Below, piece after piece: positions 1 to 64,000 of a stretch of DNA of 64,000 nucleotides. The DNA is from Dialister succinatiphilus YIT 11850 (GTDB lineage Bacteria > Bacillota > Negativicutes > Veillonellales > Dialisteraceae). Location: assembly GCF_000242435.1 (NCBI RefSeq), contig NZ_JH591187.1:656291-720290 (forward strand), written 5' to 3'. Both the position numbers and the translations under genes were made by a program. The notes below the pieces were generated by a model. It did not search any database and was not told the origin of the DNA. It saw nothing but the letters and a program-made list of their open reading frames with translations. How positions within the stretch are numbered: position 1 is the first letter of the stretch; each line of letters begins with the position of its first letter.

Positions 1-840
1 GGACAGAAAGGTATCGATGAAAACGTAGAACTCTACAAGAACTGGAACGGGGCAGGGGACGGCCGCTTCAAAGTCATGATGGGACCTCATGCTCCCTACA
101 CCTGTCCGCCTGACTATATCAGAAAAGTACGGGACGTGGCAGAAAAATACGATATGCCCATTCACATCCACCTTTCTGAGACAAAGGGGGAAGTGGAAAA
201 CTGCGAAAAGGAATACCACATGACCCCCATTGCCCTCATGGACTCCCTGGGCCTCTTTGAAAGGCCTACACTGGCTGCTCACTGTGTCCATGTAACGGAT
301 GACGACATTCGCATCATGAAAGAAAAGCATGTATGTGCAGCCCATAATCCCGCGTCCAATCTGAAACTGGCCAGCGGCATTGCTCCTGTTCCCAAAATGA
401 GAAAAGCAGGTATTACTGTAGGTATCGGCACCGACGGCGCCTCCTCCAACAACAAGCTTGATATGTTTGCAGAAATGCGTCTCACCGCCCTTATCCACAA
501 GGCGGCCAACTATGATCCCTTCGCCATTACCGCCAAAGAAGCAGTAGACATGGCCACCAAGGATGGCGCCAAATGCCTTGGTTATGACAATCTTGGTGAA
601 TTAAAGGAAGGCTTCCTGGCTGATATCATCCTGGTAGACAGAACCGGATTCCACTGGAAACCAAGATTTGACAGCGTCTCCCTGGCCGTTTACGCCGGTA
701 ACTCCATGGATGTGGATACCGTCATCATCAACGGCAGGCCGGTGATGGAACATAAAGAACTCCTCACCATAGATACGGAAAAAATGGATGCAGAAGTCAA
801 AAGAGTTACCGAAAAACTCTATGCCTTCACAAAGAAATAA
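1..840 (+). CDS. mtaD: 5-methylthioadenosine/S-adenosylhomocysteine deaminase, 5' end missing
   Basis: The reading frame is open from base 1, so the gene starts before the window; 279 codons are visible and the family is usually around 430 residues. It is an amidohydrolase of the TRZ/ATZ/MtaD group, a cytosolic metal enzyme that deaminates methylthioadenosine or S-adenosylhomocysteine in methionine salvage. Seen directly: a metal-site HIHLSET motif, AHCVH about 45 residues later, and GTDGASSNN with the conserved Asp. The C-terminal part returns to the small beta-sandwich of amidohydrolases (ADIILVD). Close relatives deaminate guanine or other purines, so substrate is inferred from overall similarity. 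A hairpin terminator follows 20 bases after the stop. Confidence 0.85.
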   Translation, partial: GQKGIDENVELYKNWNGAGDGRFKVMMGPHAPYTCPPDYIRKVRDVAEKYDMPIHIHLSETKGEVENCEKEYHMTPIALMDSLGLFERPTLAAHCVHVTDDDIRIMKEKHVCAAHNPASNLKLASGIAPVPKMRKAGITVGIGTDGASSNNKLDMFAEMRLTALIHKAANYDPFAITAKEAVDMATKDGAKCLGYDNLGELKEGFLADIILVDRTGFHWKPRFDSVSLAVYAGNSMDVDTVIINGRPVMEHKELLTIDTEKMDAEVKRVTEKLYAFTKK

Positions 841-859
841 AAATATCCGGTATGAATAA

Positions 860-907
860 AAAGCTGCGAATGTCGATGTACTAGAAATCGATATTCGCAG
901 CTTTTTT
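860..907 (+). terminator. Rho-independent terminator of mtaD
   Basis: AAGCTGCGAAT and ATTCGCAGCTT form a stem, extended by a GTCGAT/ATCGAT pairing, followed by a run of T. It lies directly after the deaminase gene. Confidence 0.85.
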
Positions 908-1948
908 GCATGAAAACAGCAGGCAAAGCAGCACAAAAACACGGATGGACATCCGTGCCGGTCAGTATTGCGGGCCTCTCAGAATCAGGCGTCAACGCTG
1001 GACTGCAGGAAGGAGATTTCCTGCAGCAGCCCTGAACTTGTCGTCCGGGAATGCGGGCTCATGCTGGATGAGATGATATCCGTGCTTTTGCTTGATTGTC
1101 ATGGTTTTAACGTATTCTGCAGAATCCGTTCTGCCCTCAAGGCGCCCTGGGAGCAGGAGAGGGGAAAGCGGGAAATCTGTATACAGAGATTCATTGATTC
1201 CTCTCTGCCAAAGCTGCATTCCGGCCGGAATATTCGCGATATACAAGGCAGATAAGGAAATAGAATCCTTCCATGGAGAGCTTCCTGATTTCCCTCTCCA
1301 TACATTTATATTGCATAAGCACCCTCTTTTAACAACCTCCCTTTTAAAAACATATCAATCATTGATGAGAAAGCCCCGTGCTCACCAATAGGTGGTAAGT
1401 AATAAACATAATTATGAAATTATCATTAGAATTTTGTCCATCATGTTCACATAAAGGACATTTCTCCTATTTATATAGTAGAAGGATGTAAAAGACCTGC
1501 AGCATGGAAAAAAGTTATCCATAAATCCCCGAGATGGCCATAGGAGATGTAAGTATGGAAAGCAGACGTCCATGGGTTAACCTCTTTTCATCCCTCCCTG
1601 ATCAGGTAAAAAAACATCACAGGAAAATCCGAAAATCTCACCTTTTGCAGAAATGACGGGAGACTCATGTATGGCGCGCGCCGTCATACCATGTACAGCA
1701 GCGGCCGTAGACCATGCAGACACCGAACTCATTGGGCAAACAAAGACACCGGATTTCCTTGTGGTGTTTTTAATTGGGCTGTTCATCAGGAAATATGAAA
1801 AGATACCAGCCATTTCTCTTTATACGCTTATCTTTGGACTCAATAGCGAAACAGGGAGAAGGTAAGAATAAAGTCTTGATAAAAACAGGTAAGATGTAAT
1901 AATATTGAGTAAAGGGAAAAATAGGAATAATAAGAAAGATTGATGGAT
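908..1948. other. about 1 kb without a supportable gene
   Basis: Several short open frames overlap here on both strands (for example 1653..1865 plus and 1577..1813 minus), but none has a convincing ribosome binding site, a recognisable domain or a clear coding bias. The composition is AT-rich toward the right end. It may hold decayed genes or a short unrecognised gene. No RNA gene was recognised. Confidence 0.5.
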
Positions 1949-1987
1949 AAATAGGTTCCGATAATTTAATGTTATCGGAACCTATTT
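1949..1987. other. 39-bp palindrome at the left attachment site (attL)
   Basis: A perfect 16-bp inverted repeat (left arm 1949..1964, right arm 1972..1987) flanks a 7-base spacer TTTAATG. This is the geometry of paired core-type binding sites around a tyrosine-recombinase crossover region. The right arm and spacer recur at 39035..39057, where the left arm is replaced by unrelated phage sequence, so the full palindrome is the inferred bacterial attB. It could also act as a transcription terminator or an operator. Confidence 0.6.
1962..1987. repeat. attL core, 26-bp direct repeat copy 1
   Basis: Identical to 39032..39057. The bases on either side differ between the two copies (A versus T before, A versus T after), which fixes the repeat length at 26. 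Confidence 0.9.
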
Positions 1988-2103
1988 ATTTTCGTGGAAC
2001 AGAACGGAATATCGTGTATTGAAAATCACGATAATATCTAATATTATTAGGAACTCTAGTAATTTTGGAGAACGAGAAAGATTATCAAGGAATCGCAAAT
2101 CTT

Positions 2104-2131
2104 GCCTACAATGCCTACATAATTGCCTACC
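2104..2131. repeat. candidate integrase arm-type sites, left end
   Basis: Three copies of TGCCTAC follow each other with starts 9 and 12 bases apart, about 117 bases inside attL. The same heptamer core recurs next to attR at 38975..38993. Short direct repeats at both prophage ends are typical arm-type binding sites for tyrosine integrases. The assignment is inference from position and repetition. Confidence 0.45.
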
Positions 2132-2220
2132 AAAGTCAATTTTTGACTTCGGTAATCGTGGGGATCCGCATTTCTTCGCCACTGCCATTTATTATTTGAT
2201 TTGCTATCCACTATAAATCA

Positions 2221-2259
2221 AAAAAAGACGGCCGCCGGAAAGCACGGTAGCCGTCTTTA
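2221..2259 (-). terminator. terminator at the end of the phage late operon
   Basis: Reading the minus strand, AAAGACGGC pairs with GCCGTCTTT and is followed by a T run. It lies immediately after the last late gene and before the phage end. Confidence 0.85.
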
Positions 2260-2261
2260 AA

Positions 2262-2840
2262 TTACCATTCACAGAGTGTATACATGACGGAACCCCCTTT
2301 GACGTGGCTTCCGTCGAAATGCAAAGTGCCCTCCCATCGGCCTGCCTGATACCCGGCGGATATGTAAGGTCTATCGCCAATGTAAGTAACACCTGTCTTT
2401 ATTTTATGGGCTTTCCGAAGGCTGATTTTATAGATATCCACCTTCTGCTTATCTTCATTCGGGACTATCGCCGTTCGGTCCGCCTTTGCAATCGCCGCCG
2501 ATGGAAGGGACTTATCATTAGCCTTTATGGCGGTGGCCGCCCGCTCTGCGGCCTCCTTCACTGTCGGGGCCTGCACATAATAGGTAACCGCCGGCGGCAT
2601 ATCAGAAGAACGCTGAATTTCACGGGTTATGACCCGGCTTTCAATGGGAGTAACTTTTAACTGTTCTTCTATCTTTTTAGGGTCCTTTGCATCCTCTTGT
2701 GTTATCGTTACAGGCCTTTCCCTGCGTTCCTCTCTGTCCCAATGGATAGCAATAGTAATGGACGCAATAATAGCCACTGCAAGGACTGCAAAGGCCACGG
2801 CCTTCACAGTGTCCGCCTTCCAACTCTCATTCATCTTCAT
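2262..2840 (-). CDS. membrane-anchored phage protein after the endolysin, function unknown
   Basis: The predicted product is about 192 residues. A single hydrophobic segment near residues 12 to 30 is followed by a charged region (DREERRERP) and a soluble C-terminal domain with no family I recognise. The start at 2840 (MKMNESW) overlaps the last codons of the amidase gene; an earlier in-frame start would run inside that gene and is less likely. Position after the endolysin suggests a lysis accessory role such as a spanin-like protein, but no lipobox or second spanin partner is visible, so this is only positional inference. Confidence 0.6.
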   Translation of the reverse strand: MKMNESWKADTVKAVAFAVLAVAIIASITIAIHWDREERRERPVTITQEDAKDPKKIEEQLKVTPIESRVITREIQRSSDMPPAVTYYVQAPTVKEAAERAATAIKANDKSLPSAAIAKADRTAIVPNEDKQKVDIYKISLRKAHKIKTGVTYIGDRPYISAGYQAGRWEGTLHFDGSHVKGGSVMYTLCEW

Positions 2841-3360
2841 TCGCCCATTGATTTTGATAATAGAGGGCCTTCCCCCTAATATAATCACCGCCAGAACCCC
2901 ATTCACGGCTGTCGGGAAGTTCCCACAAGTCCCATCTCTCACAGGTGGTATTAGGGCCGTAGCCGTCAAGTTCAGCCGCTTCGGCATGGGTCATCATATG
3001 GTCACTGTCGATGGGAAGGCCGGTGGCGTTAGAAATCGTAGCCAGCACCTGTGCAAGACATTCAACCTGCTCGCTTGTAGGCGGCTCACTCCCAAAGTCC
3101 ACTGTTCCATCAGCGAATAACTGTGCATCCGGCTCGCAGCATAATGTAACGGCGATGGAACCTGTATTCCTGTGCCACGTAGCGGAAGGCGTTTCGTCCA
3201 ACGGCTTTGTAAGGTGCAAGGATCCATCACTGTCAATGTTCAAGTGGTAGTCACTAAAATGCTGGCCGTAATGCCCTGCCGTCACATGCATGTAGACATT
3301 GGAATAATCCCCGCCTTTAAGCATTTCACTAAGCTCATCCAAAGAAATTTCTCTATCCAT
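2827..3360 (-). CDS. phage endolysin, N-acetylmuramoyl-L-alanine amidase (Amidase_2)
   Basis: The predicted product is 177 residues, about the size of a single-domain T7-lysozyme-like amidase. It cleaves the bond between muramic acid and the stem peptide. Visible features are a strand with the first zinc-site histidine (MHVTAGHYG), a WHRNTGSIAVTL segment matching the family H..N..SI pattern, and a C-terminal MTHAEAAELDGYGP followed by ERWDLW, which holds another zinc ligand. No cell-wall-binding domain follows. The start at 3360 is preferred because GAGAGGAG lies about 9 bases upstream; an ATG at 3381 in the same frame is possible. It follows two holin-like genes, forming the lysis cassette. 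Confidence 0.85.
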   Translation of the reverse strand: MDREISLDELSEMLKGGDYSNVYMHVTAGHYGQHFSDYHLNIDSDGSLHLTKPLDETPSATWHRNTGSIAVTLCCEPDAQLFADGTVDFGSEPPTSEQVECLAQVLATISNATGLPIDSDHMMTHAEAAELDGYGPNTTCERWDLWELPDSREWGSGGDYIRGKALYYQNQWANEDE

Positions 3361-3610
3361 TATCTTTATGCTCCTCTCCATAACCGCCCGGACGGCTATT
3401 ATATTTACTGTTAATCAATTTGTTCGCCACCTGTATGGCACCACCACCGCCGCCCGTAATACTTGCAAACGTGTCATAGTTCTGCCAGTATTGGTGCTCC
3501 ATGACAAGGTAGACTGACACCGCCAGGAAGGCAATCCACCCCACAATGGCAAGCGCCCTTGTAAGGGATAATTCGTTGTTTTCATACATCAGCATTTTAA
3601 TGTATTTCAT
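3353..3610 (-). CDS. small holin-like membrane protein
   Basis: The predicted protein has 85 residues. One strong transmembrane segment spans roughly residues 18 to 38 (RALAIVGWIAFLAVSVYLVM), then a glycine-rich stretch GGGGGA that may form a second weak membrane segment, and a charged tail. It overlaps the endolysin start and follows another small membrane protein, the usual setting for a holin or antiholin. The family is recalled as common in Firmicutes prophages (similar to DUF2644), but the holin activity is inferred from size, topology and neighbours. Confidence 0.65.
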   Translation of the reverse strand: MKYIKMLMYENNELSLTRALAIVGWIAFLAVSVYLVMEHQYWQNYDTFASITGGGGGAIQVANKLINSKYNSRPGGYGEEHKDNG

Positions 3611-3620
3611 TTATGATCAC

Positions 3621-3929
3621 CTACGCTTTCGGGAGCTTTCGAAGGTCTTGAATCATTGAGGTCCCTTGGCCGTTTCCACCCAGTGCGTGATAGGTACTGT
3701 AGATTTCCTCGGCGCTGGCTTCGTCGGCGTAGGAAATCTTGTGCTCAGACTGCCCCTTCTCATGAATCCGGCGAAGTTCAATCTTGAGAAGGGCCCGTAT
3801 CCCGCACTCCGTGCTTTCCCGCTTTTTCTTGCTGCCACGTTCTTTGTTTAAAAGGTAGCCGATAAAGAAGGAAAGCACGGCATAAGAGCCTTGGGAAAAT
3901 AGTGACACCGCAATAGAGTAATAGTCCAT
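3621..3929 (-). CDS. phage holin
   Basis: The predicted protein has 102 residues with an N-terminal transmembrane segment (about residues 5 to 26), a basic turn (NKERGSKKKRE) and a soluble tail. The tail carries GIRALLKIELRRI, then YHALGGNG and DLRKLPK, a pattern I recognise from a widespread Firmicutes prophage holin group. It is the first lysis gene after the tail-fibre block and lies 10 bases before the second holin-like gene. Which of the two forms the lethal membrane lesion cannot be told from sequence. Confidence 0.75.
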   Translation of the reverse strand: MDYYSIAVSLFSQGSYAVLSFFIGYLLNKERGSKKKRESTECGIRALLKIELRRIHEKGQSEHKISYADEASAEEIYSTYHALGGNGQGTSMIQDLRKLPKA

Positions 3930-3932
3930 TTT

Positions 3933-4508
3933 TCATCTCCTATGGATGGTGAATCTTGTAGCAATCATGGCCCGGCAAGGGCTGGAGAAATCATACTTCC
4001 AGCCTAGATAAATACACCATTTCAAATACTTGTTGATAGGGTCATCGTTCTTGTAACGGAAGGCATTGGAACAGGTAGAATAGTGTTCGCTTTTCCGGCG
4101 GATAGTTTTCGGGTCTGTATCCACTCCGAAAAGATAGAAAGCAAACCCGTATCCGCAGTTGCGGTAAAGCCAGAAGACACGGTTAAGGTAGTGCTTTAGC
4201 CAAAGACGTTTTGGAAACGGCTTTTTCGCTAAGACAATCTTCTTTGACCGCCCGTGTCCTATGGTCATAACGGCAGTGTCATAATAATCATCAAAGTCAT
4301 AAGACAGCCACTTTTGGCAGTCATAAAGAACGTACTGGCGGTTGTCTAATGCGCTATCCCACGTCTGCCAGAGCTTTAGGAAGGCTGGTAGCTCCCCTTC
4401 ATCGTCGGAAAATAACACAATGAATGGATTAGTGAGATAACAGAGTGCCATACAGATAAGCTGGCAAAAAGCAAGGATTACATATTTTAGATAAATCAAA
4501 GGAAACAC
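3933..4508 (-). CDS. phage membrane protein of unknown function between fibre and lysis genes
   Basis: The predicted protein has 191 residues. An N-terminal hydrophobic segment (about residues 8 to 32) precedes a soluble region rich in aromatic residues, with several W, Y and F and scattered cysteines. A second hydrophobic patch is near GYGFAFYLFGV. It resembles an uncharacterised family seen in Negativicutes prophages (possibly DUF7338, from memory). It directly abuts the outermost fibre-tip cassette and precedes the holin, so it could serve lysis, superinfection exclusion or the tail fibre. No function is claimed. Confidence 0.6.
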   Translation of the reverse strand: MFPLIYLKYVILAFCQLICMALCYLTNPFIVLFSDDEGELPAFLKLWQTWDSALDNRQYVLYDCQKWLSYDFDDYYDTAVMTIGHGRSKKIVLAKKPFPKRLWLKHYLNRVFWLYRNCGYGFAFYLFGVDTDPKTIRRKSEHYSTCSNAFRYKNDDPINKYLKWCIYLGWKYDFSSPCRAMIATRFTIHRR

Positions 4509-4556
4509 CTTCTTTCTATGAGAACCAATGGAAAAACATCAATGAATGGTATTTAC

Positions 4557-4801
4557 CCATTGAGGAAATGCCTTCCCACACGCACAAATACAAGCTTTTC
4601 AGTGACAATCTAGGCACTACGCTAGAAGACTCCAAAGGGGGCAAGTTTATGGCGGGCAGGGCTGGTGCAAATGCGCATACTGCATTCTTGTGCGGTCCAG
4701 GATTAAGCAATGAAAATCATTTGTATCCAACGGGCGGAGATGCGGCGCATATGAACATGCAACCATATAAGGTTGTTTATATCTTTCATAGGACCGCATA
4801 A
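4557..4801 (+). other. silent tail-fibre tip cassette A1 (shufflon A)
   Basis: This promoterless partial coding segment lies on the strand opposite to the fibre gene. It opens with the shared core CCATTGAGGAA (frame xIEE) and encodes about 80 residues starting MPSHTHKYK and ending PYKVVYIFHRTA with a TAA stop. The ending matches the expressed fibre tip (NMPPYVTVYIFHR), so it is an alternative C-terminus. Inversion between this core and the one at 5527..5537 would place it in frame behind the constant region. Confidence 0.85.
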
Positions 4802-4804
4802 CCT

Positions 4805-5043
4805 CCATTGAGGAATTGGCTCCTCACATGCATCAAGAGAGAATGACAACATCTGATGGGAATCCTAATCCGATTGTTAACTTAGAAACCAGTGGGAATT
4901 TAAGTGGAGCAACTGTTCCTCAGCGTTTTGGATATACAAACAAGGCTACTGATACGGTAAATACAGTTAGTGTTGGCGGCGACAAACCACATAACAACAT
5001 GCAACCTTATCAAACTGTTTACATCTTTAAACGGTCCTCCTAA
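4805..5043 (+). other. silent tail-fibre tip cassette A2 (shufflon A)
   Basis: It begins with CCATTGAGGAA three bases after the stop of cassette A1, continues in the same reading phase (SIEELAPHMHQ) and ends NMQPYQTVYIFKRSS, stop TAA. It carries no start signal of its own. Its end overlaps the end of the opposite-strand cassette A3 by 17 bases. Inversion between 4805..4815 and 5527..5537 would make it the expressed tip. Confidence 0.85.
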
Positions 5044-5265
5044 AAATATAAACGACTTTGTAAGGCTCCATGTTGTTGTGCGGCACATTGCCGCCTTGTG
5101 GGTAGACTGTATCTTGAGTAATATGTCCAGTGTATGTTGTTCCACTAGTGTTCAACGCATGATCATAGTTAAAAACGTATTTCTGGGAATTGGCAGTGTC
5201 TACAGCCCAGCCAACATATCCACCTACATAAAAGGAGTGCACATGATTTGCTAATTCCTCAATGG
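5027..5265 (-). other. silent tail-fibre tip cassette A3 (shufflon A)
   Basis: It is on the same strand as the fibre gene but lies downstream of its stop, beginning at the core CCATTGAGGAA read on the minus strand (5255..5265). It encodes SIEELANHVHSFYVGG and ends NMEPYKVVYIFRRTV. The previous tip ends with TAG four bases before this core. It shares the common core phase, so it can become expressed after inversions that reorder the array. Confidence 0.83.
5255..5265 (-). repeat. shufflon A core site 3
   Basis: CCATTGAGGAA on the minus strand. Other copies are 4557..4567 (+), 4805..4815 (+) and 5527..5537 (-). Two copies point each way. Confidence 0.75.
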
Positions 5266-5268
5266 ATA

Positions 5269-6153
5269 CTATTTCAGCCTATGGAATATGTACACAGTCA
5301 CATATGGCGGCATGTTATTATGGGGCACATCATTGCCGAAATTCATTGATATGATATCAGTATTTTGTGCTGCGGAAGGACCGGATTGAATAGAGCCGCC
5401 CCATTCGCCCCCTCCGTGCTGCTTATACGTGAAAACACCGTTCGGACTCTTATTAAACCCACCGGCTACAATATTACTATCACCATTGAGTAACCTAAAC
5501 TGTAAGTCGCCTTTTACAACAGGCAATTCCTCAATGGATAATTTGTGTTTTTCTTCACCGCCGGTAGCTCCTGCATTATAGACTGTCCCACTATCCGCCT
5601 TGCCAGCGCCAATGAGCACACGTCCTGCCGCCGTCTGTACCCATGTGGTGTCACTCATGTAAGGAAGATAAGTGGATGGATTGGCCGATTTATCTGAGTA
5701 GATGTAACTCCCCACCGGGTACTGGGCATGCATGGTGTCCGAAAGCGTTTTTGTAATTTCCGACTTTATCGTATTATGCAGAGAATTAATGGCGCTTGTG
5801 ATAGCCTTGTTCATCTCGCTGACCATTGTATCCTGTGAGTCGGTATTTACCTTCCATTTGCAGGAACCATCGGCCACCGTCGTACCGTAGGCAGTCCATT
5901 TTGGCTCCGTGGTTCCGCTTGTACCTGCAGTGGTGCAGGTGGCAACGCATCCGGCAGGCAGGTTCGGGCTTCGGATGATGGCGCCGACGGTGTAGGACGT
6001 TGACGGCTGCCAAATGCCACTGGCAAGGTTCATGACTACATTGTTTTGATTTTTCATGAAGTCATACATATTGGCAAAGGTAGTTGGCTTGGACGTATCG
6101 TCCCATGTGCCGTAGCCGTCCTTGATAAAGTCCTTACATTTTTCAATGGTCAT
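5269..6153 (-). CDS. tail fibre / receptor-binding protein A with switchable C-terminus
   Basis: The predicted protein has 294 residues. The constant part (about residues 1 to 206) has an N-terminal phage attachment region, a WQPSTSYTVGAIIRSP segment shared with fibre B, a short predicted helix, and a YPVGSYIYS...TWVQTAAGRVLIGAGKA stretch typical of baseplate or fibre proteins. The variable tip starts at the core CCATTGAGGAA (SIEEL) and ends HNNMPPYVTVYIFHR. Receptor binding is inferred. Its start overlaps the stop of a 42-residue upstream protein (ATGA). Three alternative tips lie downstream. Confidence 0.85.
   Translation of the reverse strand: MTIEKCKDFIKDGYGTWDDTSKPTTFANMYDFMKNQNNVVMNLASGIWQPSTSYTVGAIIRSPNLPAGCVATCTTAGTSGTTEPKWTAYGTTVADGSCKWKVNTDSQDTMVSEMNKAITSAINSLHNTIKSEITKTLSDTMHAQYPVGSYIYSDKSANPSTYLPYMSDTTWVQTAAGRVLIGAGKADSGTVYNAGATGGEEKHKLSIEELPVVKGDLQFRLLNGDSNIVAGGFNKSPNGVFTYKQHGGGEWGGSIQSGPSAAQNTDIISMNFGNDVPHNNMPPYVTVYIFHRLK
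5527..5537 (-). repeat. shufflon A core site in the expressed gene
   Basis: The expressed copy of CCATTGAGGAA (minus strand) marks the boundary between constant fibre sequence and variable tip. The two plus-strand copies at 4557 and 4805 are inverted relative to it, which permits tip exchange by inversion. Confidence 0.75.
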
Positions 6154-6278
6154 GCTTTTTCACCGTCCTTCTTTTCTTCCTTCTTTTCGGGCAAAGGCTT
6201 ACTTCTCACGCATTTCGGATTCGTGCAGAGGCCTGTCTTTTCATCCATTTTGCGGTGGCACAAGAAACATCTTTCCAT
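6150..6278 (-). CDS. 42-residue zinc-ribbon-like phage microprotein
   Basis: The short frame starts with ATG directly after the stop of the upstream gene (TAA then ATG), has GAGGGGAGAG about 7 bases upstream, and ends in a TGA overlapping the fibre A start. It has a CxxC pair near the N-terminus (CFLCH) and a second CxxxxC pair (CTNPKC), then a highly charged lysine-rich tail. The spacing suggests a small treble-clef or zinc-ribbon fold. Tight coupling on both sides indicates it is translated. The role is unknown. Confidence 0.65.
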   Translation of the reverse strand: MERCFLCHRKMDEKTGLCTNPKCVRSKPLPEKKEEKKDGEKA

Positions 6279-6701
6279 TTAAATCTCTCCCCTCTTGGTC
6301 GTATACTCACTGACTAAAGTCTCACGTTCGGCCTTTAGGTCATCAAGATACTCCGTATCTCCAATGGCGTTGGCTTTTGCCATCTCGGTTTCCACGTTGG
6401 AAATCTTCTGACTGTACTCACTGTCGAGAGCGGCCAGCTTCTGTTCCCGTACCTCATCTTCCGTCGGGGCAGGTCTTTCCACCAGCTGGCCAGTCTTGTA
6501 GATAAGGTCATTCTGCACGGCTTCATTCCACGCCGCCCCATCTTGCTCAATGGCTATGCCGTCGGGATAATTCTTCGCGGCAAGGGCCTTGAGTTCGTCT
6601 ACGGTCTCCCCGTGGATGCCGCAGACATAGGAGGTCTCTCGCTCCCCTGTGTCTGCGTTGTAGACACTGACGTACTGCAGGGAGGTATCTGTACTGTCCA
6701 T
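6279..6701 (-). CDS. phage tail-fibre-associated protein, possibly an assembly factor
   Basis: The predicted protein has 140 residues. The first half is acidic and includes NYPDGIAIEQDG; the second half from RPAPTEDEVREQKLAALDSEY onward is a likely coiled coil (heptad-like, rich in E, K and A). Proteins of this type often lie directly before fibre genes and act as fibre-assembly chaperones or small tail components, but I do not recognise a defined family. It is the first gene of the unit carrying the zinc-ribbon protein and fibre A, and it diverges from the recombinase gene. Confidence 0.65.
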   Translation of the reverse strand: MDSTDTSLQYVSVYNADTGERETSYVCGIHGETVDELKALAAKNYPDGIAIEQDGAAWNEAVQNDLIYKTGQLVERPAPTEDEVREQKLAALDSEYSQKISNVETEMAKANAIGDTEYLDDLKAERETLVSEYTTKRGEI

Positions 6702-6752
6702 GTTAGTCTCCTTATACTAAAATAGCCCCCATAGAAGGGAGCTGATATTTAT

Positions 6753-7763
6753 ATGAAAAACCCAAATGGGTATGGTTGCATAAAGCATTTAAGCGGTTCA
6801 CGGAGGAACCCGTGGGCGTTCGTAGTGACGGAAAACGGTAAGCAGAAGGTAAAGGGTTACTTCCCGACTAAGTAGGAAGCCCTTGCGTTTCAGGTCGATT
6901 GGAACAAATCGCATGACCGGCACCGCCTTTCTAAAATAACATTTAGTGAGTTGTACCTACGATGGAAACCGAAGCACGTCGAATACTTTCGTGTCACAGA
7001 ATCAACAGTTAAAGGCTATGAATCAGCGTATAAGCACTGTTCAAGCCTCTATGACAGACCTGTGGAGGACATAAGGTATAAAGACTTACAGGCAGTCATT
7101 GACTCCATGCAGGGCCTATCTTATGCGTCGAAAAAGAAGGTAAGGAACCTGCTTTCTTTAACTTTCGCTTATGCACGGAAGATGGAATACACAAGCCGTG
7201 ACTTTACGGGGCTTATCCACATCGGTAGAAACAGACCTGTGAATCCGCATCACGCCATTAGCAAGCGGAAAATCAATCAGCTTTGGAAACTGGTTTCTAC
7301 CGTACCGGACGTTGACTTGGTGCTGATTCTCATCTACACCGGCTTGCGGAATGGAGAGCTTAGGAACCTTCTCAAGTCTGACATTAACCGCAGGCAGAAA
7401 TTCCTGCGGGTCACCAAGTCCAAAACGGCCGCCGGTATCCGCATTGTCCCCATTCATCACCTCATCTGGCCATTGATTGAAAAACGCCTTGCAAGCGAAG
7501 GCCCCTATCTCGTGAACGTCCAGGGCAAGCCCTACGACTATAGCCGTTTTGCAAGGACGTTTAGGAGAGTCATGAAACTCGTCCACGGTGAGAAGCACAA
7601 GCCGCACGACACTCGCCATACCTGTGCTACCCTGCTTGACGGTGCAGAAGTGAATGAAAATGCACGGAAGATGATTCTCGGCCATGCCCGGCAGGGCGTA
7701 ACCAACAGTGTGTACACCCATAAGACGCTCCGGCAGCTCCGGAAAGCCATTGAGTCCCTGTGA
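6753..7763 (+). CDS. tyrosine recombinase between the two fibre loci, interrupted by an in-frame amber codon
   Basis: Candidate Rci-like shufflon recombinase that would invert the fibre-tip cassettes. The frame from ATG 6753 (AGAAGGGAG upstream) encodes MKNPNGYG...VKGYFPTK, an arm-binding domain, then TAG at 6873..6875 (codon 41), then EALAFQVDW and the core-binding domain from ITFSELY. After the amber codon the frame stays open to 7763. Counting from a possible TTG restart at 6951 (270 residues), the catalytic set is complete: Arg133, Lys158, His219, Arg222, His245, Tyr255. It is the only late-region gene on the plus strand and lies between the arrays. It is distinct from the integrase near attR. 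Shufflon function is inferred from position. Activity is uncertain because of the amber codon. Confidence 0.8.
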
Positions 7764-7941
7764 TACTAACCTGTTACTGACTGGCAGAGGACATAGTCTG
7801 AGATATGCGGTAAAAGCGGAGAGAGTTGTGATACTGATATGCTACTCAGAAAATTGGAAAAAGTAAGGGCAAATGGCGGATAGGGTTTTACCGATATCCG
7901 ATAAAATCGTATGTGGCGGGCTTGGCCGGGAATACATTTCT

Positions 7942-8134
7942 ACAGGGTGGAGCTAGCGCAGGCCAGTCAGTCACTTTTCCAGTGGCCTTTTCCAGCGTCT
8001 TGTGTTGCACCTTTTCCCCTAGAAACGGCCCATCAGACCAGTGGCCACCGTGGCTTGCCTGGCTCTCCAACACAGGAGCCGGTTGTTGGGCCTCTACTGG
8101 CTGTCCAGTGTCCTATGTAGCCATGGGTGTGTAG
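7942..8134 (+). other. silent tail-fibre tip cassette B1 (shufflon B)
   Basis: It starts at the core ACAGGGTGGA in the phase CAG GGT GGA (QGGASAGQS), contains TFPVAFSSV and ends YVAMGV at a TAG that directly abuts the next core. It is on the opposite strand to fibre B and lacks a start signal. The QGG start and FPxxF motif match the expressed tip. Confidence 0.83.
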
Positions 8135-8360
8135 ACAGGGTGGATATGGTAGCGTAGGGCAAGACCAAACAGCTACCTTTACCTATCCTGTTTCCTTCCC
8201 ATATGCCGTCATAGGGGCCCTTTTAGGAAGAGCCTACTCAGCCCATGAAGTGTCCCCAACAATCACCAACTTGCAAAAATCCTATATGCAATGGACAAGT
8301 AAAGGTGCCGGTGGAGCAAGCTATGGCGCCAATACCTTTTTCACAGTAATTGGCTATTAA
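8135..8360 (+). other. silent tail-fibre tip cassette B2 (shufflon B)
   Basis: It begins with ACAGGGTGGA at 8135..8144 (QGGYGSVGQDQ), continues with TYPVSFPYAV and ends FFTVIGY with TAA. The order QGG, FPxxF, then an aromatic end is the pattern of Gp53-like fibre C-terminal domains. Confidence 0.83.
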
Positions 8361-8391
8361 TGTCCGACGGCAAGTCAATCATTTCCTGTAG

Positions 8392-8605
8392 ACAGGGTGG
8401 AAATCGCAACAGAGGCAATCAGACATTTCCCATCGCCTTTTCTCAAGTTTTTGGAGTGTACGCCACCCGAAACAACAATGGATGGGAATATTCCGTTATT
8501 GTCTCGTCAGTTTCAAATACAGGCTTTTATAGCGAAGCAAGGAACCAAGCTAACGATAATCCTTACGATTATTGGTGGTACTGGATAGCTTTTGGAAGAG
8601 GTTAA
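8392..8605 (+). other. silent tail-fibre tip cassette B3 (shufflon B)
   Basis: It begins with ACAGGGTGGA at 8392..8401 (QGGNRNRGNQ), then TFPIAFSQVF, VSNTGFYS and WYWIAFGRG, ending TAA. It is the innermost plus-strand cassette and shares its last bases with the stop of the opposite-strand cassette B4 (TTAA region at 8602..8605). A TAG abuts the core although the previous cassette already ended 31 bases earlier. Confidence 0.85.
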
Positions 8606-8788
8606 TAGCCTACTGCAATATACAGTTTGTTTGTACCATCGCCATAGATGTATAATCCTGTTTTGTCGTGCATCGAAGAGTGATAATCCCAGTCGCCTGA
8701 GTATGCGACCGAGTTAGCGTACAGGCAGGCAGACGGGAAAGAAATCGGATAGGCGGCCCATCCTTGTGAGTAAATATATCCACCCTGT
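8602..8788 (-). other. silent tail-fibre tip cassette B4 (shufflon B)
   Basis: On the minus strand it starts at the core 8779..8788 (RQGGYIYSQGW), contains YPISFPSACLY and ends LYIAVGY. It meets cassette B3 tail to tail. The preceding cassette stops with TAG immediately before this core. Confidence 0.83.
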
Positions 8789-8975
8789 CTATACTCCAAA
8801 TGCTATCCAAAGAATCGCATAGTTGTTGTTATAGCAGCTAAATCCCGTGTTCCAGTACGAATTAATGTGCAGGTTGTTCTGCGTTTTTAAATCGTTCATG
8901 GCGGTAATAAGCGGAGTAAACACCCTTGAAAAGGCAATAGGGAAAGTTACGTTTGTGCTACCATATCCACCCTGT
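8789..8975 (-). other. silent tail-fibre tip cassette B5 (shufflon B)
   Basis: On the minus strand it starts at the core 8966..8975 (QGGYGSTNV), then TFPIAFSRVF and a terminal LWIAFGV followed by TAG that touches the next core. It lies directly downstream of the expressed fibre B stop. Confidence 0.85.
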
Positions 8976-9986
8976 CTACAGGCCAAAGGCAAGGAAGGAA
9001 ATCCAGTGTGTGTAAGACGCACTGCCGCCATAGTTAAATCCAGTGTTCGACACGTTATAGAGGTAGTATTGGCAATAATTACCATCATTCTGCATGGCAA
9101 GACTGGCGCAGTTTGAATTGAACGAGATGGGGAAGCCTACATAGTTCCCATTATTTACACTGGCATGTCCACCCTGTATAATGAGCGGAATGGTACCGCC
9201 CAATTTCACCCACCAGCTGTTTGAGTTGGAGACGTTGCCTGCGACAACGCCAGCTTGCGATTTGATATAGTTCATGATGTCAGTGCCGTTGACCAGGAGC
9301 TTTCCGTCTGAACTTGACAGACGTAGGGAATAATCAGCATCGTCGGCGCTCTTTTCATGAAAGTCAAGGATGCTGCCTACTTCTGCTACACCATCAGAGC
9401 CGATGGCCGGGAAGTGCGTACCATCCCATGCGCTTCCTTTTACGTTTGGCGTGTATGGCAGGTGGTCCAAACCTGTGCCGCCGTGGGCCACGGGAAGGAT
9501 GCCGGTAATGCCGGGTGTTACTGATTTATCAGCTTCATTGAGGTTTACCCTCTTAGTGCTTGCAAGGTCCACCTGTACGGTCTGGCCCAGCATGGCCGGG
9601 GTTACGATTTTATCCTTGTTAGTGCCTGCCGTCACCTCAGCCTGCGTGGCAAAGTCAATGGTCCTTGGGAGCATAATGTAGGCCGCAGTCCCGTCGGAGA
9701 TAGTAGAGCCTACGGCTCCCCAGACAGGCTCAGCGGCGCCGCTGGTGCCTGCCGTGGTCACTCTTGCAATAGTGTTGGCGGGCATGTTCGGAGACAGTAC
9801 CACCTGTCCCTTAATGTACGTCGCCCCGGGCTGCCAGAGAGCCATGGACACAAGGGAGTACATTACCGCATAGTGGTTTTTAAGATATTCCTGAAACTGC
9901 TGCTCAGTTGTGCCCTTGCTAGCATCGTTTGGATCGGGATAGTCAAGCATCCCGTCCAGTGTCTGTAGTTTTTTAACGTCTGTCAT
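8976..9986 (-). CDS. tail fibre / receptor-binding protein B with switchable Gp53-like C-terminus
   Basis: The predicted protein has 336 residues. The constant part (about 1 to 269) starts with an N-terminal attachment region (TDVKKLQTLDG), a WQPGATYIKGQVVLSP segment paralogous to fibre A, and VAHGGTGLDHLPYT, typical of phage fibres. The variable tip begins at ACAGGGTGGA (9168..9177; IIQGGHAS), then VGFPISFNSN, VSNTGFNYG and WISFLAFGL, a Gp53-like tip. The ATG immediately follows the TAA of the tail-tip gene. Five alternative tips lie downstream, three of them inverted. Confidence 0.87.
   Translation of the reverse strand: MTDVKKLQTLDGMLDYPDPNDASKGTTEQQFQEYLKNHYAVMYSLVSMALWQPGATYIKGQVVLSPNMPANTIARVTTAGTSGAAEPVWGAVGSTISDGTAAYIMLPRTIDFATQAEVTAGTNKDKIVTPAMLGQTVQVDLASTKRVNLNEADKSVTPGITGILPVAHGGTGLDHLPYTPNVKGSAWDGTHFPAIGSDGVAEVGSILDFHEKSADDADYSLRLSSSDGKLLVNGTDIMNYIKSQAGVVAGNVSNSNSWWVKLGGTIPLIIQGGHASVNNGNYVGFPISFNSNCASLAMQNDGNYCQYYLYNVSNTGFNYGGSASYTHWISFLAFGL
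9168..9177 (-). repeat. shufflon B core site in the expressed gene
   Basis: ACAGGGTGGA on the minus strand; the other five copies are 7942..7951, 8135..8144 and 8392..8401 on plus, and 8779..8788 and 8966..8975 on minus. Four of the six are preceded directly by TAG. Confidence 0.78.
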
Positions 9987-12926
9987 TTAACCCTCCAGTA
10001 ACTCATTAACAAATCCCTGCCATGTGATGTCCACTGTCCCGGCTACCTGCTTGCCTGTGCTATCCAGCAAGGCAATGACGCAGGGCGTCTTGCTCAAGAC
10101 TTTAACGGTCACAGCATCATCATCCTGCACGGCGTCGATGTGGACCGCCGTAGTCTCATAAAACGGCGTGGTAATCGGGAGCTCCATCCCCTCGGCGGGC
10201 ACCGCCAAATCTTCAAAGTGTTCCTGCCGGTCCGGCACATCGACATAGGCATGGAGGCCTTTGATAATCGTCTCTTGATAAGAGTTGTTCTTTGCCTCAA
10301 CCTTTATCTGGATATCGTCACCGGCCCGAACCTCTACCTTGTCAGACCACTGTTTCCAAAGGTCTGCAGTAGTATCCCATACGTTAGCGTTCTTTTTCTG
10401 AGTCGTCCAAAAGCTGGCGTCCGCCTTATTGGCAGGCCAGAAGGAGGAGTTGAGAGCCAGCCGGTAGTAAACGACTGCCGGTCCCTCAATGTCCGTGGTG
10501 AGCCAAAACTGGCCGCTTGCCGGGGCCTTAAATTGACAGTTGGCAATGTAGGATTGAAAGGAGCTATCCCACATCTTAGCGTCTTTGGTGCTCCAAAACT
10601 TTCGGCCTTTTTCATGCCACATTTTCGTGGAGTTGACGGCGTGGATGTAGCCATCAGATAAGACCGTGCCGTTGTTTTTAACATCGGCAAAGCCCGCCGC
10701 TCCAAAGTCTTTATCAAAGAGGACGTTTTCTTGGAGCAAATCCCCCATGTCGAGTAGACAATACGCAAAGTTTTTGGACTCATTGCCATTGGTGTCCACG
10801 GCCTTTATCATGACGGCGTGAGTGCCCTGCCGGATGGTCTGCGTTTCGTAAGGCTGGGTTGTAATCAACCCTTCCTGGACAGCTATGCCGGTTTCCCAGT
10901 TTAATTCCTTGCCCTGCGTGTACTTGAGGATAAATCCGGCAATGTCGTTCGGGTCGGGATAAGTGTATTTCCACCAGTACCGGCGGATAGATGAGGACAT
11001 CTTTTCAACATTAAGAACCTCCACATCCGGAGGGAGGATCTGCACGGATTTTGGAATAAACGGATAGGCCTGCACATCGGCGAGCGACTGCTCCATACCT
11101 CCGAACACATTAAAGGCGGTAAATTTAAAGTAGACCGTCTTGCCAATGTAAGCATTTTTGAGTCCGGACCGCAGGAATGCCTCATCACACCTTGCAATCT
11201 GCGTACCGGTCGGATGGTACTCGGGGTCGCTGCCAAACTGGCCACGGACAAGTCCGAACAGCTTCCAGTGTCCGTTGTCCAGGAGCTCAGCCGTCTGGTA
11301 AGAGAGCGCCTCTCCGTCGATGTACATGACAGTGTCCCCGTTTTTAGCACTGGTAGCATCCACAGAAGTAAATTCACCTTGATTGAGCACCATCTCAAGT
11401 GAGGTGTCCTCAATCTCAAGTGGCGCAGCCAGAGTGCCGTAGCGTGCCCGGTAGTCAATGGTTCCAAGTTTGCGGTAGTACTCATTAGTGTCGGATACCC
11501 ATACGGAGCACCCGCCCCAGTTGGGATTCTTGCCCCAGGTCCCTAACCACACCTCATTGTCCGCATCCGTCATAAGGGCAGGTGGCTGGAAAATCATGGG
11601 TGGCTCGCAGCTTCCGGGGTCCGGATTGAAATCAATCAGGGGCCTCTCATTTTCGTGGACGTTGTACTCAGCTTCACTGTACACGCCTTTAGCCCGGGAG
11701 ATGGCGGTGAAGGTCAGCACGCCGTTGGTGGCCTCTGTTACGCTGTCAATCATGGCGGGCTGGTTTTCAATCCCCATAGCGGGGTCATTGAGCATGACAA
11801 GGTCGCCAGGCTCTAAACGGCAGAACGCCCAATCCAATTTAAAGGTATATTTAACCCTTTCGTATTTGTTCTTCCGGCACAGTTCTTCGGCGAGCTTTAC
11901 CGCTCTGGTCTTCGTGTAGAGGTAGTGGGCAGAGACAGTAGACGCCTGCCTTACGCCGTGCTCTTTAATGTCATCGTTGTCCTGATAGTTTACGATTTCC
12001 TTTTCATAGCCATTGGACCGGTTCAGAAACTCTACAGATATGCGGTTGTATACTTCTGAAGACTCTTTGCGGGCATAGGAGATGCATACTCCACCATCCT
12101 GGGGGATGAAGTCATCCGGCCCCAAGTTGTACCGGATCGTTTTATCCGGAGTCCAGCTTCCGACAGATCTGTCTGCCCTGGGTACGATCTTCAACTTGTC
12201 GTTGGACCAGAATATATATGCATTGGTAATCGTCGCAATATCGTTAATGATATCTCTGGCTGCTTTTGCATCCGTATCGTCTGACGGTGTGGAAATCAGC
12301 ATGTCAGCTTCTTTACAGTATTTTCGATAGTTGTCGATTCCATCAATCTGCAGCGAAGACAGTCCGATCTTCGACAGAATGTACAGGATGTAATCAGCAG
12401 GGTTTACGTCTACCCCGTCTCCAGTGTCCAACAGTTTTCCTTTTACTTCGAAGTTGTACTGCGGCATGCTTCCGGCATCGCCCAGGTCAATAACTCCCGC
12501 CATGTACGCCAGGCCGCTGTACGCTAAAGCCTTATTCGGATGTTTCCCGGATACATACGCCCATGGCTTCTGGTCAGAAGTTCCGGAGAACAGCGTGAGC
12601 CCCAATTCCTCATTCGGATACTGGTATATATTTTTATCTTTCCAGATCTTACCGATGCCGGATACCGGGCCTTCACAGAGGGCCAAAATTACAGCAACCG
12701 TATAGGTATAAGTAATCTGGGTAGTCTTGCTATGCCCGCCTTTCCCTGACTTCTGCGACGTTTTGTGCTCGTGTGAAGTGAAATCATCCCAGTAAATCAC
12801 ATTCGGCGATACACGAGTCGTTCCAAGGACTTCCGGAACGGTAGAGCCATACTGCGCTGTAGATACTTCAAAGTCAGAGATCTTATTCTCACGGATAGTA
12901 GTGTTATGAGATTTTAAAAGGCCCAT
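9987..12926 (-). CDS. tail-tip attachment protein (lambda J / baseplate hub type)
   Basis: The predicted protein has 979 residues, in the size range of siphovirus tail-tip proteins. The N-terminal part with TYTYTVAVILALCEGPVSGIGKIW is a signature region of phage J-type tail proteins; the middle (LEPGDLVMLNDPAMG) resembles the hub domain, and fibronectin-like segments follow (WWKYTYPDPNDIAGFILKY). The last 250 residues are rich in spaced tryptophans (FWS, MWDS, FWPAN, FWTT). It sits at the tail tip and probably carries the fibres encoded next. It follows NlpC/P60, DUF2163 and DUF2460 genes as in other long-tailed phages. Confidence 0.85.
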   Translation of the reverse strand: MGLLKSHNTTIRENKISDFEVSTAQYGSTVPEVLGTTRVSPNVIYWDDFTSHEHKTSQKSGKGGHSKTTQITYTYTVAVILALCEGPVSGIGKIWKDKNIYQYPNEELGLTLFSGTSDQKPWAYVSGKHPNKALAYSGLAYMAGVIDLGDAGSMPQYNFEVKGKLLDTGDGVDVNPADYILYILSKIGLSSLQIDGIDNYRKYCKEADMLISTPSDDTDAKAARDIINDIATITNAYIFWSNDKLKIVPRADRSVGSWTPDKTIRYNLGPDDFIPQDGGVCISYARKESSEVYNRISVEFLNRSNGYEKEIVNYQDNDDIKEHGVRQASTVSAHYLYTKTRAVKLAEELCRKNKYERVKYTFKLDWAFCRLEPGDLVMLNDPAMGIENQPAMIDSVTEATNGVLTFTAISRAKGVYSEAEYNVHENERPLIDFNPDPGSCEPPMIFQPPALMTDADNEVWLGTWGKNPNWGGCSVWVSDTNEYYRKLGTIDYRARYGTLAAPLEIEDTSLEMVLNQGEFTSVDATSAKNGDTVMYIDGEALSYQTAELLDNGHWKLFGLVRGQFGSDPEYHPTGTQIARCDEAFLRSGLKNAYIGKTVYFKFTAFNVFGGMEQSLADVQAYPFIPKSVQILPPDVEVLNVEKMSSSIRRYWWKYTYPDPNDIAGFILKYTQGKELNWETGIAVQEGLITTQPYETQTIRQGTHAVMIKAVDTNGNESKNFAYCLLDMGDLLQENVLFDKDFGAAGFADVKNNGTVLSDGYIHAVNSTKMWHEKGRKFWSTKDAKMWDSSFQSYIANCQFKAPASGQFWLTTDIEGPAVVYYRLALNSSFWPANKADASFWTTQKKNANVWDTTADLWKQWSDKVEVRAGDDIQIKVEAKNNSYQETIIKGLHAYVDVPDRQEHFEDLAVPAEGMELPITTPFYETTAVHIDAVQDDDAVTVKVLSKTPCVIALLDSTGKQVAGTVDITWQGFVNELLEG

Positions 12927-12928
12927 AT

Positions 12929-13366
12929 CTACCTCCTAAAACGATAGACGCCATGGAGCCGTGAACGGCCTTTTGCATCCAGGAACATGACGTCATTAAT
13001 ATCAGTCATGACCACACCCTGTTCTACCAGGGCATGGATGACGTGGCCATCTCCTACATATACGGCGCCATGAGAAACGCAGCGGCCATATTTGTACAGC
13101 AAAAAATCCCCCGGCTTGATGTCAGACAAGGGGACTCTATCACAATACTTTTCAACGACATTCAAAAACCACTCGGACGAGTGATGCAGGTGCCACTCAT
13201 TAGAGTAGGGAGCCACTTTAATGGCCCCTTTTTCCACGTAGCCGGCATTTTCAAGGCATGCAATAAGGAGCATGCCGCAGTCAACACCTTTACCTTTCAC
13301 CTTAGCCTGATTGACATGCGGAGTACCCAGCCAGGTGTAGGCCTCAGCAACAATAGGATTCATCAT
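12929..13366 (-). CDS. tail-tip NlpC/P60 cysteine peptidase
   Basis: The predicted protein has 145 residues, one NlpC/P60 domain. The likely catalytic Cys is in GVDCGMLL (about residue 30) and the His in CVSHGAVYVGDGHVIHAL. Such proteins sit in the tail tip (lambda K-like) and cut peptidoglycan stem peptides to help DNA entry. It overlaps the upstream DUF2163 gene by four bases and abuts the tail-tip gene. Confidence 0.87.
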   Translation of the reverse strand: MMNPIVAEAYTWLGTPHVNQAKVKGKGVDCGMLLIACLENAGYVEKGAIKVAPYSNEWHLHHSSEWFLNVVEKYCDRVPLSDIKPGDFLLYKYGRCVSHGAVYVGDGHVIHALVEQGVVMTDINDVMFLDAKGRSRLHGVYRFRR

Positions 13367-13947
13367 AACAGCACTTCCTTTAGCGGCACATAAGGCGCAA
13401 TGACCGAGGCAGAGTCTTCTTCCGTACTTGATGAAACCTTTCCGCCGGAAGTAGAGAACGTACCCTGCGGGTAGAACTTGCGCCGCGGAAATTCCTGCGA
13501 AAATCCTTGCACCTGGGATTTAACGTCGAGAGTCATAACAAGACCGCCGCAGGCAGTCACCTCTGTGGTTCCACTAAACAGATCAATTACTCCGATGAGG
13601 GTACCATCCGTATCAAAAAATGCACGAGCAAGCGCCATGGTGGCACGGTCGAACGAGCCGTCATGAGCAGCCAGGAAGATAGGTTTATCACCCAGCTTAT
13701 CATCTTTTGTCGCATATATAGAGATGGTCATGGAATCTACAGACAGTACATTATTTATGACGGTCTGGTCCCGGTGCAGAAGCAGCGCATTATGACTGTA
13801 GGTATTATTGTTATAGGTCACATCGTGGTCAGCATCGGTATAGTAATATTTCGTACCATCGTAAAGCGTCAGCGTGTACAGGTCACACGACAGCATCTCT
13901 TTTTTCGTGTTCAGGTATGTCGACAGTGTATCTGTTACAGTCTTCAT
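13363..13947 (-). CDS. baseplate hub / tail protein, DUF2163 family
   Basis: The predicted protein has 194 residues. The N-terminal CDLYTLTLYDGTKYYYTDADHD and the central VTACGGLVMTLDVKS with a C-terminal PRRKFYPQG motif match the DUF2163 phage family, found in tail-tip modules between DUF2460 and NlpC/P60 proteins, exactly as here. It overlaps both neighbours by four bases, indicating coupled translation. Confidence 0.8.
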   Translation of the reverse strand: MKTVTDTLSTYLNTKKEMLSCDLYTLTLYDGTKYYYTDADHDVTYNNNTYSHNALLLHRDQTVINNVLSVDSMTISIYATKDDKLGDKPIFLAAHDGSFDRATMALARAFFDTDGTLIGVIDLFSGTTEVTACGGLVMTLDVKSQVQGFSQEFPRRKFYPQGTFSTSGGKVSSSTEEDSASVIAPYVPLKEVLL

Positions 13948-14516
13948 CTGACCACCTTCAATCCGAAACTTGCCGTGAACAGGTTCTCGAATACCTGGGT
14001 AATATTAAGCGTCGTATCATTAAACACGACTCGCCACCAGTACTCATAGTCTGCCGTTACCTTGGCCGTGGATGCCGGTGCTGTCGTGAAAACGATAGCA
14101 CCATTGTCCAATTTATACGTAGACTCACCCTGGGCCACACCATCCACATAGACAGTCAGCTTATCTGCGTAATACACAGGTTCCTGTTGCCCGTGCATCC
14201 ATGCCACCAGCTGGTAAGAACCATCTGTGTTTTTCGGAAGGGTTACCCCTGTGCATTTATAATGCTCGGCATCTTTGTAGAAGAACGGGAGGAGGGTACC
14301 ACGTACACGAGAGAAGAAGGCCAGCAACTTGTCGCTCTCTTCACTGGTGAGCTTGGGAAATTCAAGGGTAAATACCCAAGCGGGAAGCGTCTGATTAGTA
14401 AGTGCGCGGCGCTTACCGCTTGCCGAGGTCTGTTCATTGACCGCCCAGCTTTGGCCTACCTCTGAATTCCACGATACTTTCCACTGGTCAAGAGGAAACA
14501 GTATATAATCAGACAA
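13944..14516 (-). CDS. tail protein, DUF2460-like
   Basis: The predicted protein has 190 residues. An N-terminal WKVSWNSEVGQSW region, LEFPKLTSEESDKLLAFFSRVRG and a C-terminal WRVVFNDTTLNI are characteristic of the DUF2460/distal-tail group. It is inferred to be a distal tail protein joining the tail tube to the tip. It lies directly after the tape-measure gene, its start adjoining that stop. Confidence 0.78.
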   Translation of the reverse strand: MSDYILFPLDQWKVSWNSEVGQSWAVNEQTSASGKRRALTNQTLPAWVFTLEFPKLTSEESDKLLAFFSRVRGTLLPFFYKDAEHYKCTGVTLPKNTDGSYQLVAWMHGQQEPVYYADKLTVYVDGVAQGESTYKLDNGAIVFTTAPASTAKVTADYEYWWRVVFNDTTLNITQVFENLFTASFGLKVVR

Positions 14517-17369
14517 TCACCACACCCCGCTATCCGTCGTAAAATCACGCTTGCCGTTAAACACCATCTGCTTAATGGCGTTCATACCGCCACGCTTGAG
14601 GAACGTCATGAAGGAACTTGCATCCATAGCGCTTACATTCAACGTTACACTGTTGCCGGCTGAAGTTGCTGCCAGCTTGCCAACAACACCACCATCGGCA
14701 AATTTCGGAAGCGCCCCGGCGTTCATGGCATCGAGCGCAGGAATACCGATGCGGTCTACAGCATCAGCCTTAAGCACATATTCACCGCGGGAAAGCCGGG
14801 TAAGAACAGAATCAGATGTCCTTGTGCCAGGGCCAAAGACCTCACCGCCTCCGACCGCCAGGCCATTTGCATGAGATTCGATAAGACCGCCTAGGGCTTT
14901 GCCTACCGATCCACCATCCTTCAGACCAATACCATGCAGCGCAGCAAGGATTTCAGCCTGGATGACTGCTTCGATGAGCGTCTGGAGCACCTGTTTAAAC
15001 ACATCGCCGAGGTTCTGCCCTTCAACAATCGCCTTGGAAATTCCACTGGCAAAGTCATCAACAGCCTGGTTCATGGCATCATGAATGGAGTCCTGCCTGG
15101 TCTGAATATTTTCGAGTTGCTGTTTCTGTTCAGCATAGAGCTTATTCACCGCCGCTACATCCACAGCAATCTGGGCATTCGTTTTCCCGGTCTGGACGCC
15201 TTTGATCCGGATGTCCTCTACTACCTTGCGGCGCTGCTGTTCCAGTGCATACAGTTTCTGCTGGATGCGGGTTTCATTATTAAGCTGGGCCAGACGATCG
15301 ATTTCCTTATACTGGATGTCGGCAGTCTTGCCTTCATAACCACTCTGCAGATCCGAAAGGGTTGCTGCGTTCTGCTGCTTGGCCAGGGCCTGTTTCTGCC
15401 GGATAATATCAGCTTCATTGTCTTTACCGTCAAGGATGGCCTCTTTCAGCTTATCAGCAAGCTGCAGCTCCTCTTCCCGGTACCGCAAAGTTTCCTTCAG
15501 AACGCTTTGATTGTAATCAATCTGGGCGGCTTTCATTTCAGCGTTGTATTTTTCAGTATCGGTGCCGAACTGTTTCTGCAGGGAAATCAACGTTTTCTGG
15601 GCCGTAGCCTGCAGGTCAGCCTTGATGGTGGTCAGCTTATCTTCAATAGAAAGACGTTCCTCGGCCAGCTTATTCGCCTTACGAAGGGCCTTGAGCTCTT
15701 CCTCATGCTGCTTCTTGGCGAGTTCTTCGGCAGATGGACCGGAGTGCCCACCTCCGCCACCACCGCCACCGGAGTGGCCACCTCCACCACCACCTCCTCC
15801 GCCACCAGTAGGAGCAGCCCAGGACATATCTACAGATTCATCTGCGCCCTGGTAAGCATCCATACTGTGCCCCGTGGCCATAGTGACATCAAGCGAGCTG
15901 TCTTCCATACCGCCGCTGGCAGCATATGCCTTGGCGTTGCTGTTAATTTTTGCGGCGATCGCCGCCAGTCCACGAAGGACCATACCAATCGCCGAGACGA
16001 TATCCATGAGGAAATCATAGACGGGCCCAAGTGCGTTCCGCATTTCAGCACATGCGGAGTCAAAAGCGTTCCCGGCGGCACGAATAGCCGCCGCAACCAC
16101 GTTAATGACGGTATCAATGGCTCGAATCAATACAGCAATAGCGTTGAGCACAAATGTGGCTACGCTGCCGAGGGCCTGAAATGCACCTGCCAGCGGCCCT
16201 TTAATAGCCGCCGTGAGGTCATTAAACAGGTCCATCAATGCGTTAAGCAAGTCAGACTGATTGAAGGCATCGGCGAAGTATTGCCCAATAGCCGACAGCA
16301 CGGAGGACGCAGATGTTTCCATCCGGTTGAAGTTATCCGTGAAATTATCCGTTGCCGTTTCAGTTGCACCATCGAACTGGCCCATATAATCAGTGAGCGC
16401 CTGGATGGCATCAGCACTGTTTACGGATCCATCCTGGATGCCCTGGGCGACCTCATCTGCCGTCATCCCCATGGACTCAAAGGCTTTATTTACGTCAAGG
16501 CCCGCAGCCTGCAATTCCATAATCTGCCGTGCTGTAACCTTTCCGGTCATGGTGATGCGAGCCATCGTGCTTACGATCTGCTGGGCGAATTCTTCCCCTT
16601 TGCCCAGACCATAAGCGGCATCGGATACCGATTTAACCGTCTTCGCGGCCTGCGTTGCCGTCTGGCCCATCTTTACGAGCTGGGTCATCATCTGCGTCAC
16701 GGCAGTGCGGCTAAACTGGGTCTGCTGGGTTACGATTTTAATTTGCGCAGCGAGTTGTTTTGCCGTATTCACGCTGCCAGTGAAGGCAGTCAGCCGGGTC
16801 AGCGTCTGCTGGGCACCGGCTCCCATTTTAGCCAGACCGGTAACCACACCAGCAATGGCCACACCAATACCGGCAATACCTGCGGCGGCTTTGGGCGCAC
16901 TTGAAACGATTCCAGTAAACAGTCCGGATATGCCGCCGCCATTAGCCGTGGCCATATTCTTGAGGCTCGTCTGAATGTTCTGGAGCTTAGAGCCGAAGGA
17001 CGTAAGACTCCCCAGGGCAGATCCTGCGGCAGGGGAAATCTTAGACAGCGCATTTTTCAGATTTTCAATAGCGGCAGAGTTATCATTTGCCGCCTTCGCA
17101 CCATTAGTCAGGTCACGGATTTCCTTGTTTTTTTCTGTAGATGCAGCCCGCAGAACGTCCCTGTACTGGTTCATAGCCGTGTTCAGGGAATTGTACTGGG
17201 CCTTCTGCTCCGACGTCATGTTGGCGACGCCGCCGCACGCCTTTTCAAAGTCTTTGACTGCTGCCTGGGCTTCTTTATATTTCGTGTTGGTCTCGGCAAT
17301 CGTCGTATTAAGCTGCTTCAGCTCATCCGATTTAACGACTGTCTCAAGGGTAATCTTTGCATCAGCCAA
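14517..17369 (-). CDS. tail tape-measure protein
   Basis: The predicted protein has 950 residues. The N-terminal coiled coil (about 1 to 75) is followed by a tape-measure domain with hydrophobic glycine-rich segments (GIAGIGVAIAGVVTGLAKMGAG), then QMMTQLVKMGQT, more hydrophobic stretches (about 390 to 440), an almost pure Gly/His linker near residues 535 to 560, a long coiled coil (about 565 to 770) and a glycine-rich C-terminus. It sets tail length and helps DNA passage. It lies between major tail and distal tail genes, as expected. Confidence 0.92.
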   Translation of the reverse strand: MADAKITLETVVKSDELKQLNTTIAETNTKYKEAQAAVKDFEKACGGVANMTSEQKAQYNSLNTAMNQYRDVLRAASTEKNKEIRDLTNGAKAANDNSAAIENLKNALSKISPAAGSALGSLTSFGSKLQNIQTSLKNMATANGGGISGLFTGIVSSAPKAAAGIAGIGVAIAGVVTGLAKMGAGAQQTLTRLTAFTGSVNTAKQLAAQIKIVTQQTQFSRTAVTQMMTQLVKMGQTATQAAKTVKSVSDAAYGLGKGEEFAQQIVSTMARITMTGKVTARQIMELQAAGLDVNKAFESMGMTADEVAQGIQDGSVNSADAIQALTDYMGQFDGATETATDNFTDNFNRMETSASSVLSAIGQYFADAFNQSDLLNALMDLFNDLTAAIKGPLAGAFQALGSVATFVLNAIAVLIRAIDTVINVVAAAIRAAGNAFDSACAEMRNALGPVYDFLMDIVSAIGMVLRGLAAIAAKINSNAKAYAASGGMEDSSLDVTMATGHSMDAYQGADESVDMSWAAPTGGGGGGGGGGHSGGGGGGGGHSGPSAEELAKKQHEEELKALRKANKLAEERLSIEDKLTTIKADLQATAQKTLISLQKQFGTDTEKYNAEMKAAQIDYNQSVLKETLRYREEELQLADKLKEAILDGKDNEADIIRQKQALAKQQNAATLSDLQSGYEGKTADIQYKEIDRLAQLNNETRIQQKLYALEQQRRKVVEDIRIKGVQTGKTNAQIAVDVAAVNKLYAEQKQQLENIQTRQDSIHDAMNQAVDDFASGISKAIVEGQNLGDVFKQVLQTLIEAVIQAEILAALHGIGLKDGGSVGKALGGLIESHANGLAVGGGEVFGPGTRTSDSVLTRLSRGEYVLKADAVDRIGIPALDAMNAGALPKFADGGVVGKLAATSAGNSVTLNVSAMDASSFMTFLKRGGMNAIKQMVFNGKRDFTTDSGVW

Positions 17370-17384
17370 CTATGTCCACCATCC

Positions 17385-17810
17385 TCACTTAAACAATCCA
17401 CCTGTCTTTACGTATTTAACCAGTTCTTCAGAGTAGAACTTCTGAATAGCCTGGGCATTCGCCGCGAAGTAACTGCCCCGGGCGGGATATCTTGGGCCAC
17501 GCTGGCCAAAACGCTTGCCCTTCACGCGAATAATGTTCCCGTGAGCGCCGGTATTGAACCATCGGGCGAAATAGTTTGCATAGATATTTGCCGTCATCCC
17601 ACCGGCCTCGGCCTTGAATGACCCGCACCGGATCTCCTTGTGGCCGTTGTCATACAAGATATTCTTGCCTCCAAAGGCAGTGGCCGGATGAGTACGCAGC
17701 ACGAAGTCTCGGGCCTTTAGCTGTGCTTTGTAAGCGCCTTCACGCACAAGTTCCTGCAACCCGTGGTCTGAAAAATCACGAATTTCAGCTTGCAGTTCGT
17801 CCAGGTTCAT
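17385..17810 (-). CDS. HK97 gp10-like / minor tail component
   Basis: The predicted protein has 141 residues. NLDELQAEIRDFSDHGLQELVREGAYKAQLKAR near the start and WFNTGAHGN resemble HK97 gp10 (head-tail connector/tail completion) proteins. In most phages this gene precedes the major tail gene; here it lies between major tail and tape-measure genes, where tail chaperones usually sit. The function is therefore inferred with caution. Confidence 0.6.
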   Translation of the reverse strand: MNLDELQAEIRDFSDHGLQELVREGAYKAQLKARDFVLRTHPATAFGGKNILYDNGHKEIRCGSFKAEAGGMTANIYANYFARWFNTGAHGNIIRVKGKRFGQRGPRYPARGSYFAANAQAIQKFYSEELVKYVKTGGLFK

Positions 17811-17835
17811 CCGATCACCGCCTTCAGATACAAGG

Positions 17836-17853
17836 AAAGGCCCCGAAGGGCCT
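17836..17853. other. hairpin between major tail and gp10-like genes
   Basis: AAGGCCC and GGGCCTT pair around CGAA. No T run follows on the minus strand, so it is more likely an RNA stability or attenuation element after the highly expressed major tail gene than a full terminator. Confidence 0.45.
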
Positions 17854-17877
17854 TATCTCGTATCATAAAAAAATCAA

Positions 17878-18393
17878 TTAAGTCCCATTAGCTTTGGTTA
17901 CTGTGAATCCGCTCTTTACTTCGGGCTTACCTACGCCGGTAGCAGTGAGGGATTTGGTGATAACGTCCTTCGCTTCAGCCTTCTCAGTCCACTTCGTCGG
18001 GATCATCTTAATTACCGTGTAATCTTTGGTGTCCAGATCAACGAAGGCAAACATGAGCGCACCTTTTTCAGAGGTCACATCGTCATCCAGTACGAAGTTT
18101 TCGATTGCAGCCTGGGCCTCGTTATCACGCTTAAACATGACATCGCAAGTCAGTTCGCATGTCTTCCCGGTCACTGCCCCGGATGGCCAGTACCCAGTGT
18201 CCTTAGTGTTCTGGGTAGATACAGATGTGCCCCAGTTGACGGTCTGAGTGGTAATGCCGCCGAGCAGGGACCATACAGGGGCCGCTTCAGTAGCACCAGT
18301 ACCATAGTTAAGATAAATGACTTTGCGTTTACCGGACACGCCAGTGTCGGAGGTAAAAGCCGGATATTTGTCTTCGGAAATAGTCACAGCCAT
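17878..18393 (-). CDS. major tail (tube) protein
   Basis: The predicted protein has 171 residues. AVTISEDKYPAFTSDTGVSG, the central TGYWPSGAVTGKTCELTCDVMFKRDNEAQ and the IKMIPTKWTEKAEAKD end fit a phage tail-tube protein. Position after head-closure and tail-completion genes and before the tape-measure gene supports this. A good ribosome binding site precedes the start (AAGGAGAATAG). Confidence 0.82.
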   Translation of the reverse strand: MAVTISEDKYPAFTSDTGVSGKRKVIYLNYGTGATEAAPVWSLLGGITTQTVNWGTSVSTQNTKDTGYWPSGAVTGKTCELTCDVMFKRDNEAQAAIENFVLDDDVTSEKGALMFAFVDLDTKDYTVIKMIPTKWTEKAEAKDVITKSLTATGVGKPEVKSGFTVTKANGT

Positions 18394-18405
18394 TCTCTAT
18401 TCTCC

Positions 18406-18870
18406 TTATTTTTGACTCAATGTGAATTGTACTTTAGTTTCGCCACTCTGCCATGTGCCAATATCACTGTAGATTGGCAGGTTGATATGGAGCGCCCCGA
18501 CGGTGATTGCTACTAGGTTAAAACCGTTTTCGGCATAGATTTTCGCCAGTGCGTCCCATCCCTTACCCTTCGTTGACAGGTAGTTCAGCAGGTTTTCCAG
18601 AATTGACGAAATATTTTTGCGCCCACGGTAATTCGAGTAGATTTCAAGATTGATGGAAACTGTCCACAGGGCTGTGTCCTTGTTGTCGGAGCAGTCTGCG
18701 TCCATTTCTCCGAAAATCCCGTACTCGAATCGTTCCTGGGACTTGAAATGGTCGGTTATTTCATTCATGGGGACGGCGGAGTCGAACCATTCAACCCCTA
18801 CGTCGGCGTTCTTGTTCAGAGCGCCGTACAGGGCTTTCATGGTTGCCGCAAAAGGTGTCGTATAGACCAT
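18406..18870 (-). CDS. tail completion / terminator protein
   Basis: The predicted protein has 154 residues, with features of the DUF3168/tail-terminator group: an N-terminal helix (MKALYGALNKN), DHFKSQERFEYGIFG and a C-terminal beta strand region (SGETKVQFTLS). It overlaps the region between head-closure and major tail genes, the canonical site of the tail terminator gene. Assignment rests mainly on size and gene order. Confidence 0.62.
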   Translation of the reverse strand: MVYTTPFAATMKALYGALNKNADVGVEWFDSAVPMNEITDHFKSQERFEYGIFGEMDADCSDNKDTALWTVSINLEIYSNYRGRKNISSILENLLNYLSTKGKGWDALAKIYAENGFNLVAITVGALHINLPIYSDIGTWQSGETKVQFTLSQK

Positions 18871-19233
18871 TTACAGTACCTCCCCACTTGAATTTACTGC
18901 CGTTGCCGTAATCTGCAGGTAATACGGAACAGATTCATCAATCAGCTCGATATTGTTGATGAGAAATGTGAACCCATTGTACTGCAGTCGCCAGTTGGTG
19001 TTCAGCGGATACGTCTTCGAGATATCTCGAATAATGAAATAGCGTGTATCAGCGGTAACATAATCACCAACTGTCTGCATACGGCTTTGACTTTTTACAG
19101 TCACAAGTGCGAAAACGCTAACCGCAGGGCCGTATGAAATGTCGGAGATACCGCCCATTTCATCACGGCTAGGGTCAGACGGTTTAAGCAGTGTGACATT
19201 TGCGTTAAATCGGCCTGCGTTGCGTTTAAACAT
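18871..19233 (-). CDS. head closure / head-tail adaptor protein
   Basis: The predicted protein has 120 residues. The N-terminal RNAGRFNANVTLLKPS and D-rich segment, then VKSQSRMQTVGDYVTADTRYFIIR and WRLQYNGFTFLI, match head-tail joining proteins (SPP1 gp16/HK97 gp7-like small beta-barrel). It closes the capsid after packaging. It is located right after the capsid gene. Confidence 0.78.
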   Translation of the reverse strand: MFKRNAGRFNANVTLLKPSDPSRDEMGGISDISYGPAVSVFALVTVKSQSRMQTVGDYVTADTRYFIIRDISKTYPLNTNWRLQYNGFTFLINNIELIDESVPYYLQITATAVNSSGEVL

Positions 19234-19245
19234 GGTCAGCCTCTA

Positions 19246-20352
19246 TCAGGTGGAGGATTTCTTAACCATCTGGAATGCGGAGCCATAGGTGTTGAGGTCC
19301 TGGAATCTTGCAATCGCGCGAACGAGAACAGAGTTCTTAGTGAATCCTGCTTCTTCGGAGGATGCAACTTCCAGTTCCGGATAGGCAATGTGGTAAATTG
19401 CGGAGAAGTCACCTACAACAACGGCATCATTGGCGAGGCAAGCATTTTCCACAACGATGATGGGTCTGCCTTCAATCTGTTTGATGGTTTCGCCGTTTGC
19501 GTTCTGTGCGAGGTAATAACGGTCGTTCTTATCGGCTGCATTTGCCAGTTCCGCAAAAGTGTACTGGTTCATGACGATGGATGCATTAGCGCCTGCGTCC
19601 AGTGGGATGGTGTTGATAGCGTTCTTAATGGCATCAAGTCCGGCCTTGGATGCAATGGCGGTTACAGTAGCAGTAGTCGGAGTAGCACTGGTAACGGCGG
19701 CGAGGATTTCGCTATTCAGTTCACGAATGTATACGCGGTTAAACAGGTTACCGATAACGGACAGGACGTCTGCGTCTGCATCGAGCAGGAGTTCACGAGA
19801 AACAGGGATAATAGCGCCCTTGGATGCCAGTGCGAATTTCGCAGAGGTGAATGCGGCCTTGGTCTGTGTGATTTCGTTGTTTTCATCAAAATCAGTCAGC
19901 TTCACATCCTGGGAATAGTCGATAATCGGCACGGATCCGGAGCGGGTATGTACGGAAATCGGTGTTGCGATTTCACGCAGATCAGTTACCACCTTGCCAT
20001 TTTCTTTAAGGTTCAGCAGTTCTTCGGGAACGAGTACGCCACCATCAGCGGCGGTTGCTCCATTCTGGCCTGCGGCGGTCGCAAGGATTTTTTTAGCTTC
20101 TACATCATCATTGAGCAGGAATTTACGCAGTGCGGCGTTAATCTGTTTACGGTCCATTTTTCCTCCAATTTCATCTTTTACAACTTTGTTCTTTGCCATT
20201 TCTTCCATAGCTTCTGCCTTGCCCTGTTCTACGAGCAGGGATTTCAGTTTTTCAGACATTTCTGCAGGGACGGATTCGCCTTTTTCTGCCATGGCTTTGA
20301 TTTCGTCCTGCAGTTTTGTCATTTCTGCTTTGATTTCTTCGCTTTTAAGCAT
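19246..20352 (-). CDS. HK97-type major capsid protein with N-terminal scaffold region
   Basis: The predicted protein has 368 residues. Residues 1 to about 100 form a charged coiled coil (KSEEIKAEMTKLQDEIKAM) expected to act as a scaffolding delta domain removed by the prohead protease. The rest shows HK97-fold markers: TPISVHTRSGSVPIID, KFALASKGAIIPVSRELL, SIVMNQYTFAEL and GDFSAIYHIAYPELEVASSEEAGF. It overlaps the end of the frameshifted chaperone product by 34 bases. Confidence 0.92.
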   Translation of the reverse strand: MLKSEEIKAEMTKLQDEIKAMAEKGESVPAEMSEKLKSLLVEQGKAEAMEEMAKNKVVKDEIGGKMDRKQINAALRKFLLNDDVEAKKILATAAGQNGATAADGGVLVPEELLNLKENGKVVTDLREIATPISVHTRSGSVPIIDYSQDVKLTDFDENNEITQTKAAFTSAKFALASKGAIIPVSRELLLDADADVLSVIGNLFNRVYIRELNSEILAAVTSATPTTATVTAIASKAGLDAIKNAINTIPLDAGANASIVMNQYTFAELANAADKNDRYYLAQNANGETIKQIEGRPIIVVENACLANDAVVVGDFSAIYHIAYPELEVASSEEAGFTKNSVLVRAIARFQDLNTYGSAFQMVKKSST

Positions 20353-21064
20353 TTGTCTTTCCTTTCCAGTTCATCTAACTTTTTTGACCAATATTTCACA
20401 TCGGATTCATACCGGCTGTCGTGCTTTTCCGGGCGCTTGTCCCTAAGTTTACGATAAGCCGTCAAATCATCAAATGTGGGGGCTTTTTCGCCCAACATGG
20501 AACTATAAACAGGTAACGCACAGCGCAGGATAAGAAGGTTCTCGAAACTGTCACGGCGGCGGACGTAACCGTTCACCAGTGCATTGAATTCCTTCATCGT
20601 CAGCTCGCCCAGTGTGCTGGGCGTCAACTTTAACTCGCCATACGCAACAGGTTCAATCATTGCAATCAAATCAGCGGCGGTCTTCAGTTTTTCGGAGTCG
20701 CCGCCAGAATCTCCGCCATCTCTTTTTTTGAGCCGAAAATGCCGCTTGCTACGATCGCCATGGTTACCGCCAGAATTACATTCTCCATGCCGTAGCCAGC
20801 AACCATGTCTTCCCACAATTTCTCGTAGTCCTTAGCCGGCTTGTCCCGCATTTCGGGCGTTCCGGCACGGACGCATTCCTTAAAAAGAATAAAAACGTCC
20901 TTCATGGCGAAACTGCTGTCTGCGAATTTCGCAAGCGTGGCCATCAGGCTTTTGGTCGTAAGCTGTGGTTCAGCCCGAAACATAGCGTTAAAAGTAAATT
21001 TCATGGTATATTCTTTCTCGCCTACGGTGAAACGAGAAGAATTGTTAAGTGCAGTGTCAGCCAT
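20319..21064 (-). CDS. tail assembly chaperone, long form by -1 frameshift (putative)
   Basis: The frame following the short chaperone is open without its own plausible start and encodes KLKTAADLIAMIEPVAYGEL, LTPSTLGELTMKEFNALVNGYVRRRD and a basic tail. The LTxxEFNALVxGYxRR pattern is typical of the T-part of tail assembly chaperones made by ribosomal frameshifting. A -1 shift at GAAAAAC (20687..20693), just before the TGA of the short form, would fuse the two into about 248 residues. The slippery site is not the strongest consensus. Unusually, it lies between portal and capsid genes. Confidence 0.6.
20684..21064 (-). CDS. tail assembly chaperone, short form
   Basis: The predicted protein has 126 residues from ATG 21064, which has GAAGGAGG upstream; a longer frame exists but would lie inside the portal gene. 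SRFTVGEKEYTMKFTFNAMFRAE resembles the N-terminal domain of tail assembly chaperones (lambda G-like). It overlaps the last codons of the portal gene by a few bases. Its placement away from the tape-measure gene is unusual. Confidence 0.65.
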   Translation of the reverse strand: MADTALNNSSRFTVGEKEYTMKFTFNAMFRAEPQLTTKSLMATLAKFADSSFAMKDVFILFKECVRAGTPEMRDKPAKDYEKLWEDMVAGYGMENVILAVTMAIVASGIFGSKKEMAEILAATPKN

Positions 21065-22301
21065 CAGAGCGGCCTCCTTCGTTGTCTGCAGAATCGCCCA
21101 GTGTCCCCGTGCCGCCACGCTGCGTCAGCCTATTAGCGCCCGGGTCAGAGCTGGGTCTGTATTTGATACTCTTTCGAGCTTCGTTCGCCGTCAGAATGCC
21201 TGCTCCTGCGTATGCGCAAAGGACGGAGGCTTTGGACTGGGCGTCTAAGAAGTCGAAAACATCATTATTTGAATCAAAAGTGAAACCTGCGCGAATCTGC
21301 TTGATTGGGAGCAGTTTCGCTGTCAGTTCCACGGAGTACTGGTTGATAATCGGCGCAATCGTCGAATTGTAAAATTGCGTCATCTGGTTTGTGGAGAATG
21401 TCCCCATGCCAGTGCCGCCGCCGATGTTCAGCATCACCAAAGGAATGCCGAAGAATGCGGAAATCGCCTGCGTATCCATTTCCTTGAGTGTTTCATAGTA
21501 ACTCTTGATATCGTTGGAAATGTTCGATGCAGACATTCCTGCAGGGAGCGGTAAAATCACGTTGTCAGCATTGGACAGCAGGTCCTTGATCTGTGACTGC
21601 AGGGCTTTCTGCTTGGTCACAGACAGGTCTGACGTATACGAAAGAACGATTGTCCCTGCAAATCCGTTACTGACGGCGGTCCGCATGGCACTTTCCACAT
21701 CGGCATCGGCGCTTACTGTGTTGTACAGCACATCAATAGCCCTTCGCCCTGTGATTCCATTTGCCGAAAAAGCCTTGAAGTGCAGGATTTCTTCGGGCAG
21801 GAACACATAGAATTTAGAGGTTAAGGGGTCTTGGTACTGGTAAACGAGTTTGCGTCCATCGTTCAGGAATGCATCAAGAATCCCTGCGTCATCCCAATAA
21901 ACTTTCATGTTTTCCGGGGCGAGTCGGATTAATTCCTTGAGCATTCCGTTTTCAGTGTGGATGTAGGCGAAGGCGTTACCCTCTGTCACCCGATCCCATT
22001 CCATCTGTCTCCAAAAATCATAGGCATTGATTCCGGGATAAGGCGAAACATTCAGAATCGGGTCAAAAGTGCTGTTCGCAGCATCGGCACTTGCAAGATT
22101 CCTGTCGAACACACCCCATCTGATCTGTGCGACATACTTCGACAGGAGTTCCACGCAAGTTGCAAATGCCACGTTGCCACCCGGGGCGACTCGAATAATC
22201 TTGCCCTGCCCTACCTCGAAAACGTGCGGGCGGTCCCTCGCCTTTAAGTTCCTGGAATAAACCGTGCCATTCCAGTAAGCCTTTAATTTTTCAAACATCA
22301 T
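21057..22301 (-). CDS. HK97-family portal protein
   Basis: The predicted protein has 414 residues. It matches the HK97 portal family: N-terminal YWNGTVYSRNL, MEWDRVTEGNAFAYI, FLPEEILHFKAFSANGITG and the clip/crown region EMDTQAISAFFGIPLVMLNIG with FSTNQMTQFYNSTIAPI. It forms the dodecameric portal through which DNA is packaged. It lies after the prohead protease here, whereas in many phages portal comes first. Confidence 0.93.
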   Translation of the reverse strand: MMFEKLKAYWNGTVYSRNLKARDRPHVFEVGQGKIIRVAPGGNVAFATCVELLSKYVAQIRWGVFDRNLASADAANSTFDPILNVSPYPGINAYDFWRQMEWDRVTEGNAFAYIHTENGMLKELIRLAPENMKVYWDDAGILDAFLNDGRKLVYQYQDPLTSKFYVFLPEEILHFKAFSANGITGRRAIDVLYNTVSADADVESAMRTAVSNGFAGTIVLSYTSDLSVTKQKALQSQIKDLLSNADNVILPLPAGMSASNISNDIKSYYETLKEMDTQAISAFFGIPLVMLNIGGGTGMGTFSTNQMTQFYNSTIAPIINQYSVELTAKLLPIKQIRAGFTFDSNNDVFDFLDAQSKASVLCAYAGAGILTANEARKSIKYRPSSDPGANRLTQRGGTGTLGDSADNEGGRSDG

Positions 22302-22310
22302 ACCCTCCTG

Positions 22311-22991
22311 TTAAAGCAATGCGGCGGTCACCGGGTCGAGCTTCGCCGCTTTCTGTTCCGGTTTGATTTCCGCTTTGGGTTCTTCCTTTGGCGGTTCTTC
22401 AGCCTTGGGGAGTTCCGCCTTCGCTTCGGGTTCCGGCGGCTCTTCCTGTGGGGCCTGCGGTTCGTCCTGTTTCGGCATCAGGAACGTGGACAGATCAGCA
22501 ACGGCGGCGAGCCGGTCACTGCGTTTTCTTTCCACGACGGTGATGTTGTCGAAGTACTGGGCGGCATCAGTTCCCGTCATCCATACGTCGCCGTCTTCCA
22601 TCTTGCCGATGATGGATTTGTCCTTACAATGGGTTTCAATCGCCTTGTGCATGGCACCATCCATCGCCGCCATGGCGTCAATGTCATTCTGCAGTTCTTT
22701 CTTGTTTCCCGTAAAAGTTCCCCAACTGTTGTGAATCATGATGATTCCGGTCGGTTCGATTTCCACGTTATCGCATGACAGCGCAATCATAGCGGCGGCG
22801 GAGCATGCCATGACTTCCACGGTGGCATTAACCGTATGTAGGCATTTCTGAATAGCGTTGACTACGTTCAGCGCATCGGTTACAACTCCCCCGGGGGAAT
22901 TAATAGTGATGTGGACGTCTTCTTTCGAGTTCTCGATAGCGTCCACGAGGTCATCAGTAAAGCAGATTAATCCGTTAAGATAGAGCTCCAT
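22311..22991 (-). CDS. Clp-like prohead maturation protease
   Basis: The predicted protein has 226 residues with a ClpP-fold serine peptidase domain. INSPGGVVTDALNV is the ClpP strand/helix region, MACSAAAMIAL carries the nucleophilic Ser, IMIHNSWG the His. The last 65 residues are Pro/Glu/Lys repeats (EEPPEPEAKAE, AEEPPKEEP), a low-complexity tail. It is inferred to cleave the capsid N-terminal scaffold. Confidence 0.9.
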   Translation of the reverse strand: MELYLNGLICFTDDLVDAIENSKEDVHITINSPGGVVTDALNVVNAIQKCLHTVNATVEVMACSAAAMIALSCDNVEIEPTGIIMIHNSWGTFTGNKKELQNDIDAMAAMDGAMHKAIETHCKDKSIIGKMEDGDVWMTGTDAAQYFDNITVVERKRSDRLAAVADLSTFLMPKQDEPQAPQEEPPEPEAKAELPKAEEPPKEEPKAEIKPEQKAAKLDPVTAALL

Positions 22992-22994
22992 GGT

Positions 22995-23288
22995 TCATCC
23001 TTTCTTGTACAACTGTAACTGGGTAAGCATCGCCCGGGATGCATAGTTCATTTCGTTTTCGCCGTCATAGGCGCCTTCACGGCGTTCATAGGCGGGGGGA
23101 ACATACATGGTTTCCACCCACAGGTCGGCTTTTCCCGCAAAAATGGTATTAGCCTTATAGATATCGTCAAAATCGTCTACGGCGTCACGCAAATAGTCAT
23201 ATCCCGCTGTAATGAGGCTTGTGATGAATGTATCATCATCAGCGTATGGAATCCGCAGATAAGCCTTGACGTCATCAATGGTTATCAT
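22995..23288 (-). CDS. head-tail connector, gp6-like
   Basis: The predicted protein has 97 residues. MITIDDVKAYLRIPYADDDTFITSLITAGYDYL is the start of phage gp6-like connector (DNA packaging) proteins. It is normally found just after the capsid gene; here it sits between terminase and protease and overlaps the terminase stop by 14 bases. Confidence 0.82.
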   Translation of the reverse strand: MITIDDVKAYLRIPYADDDTFITSLITAGYDYLRDAVDDFDDIYKANTIFAGKADLWVETMYVPPAYERREGAYDGENEMNYASRAMLTQLQLYKKG

Positions 23289-25158
23289 CTTTATTCACCC
23301 CCATCAAATCAGCCCATGCGTCTACATTCTCATCACCGGTCGGTTCACGTCGGTTAAAGTCAATGTAAGGCGCAATAAATCCCGTGAGCATGGCGTCCAC
23401 AGGGTCGATTCTTATGTTGCTGTCAGCCTTCAAACTGACTTTTTCCACGGAGTAATAACCCGTAGTATTTCGTAGTAGGATGCTGTTTGTTATTGCCTTT
23501 TCCCAGATGTCTTCGTGGCCTTCCCAGTACGCCAGCTTTCCGTCTTTCATAATGGCGGACAGGGCTTCGATATATTGGGAAAGTGACTTTGGTGACTGGT
23601 TCTGCAGGATAAAGCAGTCGCAGATCTGGCTTAACCCGTCCTGTATGCCTGCAATGTTGTACGGGTCAGCGGCAATCGTGACGTAGTGCAGGTCATACTT
23701 ATCACGAAGATTCGCAATGTAGGCAAGTATCTGCTGTGTGTCGATGTTCTCGCCACCAGCACCGTCACACAGGAACAATTCGGTATCGAGATAGTCTCTG
23801 TAAGAGAATCCGTCTCTTTCCACGTGACTCTGCAGCTTGTTTGCCGGCATGAAAGAAACGGTATGGACATACAGACGGTAATGGTCTACCGTCTTGCCAT
23901 TCTTGACGAGCCGCCCTTTGGCGGATTCGCCAACGTAGGCCAGGAAACACACGCTGCTTAGGTCGAGCGTCTGGCTTAGATCTGCGCCGATATACCAGTC
24001 CTTATACCCTGCCTTGATAACATCCTCAAAGGAATATTTGACACCGCATGCTTTCATCTGGTCATAAGTGCAGAGGTTCCTGTCTTCGGCGCTGTACCAG
24101 ACGTTACATTGCTTGGTAGCGAAGGACTGCAGTGGAAATCCCTTTTCTGCAATGGCTTCACGAGCCTTCTGGGTATATTTCTTCTTGATGTAGGACTTGA
24201 CGGTGTAGCCGTTAGGTTCAAACAACAGGACGGGGTTTGCTTTTCCCCACACCTTCATGTCTTCCAGGTTCTCGGTCTTTCGTGCTTCCTCGGCGTCCGG
24301 TTCAGCGAGGAACAAAAACCGGTTATCGGACAGTGCATTTTCATAAAGCATCTTGCGGAGCGTTATCCATTTTTTATGGTTCTCTGAACCTATACCAAAC
24401 TGGGCAGTGGACATCGTTACTAACAGTGAGTCCTTAAAATGGGCTTGCCCATCCTGAATGGTCTTCGTGATGATTTCATCACATAACATTTCTTCGTCAA
24501 TCACGGCAATCTTGTTCGTGTAGCCATCCAGTGTTTTCTTCGCGGCGCCGCCGGTCCGGAACAGTTCAATCTTGTTCCCCGTAATTTTTGACTTTGCCCA
24601 ATATGCTGTACGATTCACGTTTGAGAAAATTTCGGCGAGCTGAGGATCGTTGTCTATGAATTTACAGAACTCGTCAAAACAGATGGTGGCGTTCTTCCCT
24701 TTGCAGGATGCCAGTACGATTAGTTCGTTGCGGAAACGACTCATGTTGATGAGATAGTGCAGGACGGAAGACAGCAAAAATGACTTACCATTACGTCTGG
24801 CAATGTAAATGTTGGCAGTGTTGGTCAGATAACGTCCATCGGGATATCTTAGACCAAAAATCCCGCACAGCATGAATTTCTGTACGGGATAAAGTTCTAA
24901 AGCATGGGGCTTGCCGTCCTCATCTATATACGTCAGTAGGTTCAGGAATGCGAACATACGCCGCATGGCTTTGGCGGCAAATCTGTATTTACCACTATTG
25001 GCGAGATCGATGAACCGCTTAAAGCACTTGAATTCTGACTGGCCCAGTAAATCCATGGCGGCACGTTTCCGAAGGGCCGTGTAGTAGGAGCCGATAAACG
25101 GCGTGAGTTCTTTGGGGACTTTGATTAGTTTTAACTCATCCTCAAGCATAGCCGTCAC
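23275..25158 (-). CDS. terL: terminase large subunit
   Basis: The predicted protein has 627 residues, a Terminase_1 family packaging motor. Walker A lies near residues 120 to 127 (ARRNGKSFLL), Walker B is KIAVIDEEMLCDE, and the C-terminal RNase H-like nuclease shows WYIGADLSQTLD, LFLCDGAGGEN and IAADPYN with acidic residues. It cuts and translocates phage DNA into the head through the portal. It overlaps the HNH gene upstream by 17 bases. Confidence 0.95.
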   Translation of the reverse strand: MTAMLEDELKLIKVPKELTPFIGSYYTALRKRAAMDLLGQSEFKCFKRFIDLANSGKYRFAAKAMRRMFAFLNLLTYIDEDGKPHALELYPVQKFMLCGIFGLRYPDGRYLTNTANIYIARRNGKSFLLSSVLHYLINMSRFRNELIVLASCKGKNATICFDEFCKFIDNDPQLAEIFSNVNRTAYWAKSKITGNKIELFRTGGAAKKTLDGYTNKIAVIDEEMLCDEIITKTIQDGQAHFKDSLLVTMSTAQFGIGSENHKKWITLRKMLYENALSDNRFLFLAEPDAEEARKTENLEDMKVWGKANPVLLFEPNGYTVKSYIKKKYTQKAREAIAEKGFPLQSFATKQCNVWYSAEDRNLCTYDQMKACGVKYSFEDVIKAGYKDWYIGADLSQTLDLSSVCFLAYVGESAKGRLVKNGKTVDHYRLYVHTVSFMPANKLQSHVERDGFSYRDYLDTELFLCDGAGGENIDTQQILAYIANLRDKYDLHYVTIAADPYNIAGIQDGLSQICDCFILQNQSPKSLSQYIEALSAIMKDGKLAYWEGHEDIWEKAITNSILLRNTTGYYSVEKVSLKADSNIRIDPVDAMLTGFIAPYIDFNRREPTGDENVDAWADLMGVNKDDNH

Positions 25159-25570
25159 CCATCAGTTTGTTGAAATAATTAATGCCTGCCTTGATTCTGT
25201 CCATGGCGGCCTGTCTATCCGCTTTGTACCATTTATGGATTTCCGCATGGCTTTCCACGGAGACAGTAATCAGATTATCAATATCGTAAATCTTGGACGG
25301 GTCTTCTTCCCTCTCGACAATATGGTGGATAACAACGGGGTCGCACTTTCTGACGATTCCCACTCCCATCATCCAGATATCGTAGTCCATATATTTGATA
25401 CGGATGTTCTTTCTACACTTGCGCCACAGCCACGAGCCGTAGAGCTTGCGGCCTTCGTCTTCACGCTGGCGCTTCTTTGCGGAGGCTAAGGCAAATTTCT
25501 TGGAACACTTCGGGCAGCGCTTACCATCATACAGTTCATGACAGTTCAGGCAGCGCCGTAAATATCCCAT
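25142..25570 (-). CDS. HNH endonuclease
   Basis: The predicted protein has 142 residues. The N-terminus has a zinc ribbon (CLNCHEL...CPKCSKK), and the C-terminal half has the HNH motif: VVIHHIVEREEDPSKIYDIDNLITVSVESHAEIH. HNH proteins next to terminase are common in cos phages with long tails, where they act with TerL at the cohesive end. This placement between small and large terminase genes suggests such a role. Confidence 0.87.
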   Translation of the reverse strand: MGYLRRCLNCHELYDGKRCPKCSKKFALASAKKRQREDEGRKLYGSWLWRKCRKNIRIKYMDYDIWMMGVGIVRKCDPVVIHHIVEREEDPSKIYDIDNLITVSVESHAEIHKWYKADRQAAMDRIKAGINYFNKLMGDGYA

Positions 25571-25957
25571 TCAGAAATCTCCTTCCTTCAGTGACTCGTT
25601 AAACATCCTCGTGAATTTATTCCCCATATCTGCCGACTCATCCTTGATGGTGGCAAACTGCAGGGTCTTGTATAATTGCAGGACGATCTTGTTGATGGAT
25701 TCGTAGGATTCAAGCATGGATTTCACTTCTAGAGGGTCCAGGTCTTCCATATTGCCCTGCAGATTTTCCGAAATATCGTTCGCCAGCACCTCGAATCGGC
25801 AGAATTGCATGATCAGGCTTCTATTAATTTCGGTAACCATGGGGCATTTGCCTTTTAGTGACCAGATATAGTCATTTAAGGCTTTAATGGCCTTCGTCCG
25901 CTTCGCTTTTCGTGCTGGCGTTACTTTACTTTTTTGCATAGTATCATTATTTTTCAT
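25571..25957 (-). CDS. terS: terminase small subunit, P27-like
   Basis: The predicted protein has 128 residues, mostly alpha-helical. The N-terminus is basic (ARKAKRTKAIKALNDYIWS) and the rest is helical with acidic linker. P27-family small subunits are around this size and sit just before HNH or TerL genes. No obvious DNA-binding motif is visible beyond the basic start, so the call depends on position and helix pattern. Confidence 0.68.
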   Translation of the reverse strand: MKNNDTMQKSKVTPARKAKRTKAIKALNDYIWSLKGKCPMVTEINRSLIMQFCRFEVLANDISENLQGNMEDLDPLEVKSMLESYESINKIVLQLYKTLQFATIKDESADMGNKFTRMFNESLKEGDF

Positions 25958-26229
25958 GATAATTAATCATCCATGAGAAAAATAGAAAACCTATCCGCCG
26001 AATGCGAACGAGGGCATCGAAAATTTCCAAACATACCCCCGCTAAAAATTTTTATGACAACGCAAAAACACGAGCCTATCGACATCAGCTCGTGCTCTTG
26101 TGTGAAAACCCTGAATGAATAAGGAGGTGATGATTGTGTGCGATGCGTTTCTTCCTCAATCTCACACTATCATTTTACCACATAAAAAATTATCGTTTAC
26201 TATCATTTACTATCATTTACTATAAAAAA
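25958..26229. other. noncoding interval upstream of the terminase genes with repeats and a hairpin
   Basis: About 270 bases without a clear gene. It holds a perfect hairpin CACGAGC/GCTCGTG (near 26069..26095), a perfect anti-Shine-Dalgarno match AAGGAGGTGAT at 26121..26131 on plus with a possible tiny frame after it, a three-fold tandem TTTACTATCA-like repeat (26190..26223), and a C-rich stretch ACCCCCGC near 26036. Upstream of terS is a usual place for the cos site, but cos cannot be proved from sequence alone. Confidence 0.5.
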
Positions 26230-26754
26230 CTATTCTTCTTCTTCCCCGTTGGCAATTCTAATAATCCGAGCTACTTCTTCCTGGTAATCATCATTCAGTA
26301 GTTGGATAGCTTTCCGGTGTAACTTATAGACTGACGATACAGCACATGTCAAGGTTCCGGCTATAGCCTTCCAGCTTTCACAGTTGATATACCTGGCAAT
26401 AATTATGCCCCGGAGTTTCTGGTCATCAAGCTTATCTGCAATAAATTGGACCGCACATTGCATGGTTAGTAAATTTTCCAGTGCTTTTATCCTTTCATGT
26501 TCCATCTTGTCTATCGTCTTCTCAATCCGTTCCACCGTCTGGCTCAGGTCGCCGCTTCCCCCGCCGGAAATACGGGGATTTTCATAATTCAGTGCTTTCA
26601 GTCCGCTTAAATCAGATTCATACAGCTTTATACTTTTACTGATTTCATCCGTAACGAATCGTAAATGCCGCGCATTATACAGAAATATTTCTACCCTCGT
26701 GTAGCCCCGTGTTTTCTTTTCCCTGCCCTGGCCTGGTAAATCAACAGTACTCAT
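26230..26754 (-). CDS. late-gene transcription regulator, DUF1492 / ArpU-RinA-like
   Basis: The predicted protein has 174 residues. The N-terminal half is a helical region (ARHLRFVTDEISKSIKLYE) with a central coiled coil (QTVERIEKTIDKMEHERIKAL), and the C-terminus carries a sigma-70 region-4-like helix-turn-helix (ARYINCESWKAIAGTLTCAVSSVYKLHRKAI). Such proteins activate phage late promoters. It is the last early gene before terminase, the usual position. Confidence 0.8.
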   Translation of the reverse strand: MSTVDLPGQGREKKTRGYTRVEIFLYNARHLRFVTDEISKSIKLYESDLSGLKALNYENPRISGGGSGDLSQTVERIEKTIDKMEHERIKALENLLTMQCAVQFIADKLDDQKLRGIIIARYINCESWKAIAGTLTCAVSSVYKLHRKAIQLLNDDYQEEVARIIRIANGEEEE

Positions 26755-27140
26755 TTTCCCTGCTCCTTCCTTGCTCTTGCTCTGGCCTGCGCTGTCCGTC
26801 CTCCTTTGGCCCGAAGTTTGCTGATATCTTTCTCAGACCGATGGATGACAGGCGCATCCTTCTCTTTCGTTTTGCTGATACTCCGGATGACTTCCTCCAA
26901 AGTCTTTCCGGATTCTTCCTGCCAGCCGTCTTCCATAAACCGCCTTACCAGGTCGATATGTCTTTTCATGGCTTTGGACTGTAAACGCTCCCAGGCTGCT
27001 TCATGCCACTGGGAGTCCATGATTCCCTTCTTGTCGGACTCAATCCAGTAGGTCACTTTCTGGTTGGTAGTGTACGGGCCAACCCCCGGCGACGTGATGA
27101 CTTCCCTTTTTCGGATTCCCTTGCACAGTTTTGTAATCAT
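26751..27140 (-). CDS. phage protein of unknown function
   Basis: The predicted protein has 129 residues, strongly basic at the C-terminus (GGRTAQARARARKEQGK), with helical centre and W residues (QWHEAAWERLQ). No family is recognised. It overlaps the late regulator start by four bases, so it belongs to the same transcription unit. Confidence 0.55.
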   Translation of the reverse strand: MITKLCKGIRKREVITSPGVGPYTTNQKVTYWIESDKKGIMDSQWHEAAWERLQSKAMKRHIDLVRRFMEDGWQEESGKTLEEVIRSISKTKEKDAPVIHRSEKDISKLRAKGGRTAQARARARKEQGK

Positions 27141-27143
27141 GGT

Positions 27144-27449
27144 CTACCTCATCCTCCATTCGTCTTCTATCAGGATTCTCATTTCCTTCATCCGTTCCTT
27201 GTACCTGTCCATATCGCAGCGGTCAACGTATCCTCCTACTACGGTTCCCCTGCCTTCACTCACTTCGCGAAGGGAGTGGATGAGTTCTTCGATGTCCTTC
27301 CAGCAGTCTTTGACGTGCTCTTTCTGCCGGAGAACGAAATCATTTTCTGCGTTGATTTCATTGATTCGATTTTCCAGGCACATCCATGCGGATGCGGCGC
27401 CGCAGGCAAAGGATACGGCTATGATTATCAGCTCATCCGTCACTTCCAT
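27144..27449 (-). CDS. small membrane-anchored phage protein
   Basis: The predicted protein has 101 residues. One N-terminal hydrophobic segment (about residues 7 to 24) is followed by a charged helical tail. It lies between the DUF3310 gene and the basic protein gene with 3-base spacing. No known family is recognised. Confidence 0.55.
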   Translation of the reverse strand: MEVTDELIIIAVSFACGAASAWMCLENRINEINAENDFVLRQKEHVKDCWKDIEELIHSLREVSEGRGTVVGGYVDRCDMDRYKERMKEMRILIEDEWRMR

Positions 27450-27452
27450 TTC

Positions 27453-27734
27453 CTATCTTCCTTTCCTTGGGTTGATGTTCTTCCCTTTCAGAACGTCCAC
27501 AGCCCACTCGACATACTGTAGCGCCTTTTCCATATCCTGGAGCTCGTGCCCTTTGAATCTGGACCGCAGGATGTACTTCAACGCATTTCCCTTACAGAAT
27601 CCATACATTTCTTGAGCCGTGAAGTACATCTGCATGATTTCGATTGGTTCAATGGCGCACTGGTTATAGTGGGCCTGAGCAATGGCCATCCCGGATTTCT
27701 CTTTACGTACATTTCTGCAATCTTCTGTATTCAT
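27453..27734 (-). CDS. DUF3310 protein (nucleotide-kinase-like phage protein)
   Basis: The predicted protein is 93 residues from ATG 27734, chosen because GAAGGAGGG precedes it; an upstream start at 27758 is weaker. AHYNQCAIEPIEIMQ, FCKGNALKYILRS and DMEKALQYVEWAVD match DUF3310, related in part to T7 gp1.7. The role in nucleotide metabolism is known only for a few members. Confidence 0.8.
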   Translation of the reverse strand: MNTEDCRNVRKEKSGMAIAQAHYNQCAIEPIEIMQMYFTAQEMYGFCKGNALKYILRSRFKGHELQDMEKALQYVEWAVDVLKGKNINPRKGR

Positions 27735-27758
27735 AGAGGTCCCTCCTTCATTCACCAT

Positions 27759-28079
27759 TCAATTCCATCCTTTGATTTCCACTCCGGCCTCGTCCTTAAG
27801 GCATTTAGCCAACTCCTGCAGTGTTACATAACCTTCCTCGTAACACTTGTAGGTGTTCATGCACAAGTCGATGAACCTTTCTACCCTGCCGTCTTTACGC
27901 ATCAATTCGCCATAATGGTCATGAATGACCATGGCCGGAATGGCAAGCATAAGATTGAAGGCAAACTTACATCCTTTAGCCGTAGCCTCCTGCTTCATCC
28001 GATCGATATCGGATTGCTTAATTGAGATCATTGGATCTTTCTTCTTGACTCCCAGTCTTCTTCTTTCCTGTCTATTCAT
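27759..28079 (-). CDS. conserved phage protein of unknown function
   Basis: The predicted protein has 106 residues and begins NRQERRRLGVKKKD, a basic N-terminus common in a conserved phage group of Firmicutes. The middle (FNLMLAIPAMVIHDHYGELMRK) and the helical C-terminus are typical. It overlaps the helicase stop by eight bases. The function is not known. Confidence 0.62.
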   Translation of the reverse strand: MNRQERRRLGVKKKDPMISIKQSDIDRMKQEATAKGCKFAFNLMLAIPAMVIHDHYGELMRKDGRVERFIDLCMNTYKCYEEGYVTLQELAKCLKDEAGVEIKGWN

Positions 28080-29460
28080 ATGTTCCCCTCACAATCTCTT
28101 TTACCGCTTCCATCAGTGCATCCTGTCCTTTCTTCTTGGACCGAAGTGACAGAAGAACTTTTTCATCTATTGTCCCTTTTGCCACGATGTGGTGGATGAT
28201 AACCGGTTTGTCCTGGCCTTGCCGGTAAAGCCTTGCATTGGCCTGTTGGTATTGTTCCAGGCTCCATGTAAGCCCATACCAGACCACGATATGGCCTCCT
28301 TCCTGCATGTTAAGACCATAACCGGCACTGGCGGGATGGGCCAGAAGGACTTTGATTTCTCCCCTGTTCCAGGCGTCCAGCGTTTCTTTTCCGGACAACT
28401 CCACTGCGTCGGGAATTTCTTCCCTGATAGCTTTCACGTCATGCCGGAAGCCATAGAATACAAGGACAGGCTGCCCACCGGAACCGTCTATGATTTCTTC
28501 CAGGGCGTGAACCTTTTCCTTATGGACTATCCGGACGCTGCCATCATCGGTATAGACTGAACCGTTGGAGATCTGCAGCAGCTTGTTGGAGACCGTGGCC
28601 GCCTGCAGTGCTGTGATCTGCCCGGCATCGCCCAGGCCTACGACCTGGTCTTTAACCATCTGTCGGTACATCTTCTTCGCCTCATCGGGAAGGATAACCG
28701 GGATGACATTCACAAACTTTTTTGGAAGCGTCAGATAATCTGATGCCTTCATAGACATACAGATATCTCCTATCCGGTCCGTTATCAGCTTCTCCGCATC
28801 GCGATTGGGCTTATAGCTGTAGATGACGTACTGATTTCTTTTATCCGGCGTAAAATATTTCCGGCGGTAAGAAGTAATCGTCCTCTCCAGACGCTCTCCC
28901 ATGTCAAGGATGTACAACTGGCTCCAAATGTCCATCAACGTGTTGCTGGTAGGGGTTCCGGTCAGGATGATGCGTCTTTTGAAATAAGGGAGCATTCGCT
29001 TCAATACTTTAAACCGAACAGAGGACGGGTTCTTGAAACTGCTTGACTCATCCACCACCAGCATGTCCCACTTACAGGGAAGCGTTTTGAAAAGCCAGGC
29101 TACATTCTCGCGGTTGATGACATAGATGTCCGCCTCCACACTGCAGGCCTCTTTCCGCTGCTCTGCATTGCCAAGAATGGTAGAGAACCGAAGAGAAGAA
29201 AGATGACTCCATTTCTTCGCCTCATCCTGCCATGTGGACTCCGCCACCCGCTTCGGCGCGATGATCAATACCCGGCTTACCTCAAACTGTTCATAGATAA
29301 GGCTTTCGATTGCAGTCAGTGTGATGACGGTCTTCCCAAGTCCCATATCCAGAAAGAGCCCATAGCAGGGATTTGACTCAATCACGTCGATAGCCCTCTG
29401 CTGATAGGCGTAAGGCTTGAAATCCAATTCACGCGCCTCCCCGCCTTTGAGAAATATCAT
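28072..29460 (-). CDS. SNF2-type DEAD/DEAH helicase
   Basis: The predicted protein has 462 residues, two RecA-like domains. Motif I is LDMGLGKTVITL, motif II VVDESSSFK (DExx variant DESS), motif III LTGTPTSNTL, and the C-terminal domain has AHPASAGYGLNMQ and QANARLYRQGQ (motif VI). Phage SNF2-like helicases are frequent beside VRR-NUC nucleases and primases and act in replication or recombination. Confidence 0.9.
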   Translation of the reverse strand: MIFLKGGEARELDFKPYAYQQRAIDVIESNPCYGLFLDMGLGKTVITLTAIESLIYEQFEVSRVLIIAPKRVAESTWQDEAKKWSHLSSLRFSTILGNAEQRKEACSVEADIYVINRENVAWLFKTLPCKWDMLVVDESSSFKNPSSVRFKVLKRMLPYFKRRIILTGTPTSNTLMDIWSQLYILDMGERLERTITSYRRKYFTPDKRNQYVIYSYKPNRDAEKLITDRIGDICMSMKASDYLTLPKKFVNVIPVILPDEAKKMYRQMVKDQVVGLGDAGQITALQAATVSNKLLQISNGSVYTDDGSVRIVHKEKVHALEEIIDGSGGQPVLVFYGFRHDVKAIREEIPDAVELSGKETLDAWNRGEIKVLLAHPASAGYGLNMQEGGHIVVWYGLTWSLEQYQQANARLYRQGQDKPVIIHHIVAKGTIDEKVLLSLRSKKKGQDALMEAVKEIVRGTYE

Positions 29461-29740
29461 ACCCGGCCATCAATGCATCCACAGCAGCCATGCTGTCGAG
29501 CCAAACCACGTGACAGCGGCATCCGGTGCTTTGGATCATCCTCATCACCGCTTCCTGCAGAGGCCTCGGCTTCTTACCCGGGGCTTTTAGTTCGATGAAC
29601 ATGGGTACATACCCGGGTAGTAAAACAATGCGGTCAGGCACTCCATTGTTACCCGGTGATATGAGTTTAAAGCATAGCCCGCCCCGCTTCTTTGTGGAAA
29701 GGACTAAATACCGTTCAATTTGATTTTCTTCGCGGTACAT
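29429..29740 (-). CDS. VRR-NUC domain nuclease
   Basis: The predicted protein has 103 residues. GNNGVPDRIVLLPGYVPMFIELKAPGKKPRPLQ contains the PD-(D/E)xK-like core (PDR...ELK) of VRR-NUC Holliday-junction-type nucleases, with VVWLDSM at the end. It overlaps the helicase start by 32 bases, so the two probably function together. Confidence 0.87.
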   Translation of the reverse strand: MYREENQIERYLVLSTKKRGGLCFKLISPGNNGVPDRIVLLPGYVPMFIELKAPGKKPRPLQEAVMRMIQSTGCRCHVVWLDSMAAVDALMAGYDISQRRGGA

Positions 29741-29765
29741 TTTTGCCTCTTTTGTTAAAATTACT

Positions 29766-30050
29766 CAGTTACCATATCCAGTTACCTATCCAGTTACCCG
29801 ACAAAAAGCAGATTTTATCGAATGAAAATAGTATTTATGGTAAAAAAGGTAACTGACTTTCTATATAATTATTAAAAACGTAGTTTTACAAGTACATGTA
29901 TTAATCGCAAGTACCATATTTTTACGATTCAAAAAATTTATAGAAATTTCAGTTACCTAGTTACCTTTTTTCCATTTTCTTAGATTTTATCGTACAAAAA
30001 GTAGGTAACTAGAAAGGTAACTGGAAGGTAACACAGTTAGTTCAGTTACC
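29766..30050. repeat. iteron-like field, candidate phage replication origin
   Basis: About nine to ten copies of the octamer CAGTTACC or its complement GGTAACTG (some with a terminal mismatch) lie here: three direct copies at 29766, 29779 and 29791; an inverted one at 29848; 29950 and 29958; inverted at 30004, 30016 and a partial at 30028; and 30043. They flank a very AT-rich stretch (29821..29940). Iterons beside an AT-rich segment and next to the primase gene suggest an origin. No other gene is seen in this roughly 310-base gap. Confidence 0.6.
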
Positions 30051-30052
30051 TT

Positions 30053-32605
30053 CTAAGATAAAAGCGAATATTCGTCAAGATCATCCTTCACGAAACATCT
30101 TTGTGGGCCATAGAGCTTTAACTTAAAAAGTTTTTTCCGGTTCCACTTCCACCCAGGAATCTGGCCCATGATGCTCATCACGTTCTTACGTTCAAAGCCC
30201 ATGATCCGGTCCTTGTCCTTGCCGAAGAGCTCGCACAGGATTTCAAGAGTGCATATCCGATTCCGCTCTATCAGTCTTACGGAATGCGGGATATCGCTAA
30301 TTTTCTCCACGTACGTCATACCCGGCTGCAGGTCATCTCCCAGATGGCTGCTTACCCATTCACGTCTTGCCGTGATGTCGTAGTTCTTCCAGTTTTCCGG
30401 TACAGGCAGCTCCAGGAAGGCCTCAATCTGGTCCTTCATCTCAAGCCCTTCCATATGTGCTTCCTGCATCTCCAGAGCGGTCTTCTCCACGTTCTCAGGC
30501 AGGCATAGGCTCTGTTCCGACTTGTAATTAGCTTTGAAATCGGCATAGGCCTCCGCCCAGATCTGCCGGATGTCCTCATCCTTCATATCGAAGACGCTTT
30601 TATTCAAAGGAATCAGCTTGCTCTGGGCCACATCGACAGGGAGGAACCTCCTGTTTCCCGTAGTGTCTTTCAGAAACGCCTTGTCATTGGACGTTGCGAC
30701 CAAAACGCACTGACGCGGAAATTCGGAGCTCCTGTGTTCATAGGGAAGACGGACCTTGTCCACCTGCCTTGAAATGAATGCCTTCATAGCGGCTGCATCC
30801 GACTTGCTGGCGGCCTGCATCTCCCCTACCTCGATGATTGTTCGTCCCTGCAGCTGTTCGATGGCGTCCTTCCCCTCGAAGGTGGTGAGGGAGTCGGAGA
30901 ACCATTTACCGCCTAGCTTGCGGAGGAGGGTAGATTTACCGATTCCCTGGCCGCCGGAAAGGACGATGACATAGTCCCACTTGCACCCGGGATGGAAAAT
31001 TCTCGCCACCACGGCGCGGCACAGAAGGCGCGCCAGCGCTTTGGCATACTCTGAGTCATCAGCTCCAAGGTAGTCGATAAAGATCCGCTCCACCCTTTTT
31101 ACTCCGTCCCACGGCGGGAGCTGTCTGAACCAGTCCCGTACCGGATGGAACTCGTGGTCATGGGCTTCCTGGCGGAGGACGTCATCCAGAATGGCCCGGA
31201 CCTGCAGATCATACCTGTTGTCCAGATAGTTTCGAAGACAGCTGTCATCTGTATCGGTCCATGCATCGCTCTCGGGTTCCGTCTTATCCCATATCATTTT
31301 TCTGGTCTTTACAAGCCTGTTGGAGAAGATATCGTAGGCAATGCAGCCTTTCAGGTTCCTGTCATTACTGAAAATAATCTGGAGGTTCCTTACGTTCTTG
31401 ATGATCTTCCCGCCCTTTGTCATGGCGAGTTTCCCGATCCACGCATCTTTCTTTGATGTTTCCTTATCCTCCGCTTTCTCAGTCGGTCTATCGGTAATCA
31501 GTGAATCATCGAAATCTAAATCCTTCACCGGTTCCGGAGGCTTTGTCCTCTGCATCCTGGCCATTTCATATTTCACTGCGGAGTCTCTAAGGCATACGTT
31601 TTCAACCATTGCCTTATAAGACGGAGCCTGCGAGCCCTGCCGGCCTTTCGGGTCGGTATCCAAGCTTCCGAAAAGGTGAATCCTTACAAGATCGAAAGCA
31701 TTGCAGCACATCTGTGATGTAGGGTCGGTGGCGTGGAAAGAGTATGCCAGTTTCCCATTGTTAAAGACATGGAGTCCGCCGGCGGATGAACCCTGTACGA
31801 ATGTGTAACGGTCCACCCGGTTCTTAAACTGGTCATAGATTCCGGACAGATAGGTTTCTATGGCGTGCGGGATGTCATAGCACCGGCAGAAGGCGCCTAC
31901 CCATCCCGGCTTATCCGTCGGATCCATCCCTCCCATGCTTCGCTGGTACTGCCTTGGGACCTCCAGCTCCGTCTTTCCCATGGGCCACTGTGTCGAGTCG
32001 CGCCAGTCGTCATATTCGGCAAGGACCGTATCCGGATTGAGGATAGGTGCGTCGTTCAAGTAGAACACCGGCTCCACATCCCTTGGATGGGACGGCCAGA
32101 ACATAAGCCGTTCCGGAGCGAATGTGGTGAGGTCGAAGAACGCCATACCGATTTTATCCGCCAGTTTTCTTGCCATGGCTATGTACTCATCGGGAGTAAC
32201 CTCCCTGGTGATGGGTATAACAATCCTCATCCTTGGATGGTCGTGGGTATGGCTGTGGGTACTGTGGATGCAGAATCCGCAGCCGTGGAGCACCTTGTTG
32301 ATGACGTACATGTAGTCATCCGGCGCATTATCCATATCCAGGGTAATCAGTGTTTTTGCTTTGACGTGGGCCTTCTGCCTGATACCGTCCGTAAGGACGG
32401 CACCGACATAGCCGCCGATGTCCTTCAGACTCCCTTTCTTTGATTTGGGAAGATGGGCATACTGCTCAGCGGTCTCGCCGGTGCTGATGGAATTGGAAAT
32501 CCTGTCTAAGAACTGTGACCATGTAGTTTCTTCGTTATGCCAGACATTGTCCAGCCTTGACCTGCCTACAGCTATACTGAAGCGGCAGTTGTTTTTTACT
32601 TCCAT
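30053..32605 (-). CDS. VapE-like primase/helicase (P4-type replication protein)
   Basis: The predicted protein has 850 residues. The N-terminal half has a primase-polymerase-like core (LITLDMDNAPDDYM, HSTHSHTHDHPRMRIVIPI) with catalytic Asp pairs. The C-terminal VapE ATPase shows Walker A GGQGIGKSTLLRKLG, IIEVGEMQ and NRRFLPV. It initiates phage DNA replication. It lies between the ssDNA-binding gene and the iteron field. Confidence 0.9.
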   Translation of the reverse strand: MEVKNNCRFSIAVGRSRLDNVWHNEETTWSQFLDRISNSISTGETAEQYAHLPKSKKGSLKDIGGYVGAVLTDGIRQKAHVKAKTLITLDMDNAPDDYMYVINKVLHGCGFCIHSTHSHTHDHPRMRIVIPITREVTPDEYIAMARKLADKIGMAFFDLTTFAPERLMFWPSHPRDVEPVFYLNDAPILNPDTVLAEYDDWRDSTQWPMGKTELEVPRQYQRSMGGMDPTDKPGWVGAFCRCYDIPHAIETYLSGIYDQFKNRVDRYTFVQGSSAGGLHVFNNGKLAYSFHATDPTSQMCCNAFDLVRIHLFGSLDTDPKGRQGSQAPSYKAMVENVCLRDSAVKYEMARMQRTKPPEPVKDLDFDDSLITDRPTEKAEDKETSKKDAWIGKLAMTKGGKIIKNVRNLQIIFSNDRNLKGCIAYDIFSNRLVKTRKMIWDKTEPESDAWTDTDDSCLRNYLDNRYDLQVRAILDDVLRQEAHDHEFHPVRDWFRQLPPWDGVKRVERIFIDYLGADDSEYAKALARLLCRAVVARIFHPGCKWDYVIVLSGGQGIGKSTLLRKLGGKWFSDSLTTFEGKDAIEQLQGRTIIEVGEMQAASKSDAAAMKAFISRQVDKVRLPYEHRSSEFPRQCVLVATSNDKAFLKDTTGNRRFLPVDVAQSKLIPLNKSVFDMKDEDIRQIWAEAYADFKANYKSEQSLCLPENVEKTALEMQEAHMEGLEMKDQIEAFLELPVPENWKNYDITARREWVSSHLGDDLQPGMTYVEKISDIPHSVRLIERNRICTLEILCELFGKDKDRIMGFERKNVMSIMGQIPGWKWNRKKLFKLKLYGPQRCFVKDDLDEYSLLS

Positions 32606-32628
32606 GGCGTATCCCTTCCATCAAGAAA

Positions 32629-33171
32629 TTAGTCAAACATGTCATCGTCATCAATGAAATCATCAGAGAAATCAGAGTCGCTGACTTCAGATTTCGTGAA
32701 TGGTTTATCATCTTTCAGTTTGCGGATTCCACGGAGCCCTACACCAATACCCTTATTGCCATGAGAGTTGTATGCGTAAAAATCAAGCACCGCCTGCACC
32801 CAGCATCCGGAATACACTTCGGACGGATCGGCCACCGGCGTACGGTCAAGGAGCACCACCTTGGGAGGGTAGTCCGGATTGGCTGAAGCATTAAGGAAAA
32901 GCATGCCTTTATAGTTTGGATCATCAGCCTTTTCTACGTCGCCGTCACGGAGCGGCATTTTTAAGGCAGCAGCGTTGGACGTCCCCCACTTCTGCCTGTT
33001 GTCCGGATCTGCCAGCATGCCCTGAAGGAGCTTGTTCAGCCTTTCGATGTTCTTTTTATCAGTCTTTGGGAAGAGCAGGGAGCATGAATACTTCGGAGCG
33101 TTTCCTTCATTGGAATAGGTTTTGAAAATGTGTGCATAAGAGAGTCTTGCTTTACCGGTTGTGAATTTCAT
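32629..33171 (-). CDS. ssDNA-binding protein, DUF2815 / Enc34-like
   Basis: The predicted protein has 180 residues. GKARLSYAHIFKTYSNEGNAPKYSCSL and LRDGDVEKADDPNYKGMLFLNAS match DUF2815, known as a phage single-stranded DNA binding OB-fold. The acidic tail (DSDFSDDFIDDDDMFD) is the typical SSB C-terminus. It sits between the primase and the Cas4-like nuclease gene, which fits phage replication/recombination. Confidence 0.88.
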   Translation of the reverse strand: MKFTTGKARLSYAHIFKTYSNEGNAPKYSCSLLFPKTDKKNIERLNKLLQGMLADPDNRQKWGTSNAAALKMPLRDGDVEKADDPNYKGMLFLNASANPDYPPKVVLLDRTPVADPSEVYSGCWVQAVLDFYAYNSHGNKGIGVGLRGIRKLKDDKPFTKSEVSDSDFSDDFIDDDDMFD

Positions 33172-33191
33172 AATGTGTTACCTCCTGTGAA

Positions 33192-34310
33192 TTAAAGTAC
33201 AGAATCATCAAAATCGTCGGAAACGAATTCCGGCCGTCTGTCGGATGCGGGAACTAAAGTCGGCTTTCCCTTTGGCTTGATAATGACATCCTTCATGAGG
33301 TCCCCGAAGCGTTTTTTGCCGCAGAGCTTTTCCAGTTCCGTGATGGTCTTCAGTGTCTGGGGCTTGTAGATGTCGTTGTAGCCGTTCAGCTTCAGCACAT
33401 CCGCCGCTTTCCCTTCATCGGAAATCTTCCTGACGCTGCGCCCTTCCACCACTTTGAGCCCGGGCCATGCCTTACCGTTATCCACCGCTTTGGCCAGTGC
33501 ATAATCGGAAATATCGGTAAGGTACTTCTTGATGTCGCCGGCTTTCAGAATGATTTCCGCTATTTGGTCATCGGTCAGCGTCTCCGCCGCCTTTCCGGTT
33601 ACGGGATCAAGCAGGTAACGGCTGAGTACGCCGCAGGTGTCACGGCACTTGCAGAAGCGGCAGTGCGGTCCTGCCTTTCTGTGCCCATCGCCGTTCCATG
33701 CCAGAGCGGCTTTTTCTTTCACCATATAGCCCCATGAGCGGAGCTCAGGAACTGTAAGGGTATCTTTGTCCAGATTGTTCAGTCGCGGTTGTACGATAGC
33801 CATACGAACGTTTTTGAATGGGAAGATGTCTTTGAACGTCCACCAAGCACCAAGTGCGTACAGACGGAGCTGCGGATTGTCCTTCGCCAGCACTAGCACC
33901 CCTTTGCCGTACTTGAGGTCCATGATTTCAATCGTCCCGTCGGATACAATAACCGCATCACCGGTGCCGAAACCCTTCGGCACCCAGGGAGAAAAATCAA
34001 GGCGCTGCTCCACACTGATGAACGGGTGGTTCCCTTTAGCCTTCTCAGCTTCGAAAACCTCACTTACTGCATCCACATAGAAGCGGACCGCCTCACTCAT
34101 TTCCCCGTCCATTTCTTCTTCCGGCTCGACACCTGTCCCCGGAAGGTATTTCTGCCGGAGGAAATACTCGCCCCAGGCGTGGGCAAGGGTTCCTTCTGCG
34201 GCGAAGATAGAAGGCTTATCCTCCATCTTTGATTCCGCCCTGGCGGACGGAGGGCATGCCATCCACCTTGCGGAAGAGGAGGCGGAGAGAATTGCATGTT
34301 TAGCCGGCAT
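33192..34310 (-). CDS. DUF2800 PD-(D/E)xK nuclease, Cas4-like exonuclease
   Basis: The predicted protein has 372 residues from ATG 34310 (GGAGGCG upstream). SASSSARWMACPPSAR is the typical start of DUF2800 phage proteins; TGDAVIVSDGTIEIMDLKYGKG carries the D..D-K core; cysteines C-x2-C-x3-C near residues 225 to 232 (CRFCKCRDTC) form the iron-sulfur-like cluster of AddB/Cas4 nucleases. It pairs with the ssDNA-binding protein in phage recombination. Confidence 0.87.
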   Translation of the reverse strand: MPAKHAILSASSSARWMACPPSARAESKMEDKPSIFAAEGTLAHAWGEYFLRQKYLPGTGVEPEEEMDGEMSEAVRFYVDAVSEVFEAEKAKGNHPFISVEQRLDFSPWVPKGFGTGDAVIVSDGTIEIMDLKYGKGVLVLAKDNPQLRLYALGAWWTFKDIFPFKNVRMAIVQPRLNNLDKDTLTVPELRSWGYMVKEKAALAWNGDGHRKAGPHCRFCKCRDTCGVLSRYLLDPVTGKAAETLTDDQIAEIILKAGDIKKYLTDISDYALAKAVDNGKAWPGLKVVEGRSVRKISDEGKAADVLKLNGYNDIYKPQTLKTITELEKLCGKKRFGDLMKDVIIKPKGKPTLVPASDRRPEFVSDDFDDSVL

Positions 34311-34755
34311 TCTTGTTCGCCTCCAGCCATTTCTTGAAATCCTCATACAGGTTTTCCGGCAGCTCGGACAGCCGCTTTACTTTATGCTCCGTGAGCCATG
34401 CACGGAGCTTCCCGCGATTCGTAGGCTTGGCGGCTACAAACTGACCGCAGATGCCCTTGAGCTCGTTGTGCTGTTCCTCGCTGACGCACTGCACCACATC
34501 CTTGGCGTACCCCATGAAGGGATTATCCTCCACTCCGGTCTTCGGGGTTTCCGGAGACTTAACATTTTCCGGTTTCGGTTCTTCCTTTGGCGCGGATGCG
34601 TGAGATGGCTCCTGCGCCATGGCCATGCCAGCTGTCTTCACTTCATCCACAGATGGCGGATTCTGGTAAGCGGCAAAAACACCGCTGCAGAGATTGAACA
34701 TCTCCGCCATCACGTCCTTTGCATTCTCTCCTGTGATTTCAATTTTGATTGCCAT
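34300..34755 (-). CDS. phage protein of unknown function with proline/glutamate linker
   Basis: The predicted protein has 151 residues. An N-terminal helix (DVMAEMFNLCSGVFAAY) and a C-terminal domain (ELKGICGQFVAAKPTNRGKLRAWL, LPENLYEDFKKWLEAN) are joined by a Pro/Glu/Lys linker. It overlaps the DUF2800 start by 11 bases. It might be a recombination partner; no family was recognised. Confidence 0.6.
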   Translation of the reverse strand: MAIKIEITGENAKDVMAEMFNLCSGVFAAYQNPPSVDEVKTAGMAMAQEPSHASAPKEEPKPENVKSPETPKTGVEDNPFMGYAKDVVQCVSEEQHNELKGICGQFVAAKPTNRGKLRAWLTEHKVKRLSELPENLYEDFKKWLEANKNAG

Positions 34756-34797
34756 GTTGTACCTCCTTAAATGTTGTTTACATTATTCAAAAGATTT

Positions 34798-35112
34798 TCA
34801 GCACTGGTAGTTCTTCCACATGTAGGCTTCCGCCTCTTCCCGGGTCTTGAACATGACTCTGACTGACTCCTTCTGCCAGTTCGGTTTTCCTACATGTTTG
34901 CCCCTGGTGAAATAGGGAACGAAGGAAACGGAGTACTGGTTCTCTTCGAAGTGCCGCCAAAGGCTTTCTGGGATTTTTCCTTCCTCTTTCTCTTCTACTG
35001 CCCAGTCCGGGATGGGGAAGTGCATGAGGAATGCCAGCCCTTTCCCTTTGTTCCAGGGAGCGGCCGTCTCCCCTTTCTTGATTCCAAATTTATTGAAAAT
35101 ATTCTCGGTCAT
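34798..35112 (-). CDS. small phage protein of unknown function
   Basis: The predicted protein is 104 residues from ATG 35112, which has GGGAGGAAGAG upstream; a longer same-frame reading covers the preceding zinc-finger gene and is unlikely. It has W and F rich helical segments. Its start overlaps the stop of the upstream microprotein (ATGA-type), so the two are coupled. Confidence 0.6.
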   Translation of the reverse strand: MTENIFNKFGIKKGETAAPWNKGKGLAFLMHFPIPDWAVEEKEEGKIPESLWRHFEENQYSVSFVPYFTRGKHVGKPNWQKESVRVMFKTREEAEAYMWKNYQC

Positions 35113-35273
35113 TTTCTCTTCCTCCCTCCTGCTCCCCAGCGGATGGAGCAGTCCCGGTGGCAGGGACGTATCTTTCCATCCTGCCATGTGGGCCGCGCCA
35201 GGCATTCTTCTCCTGGTGTTATCTCCTTTCCGCAGAAGCAGCATATGAATGGTTTTTTGCTTTCTTTTCTCAT
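35109..35273 (-). CDS. 54-residue zinc-finger phage microprotein
   Basis: The frame begins at ATG 35273 and ends at a TGA overlapping the next start. It has ICCFCGKEI, a central C and a CHRDC motif, i.e. a CxxC...CxxxC zinc-binding pattern, and a basic end (GRKRK). This is a far better reading of the region than the competing frame because the cysteines and coupling make sense. The role is unknown; DNA or RNA binding is possible. Confidence 0.68.
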   Translation of the reverse strand: MRKESKKPFICCFCGKEITPGEECLARPTWQDGKIRPCHRDCSIRWGAGGRKRK

Positions 35274-35290
35274 AGGGTTCTTCTTCGTGA

Positions 35291-35358
35291 TATAATTGAA
35301 TAAAACAATTTTCTTGTTTTAGGCTCTGACGTGTACGAGACGTCGGAGCCTTTTTCTT
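35291..35358 (+). ncRNA. candidate short plus-strand RNA inside the minus-strand early operon
   Basis: An extended -10 element TGATATAAT ends at 35296, and a strong hairpin GGCTCTGACGT/ACGTCGGAGCC (35322..35350) followed by TTTTTCTTTT lies 26 bases later on the plus strand. All surrounding genes are on minus. A good -35 box is lacking. The hairpin could instead be an operon-internal element on minus. Confidence 0.35.
35322..35358 (+). terminator. strong hairpin terminator oriented on plus
   Basis: An 11-bp stem with one G-U pair and a 7-base loop is followed by a T-rich run. On minus the trailing sequence is A/C rich, so it would work as a terminator only on the plus strand. Confidence 0.65.
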
Positions 35359-35583
35359 TTACCCTAAATGCCCTTTGATAATGAGTTCTTTGACCAGGGT
35401 TATCGGGGAGTCTCCCTCTACGTTGATTGTCTGATTGCAGGGCTGGAAATAGCGGTAGATTGTAACTGAGACAAGATCCCCATCCCGGTAATTCGGTTCA
35501 AGTCGAGCCACATCTACTCCGGCCTTGACGCACATTTCATGCAGCCTATCCAGGCAGTATTCTTTCAGCTGATTCTGGTTCAT
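35359..35583 (-). CDS. small phage protein of unknown function
   Basis: The predicted protein has 74 residues with mixed alpha/beta character (NQLKEYCLDRLHEMCVKAG, DLVSVTIYRYFQPC). A ribosome binding site AAAGGAGTG is upstream. It lies between the LysM gene and the plus-strand hairpin. No family was recognised. Confidence 0.55.
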   Translation of the reverse strand: MNQNQLKEYCLDRLHEMCVKAGVDVARLEPNYRDGDLVSVTIYRYFQPCNQTINVEGDSPITLVKELIIKGHLG

Positions 35584-35597
35584 GTTTCTTCACTCCT

Positions 35598-35906
35598 TTA
35601 CAGCTCTCTTGCCGCCTTCACCCGGATAACGATTTCCTTTCCGGGCTGAAGATGGCCGGGGTCGGTGATGTGGTTATCATGCATCACCTGCCAGGTCAGG
35701 CGGCTCATGTCCTCTCTGTTGGTAGCTACCTGGCCGACGATACCCCAAAGGGTGTCTCCCTCTTCTACGGTTTTTTTGTACTCCACTAGTTGTGTCTCCG
35801 TGGCGTCGCGGTAGTAGCCATAGCCAATGGCTCCGGCGGCAAGGGCGATGCAGAGGACGGCGCCGAGGCGGGCCCATCGGATTCTTTTAATCAAAGTCCT
35901 CTTCAT
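35598..35906 (-). CDS. phage YneA-like LysM membrane protein
   Basis: The predicted protein is 102 residues from ATG 35906 (GGAGAAG upstream); a longer upstream start would overlap the previous gene. A basic N-terminus (MKRTLIKRIRWAR) is followed by one membrane segment (about residues 14 to 32) and a LysM-type domain: VEEGDTLWGIVGQVATNREDM, NHITDPGHLQPGKEIVI. The same layout is in the host protein at 40340..40600, which matches the SOS cell-division inhibitor YneA. A phage-encoded division inhibitor is a plausible role but unproved. Confidence 0.72.
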   Translation of the reverse strand: MKRTLIKRIRWARLGAVLCIALAAGAIGYGYYRDATETQLVEYKKTVEEGDTLWGIVGQVATNREDMSRLTWQVMHDNHITDPGHLQPGKEIVIRVKAAREL

Positions 35907-36111
35907 TTTCTTCTCCAAAAGCAGCGTCAATAATGCTGAGGGAGGTTTCGTAAGCATCTGCCTTTCCAGCAAAAAACATGTTCAATGGAAGTTTGTTCTC
36001 ATCATTTACAGCTAATGCGCTCTCCAAGAGGTCTGCGAGTGCCTGCCTTACCGCGGCCAGGGCTCTTTCCCTTGCCTTTTCTTTAATGTACAAATCTGGG
36101 TAGTTATTCAT
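35887..36111 (-). CDS. small phage protein of unknown function
   Basis: The predicted protein has 74 residues, helical and acidic (EKARERALAAVRQALADLLES, then DAAFGEENEEDFD). It overlaps the LysM gene start by 20 bases and the excisionase-like gene stop by eight. No family was recognised. Confidence 0.55.
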   Translation of the reverse strand: MNNYPDLYIKEKARERALAAVRQALADLLESALAVNDENKLPLNMFFAGKADAYETSLSIIDAAFGEENEEDFD

Positions 36112-36292
36112 TGCTTAAATCCTTCCCGGAGTCTTCGTACTCCTCTGCCAGTTGGTCCAGTGTTTCCGTTCTATACAGAAACCTTGGTCCGAATTTAATA
36201 GCCTTGACTGCCCCCCGTTCCCGGAGGGCCTGCAGGGCCTTCACAGAAATGTGGAGGTACTTTGCTGCCTCTTTTGAACTCATCAACTTCAT
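36104..36292 (-). CDS. excisionase-like MerR-type helix-turn-helix protein
   Basis: The predicted protein has 62 residues, a single helix_turn_helix_17 domain: SSKEAAKYLHISVKALQALRERGAVKAIKFGPRFLYRTE. Such proteins act as excisionases or early regulators. GAAAAGGAGG precedes the start. It follows the Cro-like gene, as expected for an early operon. Confidence 0.8.
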   Translation of the reverse strand: MKLMSSKEAAKYLHISVKALQALRERGAVKAIKFGPRFLYRTETLDQLAEEYEDSGKDLSNE

Positions 36293-36315
36293 ATTAGGTC
36301 CTCCTTTTCTATGAA

Positions 36316-36331
36316 TTTGCTAATTGGCAAT
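36316..36331. promoter_or_regulatory. repressor operator O4
   Basis: TTTGCTAATTGGCAAT, an imperfect palindrome matching the operators at 36556, 36598 and 36640. It lies over the stop codon of the Cro-like gene and just upstream of the excisionase-like gene. Confidence 0.55.
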
Positions 36332-36550
36332 TTTTTGGGTAAAAAAATAGGGCACAATGCAATCGCTCCCGGCATCGAGAGCTTTCATAGATGCCAGGAT
36401 GTCTTCCTGCGAAAACTCCAGTTTATTCGACAGTTTCTGACTCAACGTGGACGGATTCATTCCAATAGCGCTTGCAAAGTTTCCTTCGGTGCCGAATTTT
36501 TCGCGGATTCTGCCGCGCAGTGTACTATAATCGAACTCCATTTCCTTCAC
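36320..36550 (-). CDS. Cro-like repressor / antirepressor
   Basis: The predicted protein has 76 residues with an HTH_XRE-type fold: YSTLRGRIREKFGTEGNFASAIGMNPSTLSQKLSNKLEFSQEDI. It is divergent from the CI-like gene and starts the leftward early operon; AAAGGAGGTGAAGG is a very strong ribosome binding site. By analogy it represses the CI promoter and drives lytic growth. Confidence 0.85.
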   Translation of the reverse strand: MKEMEFDYSTLRGRIREKFGTEGNFASAIGMNPSTLSQKLSNKLEFSQEDILASMKALDAGSDCIVPYFFTQKIAN

Positions 36551-36555
36551 CTCCT

Positions 36556-36571
36556 TTTGCCATATGGCAAA
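36556..36571. promoter_or_regulatory. repressor operator O1
   Basis: TTTGCCATATGGCAAA, a perfect 16-bp palindrome between the Cro-like start and its promoter. Confidence 0.7.
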
Positions 36572-36584
36572 TTTCTATATACCT

Positions 36585-36612
36585 ATTATAGCCTATTTTT
36601 GCCAAAAAGCAA
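36585..36612 (-). promoter_or_regulatory. leftward early promoter (cro promoter)
   Basis: On minus, TTGCTT (36607..36612), a 16-base spacer and TATAAT (36585..36590). The -35 box overlaps operator O2, which explains repression by CI. Confidence 0.7.
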
Positions 36613-36613
36613 T
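36598..36613. promoter_or_regulatory. repressor operator O2
   Basis: TTTGCCAAAAAGCAAT; the left half matches the operator consensus fully, the right half at four of six bases. It overlaps the leftward -35 box. Confidence 0.55.
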
Positions 36614-36639
36614 AGATTTTTTGATTTAAACAAAAATTA

Positions 36640-36669
36640 TTTGCTAATTGACAAATCCCATCTTATAAT
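36640..36669 (+). promoter_or_regulatory. repressor promoter with operator O3
   Basis: TTGCTA (36641..36646), 17 bases, TATAAT (36664..36669). The -35 is inside operator TTTGCTAATTGACAAA (36640..36655), so CI binding would shut off its own synthesis at high concentration. Confidence 0.7.
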
Positions 36670-36702
36670 ATAGATAAGAAATCGAGAGAAGAGGTGCTCA
36701 TT

Positions 36703-37323
36703 ATGAACAATTTCGCTGATAAACTCAAAGAAGCTATGGAAAGAGCAGGTATCAATGCTACAGAGCTTTCTGCTAAAACTGGAATAAGCAATTCTGCGAT
36801 TTCCCGGTATCTCTCTGGGAACTACATAGCTAAGCAGAAGAATCTTCTGAAGCTCTCCATGGCTTTACATGTAGATCCTACGTTTCTATTTCCGGATTCC
36901 GTCAAGGAATTGGATAATAAGGTAAACGTCTATAGAATTCCTGTCGTGGGCAAGGTAGTGGCCGGTACTCCAATAGATGCTATCGAAAACATAACCGACT
37001 ATATCCGGGTTACGAATCCCTCCGCTGCAGATGGCAGTTATTATGCCCTCCATATCACGGGCGCCAGCATGGAGCCGGAAATGCGGGAAGGCGACCTGGT
37101 CATTGTACACAAGCAGGACTACTTTGACAGCGGGGACATCTGCATAGTCCTAGTTAATGGTAATGAGGCTACAGTGAAAAAAGTACAGAAGAATGAGAGC
37201 GGCATCACTCTTATCGGATTCAATCCTGTTGTCTATCCCCCTCATTTCTATAATGCCCATGAAGTTGAATCGCTTCCCGTCCGAATCATTGGCAAGGTTG
37301 AAGAAATCCGCCGGAAATACTAA
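36703..37323 (+). CDS. CI-like repressor with S24 peptidase domain
   Basis: The predicted protein is 206 residues from ATG 36703 (GAAGAGG upstream); a GTG at 36694 is less likely. An XRE helix-turn-helix lies at about residues 8 to 62 (TELSAKTGISNSAISRYLSG). The C-terminal S24 domain has an Ala-Gly self-cleavage site in VVAGTP, Ser122 (GASMEPE) and Lys159 (EATVKKV). RecA-stimulated autocleavage would link induction to DNA damage. Four TTTGCY..TTGRCAAA-type operators surround it. Confidence 0.92.
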   Translation: MNNFADKLKEAMERAGINATELSAKTGISNSAISRYLSGNYIAKQKNLLKLSMALHVDPTFLFPDSVKELDNKVNVYRIPVVGKVVAGTPIDAIENITDYIRVTNPSAADGSYYALHITGASMEPEMREGDLVIVHKQDYFDSGDICIVLVNGNEATVKKVQKNESGITLIGFNPVVYPPHFYNAHEVESLPVRIIGKVEEIRRKY

Positions 37324-37693
37324 TTTCTCATACTAATCTAATAAAAGTCGCTTCGAGCTCCTCGAACGCACCTTTTCAACCGTTCGGCATTTCCGAACAG
37401 TTCAAAATAACCTGTCGGGATTTCCGACAGGTTGATGGAGGATGATTTTGCGGACGTCCGCAAAATGGCTATTTCTGAAACTTAGCGGCTGTTAAGTCTT
37501 GGATTTCATGGTTTTTGAAACTTACCAGGTTTCAAGTTGGTTTCAAGTATTATTTTGCCAATGCCCACAAAATGGGCTTTTATGGGGCCTTTTCGGTTGC
37601 AAGTTTGTTGCAAGCAGTTTCAAGTACCATTTTGCCGACGATGGCAAATTGGAGGATAACTTTATATTATGGCATGAACGGGAGTGAGAAAAC
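37324..37693. other. intergenic block of hairpins between repressor and integrase
   Basis: There is no supported gene in about 370 bases. The block contains five short hairpins or palindromes: TTCGAG/CTCGAA (37352..37366), GTTCGG/CCGAAC (37382..37398), AACCTGTCGG/CCGACAGGTT (37409..37433), the loopless palindrome at 37445..37466 (ATTTTGCGGAC and complement), and GCCCA/TGGGC (37563..37577). It also has a 20-base near-repeat at 37540 and 37617, and a TTTGCC..GGCAAA pair with six-base spacing at 37631..37648. Confidence 0.6.
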
Positions 37694-38797
37694 ATGGCAA
37701 CTTTTGTTAAGCGGGGGAAGAAATGGTTTTATATCATCAGTTACCGCGACAGTGCCGGAAAAAGGCATAGGCATGAAGAGCCGGGAGGCGCTACAAAGGA
37801 AGAAGCCCAAAAGGCCTTTCGTGCTCATATCCGGAGAGCGGACGCCACGGGCGCTTACGTCAAACCGGAAAATATTACGGTGCATGACTTTATGGAAGAA
37901 TGGCTGGAAAAGCAGGTAAATGTCAATCGCCGGCCTGCCACTTATACCCTCTACTCCCAGATCGTACATAACCATATAGATGCGGCCTTTGGAGGCAGGC
38001 TTCTCCGGAGCGTCCTTACCAGAGAGCTCCAAGACTGGCTCCTGCAGCTCAAACAGGAAGGCGCCGCGAAATCCACGGTCAAGGTTGTACTGGCAGTCTT
38101 AAAAGGGAGCCTCAGATGGGCCGTCGCCAACCGCGAGTACATCCAGGTAAATCCTGCAGACAGTGTCACCATCCCTCGATACGATGAAGCTCCTGCTTCC
38201 CCCGGGGTCTTTAGCCAGGATGAGCTGGACCAGCTCTTTGCTGCTTACCCGGAAGGCTGTAAGCTCTATATCCCCATCCGGATTGCGTATTACACAGGGA
38301 TGCGCAAAGGGGAAATCCTGGCGCTCAAGTGGTCAGATATAGATCTTTTTGGCCGGTCAATCACTGTCAATAAAACGCAGTACGCAGATGCAGTGAATGC
38401 CCCAAAGACTAAGAGCAGCTATAGGCAGGTCAGCTTCGGCCAGCGCCTTATGTCAGCCCTGGTCAAGCAGAAACGCTGGCAGGAGAAGAATGTAGGAATC
38501 TGGGAGGACGACTACATCCCCTCCCCCTATGTCTGCACCCGGGAGGACGGCAGCCAGATGACTGCCAATGACATAAGAGCTTTTGAAAAATTCTGTAAGC
38601 ATCACTTCGGCGGCCATTCTTTCCATACCTTTCGGCATACCCACGCTACCAGGCTTATAGCATCGGGCCAGTTTCCCCTGGAATACGTTGCTAAGCGTCT
38701 GGGCCATTCAAGTATTACAACAACAGCCAATATCTACTACTCAGTCACTAAGGAAGAGGCCCGGAAAGCAGCCGACAAAATGGAAGATATACTTTAG
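37694..38797 (+). CDS. int: phage tyrosine integrase
   Basis: The predicted protein has 367 residues. An N-terminal arm-binding domain (FVKRGKKWFYIISYRDSAG) and a SAM-like core-binding domain (ITVHDFMEEWLEKQ) precede the catalytic domain with Arg204 (TGMRKGE), Lys240, His311/Arg314 (HTFRHTHA), His338 (LGHSS) and Tyr348. It integrates and excises the prophage at the 26-bp att repeat, which starts 235 bases downstream. It is transcribed in the same direction as the repressor. Confidence 0.95.
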   Translation: MATFVKRGKKWFYIISYRDSAGKRHRHEEPGGATKEEAQKAFRAHIRRADATGAYVKPENITVHDFMEEWLEKQVNVNRRPATYTLYSQIVHNHIDAAFGGRLLRSVLTRELQDWLLQLKQEGAAKSTVKVVLAVLKGSLRWAVANREYIQVNPADSVTIPRYDEAPASPGVFSQDELDQLFAAYPEGCKLYIPIRIAYYTGMRKGEILALKWSDIDLFGRSITVNKTQYADAVNAPKTKSSYRQVSFGQRLMSALVKQKRWQEKNVGIWEDDYIPSPYVCTREDGSQMTANDIRAFEKFCKHHFGGHSFHTFRHTHATRLIASGQFPLEYVAKRLGHSSITTTANIYYSVTKEEARKAADKMEDIL

Positions 38798-38803
38798 CTC
38801 TTT

Positions 38804-38829
38804 GGCATACTTTTTATCAAAGGTATGCC
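38804..38829 (+). terminator. hairpin after the integrase gene
   Basis: GGCATAC pairs with GTATGCC around a T-rich loop, 7 bases after the integrase stop. No long T tract follows, so termination may be weak. Confidence 0.5.
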
Positions 38830-38868
38830 GATTTGGACTACTTTTGCACAAAACTTTTCCGTTTTCGA

Positions 38869-38922
38869 GGAAAGTTTTGATAAAAACTATTCTTTTCCGG
38901 ATACTTTTTATCAAAACTTTCC
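38869..38922. repeat. 18-bp perfect inverted repeat near attR
   Basis: GGAAAGTTTTGATAAAAA at 38869..38886 is the exact complement of 38905..38922, with an 18-base spacer. It may be a terminator, an integrase/accessory factor site, or a binding site for a dimeric regulator. Confidence 0.55.
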
Positions 38923-38950
38923 TTTTGGAACAATTCATAATTAAAAGCAA

Positions 38951-38993
38951 AAATGGTAGGCGGTCAATTTCATTGCCTACCATTTGGCCTACA
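38951..38993. repeat. candidate integrase arm-type sites, right end
   Basis: Two direct GCCTAC copies (38975 and 38987, 12 bases apart) share spacing with the left-end set at 2104..2131. An inverted copy GGTAGGC at 38955 forms a hairpin AAATGGTAGGC/GCCTACCATTT with the first. Confidence 0.45.
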
Positions 38994-39031
38994 TAGGGCC
39001 GATTTAGCTAGATTTTATCGGTGCTTTTTCT

Positions 39032-39057
39032 TAATTTAATGTTATCGGAACCTATTT
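39032..39057. repeat. attR core, 26-bp direct repeat copy 2
   Basis: Identical to 1962..1987. It carries the spacer and right arm of the palindrome; the left arm differs and belongs to the phage. Confidence 0.9.
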
Positions 39058-39068
39058 TCTTCTAAAGA

Positions 39069-39077
39069 TGGTATAAT
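39069..39077 (+). promoter_or_regulatory. extended -10 promoter of the host recombinase
   Basis: TGGTATAAT is an extended -10 element 47 bases before the host recombinase start. The expected -35 position falls inside the att palindrome region, so prophage insertion changes what lies upstream of this promoter. Confidence 0.55.
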
Positions 39078-39123
39078 AGTAAAAAAGCAAAGATGGACAC
39101 TATTTCATCAGTAAGGAGATTGT

Positions 39124-40107
39124 ATGGACAATCATTTTTTTCTGCGGGATTTCAGCAGAAATTCGCAAAGTGAGGGCCTCTCTGACAAAAGTATGAATTC
39201 TCTTTCGGTGACAAAGGCGAATCATACGATTGACGCTTATGAATCGGACTGGAATGATTTCTGCGACTGGTGCCGGTATCATCATCAGACCTCTTATCCG
39301 GCTCAACCGGAAACCATTGTGAATTATATCAATGATTTAGCAGACTATGCCAAGGCTTCTACCATACGGCGGCGGATCAGCGCCATTTCTGAAAATTATA
39401 ATGCTTCCGGGGACCATGTGGAAAACCCCTGCCGGGCCTGGATTGTGAAGGAAGCTCTCATCGGTCTTACTCGTTTGAAAGGGACTGTACAGAAAGGGAA
39501 AACTCCTATTTATTGGGAAGAAATTGAGGAAATGATTCATCGCATGGATTTAACTTCTCTTCAGGCATTGCGCGACCGGGCGGTTCTGCTTTTGGGATTT
39601 ATGGGTGCTTTCCGGCGCAGCGAGCTGGCAGGCCTTGATGTGGAGGATATTAGGAAGTACCCCCAGGGCATTGTGGTTACTATCCGCCATTCCAAGACTG
39701 ACCAGACCTCAGCAGGACAGCAGATTGGCATCCCCTATTTGTCTCATTCTTCCATGGATTGTATCCACGCCCTTCAGGAATGGCTGACGGCGGCCGGTAT
39801 TACATCAGGTCCGCTGTTTCGCAGTTTTCTGAAAAATGGGAAGGTTTCCTCCCGTCGGCTCAGTGACAAGAGTATCAATCTGATTGTAAAAAAATATGCA
39901 GCTTCCATTGGTTTAAATCCAGAAATGTATGGTGCTCATAGTCTTCGCCATGGATTTGCTACGTATGCGGCACTTCAGGGGGTGGAAGAACGGCTCATTA
40001 TGAAACAGACCCGTCATCGTTCGGTAGAAATGGTCCGGCGTTATATCAATGAGGCCGATCTGTTTACCAATAACCCCATTGATAAGATTTTTAATCAGCC
40101 AAAGTGA
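39124..40107 (+). CDS. host tyrosine recombinase (XerC/XerD-like)
   Basis: The predicted protein has 327 residues; TAAGGAG is upstream of ATG. It has an N-terminal SAM-like core-binding domain (NHTIDAYESDWNDFCDWC) and the catalytic set Arg164, Lys191, His272/Arg275 (HSLRHGFA), His298 and Tyr307. It lies just outside attR and is host DNA by the att boundaries, not phage. It has no arm-binding domain. Its function may be chromosome dimer resolution or site-specific inversion; the nearest large palindrome is the att site itself. Confidence 0.85.
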   Translation: MDNHFFLRDFSRNSQSEGLSDKSMNSLSVTKANHTIDAYESDWNDFCDWCRYHHQTSYPAQPETIVNYINDLADYAKASTIRRRISAISENYNASGDHVENPCRAWIVKEALIGLTRLKGTVQKGKTPIYWEEIEEMIHRMDLTSLQALRDRAVLLLGFMGAFRRSELAGLDVEDIRKYPQGIVVTIRHSKTDQTSAGQQIGIPYLSHSSMDCIHALQEWLTAAGITSGPLFRSFLKNGKVSSRRLSDKSINLIVKKYAASIGLNPEMYGAHSLRHGFATYAALQGVEERLIMKQTRHRSVEMVRRYINEADLFTNNPIDKIFNQPK

Positions 40108-40119
40108 TACACCTGTCTT

Positions 40120-40187
40120 GAATACACAAACAGATATTCTTTTAAATAATTTCTTTGTGAAAAGAATATTTGTTTGTATTCTTTTTA
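40120..40187 (+). terminator. terminator of the host recombinase
   Basis: A long imperfect stem (GAATACACAAACAGATATTC with a complementary AT-rich arm) is followed by TTTTT. Confidence 0.75.
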
Positions 40188-40258
40188 TGCTTGTGGGAAT
40201 AAGCAGGCTTTGATTTGATAGCGGAGGAAATAAAAACTCCTGTTTCTCTGGAACGTAA

Positions 40259-40325
40259 TAAAAAGCAAACGTTTATTCTTTTGGTAGAGATTTTCACCGA
40301 AAGAATAAACGTTTGCTTTTTTTTA
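40259..40325. terminator. bidirectional hairpin between recombinase and yneA-like genes
   Basis: A stem of about 24 bp (AAAAGCAAACGTTTATTCTT with its complement) has T runs on both strands. It would terminate both convergent transcripts. Confidence 0.75.
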
Positions 40326-40339
40326 AGAAATTTATATTT

Positions 40340-40600
40340 TTATAAATCCACAGGAATCTTGATTTTCATCCCCGGTTCCAGCTGGCCGGGATTTGTGATG
40401 TGATTAAACTGCTCAATGTCATAAACTACCTGTCTGATATCCTTCGTATTATCTACACGACGGGCTGCTATATCCCACAATGTATCATTTTCTTCAACGG
40501 TTACCACATCATATTGAACGGAATCTCCTGATACGGAAGCATTGACGCCCCATCCGCAAAGAAGTACCAGGGCTATAAAAAGGAAAGTTATTTTTTTCAT
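40340..40600 (-). CDS. yneA: YneA-like LysM protein, putative SOS cell-division inhibitor
   Basis: The predicted protein has 86 residues: an N-terminal signal or membrane segment (about residues 4 to 22, FLFIALVLLCGWGV) and a LysM domain: VEENDTLWDIAARRVDNTKDIRQ, NHITNPGQLEPGMKIKI. Size, topology and divergent arrangement with lexA match Bacillus yneA, which delays division during the SOS response. The phage has its own version at 35598..35906. Function is by analogy. Confidence 0.7.
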   Translation of the reverse strand: MKKITFLFIALVLLCGWGVNASVSGDSVQYDVVTVEENDTLWDIAARRVDNTKDIRQVVYDIEQFNHITNPGQLEPGMKIKIPVDL

Positions 40601-40936
40601 CTTACAGTCTCCTTCCTGTCATCTATATCAAACTTGTATTCTTAGGAACAGCATTTTGGAAAACTGCTATTCGTAGAACATCATTTCTGAAATTATGATA
40701 ATACAAAACATAATTTCGTACAATAGAACAGGAGATTAGACTTTTTTAATGGACCAGGGATTGAATGTTCCCGGAATAAATAATTGCCTGCTCATTTATT
40801 CTATGAACTTCTGTTTGATTTTATGCAATGTTTCCTGTATAATAAATGCAGGTTACTATACTTTAAATGTACTGAAACAATAGATTGATTTTCACAGATA
40901 GTCTGGATATTTTATAGGATAGGAAGGAAATCAAAA
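40601..40936. promoter_or_regulatory. divergent yneA-like/lexA regulatory region
   Basis: About 335 bases without a gene. It holds a perfect 9-bp inverted repeat GAAATTATG/CATAATTTC (40689..40717) and the lexA promoter (below). Minus-strand promoter-like elements for the yneA-like gene are present (TTGTAC-17-TATCAT) but weak. Confidence 0.5.
40805..40843 (+). promoter_or_regulatory. lexA promoter with overlapping LexA-box-like operator
   Basis: TTGATT (40815..40820), 17 bases, TATAAT (40838..40843). GAACTTCTGTTT (40805..40816) matches the Firmicutes LexA half-site pattern GAAC-N4-GTTC with one mismatch and overlaps the -35, as expected for autoregulation. Confidence 0.6.
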
Positions 40937-41572
40937 ATGGCAGCGAAAAGATTAGGTAAAAACAGGGAATTAACAAGCCGTGAAAAAAGCATCTTGGAAT
41001 TTATCCGTCAGAAAATTTACGAAGATGGATTCCCCCCTACTGTCCGTGAAATCTGCACGGCAGTCAACCTTCGTTCCACTTCTACTGTTCATGGATATCT
41101 GGCTCGTCTGGAAGAGCTGGGCGTTATTAAGAGAGATCCTGCCAGCTCCAGAGCTATTGAGGTGGTAGGCGATATGTCCTGGCGCCACAAGAAGATGATT
41201 CCCATGCCTCTTGTAGGGGCAGTCCGTGCCGGGGAACCGCTGGTGGCTGATGAACATCTGGAATCGGTTTTCCCTCTGCCTGCTGAAATGGTGGGCAGTG
41301 ATAACAGCTGCTTTATTCTGGTGGTCCGGGGAGACAGCATGATTAATGCGGGTATTGAAGAAGGAGACTATCTGATTGTCTCTGAACAGGATCACGCGCA
41401 GGATGGTGATATTGTAGTAGCCCTTGTAGGCAATGATGATGCCACGGTTAAACGTTTTTACAAGGAAGACGACCATATCCGTCTACAGCCGGAAAATGAT
41501 GCTTATAAGCCAATCATTTCCAAAGATGTAACCATTCGTGGCAAGGTGATTGGTCTTTATCGTCATTTTTAA
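40937..41572 (+). CDS. lexA: LexA repressor
   Basis: The predicted protein has 211 residues, normal length. The N-terminal winged helix (LTSREKSILEFIRQKIYEDG, PPTVREICTAVNLRSTSTVHGYL) binds SOS boxes. The C-terminal S24 domain has the Ala98-Gly99 cleavage site (VRAGEP), Ser134 (GDSMINAG) and Lys172 (DATVKRF). AGGAAGG lies upstream. It is the SOS master repressor. Confidence 0.97.
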   Translation: MAAKRLGKNRELTSREKSILEFIRQKIYEDGFPPTVREICTAVNLRSTSTVHGYLARLEELGVIKRDPASSRAIEVVGDMSWRHKKMIPMPLVGAVRAGEPLVADEHLESVFPLPAEMVGSDNSCFILVVRGDSMINAGIEEGDYLIVSEQDHAQDGDIVVALVGNDDATVKRFYKEDDHIRLQPENDAYKPIISKDVTIRGKVIGLYRHF

Positions 41573-41606
41573 TTCATTGCCTTTTGATTCATTCATTCCC
41601 ATGCAA

Positions 41607-41643
41607 TAAAAGAGCAGGAGCCTGTTGGTTCCTGCTCTTTTTG
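41607..41643. terminator. terminator between lexA and cvfB
   Basis: AAAAGAGCAGGA pairs with TCCTGCTCTTTTT around a 10-base loop; T runs occur on both strands, serving both convergent genes. Confidence 0.85.
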
Positions 41644-41661
41644 TATGGAAATCGTTTCTAC

Positions 41662-42558
41662 TCAGGAAAGGGTTATTTTTCCTTCCTTCATGGAAATTTT
41701 CTTTAGCTTCAGAAGATGTCCTACTGCCCTTTTAAAGGCTGCCTTGCTGATTCCCAGAGAAGCTCTGATGAGTGCCGGATCGGACTGATCTGTAAAGGGA
41801 AGGCTTCCATTATGACGGTTCATATACTCCAAAAGAAGCTGCATATCCCCTTCTATTGACTTTTCCTTCTGGGGACGGAGGGATATGTTCACATGGCCGT
41901 CTTTACGTAGAAAAGCAACCCGTCCTGTGATTTCATCCCCCATATGAATGGGTTTATTGATTTCATCCCGGTGCAGGAAGGCAATCCACCGTTCCCGGGT
42001 AATAAGGAAAACCCCGTCATCGGTCTTGTTATAGACTGTGCCTGTAACCATATCACCCACTTTGACTCCCTTGGCAGGAAGAGCGATACTCCGAATATCT
42101 TCATTCACTTTCATGGTCACTGCCAGGCGCCCGGTTTTATCCACATACATTTTAACCCATACATACTGCCCTGTTTCCACCCTTTCTTCCATCTGGGAAA
42201 AGGGAAGAAAAATACCTCTTTCTGTGCCCACGTCAATAAATGCGCCGAAACGGGTGGTCAACATAACCGGCGCATAGCCGATACCTCCCACCGGTATCTG
42301 GGGCAGCCGCATGCTGGCTGTCAAACGATGGTGGGGATCATGATACAGAAAGACTTTTACTTTTTCCCCTTCTTTTACAGGCCTGGTCTGCTGGCTGTGA
42401 TGAAGAAGAATATCATCGGAAGTGGTTCCGGTTCCTGCATCCAGAAAGGCTCCCATATCAGATATTCTTGCAACAGTCAATTCTGCCAGAGAGTTTTCCC
42501 TGAGGTGCAGGGGTCCCAGTCCGGAATCTTCATTATTCATTGTCATCGCCGGTTTCAT
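41662..42558 (-). CDS. cvfB: S1-domain RNA-binding protein CvfB/YitL
   Basis: The predicted protein has 298 residues, family-typical. Several S1-like OB folds (LAELTVARISDMGAFLDAG, PVMLTTRFGAFIDVGTERGIFLP, GTVYNKTDDGVFLI) are followed by a winged-helix C-terminus (RASLGISKAAFKRAVGHLLKL). CvfB binds RNA and affects virulence gene expression in staphylococci. It overlaps rsfS by 26 bases, ending the minus-strand operon. Confidence 0.88.
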   Translation of the reverse strand: MKPAMTMNNEDSGLGPLHLRENSLAELTVARISDMGAFLDAGTGTTSDDILLHHSQQTRPVKEGEKVKVFLYHDPHHRLTASMRLPQIPVGGIGYAPVMLTTRFGAFIDVGTERGIFLPFSQMEERVETGQYVWVKMYVDKTGRLAVTMKVNEDIRSIALPAKGVKVGDMVTGTVYNKTDDGVFLITRERWIAFLHRDEINKPIHMGDEITGRVAFLRKDGHVNISLRPQKEKSIEGDMQLLLEYMNRHNGSLPFTDQSDPALIRASLGISKAAFKRAVGHLLKLKKISMKEGKITLS

Positions 42559-42889
42559 GGTACTCCTCTACCGGCGCTTCTTTCCACAGGGTATCAAAGT
42601 CATAGCGCCGTCTTTCTTCATCTGTAAAAATATGGACAATCACATCGCCAAAATCAAGAAGGATCCAGTCACCCTCCTGATACCCTTCTCTCCGAAGAGG
42701 ATGCAGACCGATTTCCCCTGCTTTTTCTTCTACTTCATCGGCAGCAGCCTGTGCCTGTTTTTTATTACGTGTAGTAGCTAGAATAAAATCGTCAGCAATA
42801 CTGGTAAGTCCACGCACATTCAGTACACGGATGAGTACGCTTTTTTTGGAAGACAATGCTTTGCAAATGATTTCAATATTTGTTTCCAT
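42533..42889 (-). CDS. rsfS: ribosomal silencing factor RsfS
   Basis: The predicted protein has 118 residues, family-typical. SIADDFILATTRNKKQAQAAADEVEE and GDWILLDFGDVIVHIF are the RsfS/Iojap signature. It binds uL14 and blocks subunit joining when nutrients are low. It belongs to the conserved nadD-yqeK-LCP-rsfS order seen in Firmicutes. Confidence 0.95.
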   Translation of the reverse strand: METNIEIICKALSSKKSVLIRVLNVRGLTSIADDFILATTRNKKQAQAAADEVEEKAGEIGLHPLRREGYQEGDWILLDFGDVIVHIFTDEERRRYDFDTLWKEAPVEEYHETGDDNE

Positions 42890-42909
42890 TGATTCAAACT
42901 CCTTTTTAA

Positions 42910-43788
42910 TTACTGGTTATCGGCTCCTATAGTCTGTGCAATGGTCTTCTGCACTTCTACAGGATTAATAACCCATGTATCCACTTTACCGATAGTTTGT
43001 GTTTCACCCGGGAGGATGGAGAATTTAAAGCTGTCCTCCGGATAGGAGGAGAGAGTATAAGCCAGGGAAGCTGCTTCTCCATTGGTGATATTGGTTTCCT
43101 CTGCTGTCCAGGAATGATGGAAGAAAAACCAGTTATACAGTGCCCAGTGGTTCTGCATGGTATAAATCATGGTTTTCAGGAAACGTTCCTGCCGCTGGAT
43201 ACGGTCGATTTCCCCGTTCTTTTTGTCAATATAGCGCACATAGCCTAAAGCATTTTCACCATCCAGGTCCTGATAGCCCTGTCGGATTTGGATATCCGTT
43301 TCGCCTTCCCGGTTCTGGTGATCCATGCCTTTTTCCACATAGAGATCTACACCGCCAATTTTATCTACATAATTTTGGAAATTGGAATAATCCACAACCG
43401 CATATTTTTCAATGCGCAGGTGAAGAAGGTTTTCCACGGCGCTCTTGGTCTCTTCTGCTCCCCCTTCGGAGAAGGTAGTGCGAATCAGCTGATTTTTCTT
43501 TTCCTGGCGGGCCAGTTTCGTATTGGGCGGAATGGAAATAAAGTTCACTCCCTTATCCCTGCTGTTCCATACAGTCAAAATGATAGCATCCGCTTCATTG
43601 CCGGCCTCTTTGTCTGCACCTATGAAAAGGTAATAGGAAACAGGAGAATTCCCTGTATCTACTTTTCCAAGAAGATAGGATACCCCTTTGCCAATACCAA
43701 AAATCAGAATCACCGCTGCAGCCAGAGCCATGAGGATAAAGACAAGCAGTTTCTTAACTCTGATTTTTCCATGTCTATTCTTTTTCAT
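42910..43788 (-). CDS. LCP-family protein (LytR-CpsA-Psr)
   Basis: The predicted protein has 292 residues. It has an N-terminal membrane anchor (about residues 12 to 36) and an LCP domain: ADAIILTVWNSRDKGVNFISIPPNTKL, VDYSNFQNYVDKIGGVDLYVE, ENALGYVRYIDKKNGEIDRIQRQERFL with the conserved arginines. LCP enzymes attach glycopolymers to peptidoglycan. It lies between yqeK and rsfS, overlapping yqeK by 14 bases. Confidence 0.87.
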   Translation of the reverse strand: MKKNRHGKIRVKKLLVFILMALAAAVILIFGIGKGVSYLLGKVDTGNSPVSYYLFIGADKEAGNEADAIILTVWNSRDKGVNFISIPPNTKLARQEKKNQLIRTTFSEGGAEETKSAVENLLHLRIEKYAVVDYSNFQNYVDKIGGVDLYVEKGMDHQNREGETDIQIRQGYQDLDGENALGYVRYIDKKNGEIDRIQRQERFLKTMIYTMQNHWALYNWFFFHHSWTAEETNITNGEAASLAYTLSSYPEDSFKFSILPGETQTIGKVDTWVINPVEVQKTIAQTIGADNQ

Positions 43789-44362
43789 TCTTTTTCTCTT
43801 TTATTTTCAGAACTAAATCATTCCGTCCTATAAAGGTTAAATCATAAATATAGGCTTTCTGGTCGAGAAGATGAGAAATGGTGGAATCATAGGCAGCAAG
43901 CAGTGCCTCGTCCAGATTGATTTCCGAAAGCTTTCTCAAGTTGTCAACGCCTGGAAAATCCCGGGATGGTTCAATATAATCAGCCAGAAAAATAATTTTT
44001 TCCAGAAGGGTCATATCAGCCCGTCCTGTAGTATGGTAATAAACAGCGCTTTGAATCTCTTTGTCGCCTATACCGTACTTTGTCTCAGCCAGAATACTTC
44101 CTGCCGGACCATGAAGGAGAGCACGGCTGGAAAGAAGGTAAGAATCGGCCTTAAGCCCTGCATCCTTCACAATATGCTGCATATCAGCCAGGGAAAGTTC
44201 CTTGGCACAGTCGTGGACCCATCCGGCCACATAGGCTTTTCTGCTGTCAGCCCCGTATTTTTCAGCCAAATGGCGGGCTGTTTCTGCAACGCCCCGGGAA
44301 TGGCGAAACCGTTTGGGAGACAGAATTTTTTCTAAATCCTTTTGTATATCTTTAAGCTCCAT
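43775..44362 (-). CDS. yqeK: YqeK-type HD phosphohydrolase
   Basis: The predicted protein is 195 residues from ATG 44362 (AAGGA upstream; a start at 44377 is possible). It has the HD domain: RFRHSRGVAETARHLAEKYG, VAGWVHDCAKELS, GPAGSILAETKYGI. YqeK hydrolyses diadenosine tetraphosphate. The start lies within the nadD tail, showing operon coupling. Confidence 0.93.
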   Translation of the reverse strand: MELKDIQKDLEKILSPKRFRHSRGVAETARHLAEKYGADSRKAYVAGWVHDCAKELSLADMQHIVKDAGLKADSYLLSSRALLHGPAGSILAETKYGIGDKEIQSAVYYHTTGRADMTLLEKIIFLADYIEPSRDFPGVDNLRKLSEINLDEALLAAYDSTISHLLDQKAYIYDLTFIGRNDLVLKIKEKKNEKE

Positions 44363-44972
44363 GATCTTGTCCTTCATACAAATGATGAGATTGAATAAAA
44401 GAAATAACCCCGTCAGGAATAAAATAACGAACAGATTTATGCTGCGAAAGAAGATTTCTCAGTATGGTGGAAGAAATATCCAATTCCGGCGTAATCAGGA
44501 AATGAATCTTATCCTGACCCAGTTTTCCGAAATAGTTGACAGACTGACGCAGCTTTTCTTCATTTCCCGGTCTGCTGGCACATATGAAATGGCAGCAGGA
44601 AAGAAGCTCCCTGTTATACTTCCAGGTAGGGAGATCCGCCAGGGCATCTGTGCCGCATATGAAATAAAATTCATAGGAAGGGCCCCATTCCTCCTTCAGG
44701 ATATGGACCGTATCCACCGTATAGGAGGGACCGCATCTGTCCCTTTCTACCGGAGACAGGGCAAAGTGCGGATTGTCCTTCACTGCTTCTTGAACCATAT
44801 TATAACGATCGAATTTATCAATATGGTGCATATCCTTATTGGGAGTATCCCCGGATGGAATGAAAATAACCTTTTCTAGTCCAAATTCCTGCCATGCTGC
44901 TTCTGCAATCACCAGGTGACCAATATGGATGGGGTTGAAGGACCCACCAAACAAGCCTATCCGTTTAACCAT
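44352..44972 (-). CDS. nadD: nicotinate-nucleotide adenylyltransferase
   Basis: The predicted protein is 206 residues from ATG 44972, chosen because GLFGGSFNPIHIGHL (nucleotide-binding signature with HxGH) begins a few residues later. Other family features are FIPSGDTPNK, YFICGTDALADLPTW and ISSTILRNLL (ISSTxIR). It makes NaAD in NAD synthesis. Its start overlaps the 51-residue membrane protein gene. Confidence 0.95.
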   Translation of the reverse strand: MVKRIGLFGGSFNPIHIGHLVIAEAAWQEFGLEKVIFIPSGDTPNKDMHHIDKFDRYNMVQEAVKDNPHFALSPVERDRCGPSYTVDTVHILKEEWGPSYEFYFICGTDALADLPTWKYNRELLSCCHFICASRPGNEEKLRQSVNYFGKLGQDKIHFLITPELDISSTILRNLLSQHKSVRYFIPDGVISFIQSHHLYEGQDHGA

Positions 44973-45112
44973 GCATACAACACCACTTCCGAAAGAATGA
45001 TACACACCGTAAGGAAAAGAAGCAGTTCCAGGATATGGGACAGTTCAAAACGTCCTTTGGGGTGCTTTGTATAATAATAAATCAGCCATCGAGCTTTTTC
45101 AGAAAATTTCAT
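44957..45112 (-). CDS. 51-residue membrane protein between proB and nadD
   Basis: The frame starts with ATG four bases after the proB stop (TAAACAATG) and ends at a TAG overlapping nadD by 16 bases. The N-terminus is basic and aromatic (KFSEKARWLIYYYTKHPKGR), and the rest is hydrophobic (ILELLLFLTVCIILSEVVLYAWL), one membrane segment. The tight coupling on both sides argues for a real gene. No family is recognised. Confidence 0.68.
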   Translation of the reverse strand: MKFSEKARWLIYYYTKHPKGRFELSHILELLLFLTVCIILSEVVLYAWLNG

Positions 45113-45115
45113 TGT

Positions 45116-46216
45116 TTATTTCATCACCAGAAGGTTATCCCTGTGAATGACCGTATCATAGGGAGGCTCTGCTCCCAGGGCCCCTTTCAGCTGCTCCGTA
45201 TGGAGTCCTTTGATAAGGTCAATGTCAACTCTGCTGTAATGGGTAATGCCGCGGGCCACCTCATCACTGCCGCAGAATACAGCCACCGTATCTCCTTCTG
45301 CAAAATCCCCTTCCGTATCGAGGATTCCTACCGGAAGGAGACTGGAGCCCTTGTTTAAAATAGCAGAACGGCATCCTTCATCCACAAAGATTTTCCCCTT
45401 GACAGCAGTACCAATAATAATATCTCTCTTTTTCAGCTGGGGATGGACGTTTTCTCCCTTAAACCAGGTGCCCACATCTTCCCCATCCATAATTCGTTCC
45501 AGAACTTCCGGAAGGGTGCTTTTGGCAATCACCATATCGATGCCAGAATGGACGCAGATTTCCGCAGCCTGGATTTTTGTGTACATGCCGCCTGTTCCCT
45601 GAGAAGAACCGGCACCGCCGGCCATACGGAATATATCCCGGGAAAAGACCGGCACCTGGTGGATAAGACGGGCATTCTTATTCTTGCGGGGATCTGAATC
45701 ATAAAGCCCTTCAATATCGGAAAGGATGATCAGCAGATCCGCTTCCGCTATGCTGGCCACAATAGCGGAAAGAGTATCATTGTCACCAATCTTGATTTCA
45801 TCAGCCGTTACGGCATCGTTTTCATTGATAATCGGTATGGCGCCCAGTTCCAGGAGGGAAAGAAGGGTGCCATGCATGTGAAGATACCGCTTGGAATTCA
45901 CGGCATCTCCTTTGGTAAAAAGCAGCTGCCCTACCACATGACCGTATTCGCAGAACAAATGCTCATAAATATTCATAAGAAGGCCCTGCCCTACAGCAGC
46001 GGACGCCTGTTTATAGGGAAGGTATGTTGGTTTTTCCTTAAAGCCCAGTTCCGGGAAACCAATGCCAATAGCACCGGAGGTGACCAGGATGACTTGGAAA
46101 CCGCGGTTCTTTAAGTCGGATAACTGCCGCACCAGGTGATCCATAAAGCGGAGATTCATTTTTCCATTGTCATAGGTAAGGGAACTGGTTCCCACTTTCA
46201 CAACAATCCGTTTCAT
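45116..46216 (-). CDS. proB: glutamate 5-kinase
   Basis: The predicted protein is 366 residues from ATG 46216, which begins at the conserved MKRIVVKVGTSSLT; an upstream ATG at 46258 in the same frame is also possible, since neither has a clear ribosome binding site. The amino-acid kinase fold (LVTSGAIGIG, IINENDAVTADEIKIGDNDTLSA, GTGGMYTKIQAAEI) is followed by a C-terminal PUA domain (from about residue 280). First step of proline synthesis. No proA is next to it. Confidence 0.95.
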   Translation of the reverse strand: MKRIVVKVGTSSLTYDNGKMNLRFMDHLVRQLSDLKNRGFQVILVTSGAIGIGFPELGFKEKPTYLPYKQASAAVGQGLLMNIYEHLFCEYGHVVGQLLFTKGDAVNSKRYLHMHGTLLSLLELGAIPIINENDAVTADEIKIGDNDTLSAIVASIAEADLLIILSDIEGLYDSDPRKNKNARLIHQVPVFSRDIFRMAGGAGSSQGTGGMYTKIQAAEICVHSGIDMVIAKSTLPEVLERIMDGEDVGTWFKGENVHPQLKKRDIIIGTAVKGKIFVDEGCRSAILNKGSSLLPVGILDTEGDFAEGDTVAVFCGSDEVARGITHYSRVDIDLIKGLHTEQLKGALGAEPPYDTVIHRDNLLVMK

Positions 46217-46244
46217 GGAAGAAATGACAGAGCGGCAGCTGCTG

Positions 46245-46535
46245 TCAGGGGAGCTCATAATGGGATTTCTTTTCTTTCTGCTTGAAAAGCACGCAGTTCC
46301 GTCCGATAATCTGCACAATTTCGCAATCCAGCTTTTCCGCCAGCAGGGAGGCTGTGTCCCTGATATCTTCATCAGAGTTCTGGTTAATCTTAACCTTGAC
46401 CAGTTCCCTGGCCAGAAGTACATCCTCTACACTCTGTACCACAGAAGAGGTCATCCCTTCCTTGCCAATCTGCACATAGGCAGGAAGGCTGACTGCTTCA
46501 CTTTTCAGATACTGTTTCTGCTTACCTGTTAACAT
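46245..46535 (-). CDS. yhbY: YhbY-type RNA-binding protein (CRM domain)
   Basis: The predicted protein has 96 residues, the usual CRM length. LTGKQKQYLKSEAVSLPAYVQIGKEGMTSSVV and LARELVKVKINQN are the CRM signature, with the GKxG-like IGKEGMT loop. It binds rRNA/pre-50S particles. GGGAGAGAG precedes the start. Confidence 0.95.
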   Translation of the reverse strand: MLTGKQKQYLKSEAVSLPAYVQIGKEGMTSSVVQSVEDVLLARELVKVKINQNSDEDIRDTASLLAEKLDCEIVQIIGRNCVLFKQKEKKSHYELP

Positions 46536-46547
46536 ATACTCTCTCCC

Positions 46548-47846
46548 TTATTCTTTTTCATCGTCGGCGGAATCCCTGTTTTCCGCATAGGTAAATTCAA
46601 CGCCGTAGAGGTTCACTGTATCGCCCTCTTTGATTCCTTCTTTTTTTAGAAGCTTGTCCAAGCCCATAAAACGCCAGGCCCTTTCAAAACGGCGCATGGA
46701 AAGGTAGTCCTCAAAATTGGTCATACTAACCAGTTTTTCTACCCGCTTTCCCTTGACATAGAAGGCGCCATCTTTCTGCTCAATGAGGAATTCATCTTTA
46801 GGTACTTCATAAACAATGGCTTTTTCCGGATTTTCAAAGGTAACATCAGGGACTTCCTGCAGGATTTTCCATGCAGCTTCCAGAAGGGGCTTTAAGCCTT
46901 CCCCGGTGAGTGTGCAGATGGGGAAGAAAAGATACCCCTCCCCTTCAATTTCCTTACGTAATTTCTCCAATTTTTGCGGATCATCGATCAGATCCGTCTT
47001 ATTGGCAGCTACGATCTGTTTTTTCTTAACCAGCTCAGGGCTGTACAGCTCCAGTTCATTATTGATGATGTGGAAATCGCGGAGCGGATCCCTGCCTTCG
47101 CTACCGGCAGCATCCAGTACGTGGATAAGCACCTTGGTTCTTTCCACATGACGGAGAAATTCATCCCCTAAACCGGTTCCCTGGCTGGCACCTTCAATGA
47201 GCCCCGGAATATCGGCCATCACAAAGCTTCTTTCCGCATCAAGGCTCACCACACCAAGAACAGGAGACAGGGTGGTGAAATGGTAAGCGGCTACTTCCGG
47301 TCTGGCGCCGGATACTTTGCGAAGGAGACTGGATTTTCCTACCGACGGGAAACCGAGGAGACCAACGTCAGCCAGAATCTTCAGCTCCAGCCGGATATTC
47401 TTTTCTTCTCCCGGTTCTCCCTTTTCCGCATAGGTAGGAGCACGGACAGCGGAAGTGGCAAAGTGAGAATTTCCTCTGCCTCCATGGCCGCCTTTCGCGA
47501 CAGTAACCTGCTGTTCGTTCTGGGTCATATCTGCCAGAAGTTCACCGGTGCGGTCATCATAAACCATGGTCCCCAGCGGAACATCCACATACACGTCTTC
47601 CCCGTTCTTTCCGAACATTTCCTTAGCGCCGCCATTGGCTCCGGCTTTGGCAGCAAATTTGCGATGGCGGCGGAAATTAATCAGCGTGTTCAGACTGCTG
47701 TCAGCACGGATAATGACGGATCCTCCTCTGCCGCCATCACCGCCGCTGGGTCCTCCGCGGGGCACATATTTTTCCCGGCGGAAGGAAACCATGCCGTCTC
47801 CACCGGCACCGGAGACAACAATTATTTTTGCTCTATCAATAAACAT
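46548..47846 (-). CDS. obg: Obg GTPase
   Basis: The predicted protein is 432 residues from ATG 47846 (spacing from GAGG favours it over 47852). The N-terminal Obg fold is glycine rich (VSGAGGDGMVSFRREKYVPRGGP), the G domain has GFPSVGKSSLLRKVSG (G1), DIPGLIEGAS (G3) and NKTD (G4), and a C-terminal Obg/OCT domain follows. It acts in 50S assembly and stress control. Next gene yhbY starts 12 bases later. Confidence 0.97.
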   Translation of the reverse strand: MFIDRAKIIVVSGAGGDGMVSFRREKYVPRGGPSGGDGGRGGSVIIRADSSLNTLINFRRHRKFAAKAGANGGAKEMFGKNGEDVYVDVPLGTMVYDDRTGELLADMTQNEQQVTVAKGGHGGRGNSHFATSAVRAPTYAEKGEPGEEKNIRLELKILADVGLLGFPSVGKSSLLRKVSGARPEVAAYHFTTLSPVLGVVSLDAERSFVMADIPGLIEGASQGTGLGDEFLRHVERTKVLIHVLDAAGSEGRDPLRDFHIINNELELYSPELVKKKQIVAANKTDLIDDPQKLEKLRKEIEGEGYLFFPICTLTGEGLKPLLEAAWKILQEVPDVTFENPEKAIVYEVPKDEFLIEQKDGAFYVKGKRVEKLVSMTNFEDYLSMRRFERAWRFMGLDKLLKKEGIKEGDTVNLYGVEFTYAENRDSADDEKE

Positions 47847-47887
47847 AAGCATACCTCACTCAAAAAATGACAGACTATTACATTGTT

Positions 47888-47898
47888 ATTATATCATG
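47888..47898 (-). promoter_or_regulatory. obg promoter (extended -10)
   Basis: On minus, TGATATAAT is an extended -10 about 40 bases before obg. The -35 is weak. Confidence 0.5.
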
Positions 47899-47952
47899 CC
47901 GGGGAAGAATATAGAGAAAAGAAGTTTTAATCCTGCACTTCGTACTTTACGT

Positions 47953-48020
47953 GGAAAAAGAAAACCGCAGTCCTCCCGGAAAAGAACTGATGAAATCAGC
48001 CTTTCCGGAATCTGCGGTTT
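47953..48020 (-). terminator. terminator after ctpA
   Basis: On minus, AAACCGCAG and CCGGAAAAG arms pair with downstream complements in a two-part stem, followed by TTTTCTTTTT. It separates the secA-to-ctpA run from obg. Confidence 0.8.
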
Positions 48021-48153
48021 GCCTGCAGCAAGCAGGGAATCGTGAAAACGAAACTTTTGGCCCGTGGAAGGAGATTCATGACGCTGCAGCGCATAAAAAT
48101 CCTTATAAAAGAAGATGGCAGGAATGAATCCGTACCTTCCTTCATACAGAAGG

Positions 48154-49338
48154 TTATGTTTCGTCCCTGTTCCCTTCTTTTTTCAGCACATCTACTGCTT
48201 TCTGGAAAACAGTATCAGAAGAGAGAATGAACGGGTGACCGGTCTGTTTGACAGGAATATCCGGTACGATTCCCTTCTTATCAATAATCCTCCCGGCAGC
48301 TGTCCTATATTCAGCAATGGAGATTTTCAATGCTTCCCGATCTCCATCGGGATAAACAGCCTGCACCGTTCCCTTGCCATAGCTTGTCTCCCCGATGATG
48401 ATGCCTTCTTTCTTGTCTTGCACCGCACCGGCCAGAATCTCAGCAGCACTGGCGCTGTTTTTGTCTATGAGGACAGCCATGGGCATGGGGTTTTCAATTC
48501 CTTTAATGGTGAAATTTTCACTCCCCTGGTGCCGGGTATGGTAGCTGACCACTGTACCGCCTGTCAGAATCTGGTCTGCCACAGCTACTACGGAGTCAAT
48601 CATTCCACCGGGGTTCATGCGCAGGTCAATAATCAGTTTTTCACAGCCCTGGTCTTTCAGAGAAGAAAGCTGCTTCTTAAACTCTTCCGGCGTGTGTCTG
48701 CTGAAAGTGAAAATATGGATATAGCCTATATGATCGTCCACCATACGGCTTAAAACCGTAGGCAGACTCACATTGGAACGGTTCACTGCAAAGTCCAGGG
48801 TTTTCTGTTCTCTTGCTATGGACAGATTCACTTCCGTTCCATTCTCCCCCCGTACCGCCTGCGCTGTACCGGTAAGTCCCAGATCATTCACGTCAGTACC
48901 ATCCACAGATAGGATGATATCTCCATTCCGAATGCCTGCCTTTTCAGCGGCGCTTCCTTCGAAGACATTGAAGATACGGATAAAGCCGTCTGCATCAAGT
49001 CCCATCACTACGCCAATGCCGCCATATTCCCCGTTTGTCGTTTCCATGAAGGAATTATAGGTATCTCCGGCAAGGATGGAAGAATAGGGATCTTCCAAAC
49101 TGGACAGCATGCCTTTGGACGCTCCCTGCCAGAGAGCCTCTTCATTGATGGGCCGAAAATAATTATTTTTCACGAGTCGATAATTTTGAAGGAAATGGAA
49201 GAAGCTCACCGGCTGACCATCAGTCAGCCAGTAAGCTCCGCCCAAAATGACAAATCCGCTCAAAATAACGGTACCGCATACACAGGATAGTCCTGATTTC
49301 CAATGAGTCCTAAGGAAAAGTTTCCATTGTTTACCCAT
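48154..49338 (-). CDS. ctpA: C-terminal processing peptidase (S41)
   Basis: The predicted protein has 394 residues. It has an N-terminal membrane anchor (about 18 to 38), a PDZ domain (IGVVMGLDADGFIRIFNVFEGSAAEKAGI), and an S41 peptidase core with LRMNPGGMIDSVV, Ser in KNSASAAEILAGA and Lys in GETSYGKGTVQ. It cleaves periplasmic/cell-wall enzymes. It overlaps the EnvC-like gene stop (TAATG) and is inferred to work with it. Confidence 0.95.
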   Translation of the reverse strand: MGKQWKLFLRTHWKSGLSCVCGTVILSGFVILGGAYWLTDGQPVSFFHFLQNYRLVKNNYFRPINEEALWQGASKGMLSSLEDPYSSILAGDTYNSFMETTNGEYGGIGVVMGLDADGFIRIFNVFEGSAAEKAGIRNGDIILSVDGTDVNDLGLTGTAQAVRGENGTEVNLSIAREQKTLDFAVNRSNVSLPTVLSRMVDDHIGYIHIFTFSRHTPEEFKKQLSSLKDQGCEKLIIDLRMNPGGMIDSVVAVADQILTGGTVVSYHTRHQGSENFTIKGIENPMPMAVLIDKNSASAAEILAGAVQDKKEGIIIGETSYGKGTVQAVYPDGDREALKISIAEYRTAAGRIIDKKGIVPDIPVKQTGHPFILSSDTVFQKAVDVLKKEGNRDET

Positions 49339-50531
49339 TACAGATACCCCATGGGATTGACAGGAGAACCATTCACATCTACCTCAAAGTGGCAGTGAGG
49401 ACCGGTGGAGTTGCCGGTGGAACCGGCATAGGCAATGACTGAACCTTTGGACACAGACTGTCCTTCTGAAACAGCCAGGGACTGGTTATGACCGTAAAGG
49501 GTAGAAATACCGCCGCCATGGTCGATGATGACCGCATTACCGTAACCGGAAATCCAGCCGGAATATACAACGACACCACTGTCTGCTGCATGGATAGGAG
49601 TTCCGTAGTCTACACCAATATCGATGCCCGCATGGAAAATCGTTGTCCCAAAAATCGGATGGGTGCGATAGCCGAAGGGCGATGTGATAGGTCCGCTGCA
49701 GGGCCAGCCCATAGCACCGGTCCCCTGAACGTAGTTATCATCACTGCCGCCGCCCCCTTCATCATCAGAGGCTGCCTGCTGCTGAGCTGCCTGACGAGCA
49801 GCTTCCGCTGCTGCCAGACGCTGCTGAATCAAATTTCTAACAGAAGCCAGCTGCGCATTCAGGTCCTGTTCCATCTGTGCAGCTGCCGCTTTATTACTCT
49901 TTGCTGCATCAAGAACTTTCTGCTGTTCTGCTTTCTTCTTGGCAATTTCCTGCCGCGTCTTTTCCGCTTCGGCCGCAAGAGCATCCAGCTGCCGTTTATC
50001 TTCTTCCAGCTGTGCCTTCTTGGCTTCAATCGCAGCTTTCTGTTTTTGAATCTCAAGAATCAGATTGTAATCGGACCGGATGACCCGCTTCAGGAGTTCT
50101 ACCCGGTTGGCAAAATCGCTGAAGCTGTTGGCGCCCAGAATCACTTCCAGGTAGTTCAGCTGGCCATGCATGTAAATGGCACGAACCCGGCGGTTCAGCA
50201 CATCCTGCCTTGTTTTCAGATAGGCTTCCATCTTCACGATTTCATTCTGGGTCTGTGCAATCTGTGCATTGATTTCAGCCTGTTTGGTTTGAATGCTCTG
50301 CAGTCTGGCATTGGCTGCATCCAGATCCGCCTGGATCTGTTTCAGTTTAGCACTTACATCTTCAATGACCTGCTGCCAGTTTTCCTGTTCCAGACGGGAA
50401 GAATCAATCTGCCCCTGCAGGTCCTGCACCTGGTCATCCAGATCATCGGCATAGGCAGGCATATGGATGGCCTGTCCCCCGAGAAGGATGGAAAGTGCCA
50501 GAAAAGATGCCATATATGTTGATTTCTTCAT
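49338..50531 (-). CDS. EnvC-like murein hydrolase activator, M23 (LytM) domain
   Basis: The predicted protein has 397 residues: signal peptide (about 1 to 28), a long coiled coil (about 29 to 250, with QIDSSRLEQENWQQ and EEDKRQLDALAAEAEKTRQ), a glycine/aspartate linker, and a C-terminal LytM domain with FHAGIDIGVDYGTPIHA and HCHFEVDVNG. The HxxxD and HxH metal ligands are present, so it may be an active peptidase. Coiled-coil M23 proteins next to ftsEX are controlled by FtsEX. Confidence 0.9.
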   Translation of the reverse strand: MKKSTYMASFLALSILLGGQAIHMPAYADDLDDQVQDLQGQIDSSRLEQENWQQVIEDVSAKLKQIQADLDAANARLQSIQTKQAEINAQIAQTQNEIVKMEAYLKTRQDVLNRRVRAIYMHGQLNYLEVILGANSFSDFANRVELLKRVIRSDYNLILEIQKQKAAIEAKKAQLEEDKRQLDALAAEAEKTRQEIAKKKAEQQKVLDAAKSNKAAAAQMEQDLNAQLASVRNLIQQRLAAAEAARQAAQQQAASDDEGGGGSDDNYVQGTGAMGWPCSGPITSPFGYRTHPIFGTTIFHAGIDIGVDYGTPIHAADSGVVVYSGWISGYGNAVIIDHGGGISTLYGHNQSLAVSEGQSVSKGSVIAYAGSTGNSTGPHCHFEVDVNGSPVNPMGYL

Positions 50532-50537
50532 AGGCAG

Positions 50538-51422
50538 TTACACTTTCATATACTTACGAAGTGAAATGGTACTGCCCAGGATACCGATGATAATACCTGC
50601 TGCCAGAAGCATAATCGTCATATAACCGATGAAAGGCCAGAGGGGAATCATGGGAATAAATACGAGCCCTGCCTGGGCCATCTCCATCAGTACCACTTTA
50701 TAGCCTTCCCACAGGATAAAGGCGGAAAGGCCGGAACCAATGAAACCAATAATCATGCCTTCGAAAATGAAAGGCCAGCGAATGAATCCATTGGTGGCGC
50801 CTACGTATTTCATAATCTGGATTTCACGCCGGCGGGCAAACACGGTGAGACGGATGGTATTGGAAATAATGAAGAGTTCTGCACCTGCCAGGAATACGAT
50901 CAGGATAATGCCGCCAATACGGATAACCTGGGCCACCTTGTAAAGCTGTTCAATAATATCCTGTCCGTACTGCACAGAATCAACTTCCGGGTACTGCGTT
51001 ACAATGCTCACTGCATTTTTCAGTGAAGCCGGTGTGGCGAAAGAGGTGGAATAGGAGGAAGGCAGCGGATTGCCGTTAATGGCATCCAGAATACCCTGCT
51101 GATCCCCCAGCCGCTGTTTGAATTCCGCCATGGCCTGGTCTTTATTGGTAAATTTGATTTCCTTTAAATCCGGCAGGGCTTTCAGTTTCTTTCCCACAGC
51201 CATAACCTGCTCAGTATTCAGCCCGTCTTTGAGATACACTGTCATTTCTACCTGGTTTTCCAGATACGTGGCCATGTGATTGATATTCAGCACGGCACAA
51301 AGGAAGACACCCAGGATAAACATGGAAAGGGTGACCGTAAGCACGGAAGCCACCGCCATAAATTTGTTTCTGAAGAGGGAATAGAAAGTCTCTTTCCAGA
51401 AGTAGCCAAGAGAACTAAACAT
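50538..51422 (-). CDS. ftsX: cell-division protein FtsX
   Basis: The predicted protein has 294 residues, family-typical. It has four membrane segments (about 25-45, 170-195, 220-245, 262-285) and a large extracytoplasmic loop with VYLKDGLNTEQVMAVGKKL. IQIMKYVGATNGFIRWPFIFEGMI is the FtsX signature. It partners FtsE and transmits ATPase state to the M23 protein encoded next. Confidence 0.96.
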   Translation of the reverse strand: MFSSLGYFWKETFYSLFRNKFMAVASVLTVTLSMFILGVFLCAVLNINHMATYLENQVEMTVYLKDGLNTEQVMAVGKKLKALPDLKEIKFTNKDQAMAEFKQRLGDQQGILDAINGNPLPSSYSTSFATPASLKNAVSIVTQYPEVDSVQYGQDIIEQLYKVAQVIRIGGIILIVFLAGAELFIISNTIRLTVFARRREIQIMKYVGATNGFIRWPFIFEGMIIGFIGSGLSAFILWEGYKVVLMEMAQAGLVFIPMIPLWPFIGYMTIMLLAAGIIIGILGSTISLRKYMKV

Positions 51423-52101
51423 GTAAATGGTATCCCCCTTTTTCCTGGTCTGCTATGATACGGCCGTCTTCAATATTAATAACCCGTTTATGCATGGCAT
51501 TGACCAGATCTTTGTTATGGGTCACCATGATGATGGTTGTTCCCATATGATTGATTTCATTGAAAAGCTTCATGATTTCTTCAGAAGTCACTGGATCCAG
51601 ATTTCCTGTAGGTTCATCGGCAATAAGAAGAATCGGCTGGTTCACCAGAGCCCTGGCAATAGCCACGCGCTGCTGCTCGCCACCGGATAGCTTGGAAGGC
51701 AGTTCCTTCGCTTTATTGCGAAGTCCTACCAGGTCCAGCACCCGGTTCACCCTTTCTTTGATTTCCCTGCCCTTGGCGCCGGTTACGCGAAGGACAAAGG
51801 CAATATTGTCAAACACTGTTTTCTCTGAGAGAAGACGGAAATCCTGAAAAACAATACCCAGGGTTCTCCGATAGTAAGGAATCTTGCTTCTCTTCAACTT
51901 GGTAATATTGATTCCATTGACAACAACCGTGCCGGACTCCGGAACCAGTTCATGAGTCAGCACCTTCACAAAAGTAGACTTACCGGCACCGCTGGGGCCT
52001 ACCACAAATACAAACTCCCCCTTGTCGATATGAATGCTCATATCTTTCAGGGCAGTATGCTTAGCATCATATTGCAATGATACATGATCAAATGTAATCA
52101 T
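51415..52101 (-). CDS. ftsE: cell-division ATPase FtsE
   Basis: The predicted protein has 228 residues, an ABC ATPase. Walker [14 protein letters not shown]-loop FQDFRLL, signature [15 protein letters not shown], Walker [15 protein letters not shown] and switch His in MVTHNKD. It overlaps ftsX by eight bases. Confidence 0.97.
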
Positions 52102-52108
52102 CCAATCC

Positions 52109-53044
52109 TCACTTTCTGCTGATCAGATGCAGGGCAGAGGAAACCAGATGCTCTGCAGTGAGTCCATAAACTTCCAGTAATTCATCAGCCTTGCCGGACT
52201 GGCCAAAAGTATCTTCCGTACCTACCATATCCATGAGGCAGGGTTTTTTCAGGGCAAGAACTTCTGCCACGGCACCACCAAGTCCACCTTTCACAGTATG
52301 TTCCTCAGCCGTCACAATGGCCCCGGTTTCTTCAGCTGCTTTTACAATAGCCTCTTCATCGATAGGTTTAATGGAGCTCATATTGATAACCCGTGCGGAA
52401 ATGCCCTGCTTCTCCAGAGTTTCTGCCGCTCTAAGCGCTTTGGCAGTCATAATGCCACAGGTAATAAAGGTCACATCATTGCCATCTCTCAGAGTGGTGC
52501 TCTTTCCCGGAACAAAAGGCTTGTCATCCGGCATGATATCTTCACATTTAGCACGTCCCATACGGATATACACCGGTCCTTTATAGGAAGCAGCCCATTT
52601 CACTGCCGCCTTTGTTTCTGCAGCATCGGCAGGAACGATGACAGTCATATTAGGCAGCGCCCGCATGAGGGTGATATCTTCCAGCATCTGGTGGGTTGCA
52701 CCGTCTTCGCCTACTGTCAATCCGGCATGGGTAACGGCCACTTTCACGTTAAGCTTCGGGTAGCAGATGGAATTTCTGATCTGTTCATATGCTCTGCCTG
52801 CTCCGAATACGGCAAAGGTGGAAGCAAAGGGAATTTTCCCTGCTGCTGCCAGACCGGCTGCAACGCCCATCATGTTAGCTTCAGCAATCCCTGTATCAAA
52901 GAAACGATCCGGATAAGCCTTGGCAAAAACCTGGGTCTTGGTGGATGCGGATAAATCAGCGTCCAAAACAACGATATCCGGATTCTGCGCTCCCAGTTCC
53001 TTCAGAGCTTCGCCATATGCATCACGAGTTGCTTTACCCATCAT
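52109..53044 (-). CDS. tktB: transketolase, C-terminal subunit
   Basis: The predicted protein has 311 residues, a Pyr plus C-terminal domain of split transketolases. VVLDADLSASTKTQVFAKAYPDRFFDTGIAEANMMG and FAVFGAGRAYEQIRNSICYP contain the glutamate that activates TPP. Overlaps the N-subunit gene by four bases. The pair substitutes for the single-chain enzyme in the non-oxidative pentose phosphate pathway. Confidence 0.93.
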   Translation of the reverse strand: MMGKATRDAYGEALKELGAQNPDIVVLDADLSASTKTQVFAKAYPDRFFDTGIAEANMMGVAAGLAAAGKIPFASTFAVFGAGRAYEQIRNSICYPKLNVKVAVTHAGLTVGEDGATHQMLEDITLMRALPNMTVIVPADAAETKAAVKWAASYKGPVYIRMGRAKCEDIMPDDKPFVPGKSTTLRDGNDVTFITCGIMTAKALRAAETLEKQGISARVINMSSIKPIDEEAIVKAAEETGAIVTAEEHTVKGGLGGAVAEVLALKKPCLMDMVGTEDTFGQSGKADELLEVYGLTAEHLVSSALHLISRK

Positions 53045-53874
53045 TCTGCCTCCACCTGTTTAATAAATCTTGCGCATTCTTCTTCTGTAGGAGCCTTGCC
53101 ATGCCAGCCCACTTTATTTTCAATTTCAGGAACACCCTTTCCTTTCACTGTCTTCATGACAATCATCGTGGGTTTTCCTTCAATGGATTTGGCTTCCTCA
53201 ATCGCTTCGTGAAGCTTTTCTACATCATGGCCGTCTGTTTCAATCACATGCCATCCGAAAGCTCTGAATTTATCACCAATAGGAAGAGAAGACATGACTT
53301 CCGTAATAGGGCCGTCAATCTGGAGCCCATTGTTATCTACAAAAGCAGTCAGATGATCCAGTTTATAGTGGGCCGCATACATAGCTGCTTCCCAAACCTG
53401 GCCTTCTTCCAGTTCACCGTCGCCAAGGACTGCATACACCCGCCAGTCAGCCTTATCTATTTTGCTGGCAAGGGCCATACCGCAGGCAGCACTGATGCCC
53501 TGTCCCAAGGAACCGGTAGTCATATCGACTCCGGGAGTATGCTTCATATCCGGATGTCCCTGGAGCATATGACCGGCCTGACGAAGATGATCCAGCTCTT
53601 CTTTGGGGAAATATCCCTTTTCAGCCAGGCAGGCATACATGGCCGGAGCCGCATGGCCTTTGGAAAGGACAAGACGGTCACGGTCTGCCTTATGAGGATT
53701 GGCAGGATCCACATGCATTTCCTTGAAATAAAGAAGGGTCAGAAGGTCAGCGATGGAAAGAGAACCTCCCGTATGACCAGAATTGGCTTTTGTGATCATT
53801 TTCAAAATATCAATACGAATCTGTTTTGCTTTGTCCTTGAGAAAAGCAGTCTCTTCAGTAGAAAGATGACTCAT
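53041..53874 (-). CDS. tktA: transketolase, N-terminal subunit
   Basis: The predicted protein has 277 residues, the PP domain of split transketolases. ANSGHTGGSLSIADLLTLLYF, VLSKGHAAPAMYACLAEKGYF and AVLGDGELEEGQVWEAAMYA (GDG-x-NN-like TPP motif) are visible. It overlaps csaB by four bases. Confidence 0.93.
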   Translation of the reverse strand: MSHLSTEETAFLKDKAKQIRIDILKMITKANSGHTGGSLSIADLLTLLYFKEMHVDPANPHKADRDRLVLSKGHAAPAMYACLAEKGYFPKEELDHLRQAGHMLQGHPDMKHTPGVDMTTGSLGQGISAACGMALASKIDKADWRVYAVLGDGELEEGQVWEAAMYAAHYKLDHLTAFVDNNGLQIDGPITEVMSSLPIGDKFRAFGWHVIETDGHDVEKLHEAIEEAKSIEGKPTMIVMKTVKGKGVPEIENKVGWHGKAPTEEECARFIKQVEAE

Positions 53875-54971
53875 GGGTTTTCCTCCTTATGAGTAACAAG
53901 ACTTTTTAAAATCTGGACATTCTCACAGGCCCGCTCTTGAAGAGCAGCCACCTTCTCCCAGTCTTTAGCATCCAGCCCGGAAGAAAGGATTCTACAAGTA
54001 TCATTATACAACTTCTCACCATCCATGTGCTGAACAGAGGTGGAAGCTTTCTGACCAATAAGGGCCAGGAAATTATCTATTTTGGGATCATAGGAAATGC
54101 CAAGAAAAGGCACATGCATGAGAGCAGAAAAAATAAGGGCATGAAGACGCATTCCCAAAAGGACATCCATATTTCCAATAATAGACATTAGTTCTTCTAT
54201 GGAGAAGTCTTCATTCAGGAAATAGACTCCCTCATCGCCTTTTCCCATGGCTTCAGCCGCAGTTTCATCTTCCGGAAACTGCATGGGAATACAGATGATG
54301 ACAGCATCTTTTTCTTTAGCTAGACGATGGACAGTCTTTTCAAGTTTCTCCATCCATTCTCGGGAATGATGCCAGTAACGGATAGCCAGACCAATTTTCT
54401 TTTTTTCGGGAGGTATTCCCCTTTTATCCAGTATTTTTCGCCCTATGGAAAGATCTGCCGGCGCAAGGGAAAGCACCGCATCGGCAGTGGTATAAATTTT
54501 CCGATGCACCCCAAGGCGCTGCAGAAATCCCTTGGATTCCTTATCCCGTACAGTGATACCATCCACATGGTTGAGTACATGCTTCAGGATAATACGAATC
54601 ACCCGATACCGGACTGGGCCTATACCCTGGGAATAAAGGAAAACCTGTTTTCGAAACAGCACTCCAAGGGTAATAATGGAAAGGTAGTAAATCATGCTTT
54701 TCCAGCTTGTCACATCCTGCAGCAGACTGCCGCCGCCGCTGATAATCAGATCAGAGGAAAAAATGGAACGGCAGATACTGGAAATGCTGAACCTTGGTAC
54801 CGTATGAACGCCAAAAGAAGCGGCGGTGGATTTGGGATCTCCGGAAATTACAGTAATATCCGGAGAGTCAAAGGTTCCCTGGAGTGCCTGCAGAATGGCA
54901 GAAAGCATGGCTTCATCACCGGCATTATTGAAGCCATAATAACCGGAAATGACGATTTTATAATTTGCCAT
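53871..54971 (-). CDS. csaB: polysaccharide pyruvyl transferase CsaB
   Basis: The predicted protein has 366 residues. SGYYGFNNAGDEAMLSAILQAL, LIISGGGSLLQDVTSWKSM and LLGMRLHALIFSALMHVPFLGISYDPKID are CsaB signatures. It pyruvylates cell-wall polymers that hold S-layer-homology proteins, which in Negativicutes link outer membrane and wall. It overlaps the DUF5693 gene by 14 bases. Confidence 0.95.
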   Translation of the reverse strand: MANYKIVISGYYGFNNAGDEAMLSAILQALQGTFDSPDITVISGDPKSTAASFGVHTVPRFSISSICRSIFSSDLIISGGGSLLQDVTSWKSMIYYLSIITLGVLFRKQVFLYSQGIGPVRYRVIRIILKHVLNHVDGITVRDKESKGFLQRLGVHRKIYTTADAVLSLAPADLSIGRKILDKRGIPPEKKKIGLAIRYWHHSREWMEKLEKTVHRLAKEKDAVIICIPMQFPEDETAAEAMGKGDEGVYFLNEDFSIEELMSIIGNMDVLLGMRLHALIFSALMHVPFLGISYDPKIDNFLALIGQKASTSVQHMDGEKLYNDTCRILSSGLDAKDWEKVAALQERACENVQILKSLVTHKEENP

Positions 54972-57000
54972 ATCTTTCTCCGAAAAACCTGGTCAGCCGG
55001 ACCAGAATCATGACACCGATGAGAGCAGCAATCATGGAAAGACTGCCTGCCGCCAGTCCATCAAGCCCGCGGATAAAACTCAGAACATAGGGGCTTCTCA
55101 TATGAGCAAAGGTTTCTACCATGGAGCCCTGACCAATGGTGACAGCCACAATGAGGAAATAGTGAAGAATCTGGGGCCATTTGCGATAAAGGGCAGTCAT
55201 GGCCAAAAGGACGGCAGGATGGCCGAAAAGAAATTCCTTTTCTCTGGGCCTTGCATACATGACATTTTCAAGGAAACGGCGGAGCGCAATTTCAAAACCC
55301 GGCACCGGTGCCCCGTTATTGCCGCTTCTGCCGATGAATACATATCCCACCACTGCCAAAAGGCCAAGGCCCACCAGAAGGCCAAGACGAATCTGGACAC
55401 TGCAGAATTTCTTTACAAAGCGGACAAAATCCTTGTCCGAAGAAACGGTCTGTCCGAAAAAAGGAAACTTCTGAATATACACAATAGAAATTAAAAGGAG
55501 CGGAAGTACAAAAGTCAGTTTCACACCGCGGAAAATCTGCATTTCCAAGAGGAAACGAATATCCCCCAGAAGCCCACTCACAAAAGCAGCGCCTGCCAGG
55601 GAAAGAAGCCCCGAAATCCAGAGAATCAGCAGGGATTCTACGAAAAGTTTACCCCAGCCGATTTCGGCAAAGGCCTTATCCTTTCTTTTAAGGCAATAGT
55701 TCAGGAAAAGACTGACTACCACCACCGGCGTGCACACGGCAGCGCCAAGAGCCAGAAGCTGAAGGACCATAAGGGAATGGAGCCCCCAGAATAATCCCTG
55801 AGTGACTGCCAGTCCAAGAATTTCAAGGACCCAAACATATCTGCCAAGAGGCGGGAAAAGAAGAAGCGCCGTCATAACCACAAGAGAAAGGGCCCCAGCC
55901 ATGGCAATGCTCCGAAGAAGAGATGATGGGAAATAGGATTCCATGACAGAAGCTTTTCCTACGGTAAAGCCATGCCCTTCCAGTCGGGAAGATACATCGG
56001 CAATATAGGAAGCATTCGTCTCAGACAGAGTCATACCATTCAGCGGAAACTTGAAGGAAGGGAACAGATTCATGCGGATATTCCGTTCAATATCGGAAAT
56101 ATAATAGCGGGAAGCCGCTTCCTTAGGATCCAGTTTAATCAACTCATCTTTGGACATGGCATAGAGACGGACTACCTGATAGTCCGAAGAAAGGGCCATG
56201 TCAATATTCCCGGACTGCTTTTCAAAACCAAGCTGGTTCTGTGCCTCGATGAGGGCAATCGGAATGTGGCGGCGGCTGAGTTCATGAGACAGATAGTTCA
56301 CATACTCTTTATACCCAAGTACTTCCTTGCCCTGGAAAATAACGGCGCTCACCCGATCAGAAGCATCCAGCTTCTTCAGGAAAAGATCTACATAATCCTT
56401 AGTCACATGGGCTTCATTCCCGGGACGCAGTACCACATAGAACCCATGAGAAGCTGCATTTTTCACAGTTTCCGCATAAATGCCCAGTTCCATCTGCATA
56501 AACTTATTGTACACCGCATTGACTTCCAGCGTTTCCACGCCGTTCACATCAAAGGAACGTACATCATCGCTGCTCATAAGAAGAGAAAGATATTCTTTCG
56601 TTTCCTTGAAATAGGCATTTCCTTCCGTATTCAGCACCGGCTGGATATAAATTTTGGAATCAGAGATTCCCTGTGCTGTGGGATTTCTGAATGCAAATTC
56701 ACTGCCTCGATAAATGCGGAGGTAATCATGGTTTACCAGCTTTTCCGGTGTTTCATCATACACAGCCAGAGAAGTTACACCGCTTTTCCGGTACAGCGAA
56801 AACAGCTCATCCGCTGATTTCTTTTCAACTGATGCGCTGTCTATAATATTGTAATAATCATATACATTTTCAACAGCAGTGGCAGATGATTCCACATGGC
56901 TCCGCTGCAGAGATATCATCCCTGCAGCGACTACGCCGATGAAAATCAGGACTGCCAGCACTTTAAAGGCGCTGCTCTGTATGGCCCTCATTCTATCCAT
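54958..57000 (-). CDS. DUF5693 multi-pass membrane protein
   Basis: The predicted protein has 680 residues. One N-terminal membrane segment (about 13 to 30), a long extracytoplasmic region (to about 360; RIYRGSEFAFRNPTAQGISDSK) and then eight or more hydrophobic segments. DUF5693 genes lie beside csaB in many Firmicutes; function unknown, perhaps envelope polymer processing. Start lies three bases after the prfB stop. Confidence 0.8.
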   Translation of the reverse strand: MDRMRAIQSSAFKVLAVLIFIGVVAAGMISLQRSHVESSATAVENVYDYYNIIDSASVEKKSADELFSLYRKSGVTSLAVYDETPEKLVNHDYLRIYRGSEFAFRNPTAQGISDSKIYIQPVLNTEGNAYFKETKEYLSLLMSSDDVRSFDVNGVETLEVNAVYNKFMQMELGIYAETVKNAASHGFYVVLRPGNEAHVTKDYVDLFLKKLDASDRVSAVIFQGKEVLGYKEYVNYLSHELSRRHIPIALIEAQNQLGFEKQSGNIDMALSSDYQVVRLYAMSKDELIKLDPKEAASRYYISDIERNIRMNLFPSFKFPLNGMTLSETNASYIADVSSRLEGHGFTVGKASVMESYFPSSLLRSIAMAGALSLVVMTALLLFPPLGRYVWVLEILGLAVTQGLFWGLHSLMVLQLLALGAAVCTPVVVVSLFLNYCLKRKDKAFAEIGWGKLFVESLLILWISGLLSLAGAAFVSGLLGDIRFLLEMQIFRGVKLTFVLPLLLISIVYIQKFPFFGQTVSSDKDFVRFVKKFCSVQIRLGLLVGLGLLAVVGYVFIGRSGNNGAPVPGFEIALRRFLENVMYARPREKEFLFGHPAVLLAMTALYRKWPQILHYFLIVAVTIGQGSMVETFAHMRSPYVLSFIRGLDGLAAGSLSMIAALIGVMILVRLTRFFGERYGKL

Positions 57001-57003
57001 CCT

Positions 57004-58117
57004 TTATTTTGCTTTGGCTTTAAATTTGTTCATCTTCAGGAAACCTTCAATGAACGGGTCAATATCGCCGTCCATGACTCCCTGAATATTGCCTGTTTCT
57101 ACTCCGGTGCGGTTATCCTTCACCAACGTATAAGGCTGGAATACATAGGAGCGAATCTGGCTGCCCCATTCAATAGCCTGCTGATCGCCTTCCAGCGCAT
57201 TGACTTCCTGCTCATGTTTCTTCATTTCAAATTCATAGAGTTTGGCCCGAAGAAGGCGAAGACACTGTTCCTTATTCTGGAACTGGGAGCGTTCATTCTG
57301 GCAGGCTGCCACGATACCTGTAGGAATGTGAGTCATGCGGACAGCAGAACTGGTCTTGTTGATATGCTGACCGCCGGCACCGCTGGAGCGATAGTAGTCT
57401 ACCCGCACATCATCCATGTTAAGATCTACTTGCACGTCATCATCGATTTCAGGCATCACATCCACAGCGGAAAAAGAGGTATGACGGCGTTTAGCCGCAT
57501 CAAAAGGAGAAATACGCACCAGGCGGTGCACTCCTTTTTCTGATTTTAGGAAACCATAGGCATACTTCCCTTTCACCATGTATTCAGCACTCTTAATGCC
57601 GGCTTCATCGCCGGGAAGCATATTCAGTTCTTCCAGCGCAAACCCTTCCGCCTCTGCCCATTTCATATACATGCGGATCAGCATTTCTGTCCAGTCCTGG
57701 GCTTCTGTGCCGCCGGCACCGGCATGGAAAGTAAGGATGGCGTTATTCTCATCATATTTACCGGAAAGGAGGAGTTCAATTTCCTTTTTATCCAGGATCT
57801 CTTTCACTTCATTGAGCTCTTTGGCGATTTCCGGCTCCATGGACTGGTCATCTTCTTCAATAGCCAGATCCAGGATATCCTTCAATCCTTCCGCCCGCTC
57901 AAAAAGTTTGGTATAGGTCTCATAGGCATCCTTTGCCTCAGTTGCTTCCTGAGAAATTCTGCGGGCCTTATCCGCATCATCCCAGAAAGTAGGATCACTC
58001 ATCTGAACGTCGTAACTTCTGATACGTTCCTTCAGCTGAGGTAAGTCAAAGTGAATCCCTTATTTCTTTTTCATGATTCAGCAGTTCTGTTAAAGTTTTT
58101 TTCAAATCTTCCAGCAT
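57004..58117 (-). CDS. prfB: peptide chain release factor 2 with programmed +1 frameshift
   Basis: The N-terminal 24 codons begin at ATG 58117 (an ATG at 58129 is possible) and read LEDLKKTLTELLNHEKEIRDSL before TGA at 58046..58048; the +1 frame then runs DLPQLKERIRSYDVQMSDPTFWDD to the end, about 370 residues in total. The shift site CTTTGAC with AGGGA a few bases upstream is the classical RF2 autoregulatory site. RF2 features are SSGAGGQHINKTSSAVR (GGQ) and the tripeptide anticodon-like SPF (RISPFD). Confidence 0.95.
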
Positions 58118-58176
58118 CTGAATAATCATCTCTCTTTCGTTGTAAAAAGTATGTAATAAATCAAAACATATCAGAC

Positions 58177-60639
58177 TCAGTCATTCGATGAATTTTCGTC
58201 CACATAGTGGGCAGTAGCCCCTTTCAGATGGTCTTCTGCTTTCGGTGCTTCGGGAGCCTGCTGCGGTTCTTCCGGATCGGTAGCAAAACGGATCTGGATA
58301 TGGTAGAGATAGAGCACAATAGTTTCCATCATGGCCTGCTGCATTTCTTCAAAAATATCATAGGCTTCTACTTTGTATTCCACAATGGGGTTTCTCTGTC
58401 CATAAGAACGAAGGCCTATCCCTTCTTTCAGCATATCCATGTCATCGAGATGTTCCATCCACTTGGAATCCACCACTTTCAGCATAACTGCTTTTTCCAG
58501 TTCCCTCATCATGGAGGAGCCGATGGATTTTTCTCTGGATTCATAGGTTTCATGAGCAATAGTCTTGAGTTTGTCCTCCACCTCTTCACGGCTCATATCT
58601 TCAATTTCTTCCAGTTTGATTTCACCGGGGGCCAGGAAATATTTTTCGCTGTATTTCAGAAGCCCTGCAAAATCCCATTCTTCCGGATAGAGCTTTGGAT
58701 CTGCGTAGGTCTGCATGCCCTTCTCAATAATGGTATCCACCATGCGGAGTACCTGGTCCTTCATGTTTTCGCCTTCAAGAATTCGGCGGCGCTGTTCATA
58801 AACCACCTTTCTCTGCTGATTCATGACATCATCATATTCAAGGACATATTTTCGGATATCAAAGTTTCTGGCTTCTACTCTCTTCTGTGCTTTCTGGATG
58901 GCATTGGAAACCATGCGGCTGTTAATCGGTTCATCTTCATCAAGGCCCATTTTTTCCATGAACTTCTTGATATTGTCACCGCCGAAAATACGGAGCAGAT
59001 CATCTTCCAGAGACAGGAAGAACTGACTGGAACCCGGGTCCCCCTGACGGCCTGCACGGCCGCGGAGCTGGTTATCAATACGGCGGCTTTCATGGCGCTC
59101 CGTCCCGATAATAGCAAGTCCGCCGAGCGCGGCTACCCCGTCTCCCAGCTGGATATCAGTACCGCGGCCTGCCATGTTGGTAGCGATGGTCACGGCCCCT
59201 TTCTGTCCTGCCAGAGCTACGATGGCCGCTTCTTTTTCATGATATTTGGCATTCAGTACGGAATGAGGAATCTTAGCCGCATCAAGCATATGGGAAAGCT
59301 CTTCGGACTGTTCAATGGAAGTGGTACCAATCAGTATGGGCTGACCGGTGGCATGGCGGCGTTCCACTTCCTTCACTACAGCACGGTACTTGCCTCGTTT
59401 CGTTTTGAAAACCACATCCGGCAGATCTTTACGCTGAATCGGTTTATTGGTAGGAATCTGGATAACAGGGAGACCATAAATCTTAATAAATTCCTGCTCT
59501 TCTGTTTTCGCAGTACCAGTCATGCCGGCCAGCTTGTCATACATTCTGAAATAATTCTGGAAGGTAATGGTAGCCAGAGTCTGGCTTTCGCGCTGAACTT
59601 CCAGCCCTTCCTTGGCTTCGATGGCCTGATGAAGTCCGTCGGAATAGCGGCGGCCATACATGAGACGACCGGTAAATTCATCAACAATGACCACTTCACC
59701 GTCTTTAACTACATAGTCCTTATCCCGCTGCATCATGGTCTGAGCACGGAGGGCCTGAACGAAAAGATGGTTCAGCTCCAGATTTTCCGCATCATACAGA
59801 TTTTCCACATGAAGCATTTTTTCCATCTTTGCAACCCCGGCTTCTGTAGGAGCCACGGTTTTCTGTTTTTCATCGATGGTGTAGTCTTCATCTTTTTTCA
59901 GATGCGGCACCAGCTTGGCCATGACGTAGTAATTATCTGTAGATTTCTGACCGGGGCCGGAAATAATCAGCGGTGTACGAGCTTCATCGATAAGAATAGA
60001 GTCTACTTCATCGATCAGGCAGTAATGAAGGGGGCGCTGCACCATCTGGTCCAGAGAGGTAACCATGTTATCGCGAAGGTAGTCAAAGCCGAATTCATTA
60101 TTCGTTCCGTAGGTAATATCGGAATTATAAGCAATCTTTCTCTGCTGGAAATCCAGGTCATGGACAATAAGGCCTACGGAAAGGCCGAGGAATTTATAGA
60201 CCTGTCCCATCCATTCGCTGTCGCGCTTTGCCAGGTAATCATTGACCGTAATGACGTGGACGCCTTTTCCTTCCAAGGCATTCAGGTAGACCGGAGCGGT
60301 AGCTACCAGGGTTTTACCTTCACCGGTACACATTTCAGCAATATTACCGCGGTGGAGAACAATACCGCCAATCAGCTGCACATCGAAATGGCGCATGCCC
60401 AGTACGCGACGGGACGCTTCGCGGACAACTGCAAAGGCTTCAGGAAGGATATCGTCCAGTGTTTCGCCCTTGGCCAGACGAGCCTTGAATTCATTGGTCT
60501 TATTAGCCAGGGAAGAATCACTCAACTTCTTCAGTCCATCTTCCAGGGGATTAATCTGCTGTTCTACAATCTTGCGAATCTTCTTTACTTCTTTTTCGTT
60601 GGATCCGTTAAACAGCCTGTCAAAAAACTTATCAAACAT
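58177..60639 (-). CDS. secA: protein translocase ATPase SecA
   Basis: The predicted protein has 820 residues. Walker [51 protein letters not shown] and [18 protein letters not shown] are SecA landmarks. The C-terminus lacks the usual cysteine zinc motif, ending in an acidic tail (VDENSSND). It powers export through SecYEG. Confidence 0.98.
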
Positions 60640-60704
60640 GGAAACAACTCCTTATACAATCAGTATTCCATTCCTTAAATTCCAATGCTTTACACATCTA
60701 GTTT

Positions 60705-60733
60705 ATTTTATCAAACTAAGGCGGTATAGTCAA
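60705..60733 (-). promoter_or_regulatory. secA promoter
   Basis: On minus, TTGACT (60728..60733), 17 bases, TAAAAT (60705..60710). It partly overlaps the hpf terminator. Confidence 0.7.
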
Positions 60734-60763
60734 AAAAAGAGCGGAAAATTCCGCTCTTTTTCG
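60733..60763. terminator. terminator after hpf
   Basis: AAAAAGAGCGGAA pairs with TTCCGCTCTTTTT around a short AT loop; T runs on both strands. Confidence 0.85.
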
Positions 60764-60783
60764 TGAAATTTCAAACTTTCCTA

Positions 60784-61320
60784 TTACCGGTCTGCATCAA
60801 TGAGGCCATATTTTCCGTCATCCCGACGATAAACGACAGCCATAGCTTCGGTTTCGGAATTGAAGAACATAAAGAAGCTGTGACCCAGAAGATTCATCTG
60901 AAGAACTGCTTCCTCCGGCGACATGGGGCTGATATTGAAATGTTTTGTCTTTACAATTTCAAATTCTGTATCCGGAGCAGAGGCCGCCTCCTTCTCCATG
61001 ACGAACTGATGGCTCAGGGTATTTCTTTCTTTAAACCGTTTTGCCAGACGAGTTTTATACTTATGAATCTGCCGTTCTACCTTATCAAACACCAGATCAA
61101 TCGACTTGTACATATCATCGGACTTTTCGACACCCCTGAGAATAATGCCGTCAACGAAGACAGTCACCTCACAGGTTTTTGTCATATTCGAAATGCGAAG
61201 CAGGACATTAATCTTAATGGGCTTATCAAAGTATCTCTGAATCTTGCCTGTGTGTTTTTCTACATAAGAATGCAGTGCGTCAGTAATTTCCAGATTTTTT
61301 CCTCTAACAGTTAATTCCAT
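60784..61320 (-). CDS. hpf: ribosome hibernation promoting factor, long form
   Basis: The predicted protein has 178 residues, the long-HPF length. The N-terminal S30AE domain (RGKNLEITDALHSYVEKHTGKIQRYF) and the C-terminal dimerisation domain (FEIVKTKHFNISPMSPEEAVLQMNLLGHSFFMFFNSETEAMAVVYRRDDGKYGLI) are complete. It forms inactive 100S ribosome dimers. AAAGGGGGA precedes the start. Confidence 0.97.
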   Translation of the reverse strand: MELTVRGKNLEITDALHSYVEKHTGKIQRYFDKPIKINVLLRISNMTKTCEVTVFVDGIILRGVEKSDDMYKSIDLVFDKVERQIHKYKTRLAKRFKERNTLSHQFVMEKEAASAPDTEFEIVKTKHFNISPMSPEEAVLQMNLLGHSFFMFFNSETEAMAVVYRRDDGKYGLIDADR

Positions 61321-61370
61321 ATTGAAATCCCCCTTTCTTGAATAAGCTGAATGCTTATCCTTCTATAATT

Positions 61371-61398
61371 ATTATACTATATTTCCACTAATAATCAA
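61371..61398 (-). promoter_or_regulatory. hpf promoter
   Basis: On minus, TTGATT (61393..61398), 16 bases, TATAAT (61371..61376), about 50 bases before the start. Confidence 0.65.
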
Positions 61399-61515
61399 TC
61401 CTTTCTGTCTATATAAATTAGATATCATTAAAAACTTTTATCAGTTTATAGAAACGATAGAAATAATTAAATATAAAAGGAGGAAAAATAAAGAATGGAA
61501 TGCCTTTCTGCCATT

Positions 61516-61546
61516 GAAAAAAGGGTAAAGCCTATGCTTTACCCTA
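61516..61546 (-). terminator. terminator of the cold-shock gene
   Basis: On minus, AGGGTAAAGC and GCTTTACCCT form a stem followed by TTTTTT. Confidence 0.85.
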
Positions 61547-61590
61547 AATTCAGATTCAGAAACTTACGCTATATGAGCTTCAGTAAGTGA

Positions 61591-61791
61591 TCAGCCTTCA
61601 ACCTTAACGTTAGCAGCCTGAGGTCCTCTTGCACCATCAATGATTTCAAAATCAACCTTCTGGCCTTCATTCAGTGTTTTGAAGCCATCAGCCTGGATAG
61701 CGGAGAAATGAACGAATACGTCGCCGCCTTCTTCTCTTTCAATAAAGCCGTAGCCTTTTTCTGCACTGAACCACTTAACTGTACCTTTCAT
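61591..61791 (-). CDS. cspA: cold-shock protein
   Basis: The predicted protein is 66 residues from ATG 61791 (TTAGGAGGA upstream; a longer frame is artefactual). [16 protein letters not shown] and DVFVHFSAI hold the RNP1/RNP2 motifs of CSD proteins. It is a single-stranded nucleic-acid chaperone. Its 5' leader contains a hairpin. Confidence 0.97.
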
Positions 61792-61819
61792 GGAAATTCC
61801 TCCTAAAAAAATTACTACA

Positions 61820-61835
61820 TTGCCCTTATTGGGCA
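61820..61835 (-). other. hairpin in the cold-shock mRNA leader
   Basis: TGCCC and GGGCA pair around AATAA in the leader between promoter and ribosome binding site; such leaders may control cold-dependent translation. Confidence 0.4.
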
Positions 61836-61842
61836 TAGATTT

Positions 61843-61871
61843 ACAATACCATAAAACATTAATTCCGTCAA
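61843..61871 (-). promoter_or_regulatory. cold-shock gene promoter
   Basis: On minus, TTGACG (61866..61871), 17 bases, extended -10 TGGTATTGT ending at 61843. Confidence 0.65.
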
Positions 61872-61893
61872 CCGAAATGTAAAAAAGAGTACG

Positions 61894-61926
61894 AAAAACG
61901 GGGCGGTTTTGGCCGTCCCGTTTTTC
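61894..61926 (-). terminator. terminator after the ABC transporter pair
   Basis: On minus, AAAAACGGGACGG pairs with CCGCCCCGTTTTT with small mismatch and ends in T residues. Confidence 0.75.
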
Positions 61927-61973
61927 CATATCAATGATGAATATCTGCATAAATATACGAATATACTCTGCCC

Positions 61974-62711
61974 TCAGAGGACTTGGGAAAGGAAAAGCTT
62001 TGTTCTGTCTTCCTTCGTATGATTAAATACTTCATCCGGTGTCCCCTGCTCCACAATGACTCCGCCGTCAATAAAGAGGACCCGGTCCCCCACTTCACGG
62101 GCAAATCCCATTTCATGGGTAACCACTACCATGGTCATGCCTTCTTCTGCCACTTCCTTCATGACATCCAGTACTTCATGGACCATTTCCGGATCCAGTG
62201 CAGAGGTAGGTTCATCAAAAAGAAGAGCTTTCGGCTTCATGGCAAGGGCCCTGGCTATAGCCACACGCTGCTGCTGTCCACCGGAAAGCTGGGATGGCTT
62301 ATAGTCTGCCTTATCTTCCAGTCCCACCTTCCGGAGCAGCGACATGCCGCGGTCATAGGCTTCCTTTTTGCTGATTTTACGCACCTTCATGGGTGCCAGC
62401 ATGAGGTTCTGGATTACAGTCATATGGGGAAAAAGATTGAACCGCTGGAAAACCATGCCCACTTCTGTTCTGACTTCGTTAATGTTCTTTTCACCATTCA
62501 CAGGCATGCCATCAAAAAACACATTGCCGCTGGTTGGTTTTTCAAGGCCGTTGATGCAGCGGAGCAGTGTACTTTTACCGGAGCCGGAAGGGCCGATAAT
62601 AACGACCACTTCTTTTTCTTTTACTTTGATGCTGATATCTTTCAGAACCGTGAGATCTCCAAATTTCTTTCCCACGTGGTTGATTTCAATTAAGTATTTT
62701 TTGTCCGCCAT
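61974..62711 (-). CDS. glnQ: amino-acid ABC transporter ATPase (GlnQ-like)
   Basis: The predicted protein is 245 residues from ATG 62711. Walker [15 protein letters not shown]-loop [12 protein letters not shown], signature [15 protein letters not shown], Walker [14 protein letters not shown] and H-loop VTHEMGFA define a polar amino acid importer ATPase. It starts three bases after the permease stop. No substrate-binding protein gene is adjacent, so the substrate (often glutamine) is inferred. Confidence 0.9.
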
Positions 62712-62713
62712 AA

Positions 62714-63352
62714 TTATCTCTTTTCCAGCCATGCTACTACACGAGAAATTGCCAGTGTCATAATCAGATACAGCACTGCCACGGTTGTCCAGATTTCAAA
62801 AGAGCCGTAGGTCTGTGCAATAATCAGTTGGCCTCTTCTTGTCAGTTCTTCAAAACCGATTACGGATACCAGAGAGGAATCCTTCAGCATAGCAATAAAT
62901 TCATTGCCCAGCGGCGGGAGAATGTTGCGTACGGCCTGAGGAAGAATCACATAATACATGGTCTGCCACCAGGTCAGTCCCAAAGACCGGCCGGCTTCCA
63001 TCTGACCCACATCAATGGCCTGGATGCCTGCCCTGAAAATTTCCGATACATAGGCGCCGCTGTTGATGCCGCAGGCTGCCACAGCAGCTGCAAAAGGTTC
63101 CACACGATGTCCTGTAACGATAGGAAGGGCGAAATAAATGAGAAAGATCTGTACCAGAAGAGGAGTCCCACGAATGCAGTCCGCATAAACAGCTGCTATA
63201 ATCCGGAGGACTTTAATCTGGCAGATGCGGGCTATTCCCACAAAAAGGCCAATCAAAAAACCTATGGCCACGCTGACAGCTGTGATTTCTATCGTTACAC
63301 CGGCCCCAACCAGCAGCATAGGTAGTGCATGTTCAATCAGTTCAAAATTCAT
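62714..63352 (-). CDS. glnP: amino-acid ABC transporter permease (GlnP-like)
   Basis: The predicted protein has 212 residues with five membrane segments. [18 protein letters not shown] and the EAA loop [34 protein letters not shown] are the polar amino acid permease signature. AAGGAGTT precedes the start. It pairs with the ATPase encoded next. Confidence 0.92.
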
Positions 63353-63502
63353 GGAGCAACTCCTTATCCAATCTTTGTAAAACAGTATACTTTGGGATAA
63401 TACCTGTATAAGTATACCTATTTAACTATCGCCCGTCAATAGAGTCCCCGATAAATGGCCGCAAAATTTCCTTTTTTGAGGTGTATCGGTTTTTTGAATC
63501 AA
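63353..63502. other. intergenic region between homoserine kinase terminator and ABC permease
   Basis: About 150 AT-rich bases; nothing recognisable except a weak minus-strand -10 (TATACT). Confidence 0.4.
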
Positions 63503-63528
63503 GAAAAAAACGGCCGGGAAGGCCGTTT
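63503..63528 (-). terminator. terminator after homoserine kinase
   Basis: On minus, AAACGGCC TTCC GGCCGTTT (with one extra C) is followed by TTTTTC. Confidence 0.85.
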
Positions 63529-63551
63529 GGGCTGTAGAAAAAGTCTGGATA

Positions 63552-64000
63552 TCAGACTGCCATGATCCCGTTGTGATCAAAATCAAGGACCAAGTACCGT
63601 GATGTGATATGGGCTGCTGCAAAGCCATTCACCATGGCAATGCCTACCTTTTCAGCCCGGTCAGCCGGAGCAAAGGCAATAATGGTGGGACCGGAACCAG
63701 AAATGGTAGCGCCATAGGCTCCTGCCCTTTCCGCATTTCGAATCACATCGGAGGCTCCGGGTATAAGATTCAGCCTGTAGGGCACATGAATCACATCATC
63801 AAGCCCCAGTTTCAGATATTCCGGTTTCTGATACATGAAAGCAGCCATAAGGAAAGAAACAGCGCCAATATTGTGAACGGCATCGCTCCGTGGATAGCTG
63901 TCCGGTAAAACAGCCCTGGCTTTTTCGGTATGAAGTTCAAAGTCCGGAATGGTGACCACGGCTTTCCAATGGGAGGGAATGTCAATACGCTCAGCTGTTA
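63552..64000 (-). CDS. thrB: homoserine kinase, 5' part outside the window
   Basis: The minus-strand frame is open to the window edge, so the N-terminal half lies beyond. About 149 codons are visible: ERIDIPSHWKAVVTIPDFELHTEKAR, SDAVHNIGAVSFLMAAF, DDVIHVPYRLNLIPGA and GAYGATISGSGPTIIAFAP, the GHMP C-terminal and glycine-rich motif of ThrB. It phosphorylates homoserine in threonine synthesis. Confidence 0.9.
   Translation of the reverse strand, partial: TAERIDIPSHWKAVVTIPDFELHTEKARAVLPDSYPRSDAVHNIGAVSFLMAAFMYQKPEYLKLGLDDVIHVPYRLNLIPGASDVIRNAERAGAYGATISGSGPTIIAFAPADRAEKVGIAMVNGFAAAHITSRYLVLDFDHNGIMAV

Follow-up and report, generated by a model that had tools for sequence, protein, structure and literature searches.

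A probable tail-fibre tip shufflon, and a likely second one, on either side of one tyrosine recombinase gene in a Dialister succinatiphilus prophage

Several described systems exchange the C-terminal part of an adhesin by DNA inversion. In the Rin shufflon of Bifidobacterium prophages, a phage tyrosine recombinase accompanies tandem variable C-terminal receptor-binding-protein genes and 11 bp asymmetric repeats, relatives differ by inversions, and one rin gene carries a premature stop (PMC6109161). The variable genes of a Rin-like system in Eggerthella lenta often encode H-type lectin domains (PMC8778435). In the R64/IncI shufflon, the C-terminus of a plasmid pilus adhesin is switched by the tyrosine recombinase Rci at several inverted asymmetric sites, whose core and right side are conserved and whose left side varies; Rci has an additional C-terminal domain (PMC11852207). 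Tail-fibre C-termini are also switched by inversion in Min (p15B), Cin (P1), Gin (Mu) and the FRphi gin shufflon, through serine recombinases and other sites, and in FRphi one fibre isoform alone permits host infection (PMC13418256). With Rin, Min and Rci as shufflon or inversion parallels, a tail-fibre shufflon served by a tyrosine recombinase genuinely belongs to a known kind.

Here we describe such a locus in a 64,000-nucleotide stretch of the D. succinatiphilus YIT 11850 contig NZ_JH591187.1 (the window; Table 1). By description it is like Rin, with a recombinase beside tandem variable tips, short asymmetric repeats, inversions in relatives and a premature stop, and its phage tyrosine recombinase is likewise separate from the prophage integrase, which is the gene at 37694-38797. 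With R64 it shares the tyrosine recombinase, the several inverted asymmetric sites and the presumed switching of an adhesin C-terminus, and with the Min, Cin, Gin and FRphi systems the tail-fibre C-terminus as the part that would be switched. It departs from each of them, however. Rin has one array per recombinase, with the core TTCCCTAACCC, and lacks an N-terminal arm-type domain, whereas the window recombinase has two flanking arrays with different cores, and most of its homologues, including that of the intact relative L013, are extended at the N-terminus by some 60 aa; the V. parvula homologues (281-283 aa) are naturally without this extension. The 336-aa protein runs for 15 residues from the catalytic Tyr321 to its C-terminal end and thus has no domain of the Rci kind, and as a member of Pfam Phage_integrase it is a tyrosine rather than a serine recombinase. 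What appears to be new is the occurrence of two candidate shufflons with non-matching cores on either side of one recombinase, in Negativicutes, for whose shufflons we found no description in the literature searched.

Table 1. Parts of the two fibre arrays and tyrosine recombinase genes in the window (positions of the window).
Feature	Coordinates	Strand	Basis or remark
Fibre A constant part	5538..6153	-	ORF 6153..5269, Gp10_C/collar type
Core A4 (CCATTGAGGA), within expressed fibre A gene	5528..5537	-	profile scan
Expressed fibre A tip	5269..5536	-	ORF
Core A3 (CCATTGAGGA)	5256..5265	-	profile scan
Silent tip A3	5027..5264	-	ORF
Core A2 (CCATTGAGGA)	4805..4814	+	profile scan
Silent tip A2	4806..5043	+	ORF
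Core A1 (CCATTGAGGA)	4557..4566	+	profile scan
Silent tip A1	4558..4801	+	ORF
Putative shufflon tyrosine recombinase	6753..7763	+	Pfam Phage_integrase 4.3e-19; PHROG integrase; 336 aa in intact relative L013
Core B1 (ACAGGGTGGA), outer boundary	7942..7951	+	L013 homology reaches 7948
Silent tip B1, 63 aa	7943..8134	+	stop TAG overlaps next core
Core B2 (ACAGGGTGGA)	8135..8144	+	exact-match search
Silent tip B2, 74 aa	8136..8360	+	Gp53-like_C 25.5 bits, over cut-off 24.9
Core B3 (ACAGGGTGGA)	8392..8401	+	exact-match search
Silent tip B3, 70 aa	8393..8605	+	Gp53-like_C 32.8 bits, over cut-off 24.9; structure modelled
Silent tip B5, 61 aa	8602..8787	-	open frame; Gp53-like_C 17.6 bits, under cut-off 24.9
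Core B4 (ACAGGGTGGA)	8779..8788	-	exact-match search
Silent tip B4, 61 aa	8789..8974	-	open frame
Core B5 (ACAGGGTGGA)	8966..8975	-	exact-match search
Expressed tip Bx, 66 aa	8976..9176	-	Gp53-like_C 23.3 bits, just under cut-off 24.9
Core B6 (ACAGGGTGGA), within expressed fibre B gene	9168..9177	-	exact-match search
Fibre B constant N-terminal part	9179..9986	-	about 269 aa; ends ...GTIPLII at core; PHROG tail fibre matches
Full-length tyrosine integrase of prophage	37694..38797	+	arm, SAM-like and catalytic domains; not the shufflon recombinase

A prophage lies in the window, and its fibre genes sit at the left end of the structural module. A tail protein J-like gene (9987-12926) precedes fibre B (9986..8976, minus strand), a 336-aa open frame whose C-terminus is the expressed tip. 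Across the whole window the core ACAGGGTGGA has exactly six copies, beginning at 7942, 8135 and 8392 on the plus strand and at 8788, 8975 and 9177 on the minus strand, and no others. When one mismatch is allowed, 13 copies are found against 3.5 expected, a number reached in none of 100 shuffles, and the 13-mer TAGACAGGGTGGA has four exact copies in the entire host genome, all of them at this locus. Read in the phase x-CAG-GGT-GGA, each of the six cores leads into an open tip (63, 74, 70, 61, 61 and 66 aa). Neighbouring tips run right up to the following core, which their stop codon adjoins (TAG-ACAGGGTGGA at 8132; on the minus strand at 8978), and tips B3 and B5 face each other with their 3' ends, meeting at about 8602. 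Enumeration of inversions between opposite cores yields 240 reachable arrangements, and through these every one of the six tips comes to lie, head first, at the constant part. A sequence-only reading of this DNA had proposed a constant part with one expressed and five further tips, three pointing rightward and three leftward, all starting as QGG in one phase and joinable after inversion; the cores, their strands, the open frames of 61-74 residues and the enumeration bear this out. Its tip motif FPxxF takes the actual form [FY]P[VI][SA]F, and the aromatic ends that it ascribed to the tips are found in two of six. The array shows two general features of phage tail-fibre shufflons, namely at least three cores in both orientations, alternative 3' segments in one phase and a site-specific recombinase gene (6753-7763) at its side, albeit with a frame interrupted by TAG in this copy. 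Neither this adjoining gene nor the link to a second fibre locus figured in the earlier reading.

What are the tips? That they are Gp53-like, as had been suggested, holds for B2 and B3, which exceed the curated cut-off of Pfam PF21882 (Gp53-like_C), whereas the expressed tip and B5 fall below it. An AlphaFold2 model of tip B3, computed with 63 family tips, reached a mean pLDDT of 90, and its best Foldseek matches were AP22 gp53, R-pyocin fibres and Helix pomatia agglutinin, an H-type lectin, at weak E-values (best 0.015) such as one would expect of a 70-residue query. The best fold match, gp53 of AP22 (an Acinetobacter phage tail fibre, PDB 4mtm; TM-score by query 0.78), has the Pfam family Gp53-like_C in common with the tips, but is not known to belong to a shufflon. 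From this predicted fold and by analogy with published shufflon phages, we infer that the tips may bind a receptor and that swapped tips would bind different receptors.

The recombinase gene directly adjoins array B and lies between arrays A and B. Its product gave only sub-threshold Xer-type matches in NCBIfam, and in an annotated phage collection its matches were at most 35% identical, with no similar DNA. A scan of genome contigs with the truncated window recombinase alone returned no relative; relatives were found by the alignment-based scan, in which genomes and viral contigs were searched with the recombinase itself and with 14 aligned homologues. It recovered 25 genome and 57 viral-contig loci (about 80 related loci) from prophages of Megasphaera, Veillonella, Allisonella, Acidaminococcus, Gallibacterium and others, and in the alignment the catalytic Arg, Lys, His-x-x-Arg, His and Tyr are invariant across the family. 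Just 3' of the recombinase, 52 of the 82 loci carry 2-11 copies of a core of the form [AC]C[AG]NNGNGGA in both orientations, a count that demanded an identical core within a locus and is silent on spacer variation inside loci; several of the core-less loci end at a contig edge. The constant-side core stands in the same phase in 47 of the 52 listed loci, redundant copies included, as IIQGG, IIQWG or a close variant, and the fibre-side core nearly always reads (L/I)IIQGG or IIQWG. Protein identity in 'QGG' alone was set aside as the cause of the cores, because third codon positions and the differently framed fibre A cores follow the same DNA pattern. From the linkage and the common core motif we infer that this recombinase family is the probable catalyst. 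The largest array seen is that of L081 (IMG/VR 2744054519), in which 11 copies of the core CAGTGGGGA are found no further than about 3.1 kb from the recombinase. In Veillonella seminalis (L065/L101), three copies of an inverted core, CCAAGGTATAAA, lie downstream, some 3.5 kb from the start of the recombinase gene and not adjoining it.

Comparison of near-identical relatives reveals rearrangement at the cores. Two prophages in one genome (L041/L042) are about 100% identical and have intercore segments of 252 and 462 bp inverted or moved; L111 and L112 differ by one 437-bp core-to-core inversion (identity 99.5-100%), and L123 and L124 by an inversion between cores (99.4-100%). More diverged pairs (for example L068/L069, L072/L126 and L074/L119) are also inverted at cores. 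Since the inversions that distinguish near-identical pairs end at cores, the family really shuffles, and for these recombinases sequence comparison lends strong support to site-specific inversion at the cores. The closest relative of the window that we found, L013 (IMG/VR contig 3300043812_000027), is homologous up to 7948 and again over 9165-12927, that is, to the outermost B cores, and the tips between differ. At L013:6992 the outermost core is ACAGGGTATC and its tip begins QGI; the site at this outer boundary is degenerate. For this exact prophage, neither the host genome nor an identical IMG/VR copy (2513237349, L012; 100% identical, possibly the same strain) offered an alternative arrangement; the host genome holds a single copy of the array, and the fibre B stem was not found in five other genomes of the host genus. 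The earlier proposal that inversion switches receptor specificity is thus upheld as regards core-to-core inversion in near-identical relatives and a recombinase family to go with it; for this lysogen it meets a single arrangement and a premature TAG, and its receptor part draws on the predicted fold and on published shufflon phages. In L058 versus L083 and in L081 versus L117, tip pairs are 79-94% identical and the directly flanking DNA is mostly unalignable, which suggests that tip cassettes may be exchanged between phages.

On the other side of the recombinase lies the fibre A array (4557-6153), with four tips and four cores CCATTGAGGA in both orientations. When the constant-side cores are aligned on their common outer bases, as TTATCCATTGAGGA (A) and TTATACAGGGTGGA (B), the flanking bases are kept and the central spacer is ATTGA in A versus AGGGT in B. 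A site profile drawn from unrelated loci, with the window group and the one A-like class left out and spacer positions kept neutral, placed the A cores at ranks 1, 3, 5 and 32 and the B cores at ranks 2, 6, 7, 8, 9 and 21 among 127,934 positions. The A core is read as LSIEE and the B core as IIQGG, and because the frames differ, the common bases do not represent a common protein motif. Megasphaera massiliensis L071:6993-9513 has two adjoining collar-fibre arrays, with cores CCGTTGGGGA and CTACCAATGA, beside one recombinase, and L110:2958-5327 has a double array, with cores ACCGTCGA and ACTATCAGTGA, adjoining a broken recombinase; the second cores of both are without GGA. A tail protein on the L110 contig is about 70% identical in DNA to window 9679-12909 (L011).

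How might one recombinase serve these fibres? For locus B we consider it very probable that a temperate phage here carries a shufflon of tail-fibre tips, in which the neighbouring recombinase inverts cores and so fuses Gp53-like/H-lectin-like tips to the stem; array A is most likely served too, and in this lysogen switching is perhaps frozen. We envision that the enzyme encoded at 6753-7763 would recombine the short asymmetric cores in inverted orientation and flip the intervening DNA, whereby another tip would be fused in frame to the fibre stem (9986..9179), and that the same recombinase most likely acts on the four tips of fibre A. Tyrosine recombinases need identical spacers. A corollary is that shuffling should take place within A and within B, but not between them. 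On balance we favour, with some reserve, two insulated shufflons under one recombinase, in which the outer core bases would be recognised and the spacers AGGGT and ATTGA would act as addresses; up to 6 x 4 = 24 fibre combinations could then arise, and the recombinase gene between the arrays would thereby be spared flipping.

Other explanations fit less of the evidence. If the tips varied without any site-specific inversion, through gene conversion, homologous recombination or a diversity-generating retroelement, this would suit the mosaic look of some tips between phages. Yet the tips are without nucleotide homology to each other outside the core region, and in relatives the breakpoints coincide with cores of 10 bp, a length insufficient for homologous recombination, which makes this explanation most improbable. 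Catalysis in trans by another tyrosine recombinase of prophage or host, with the neighbour irrelevant, would at least find its enzymes at hand. The window also contains the gene at 37694-38797, which adjoins a repressor-like gene (36694-37323), and, just outside this integrase, a further tyrosine recombinase with SAM-like and catalytic domains (39124-40107), which weakly matches a tyrosine-type DNA invertase model (4.1e-6, below the model's cut-off). However, the former resembles an ordinary prophage integrase, and the family of the neighbour co-occurs with the core motif in 52 loci of several genera, so that we hold catalysis in trans to be improbable. Alternatively, the recombinase that serves B may not act on fibre A, whose cores would then be kept for coding of the collar motif and whose tips would be rearranged by homologous recombination or another enzyme. 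The A core does overlap the codons of SIEE(L/M), a conserved collar-fibre motif, and coding could account for part of its profile match; TVEEMP in the L110 collar gene scores 9.8, be it from coding alone or from a shufflon of its own, and the apparent inversion of A between the window and L013 is weak evidence, because the inverted matches are short and mosaic. Against this, three of the four A cores score 16.8-17.8, compared with a median of 3.5 for other collar motifs (n about 12; up to 9.8-12.1), the silent A tips are inverted and in one phase, and the L071 array with core CCGTTGGGGA places the same recombinase family beside a collar-fibre shufflon. We therefore regard an independent fibre A as rather unlikely.

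More weight attaches to the idea that the array evolved as a shufflon and was locked in this lysogen by truncation of the recombinase, with one tip fixed and the others left as relics. An in-frame TAG at codon 41 (6873-6875), also present in the identical copy L012, leaves 40 aa upstream, whereas the 90% identical recombinase of L013 is open over 336 aa. Recombinase frames are broken in six other family loci as well (L121, L122, L123, L124, L110 and L078), by single-base frameshifts near short homopolymer runs or by a stop; L123 and L124 share their frameshift yet differ by inversion, so that it may be tolerated, bypassed or a sequencing artefact. Given the premature stop, switching in this lysogen may be frozen or much reduced. 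The TAG itself may lock the array, be bypassed via an internal start or be a sequencing error. Downstream of it, the frame continues for 270 aa from TTG 6951 and includes all catalytic residues, and a protein could start there; the V. parvula homologues do without the N-terminal region, and the pair L074/L119 still differs by inversion. The cores are intact and all ten tips (six B, four A) are still open, hence any loss of switching must be recent. Such locking is a serious possibility, though one towards which we do not incline.

Read as a shufflon, locus B belongs to a large family of which little has been described, in which Negativicutes prophages (and those of Gallibacterium) carry tail-fibre shufflons with tyrosine recombinases, and for which sequences give direct evidence of inversion. 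Within this family, the Dialister prophage is a natural example of two arrays that seem to depend on one recombinase and to be separated only by their core spacers. Such systems would supply new inversion enzymes together with address-coded sites, and the switching of tail tips in gut prophages becomes measurable from existing reads.
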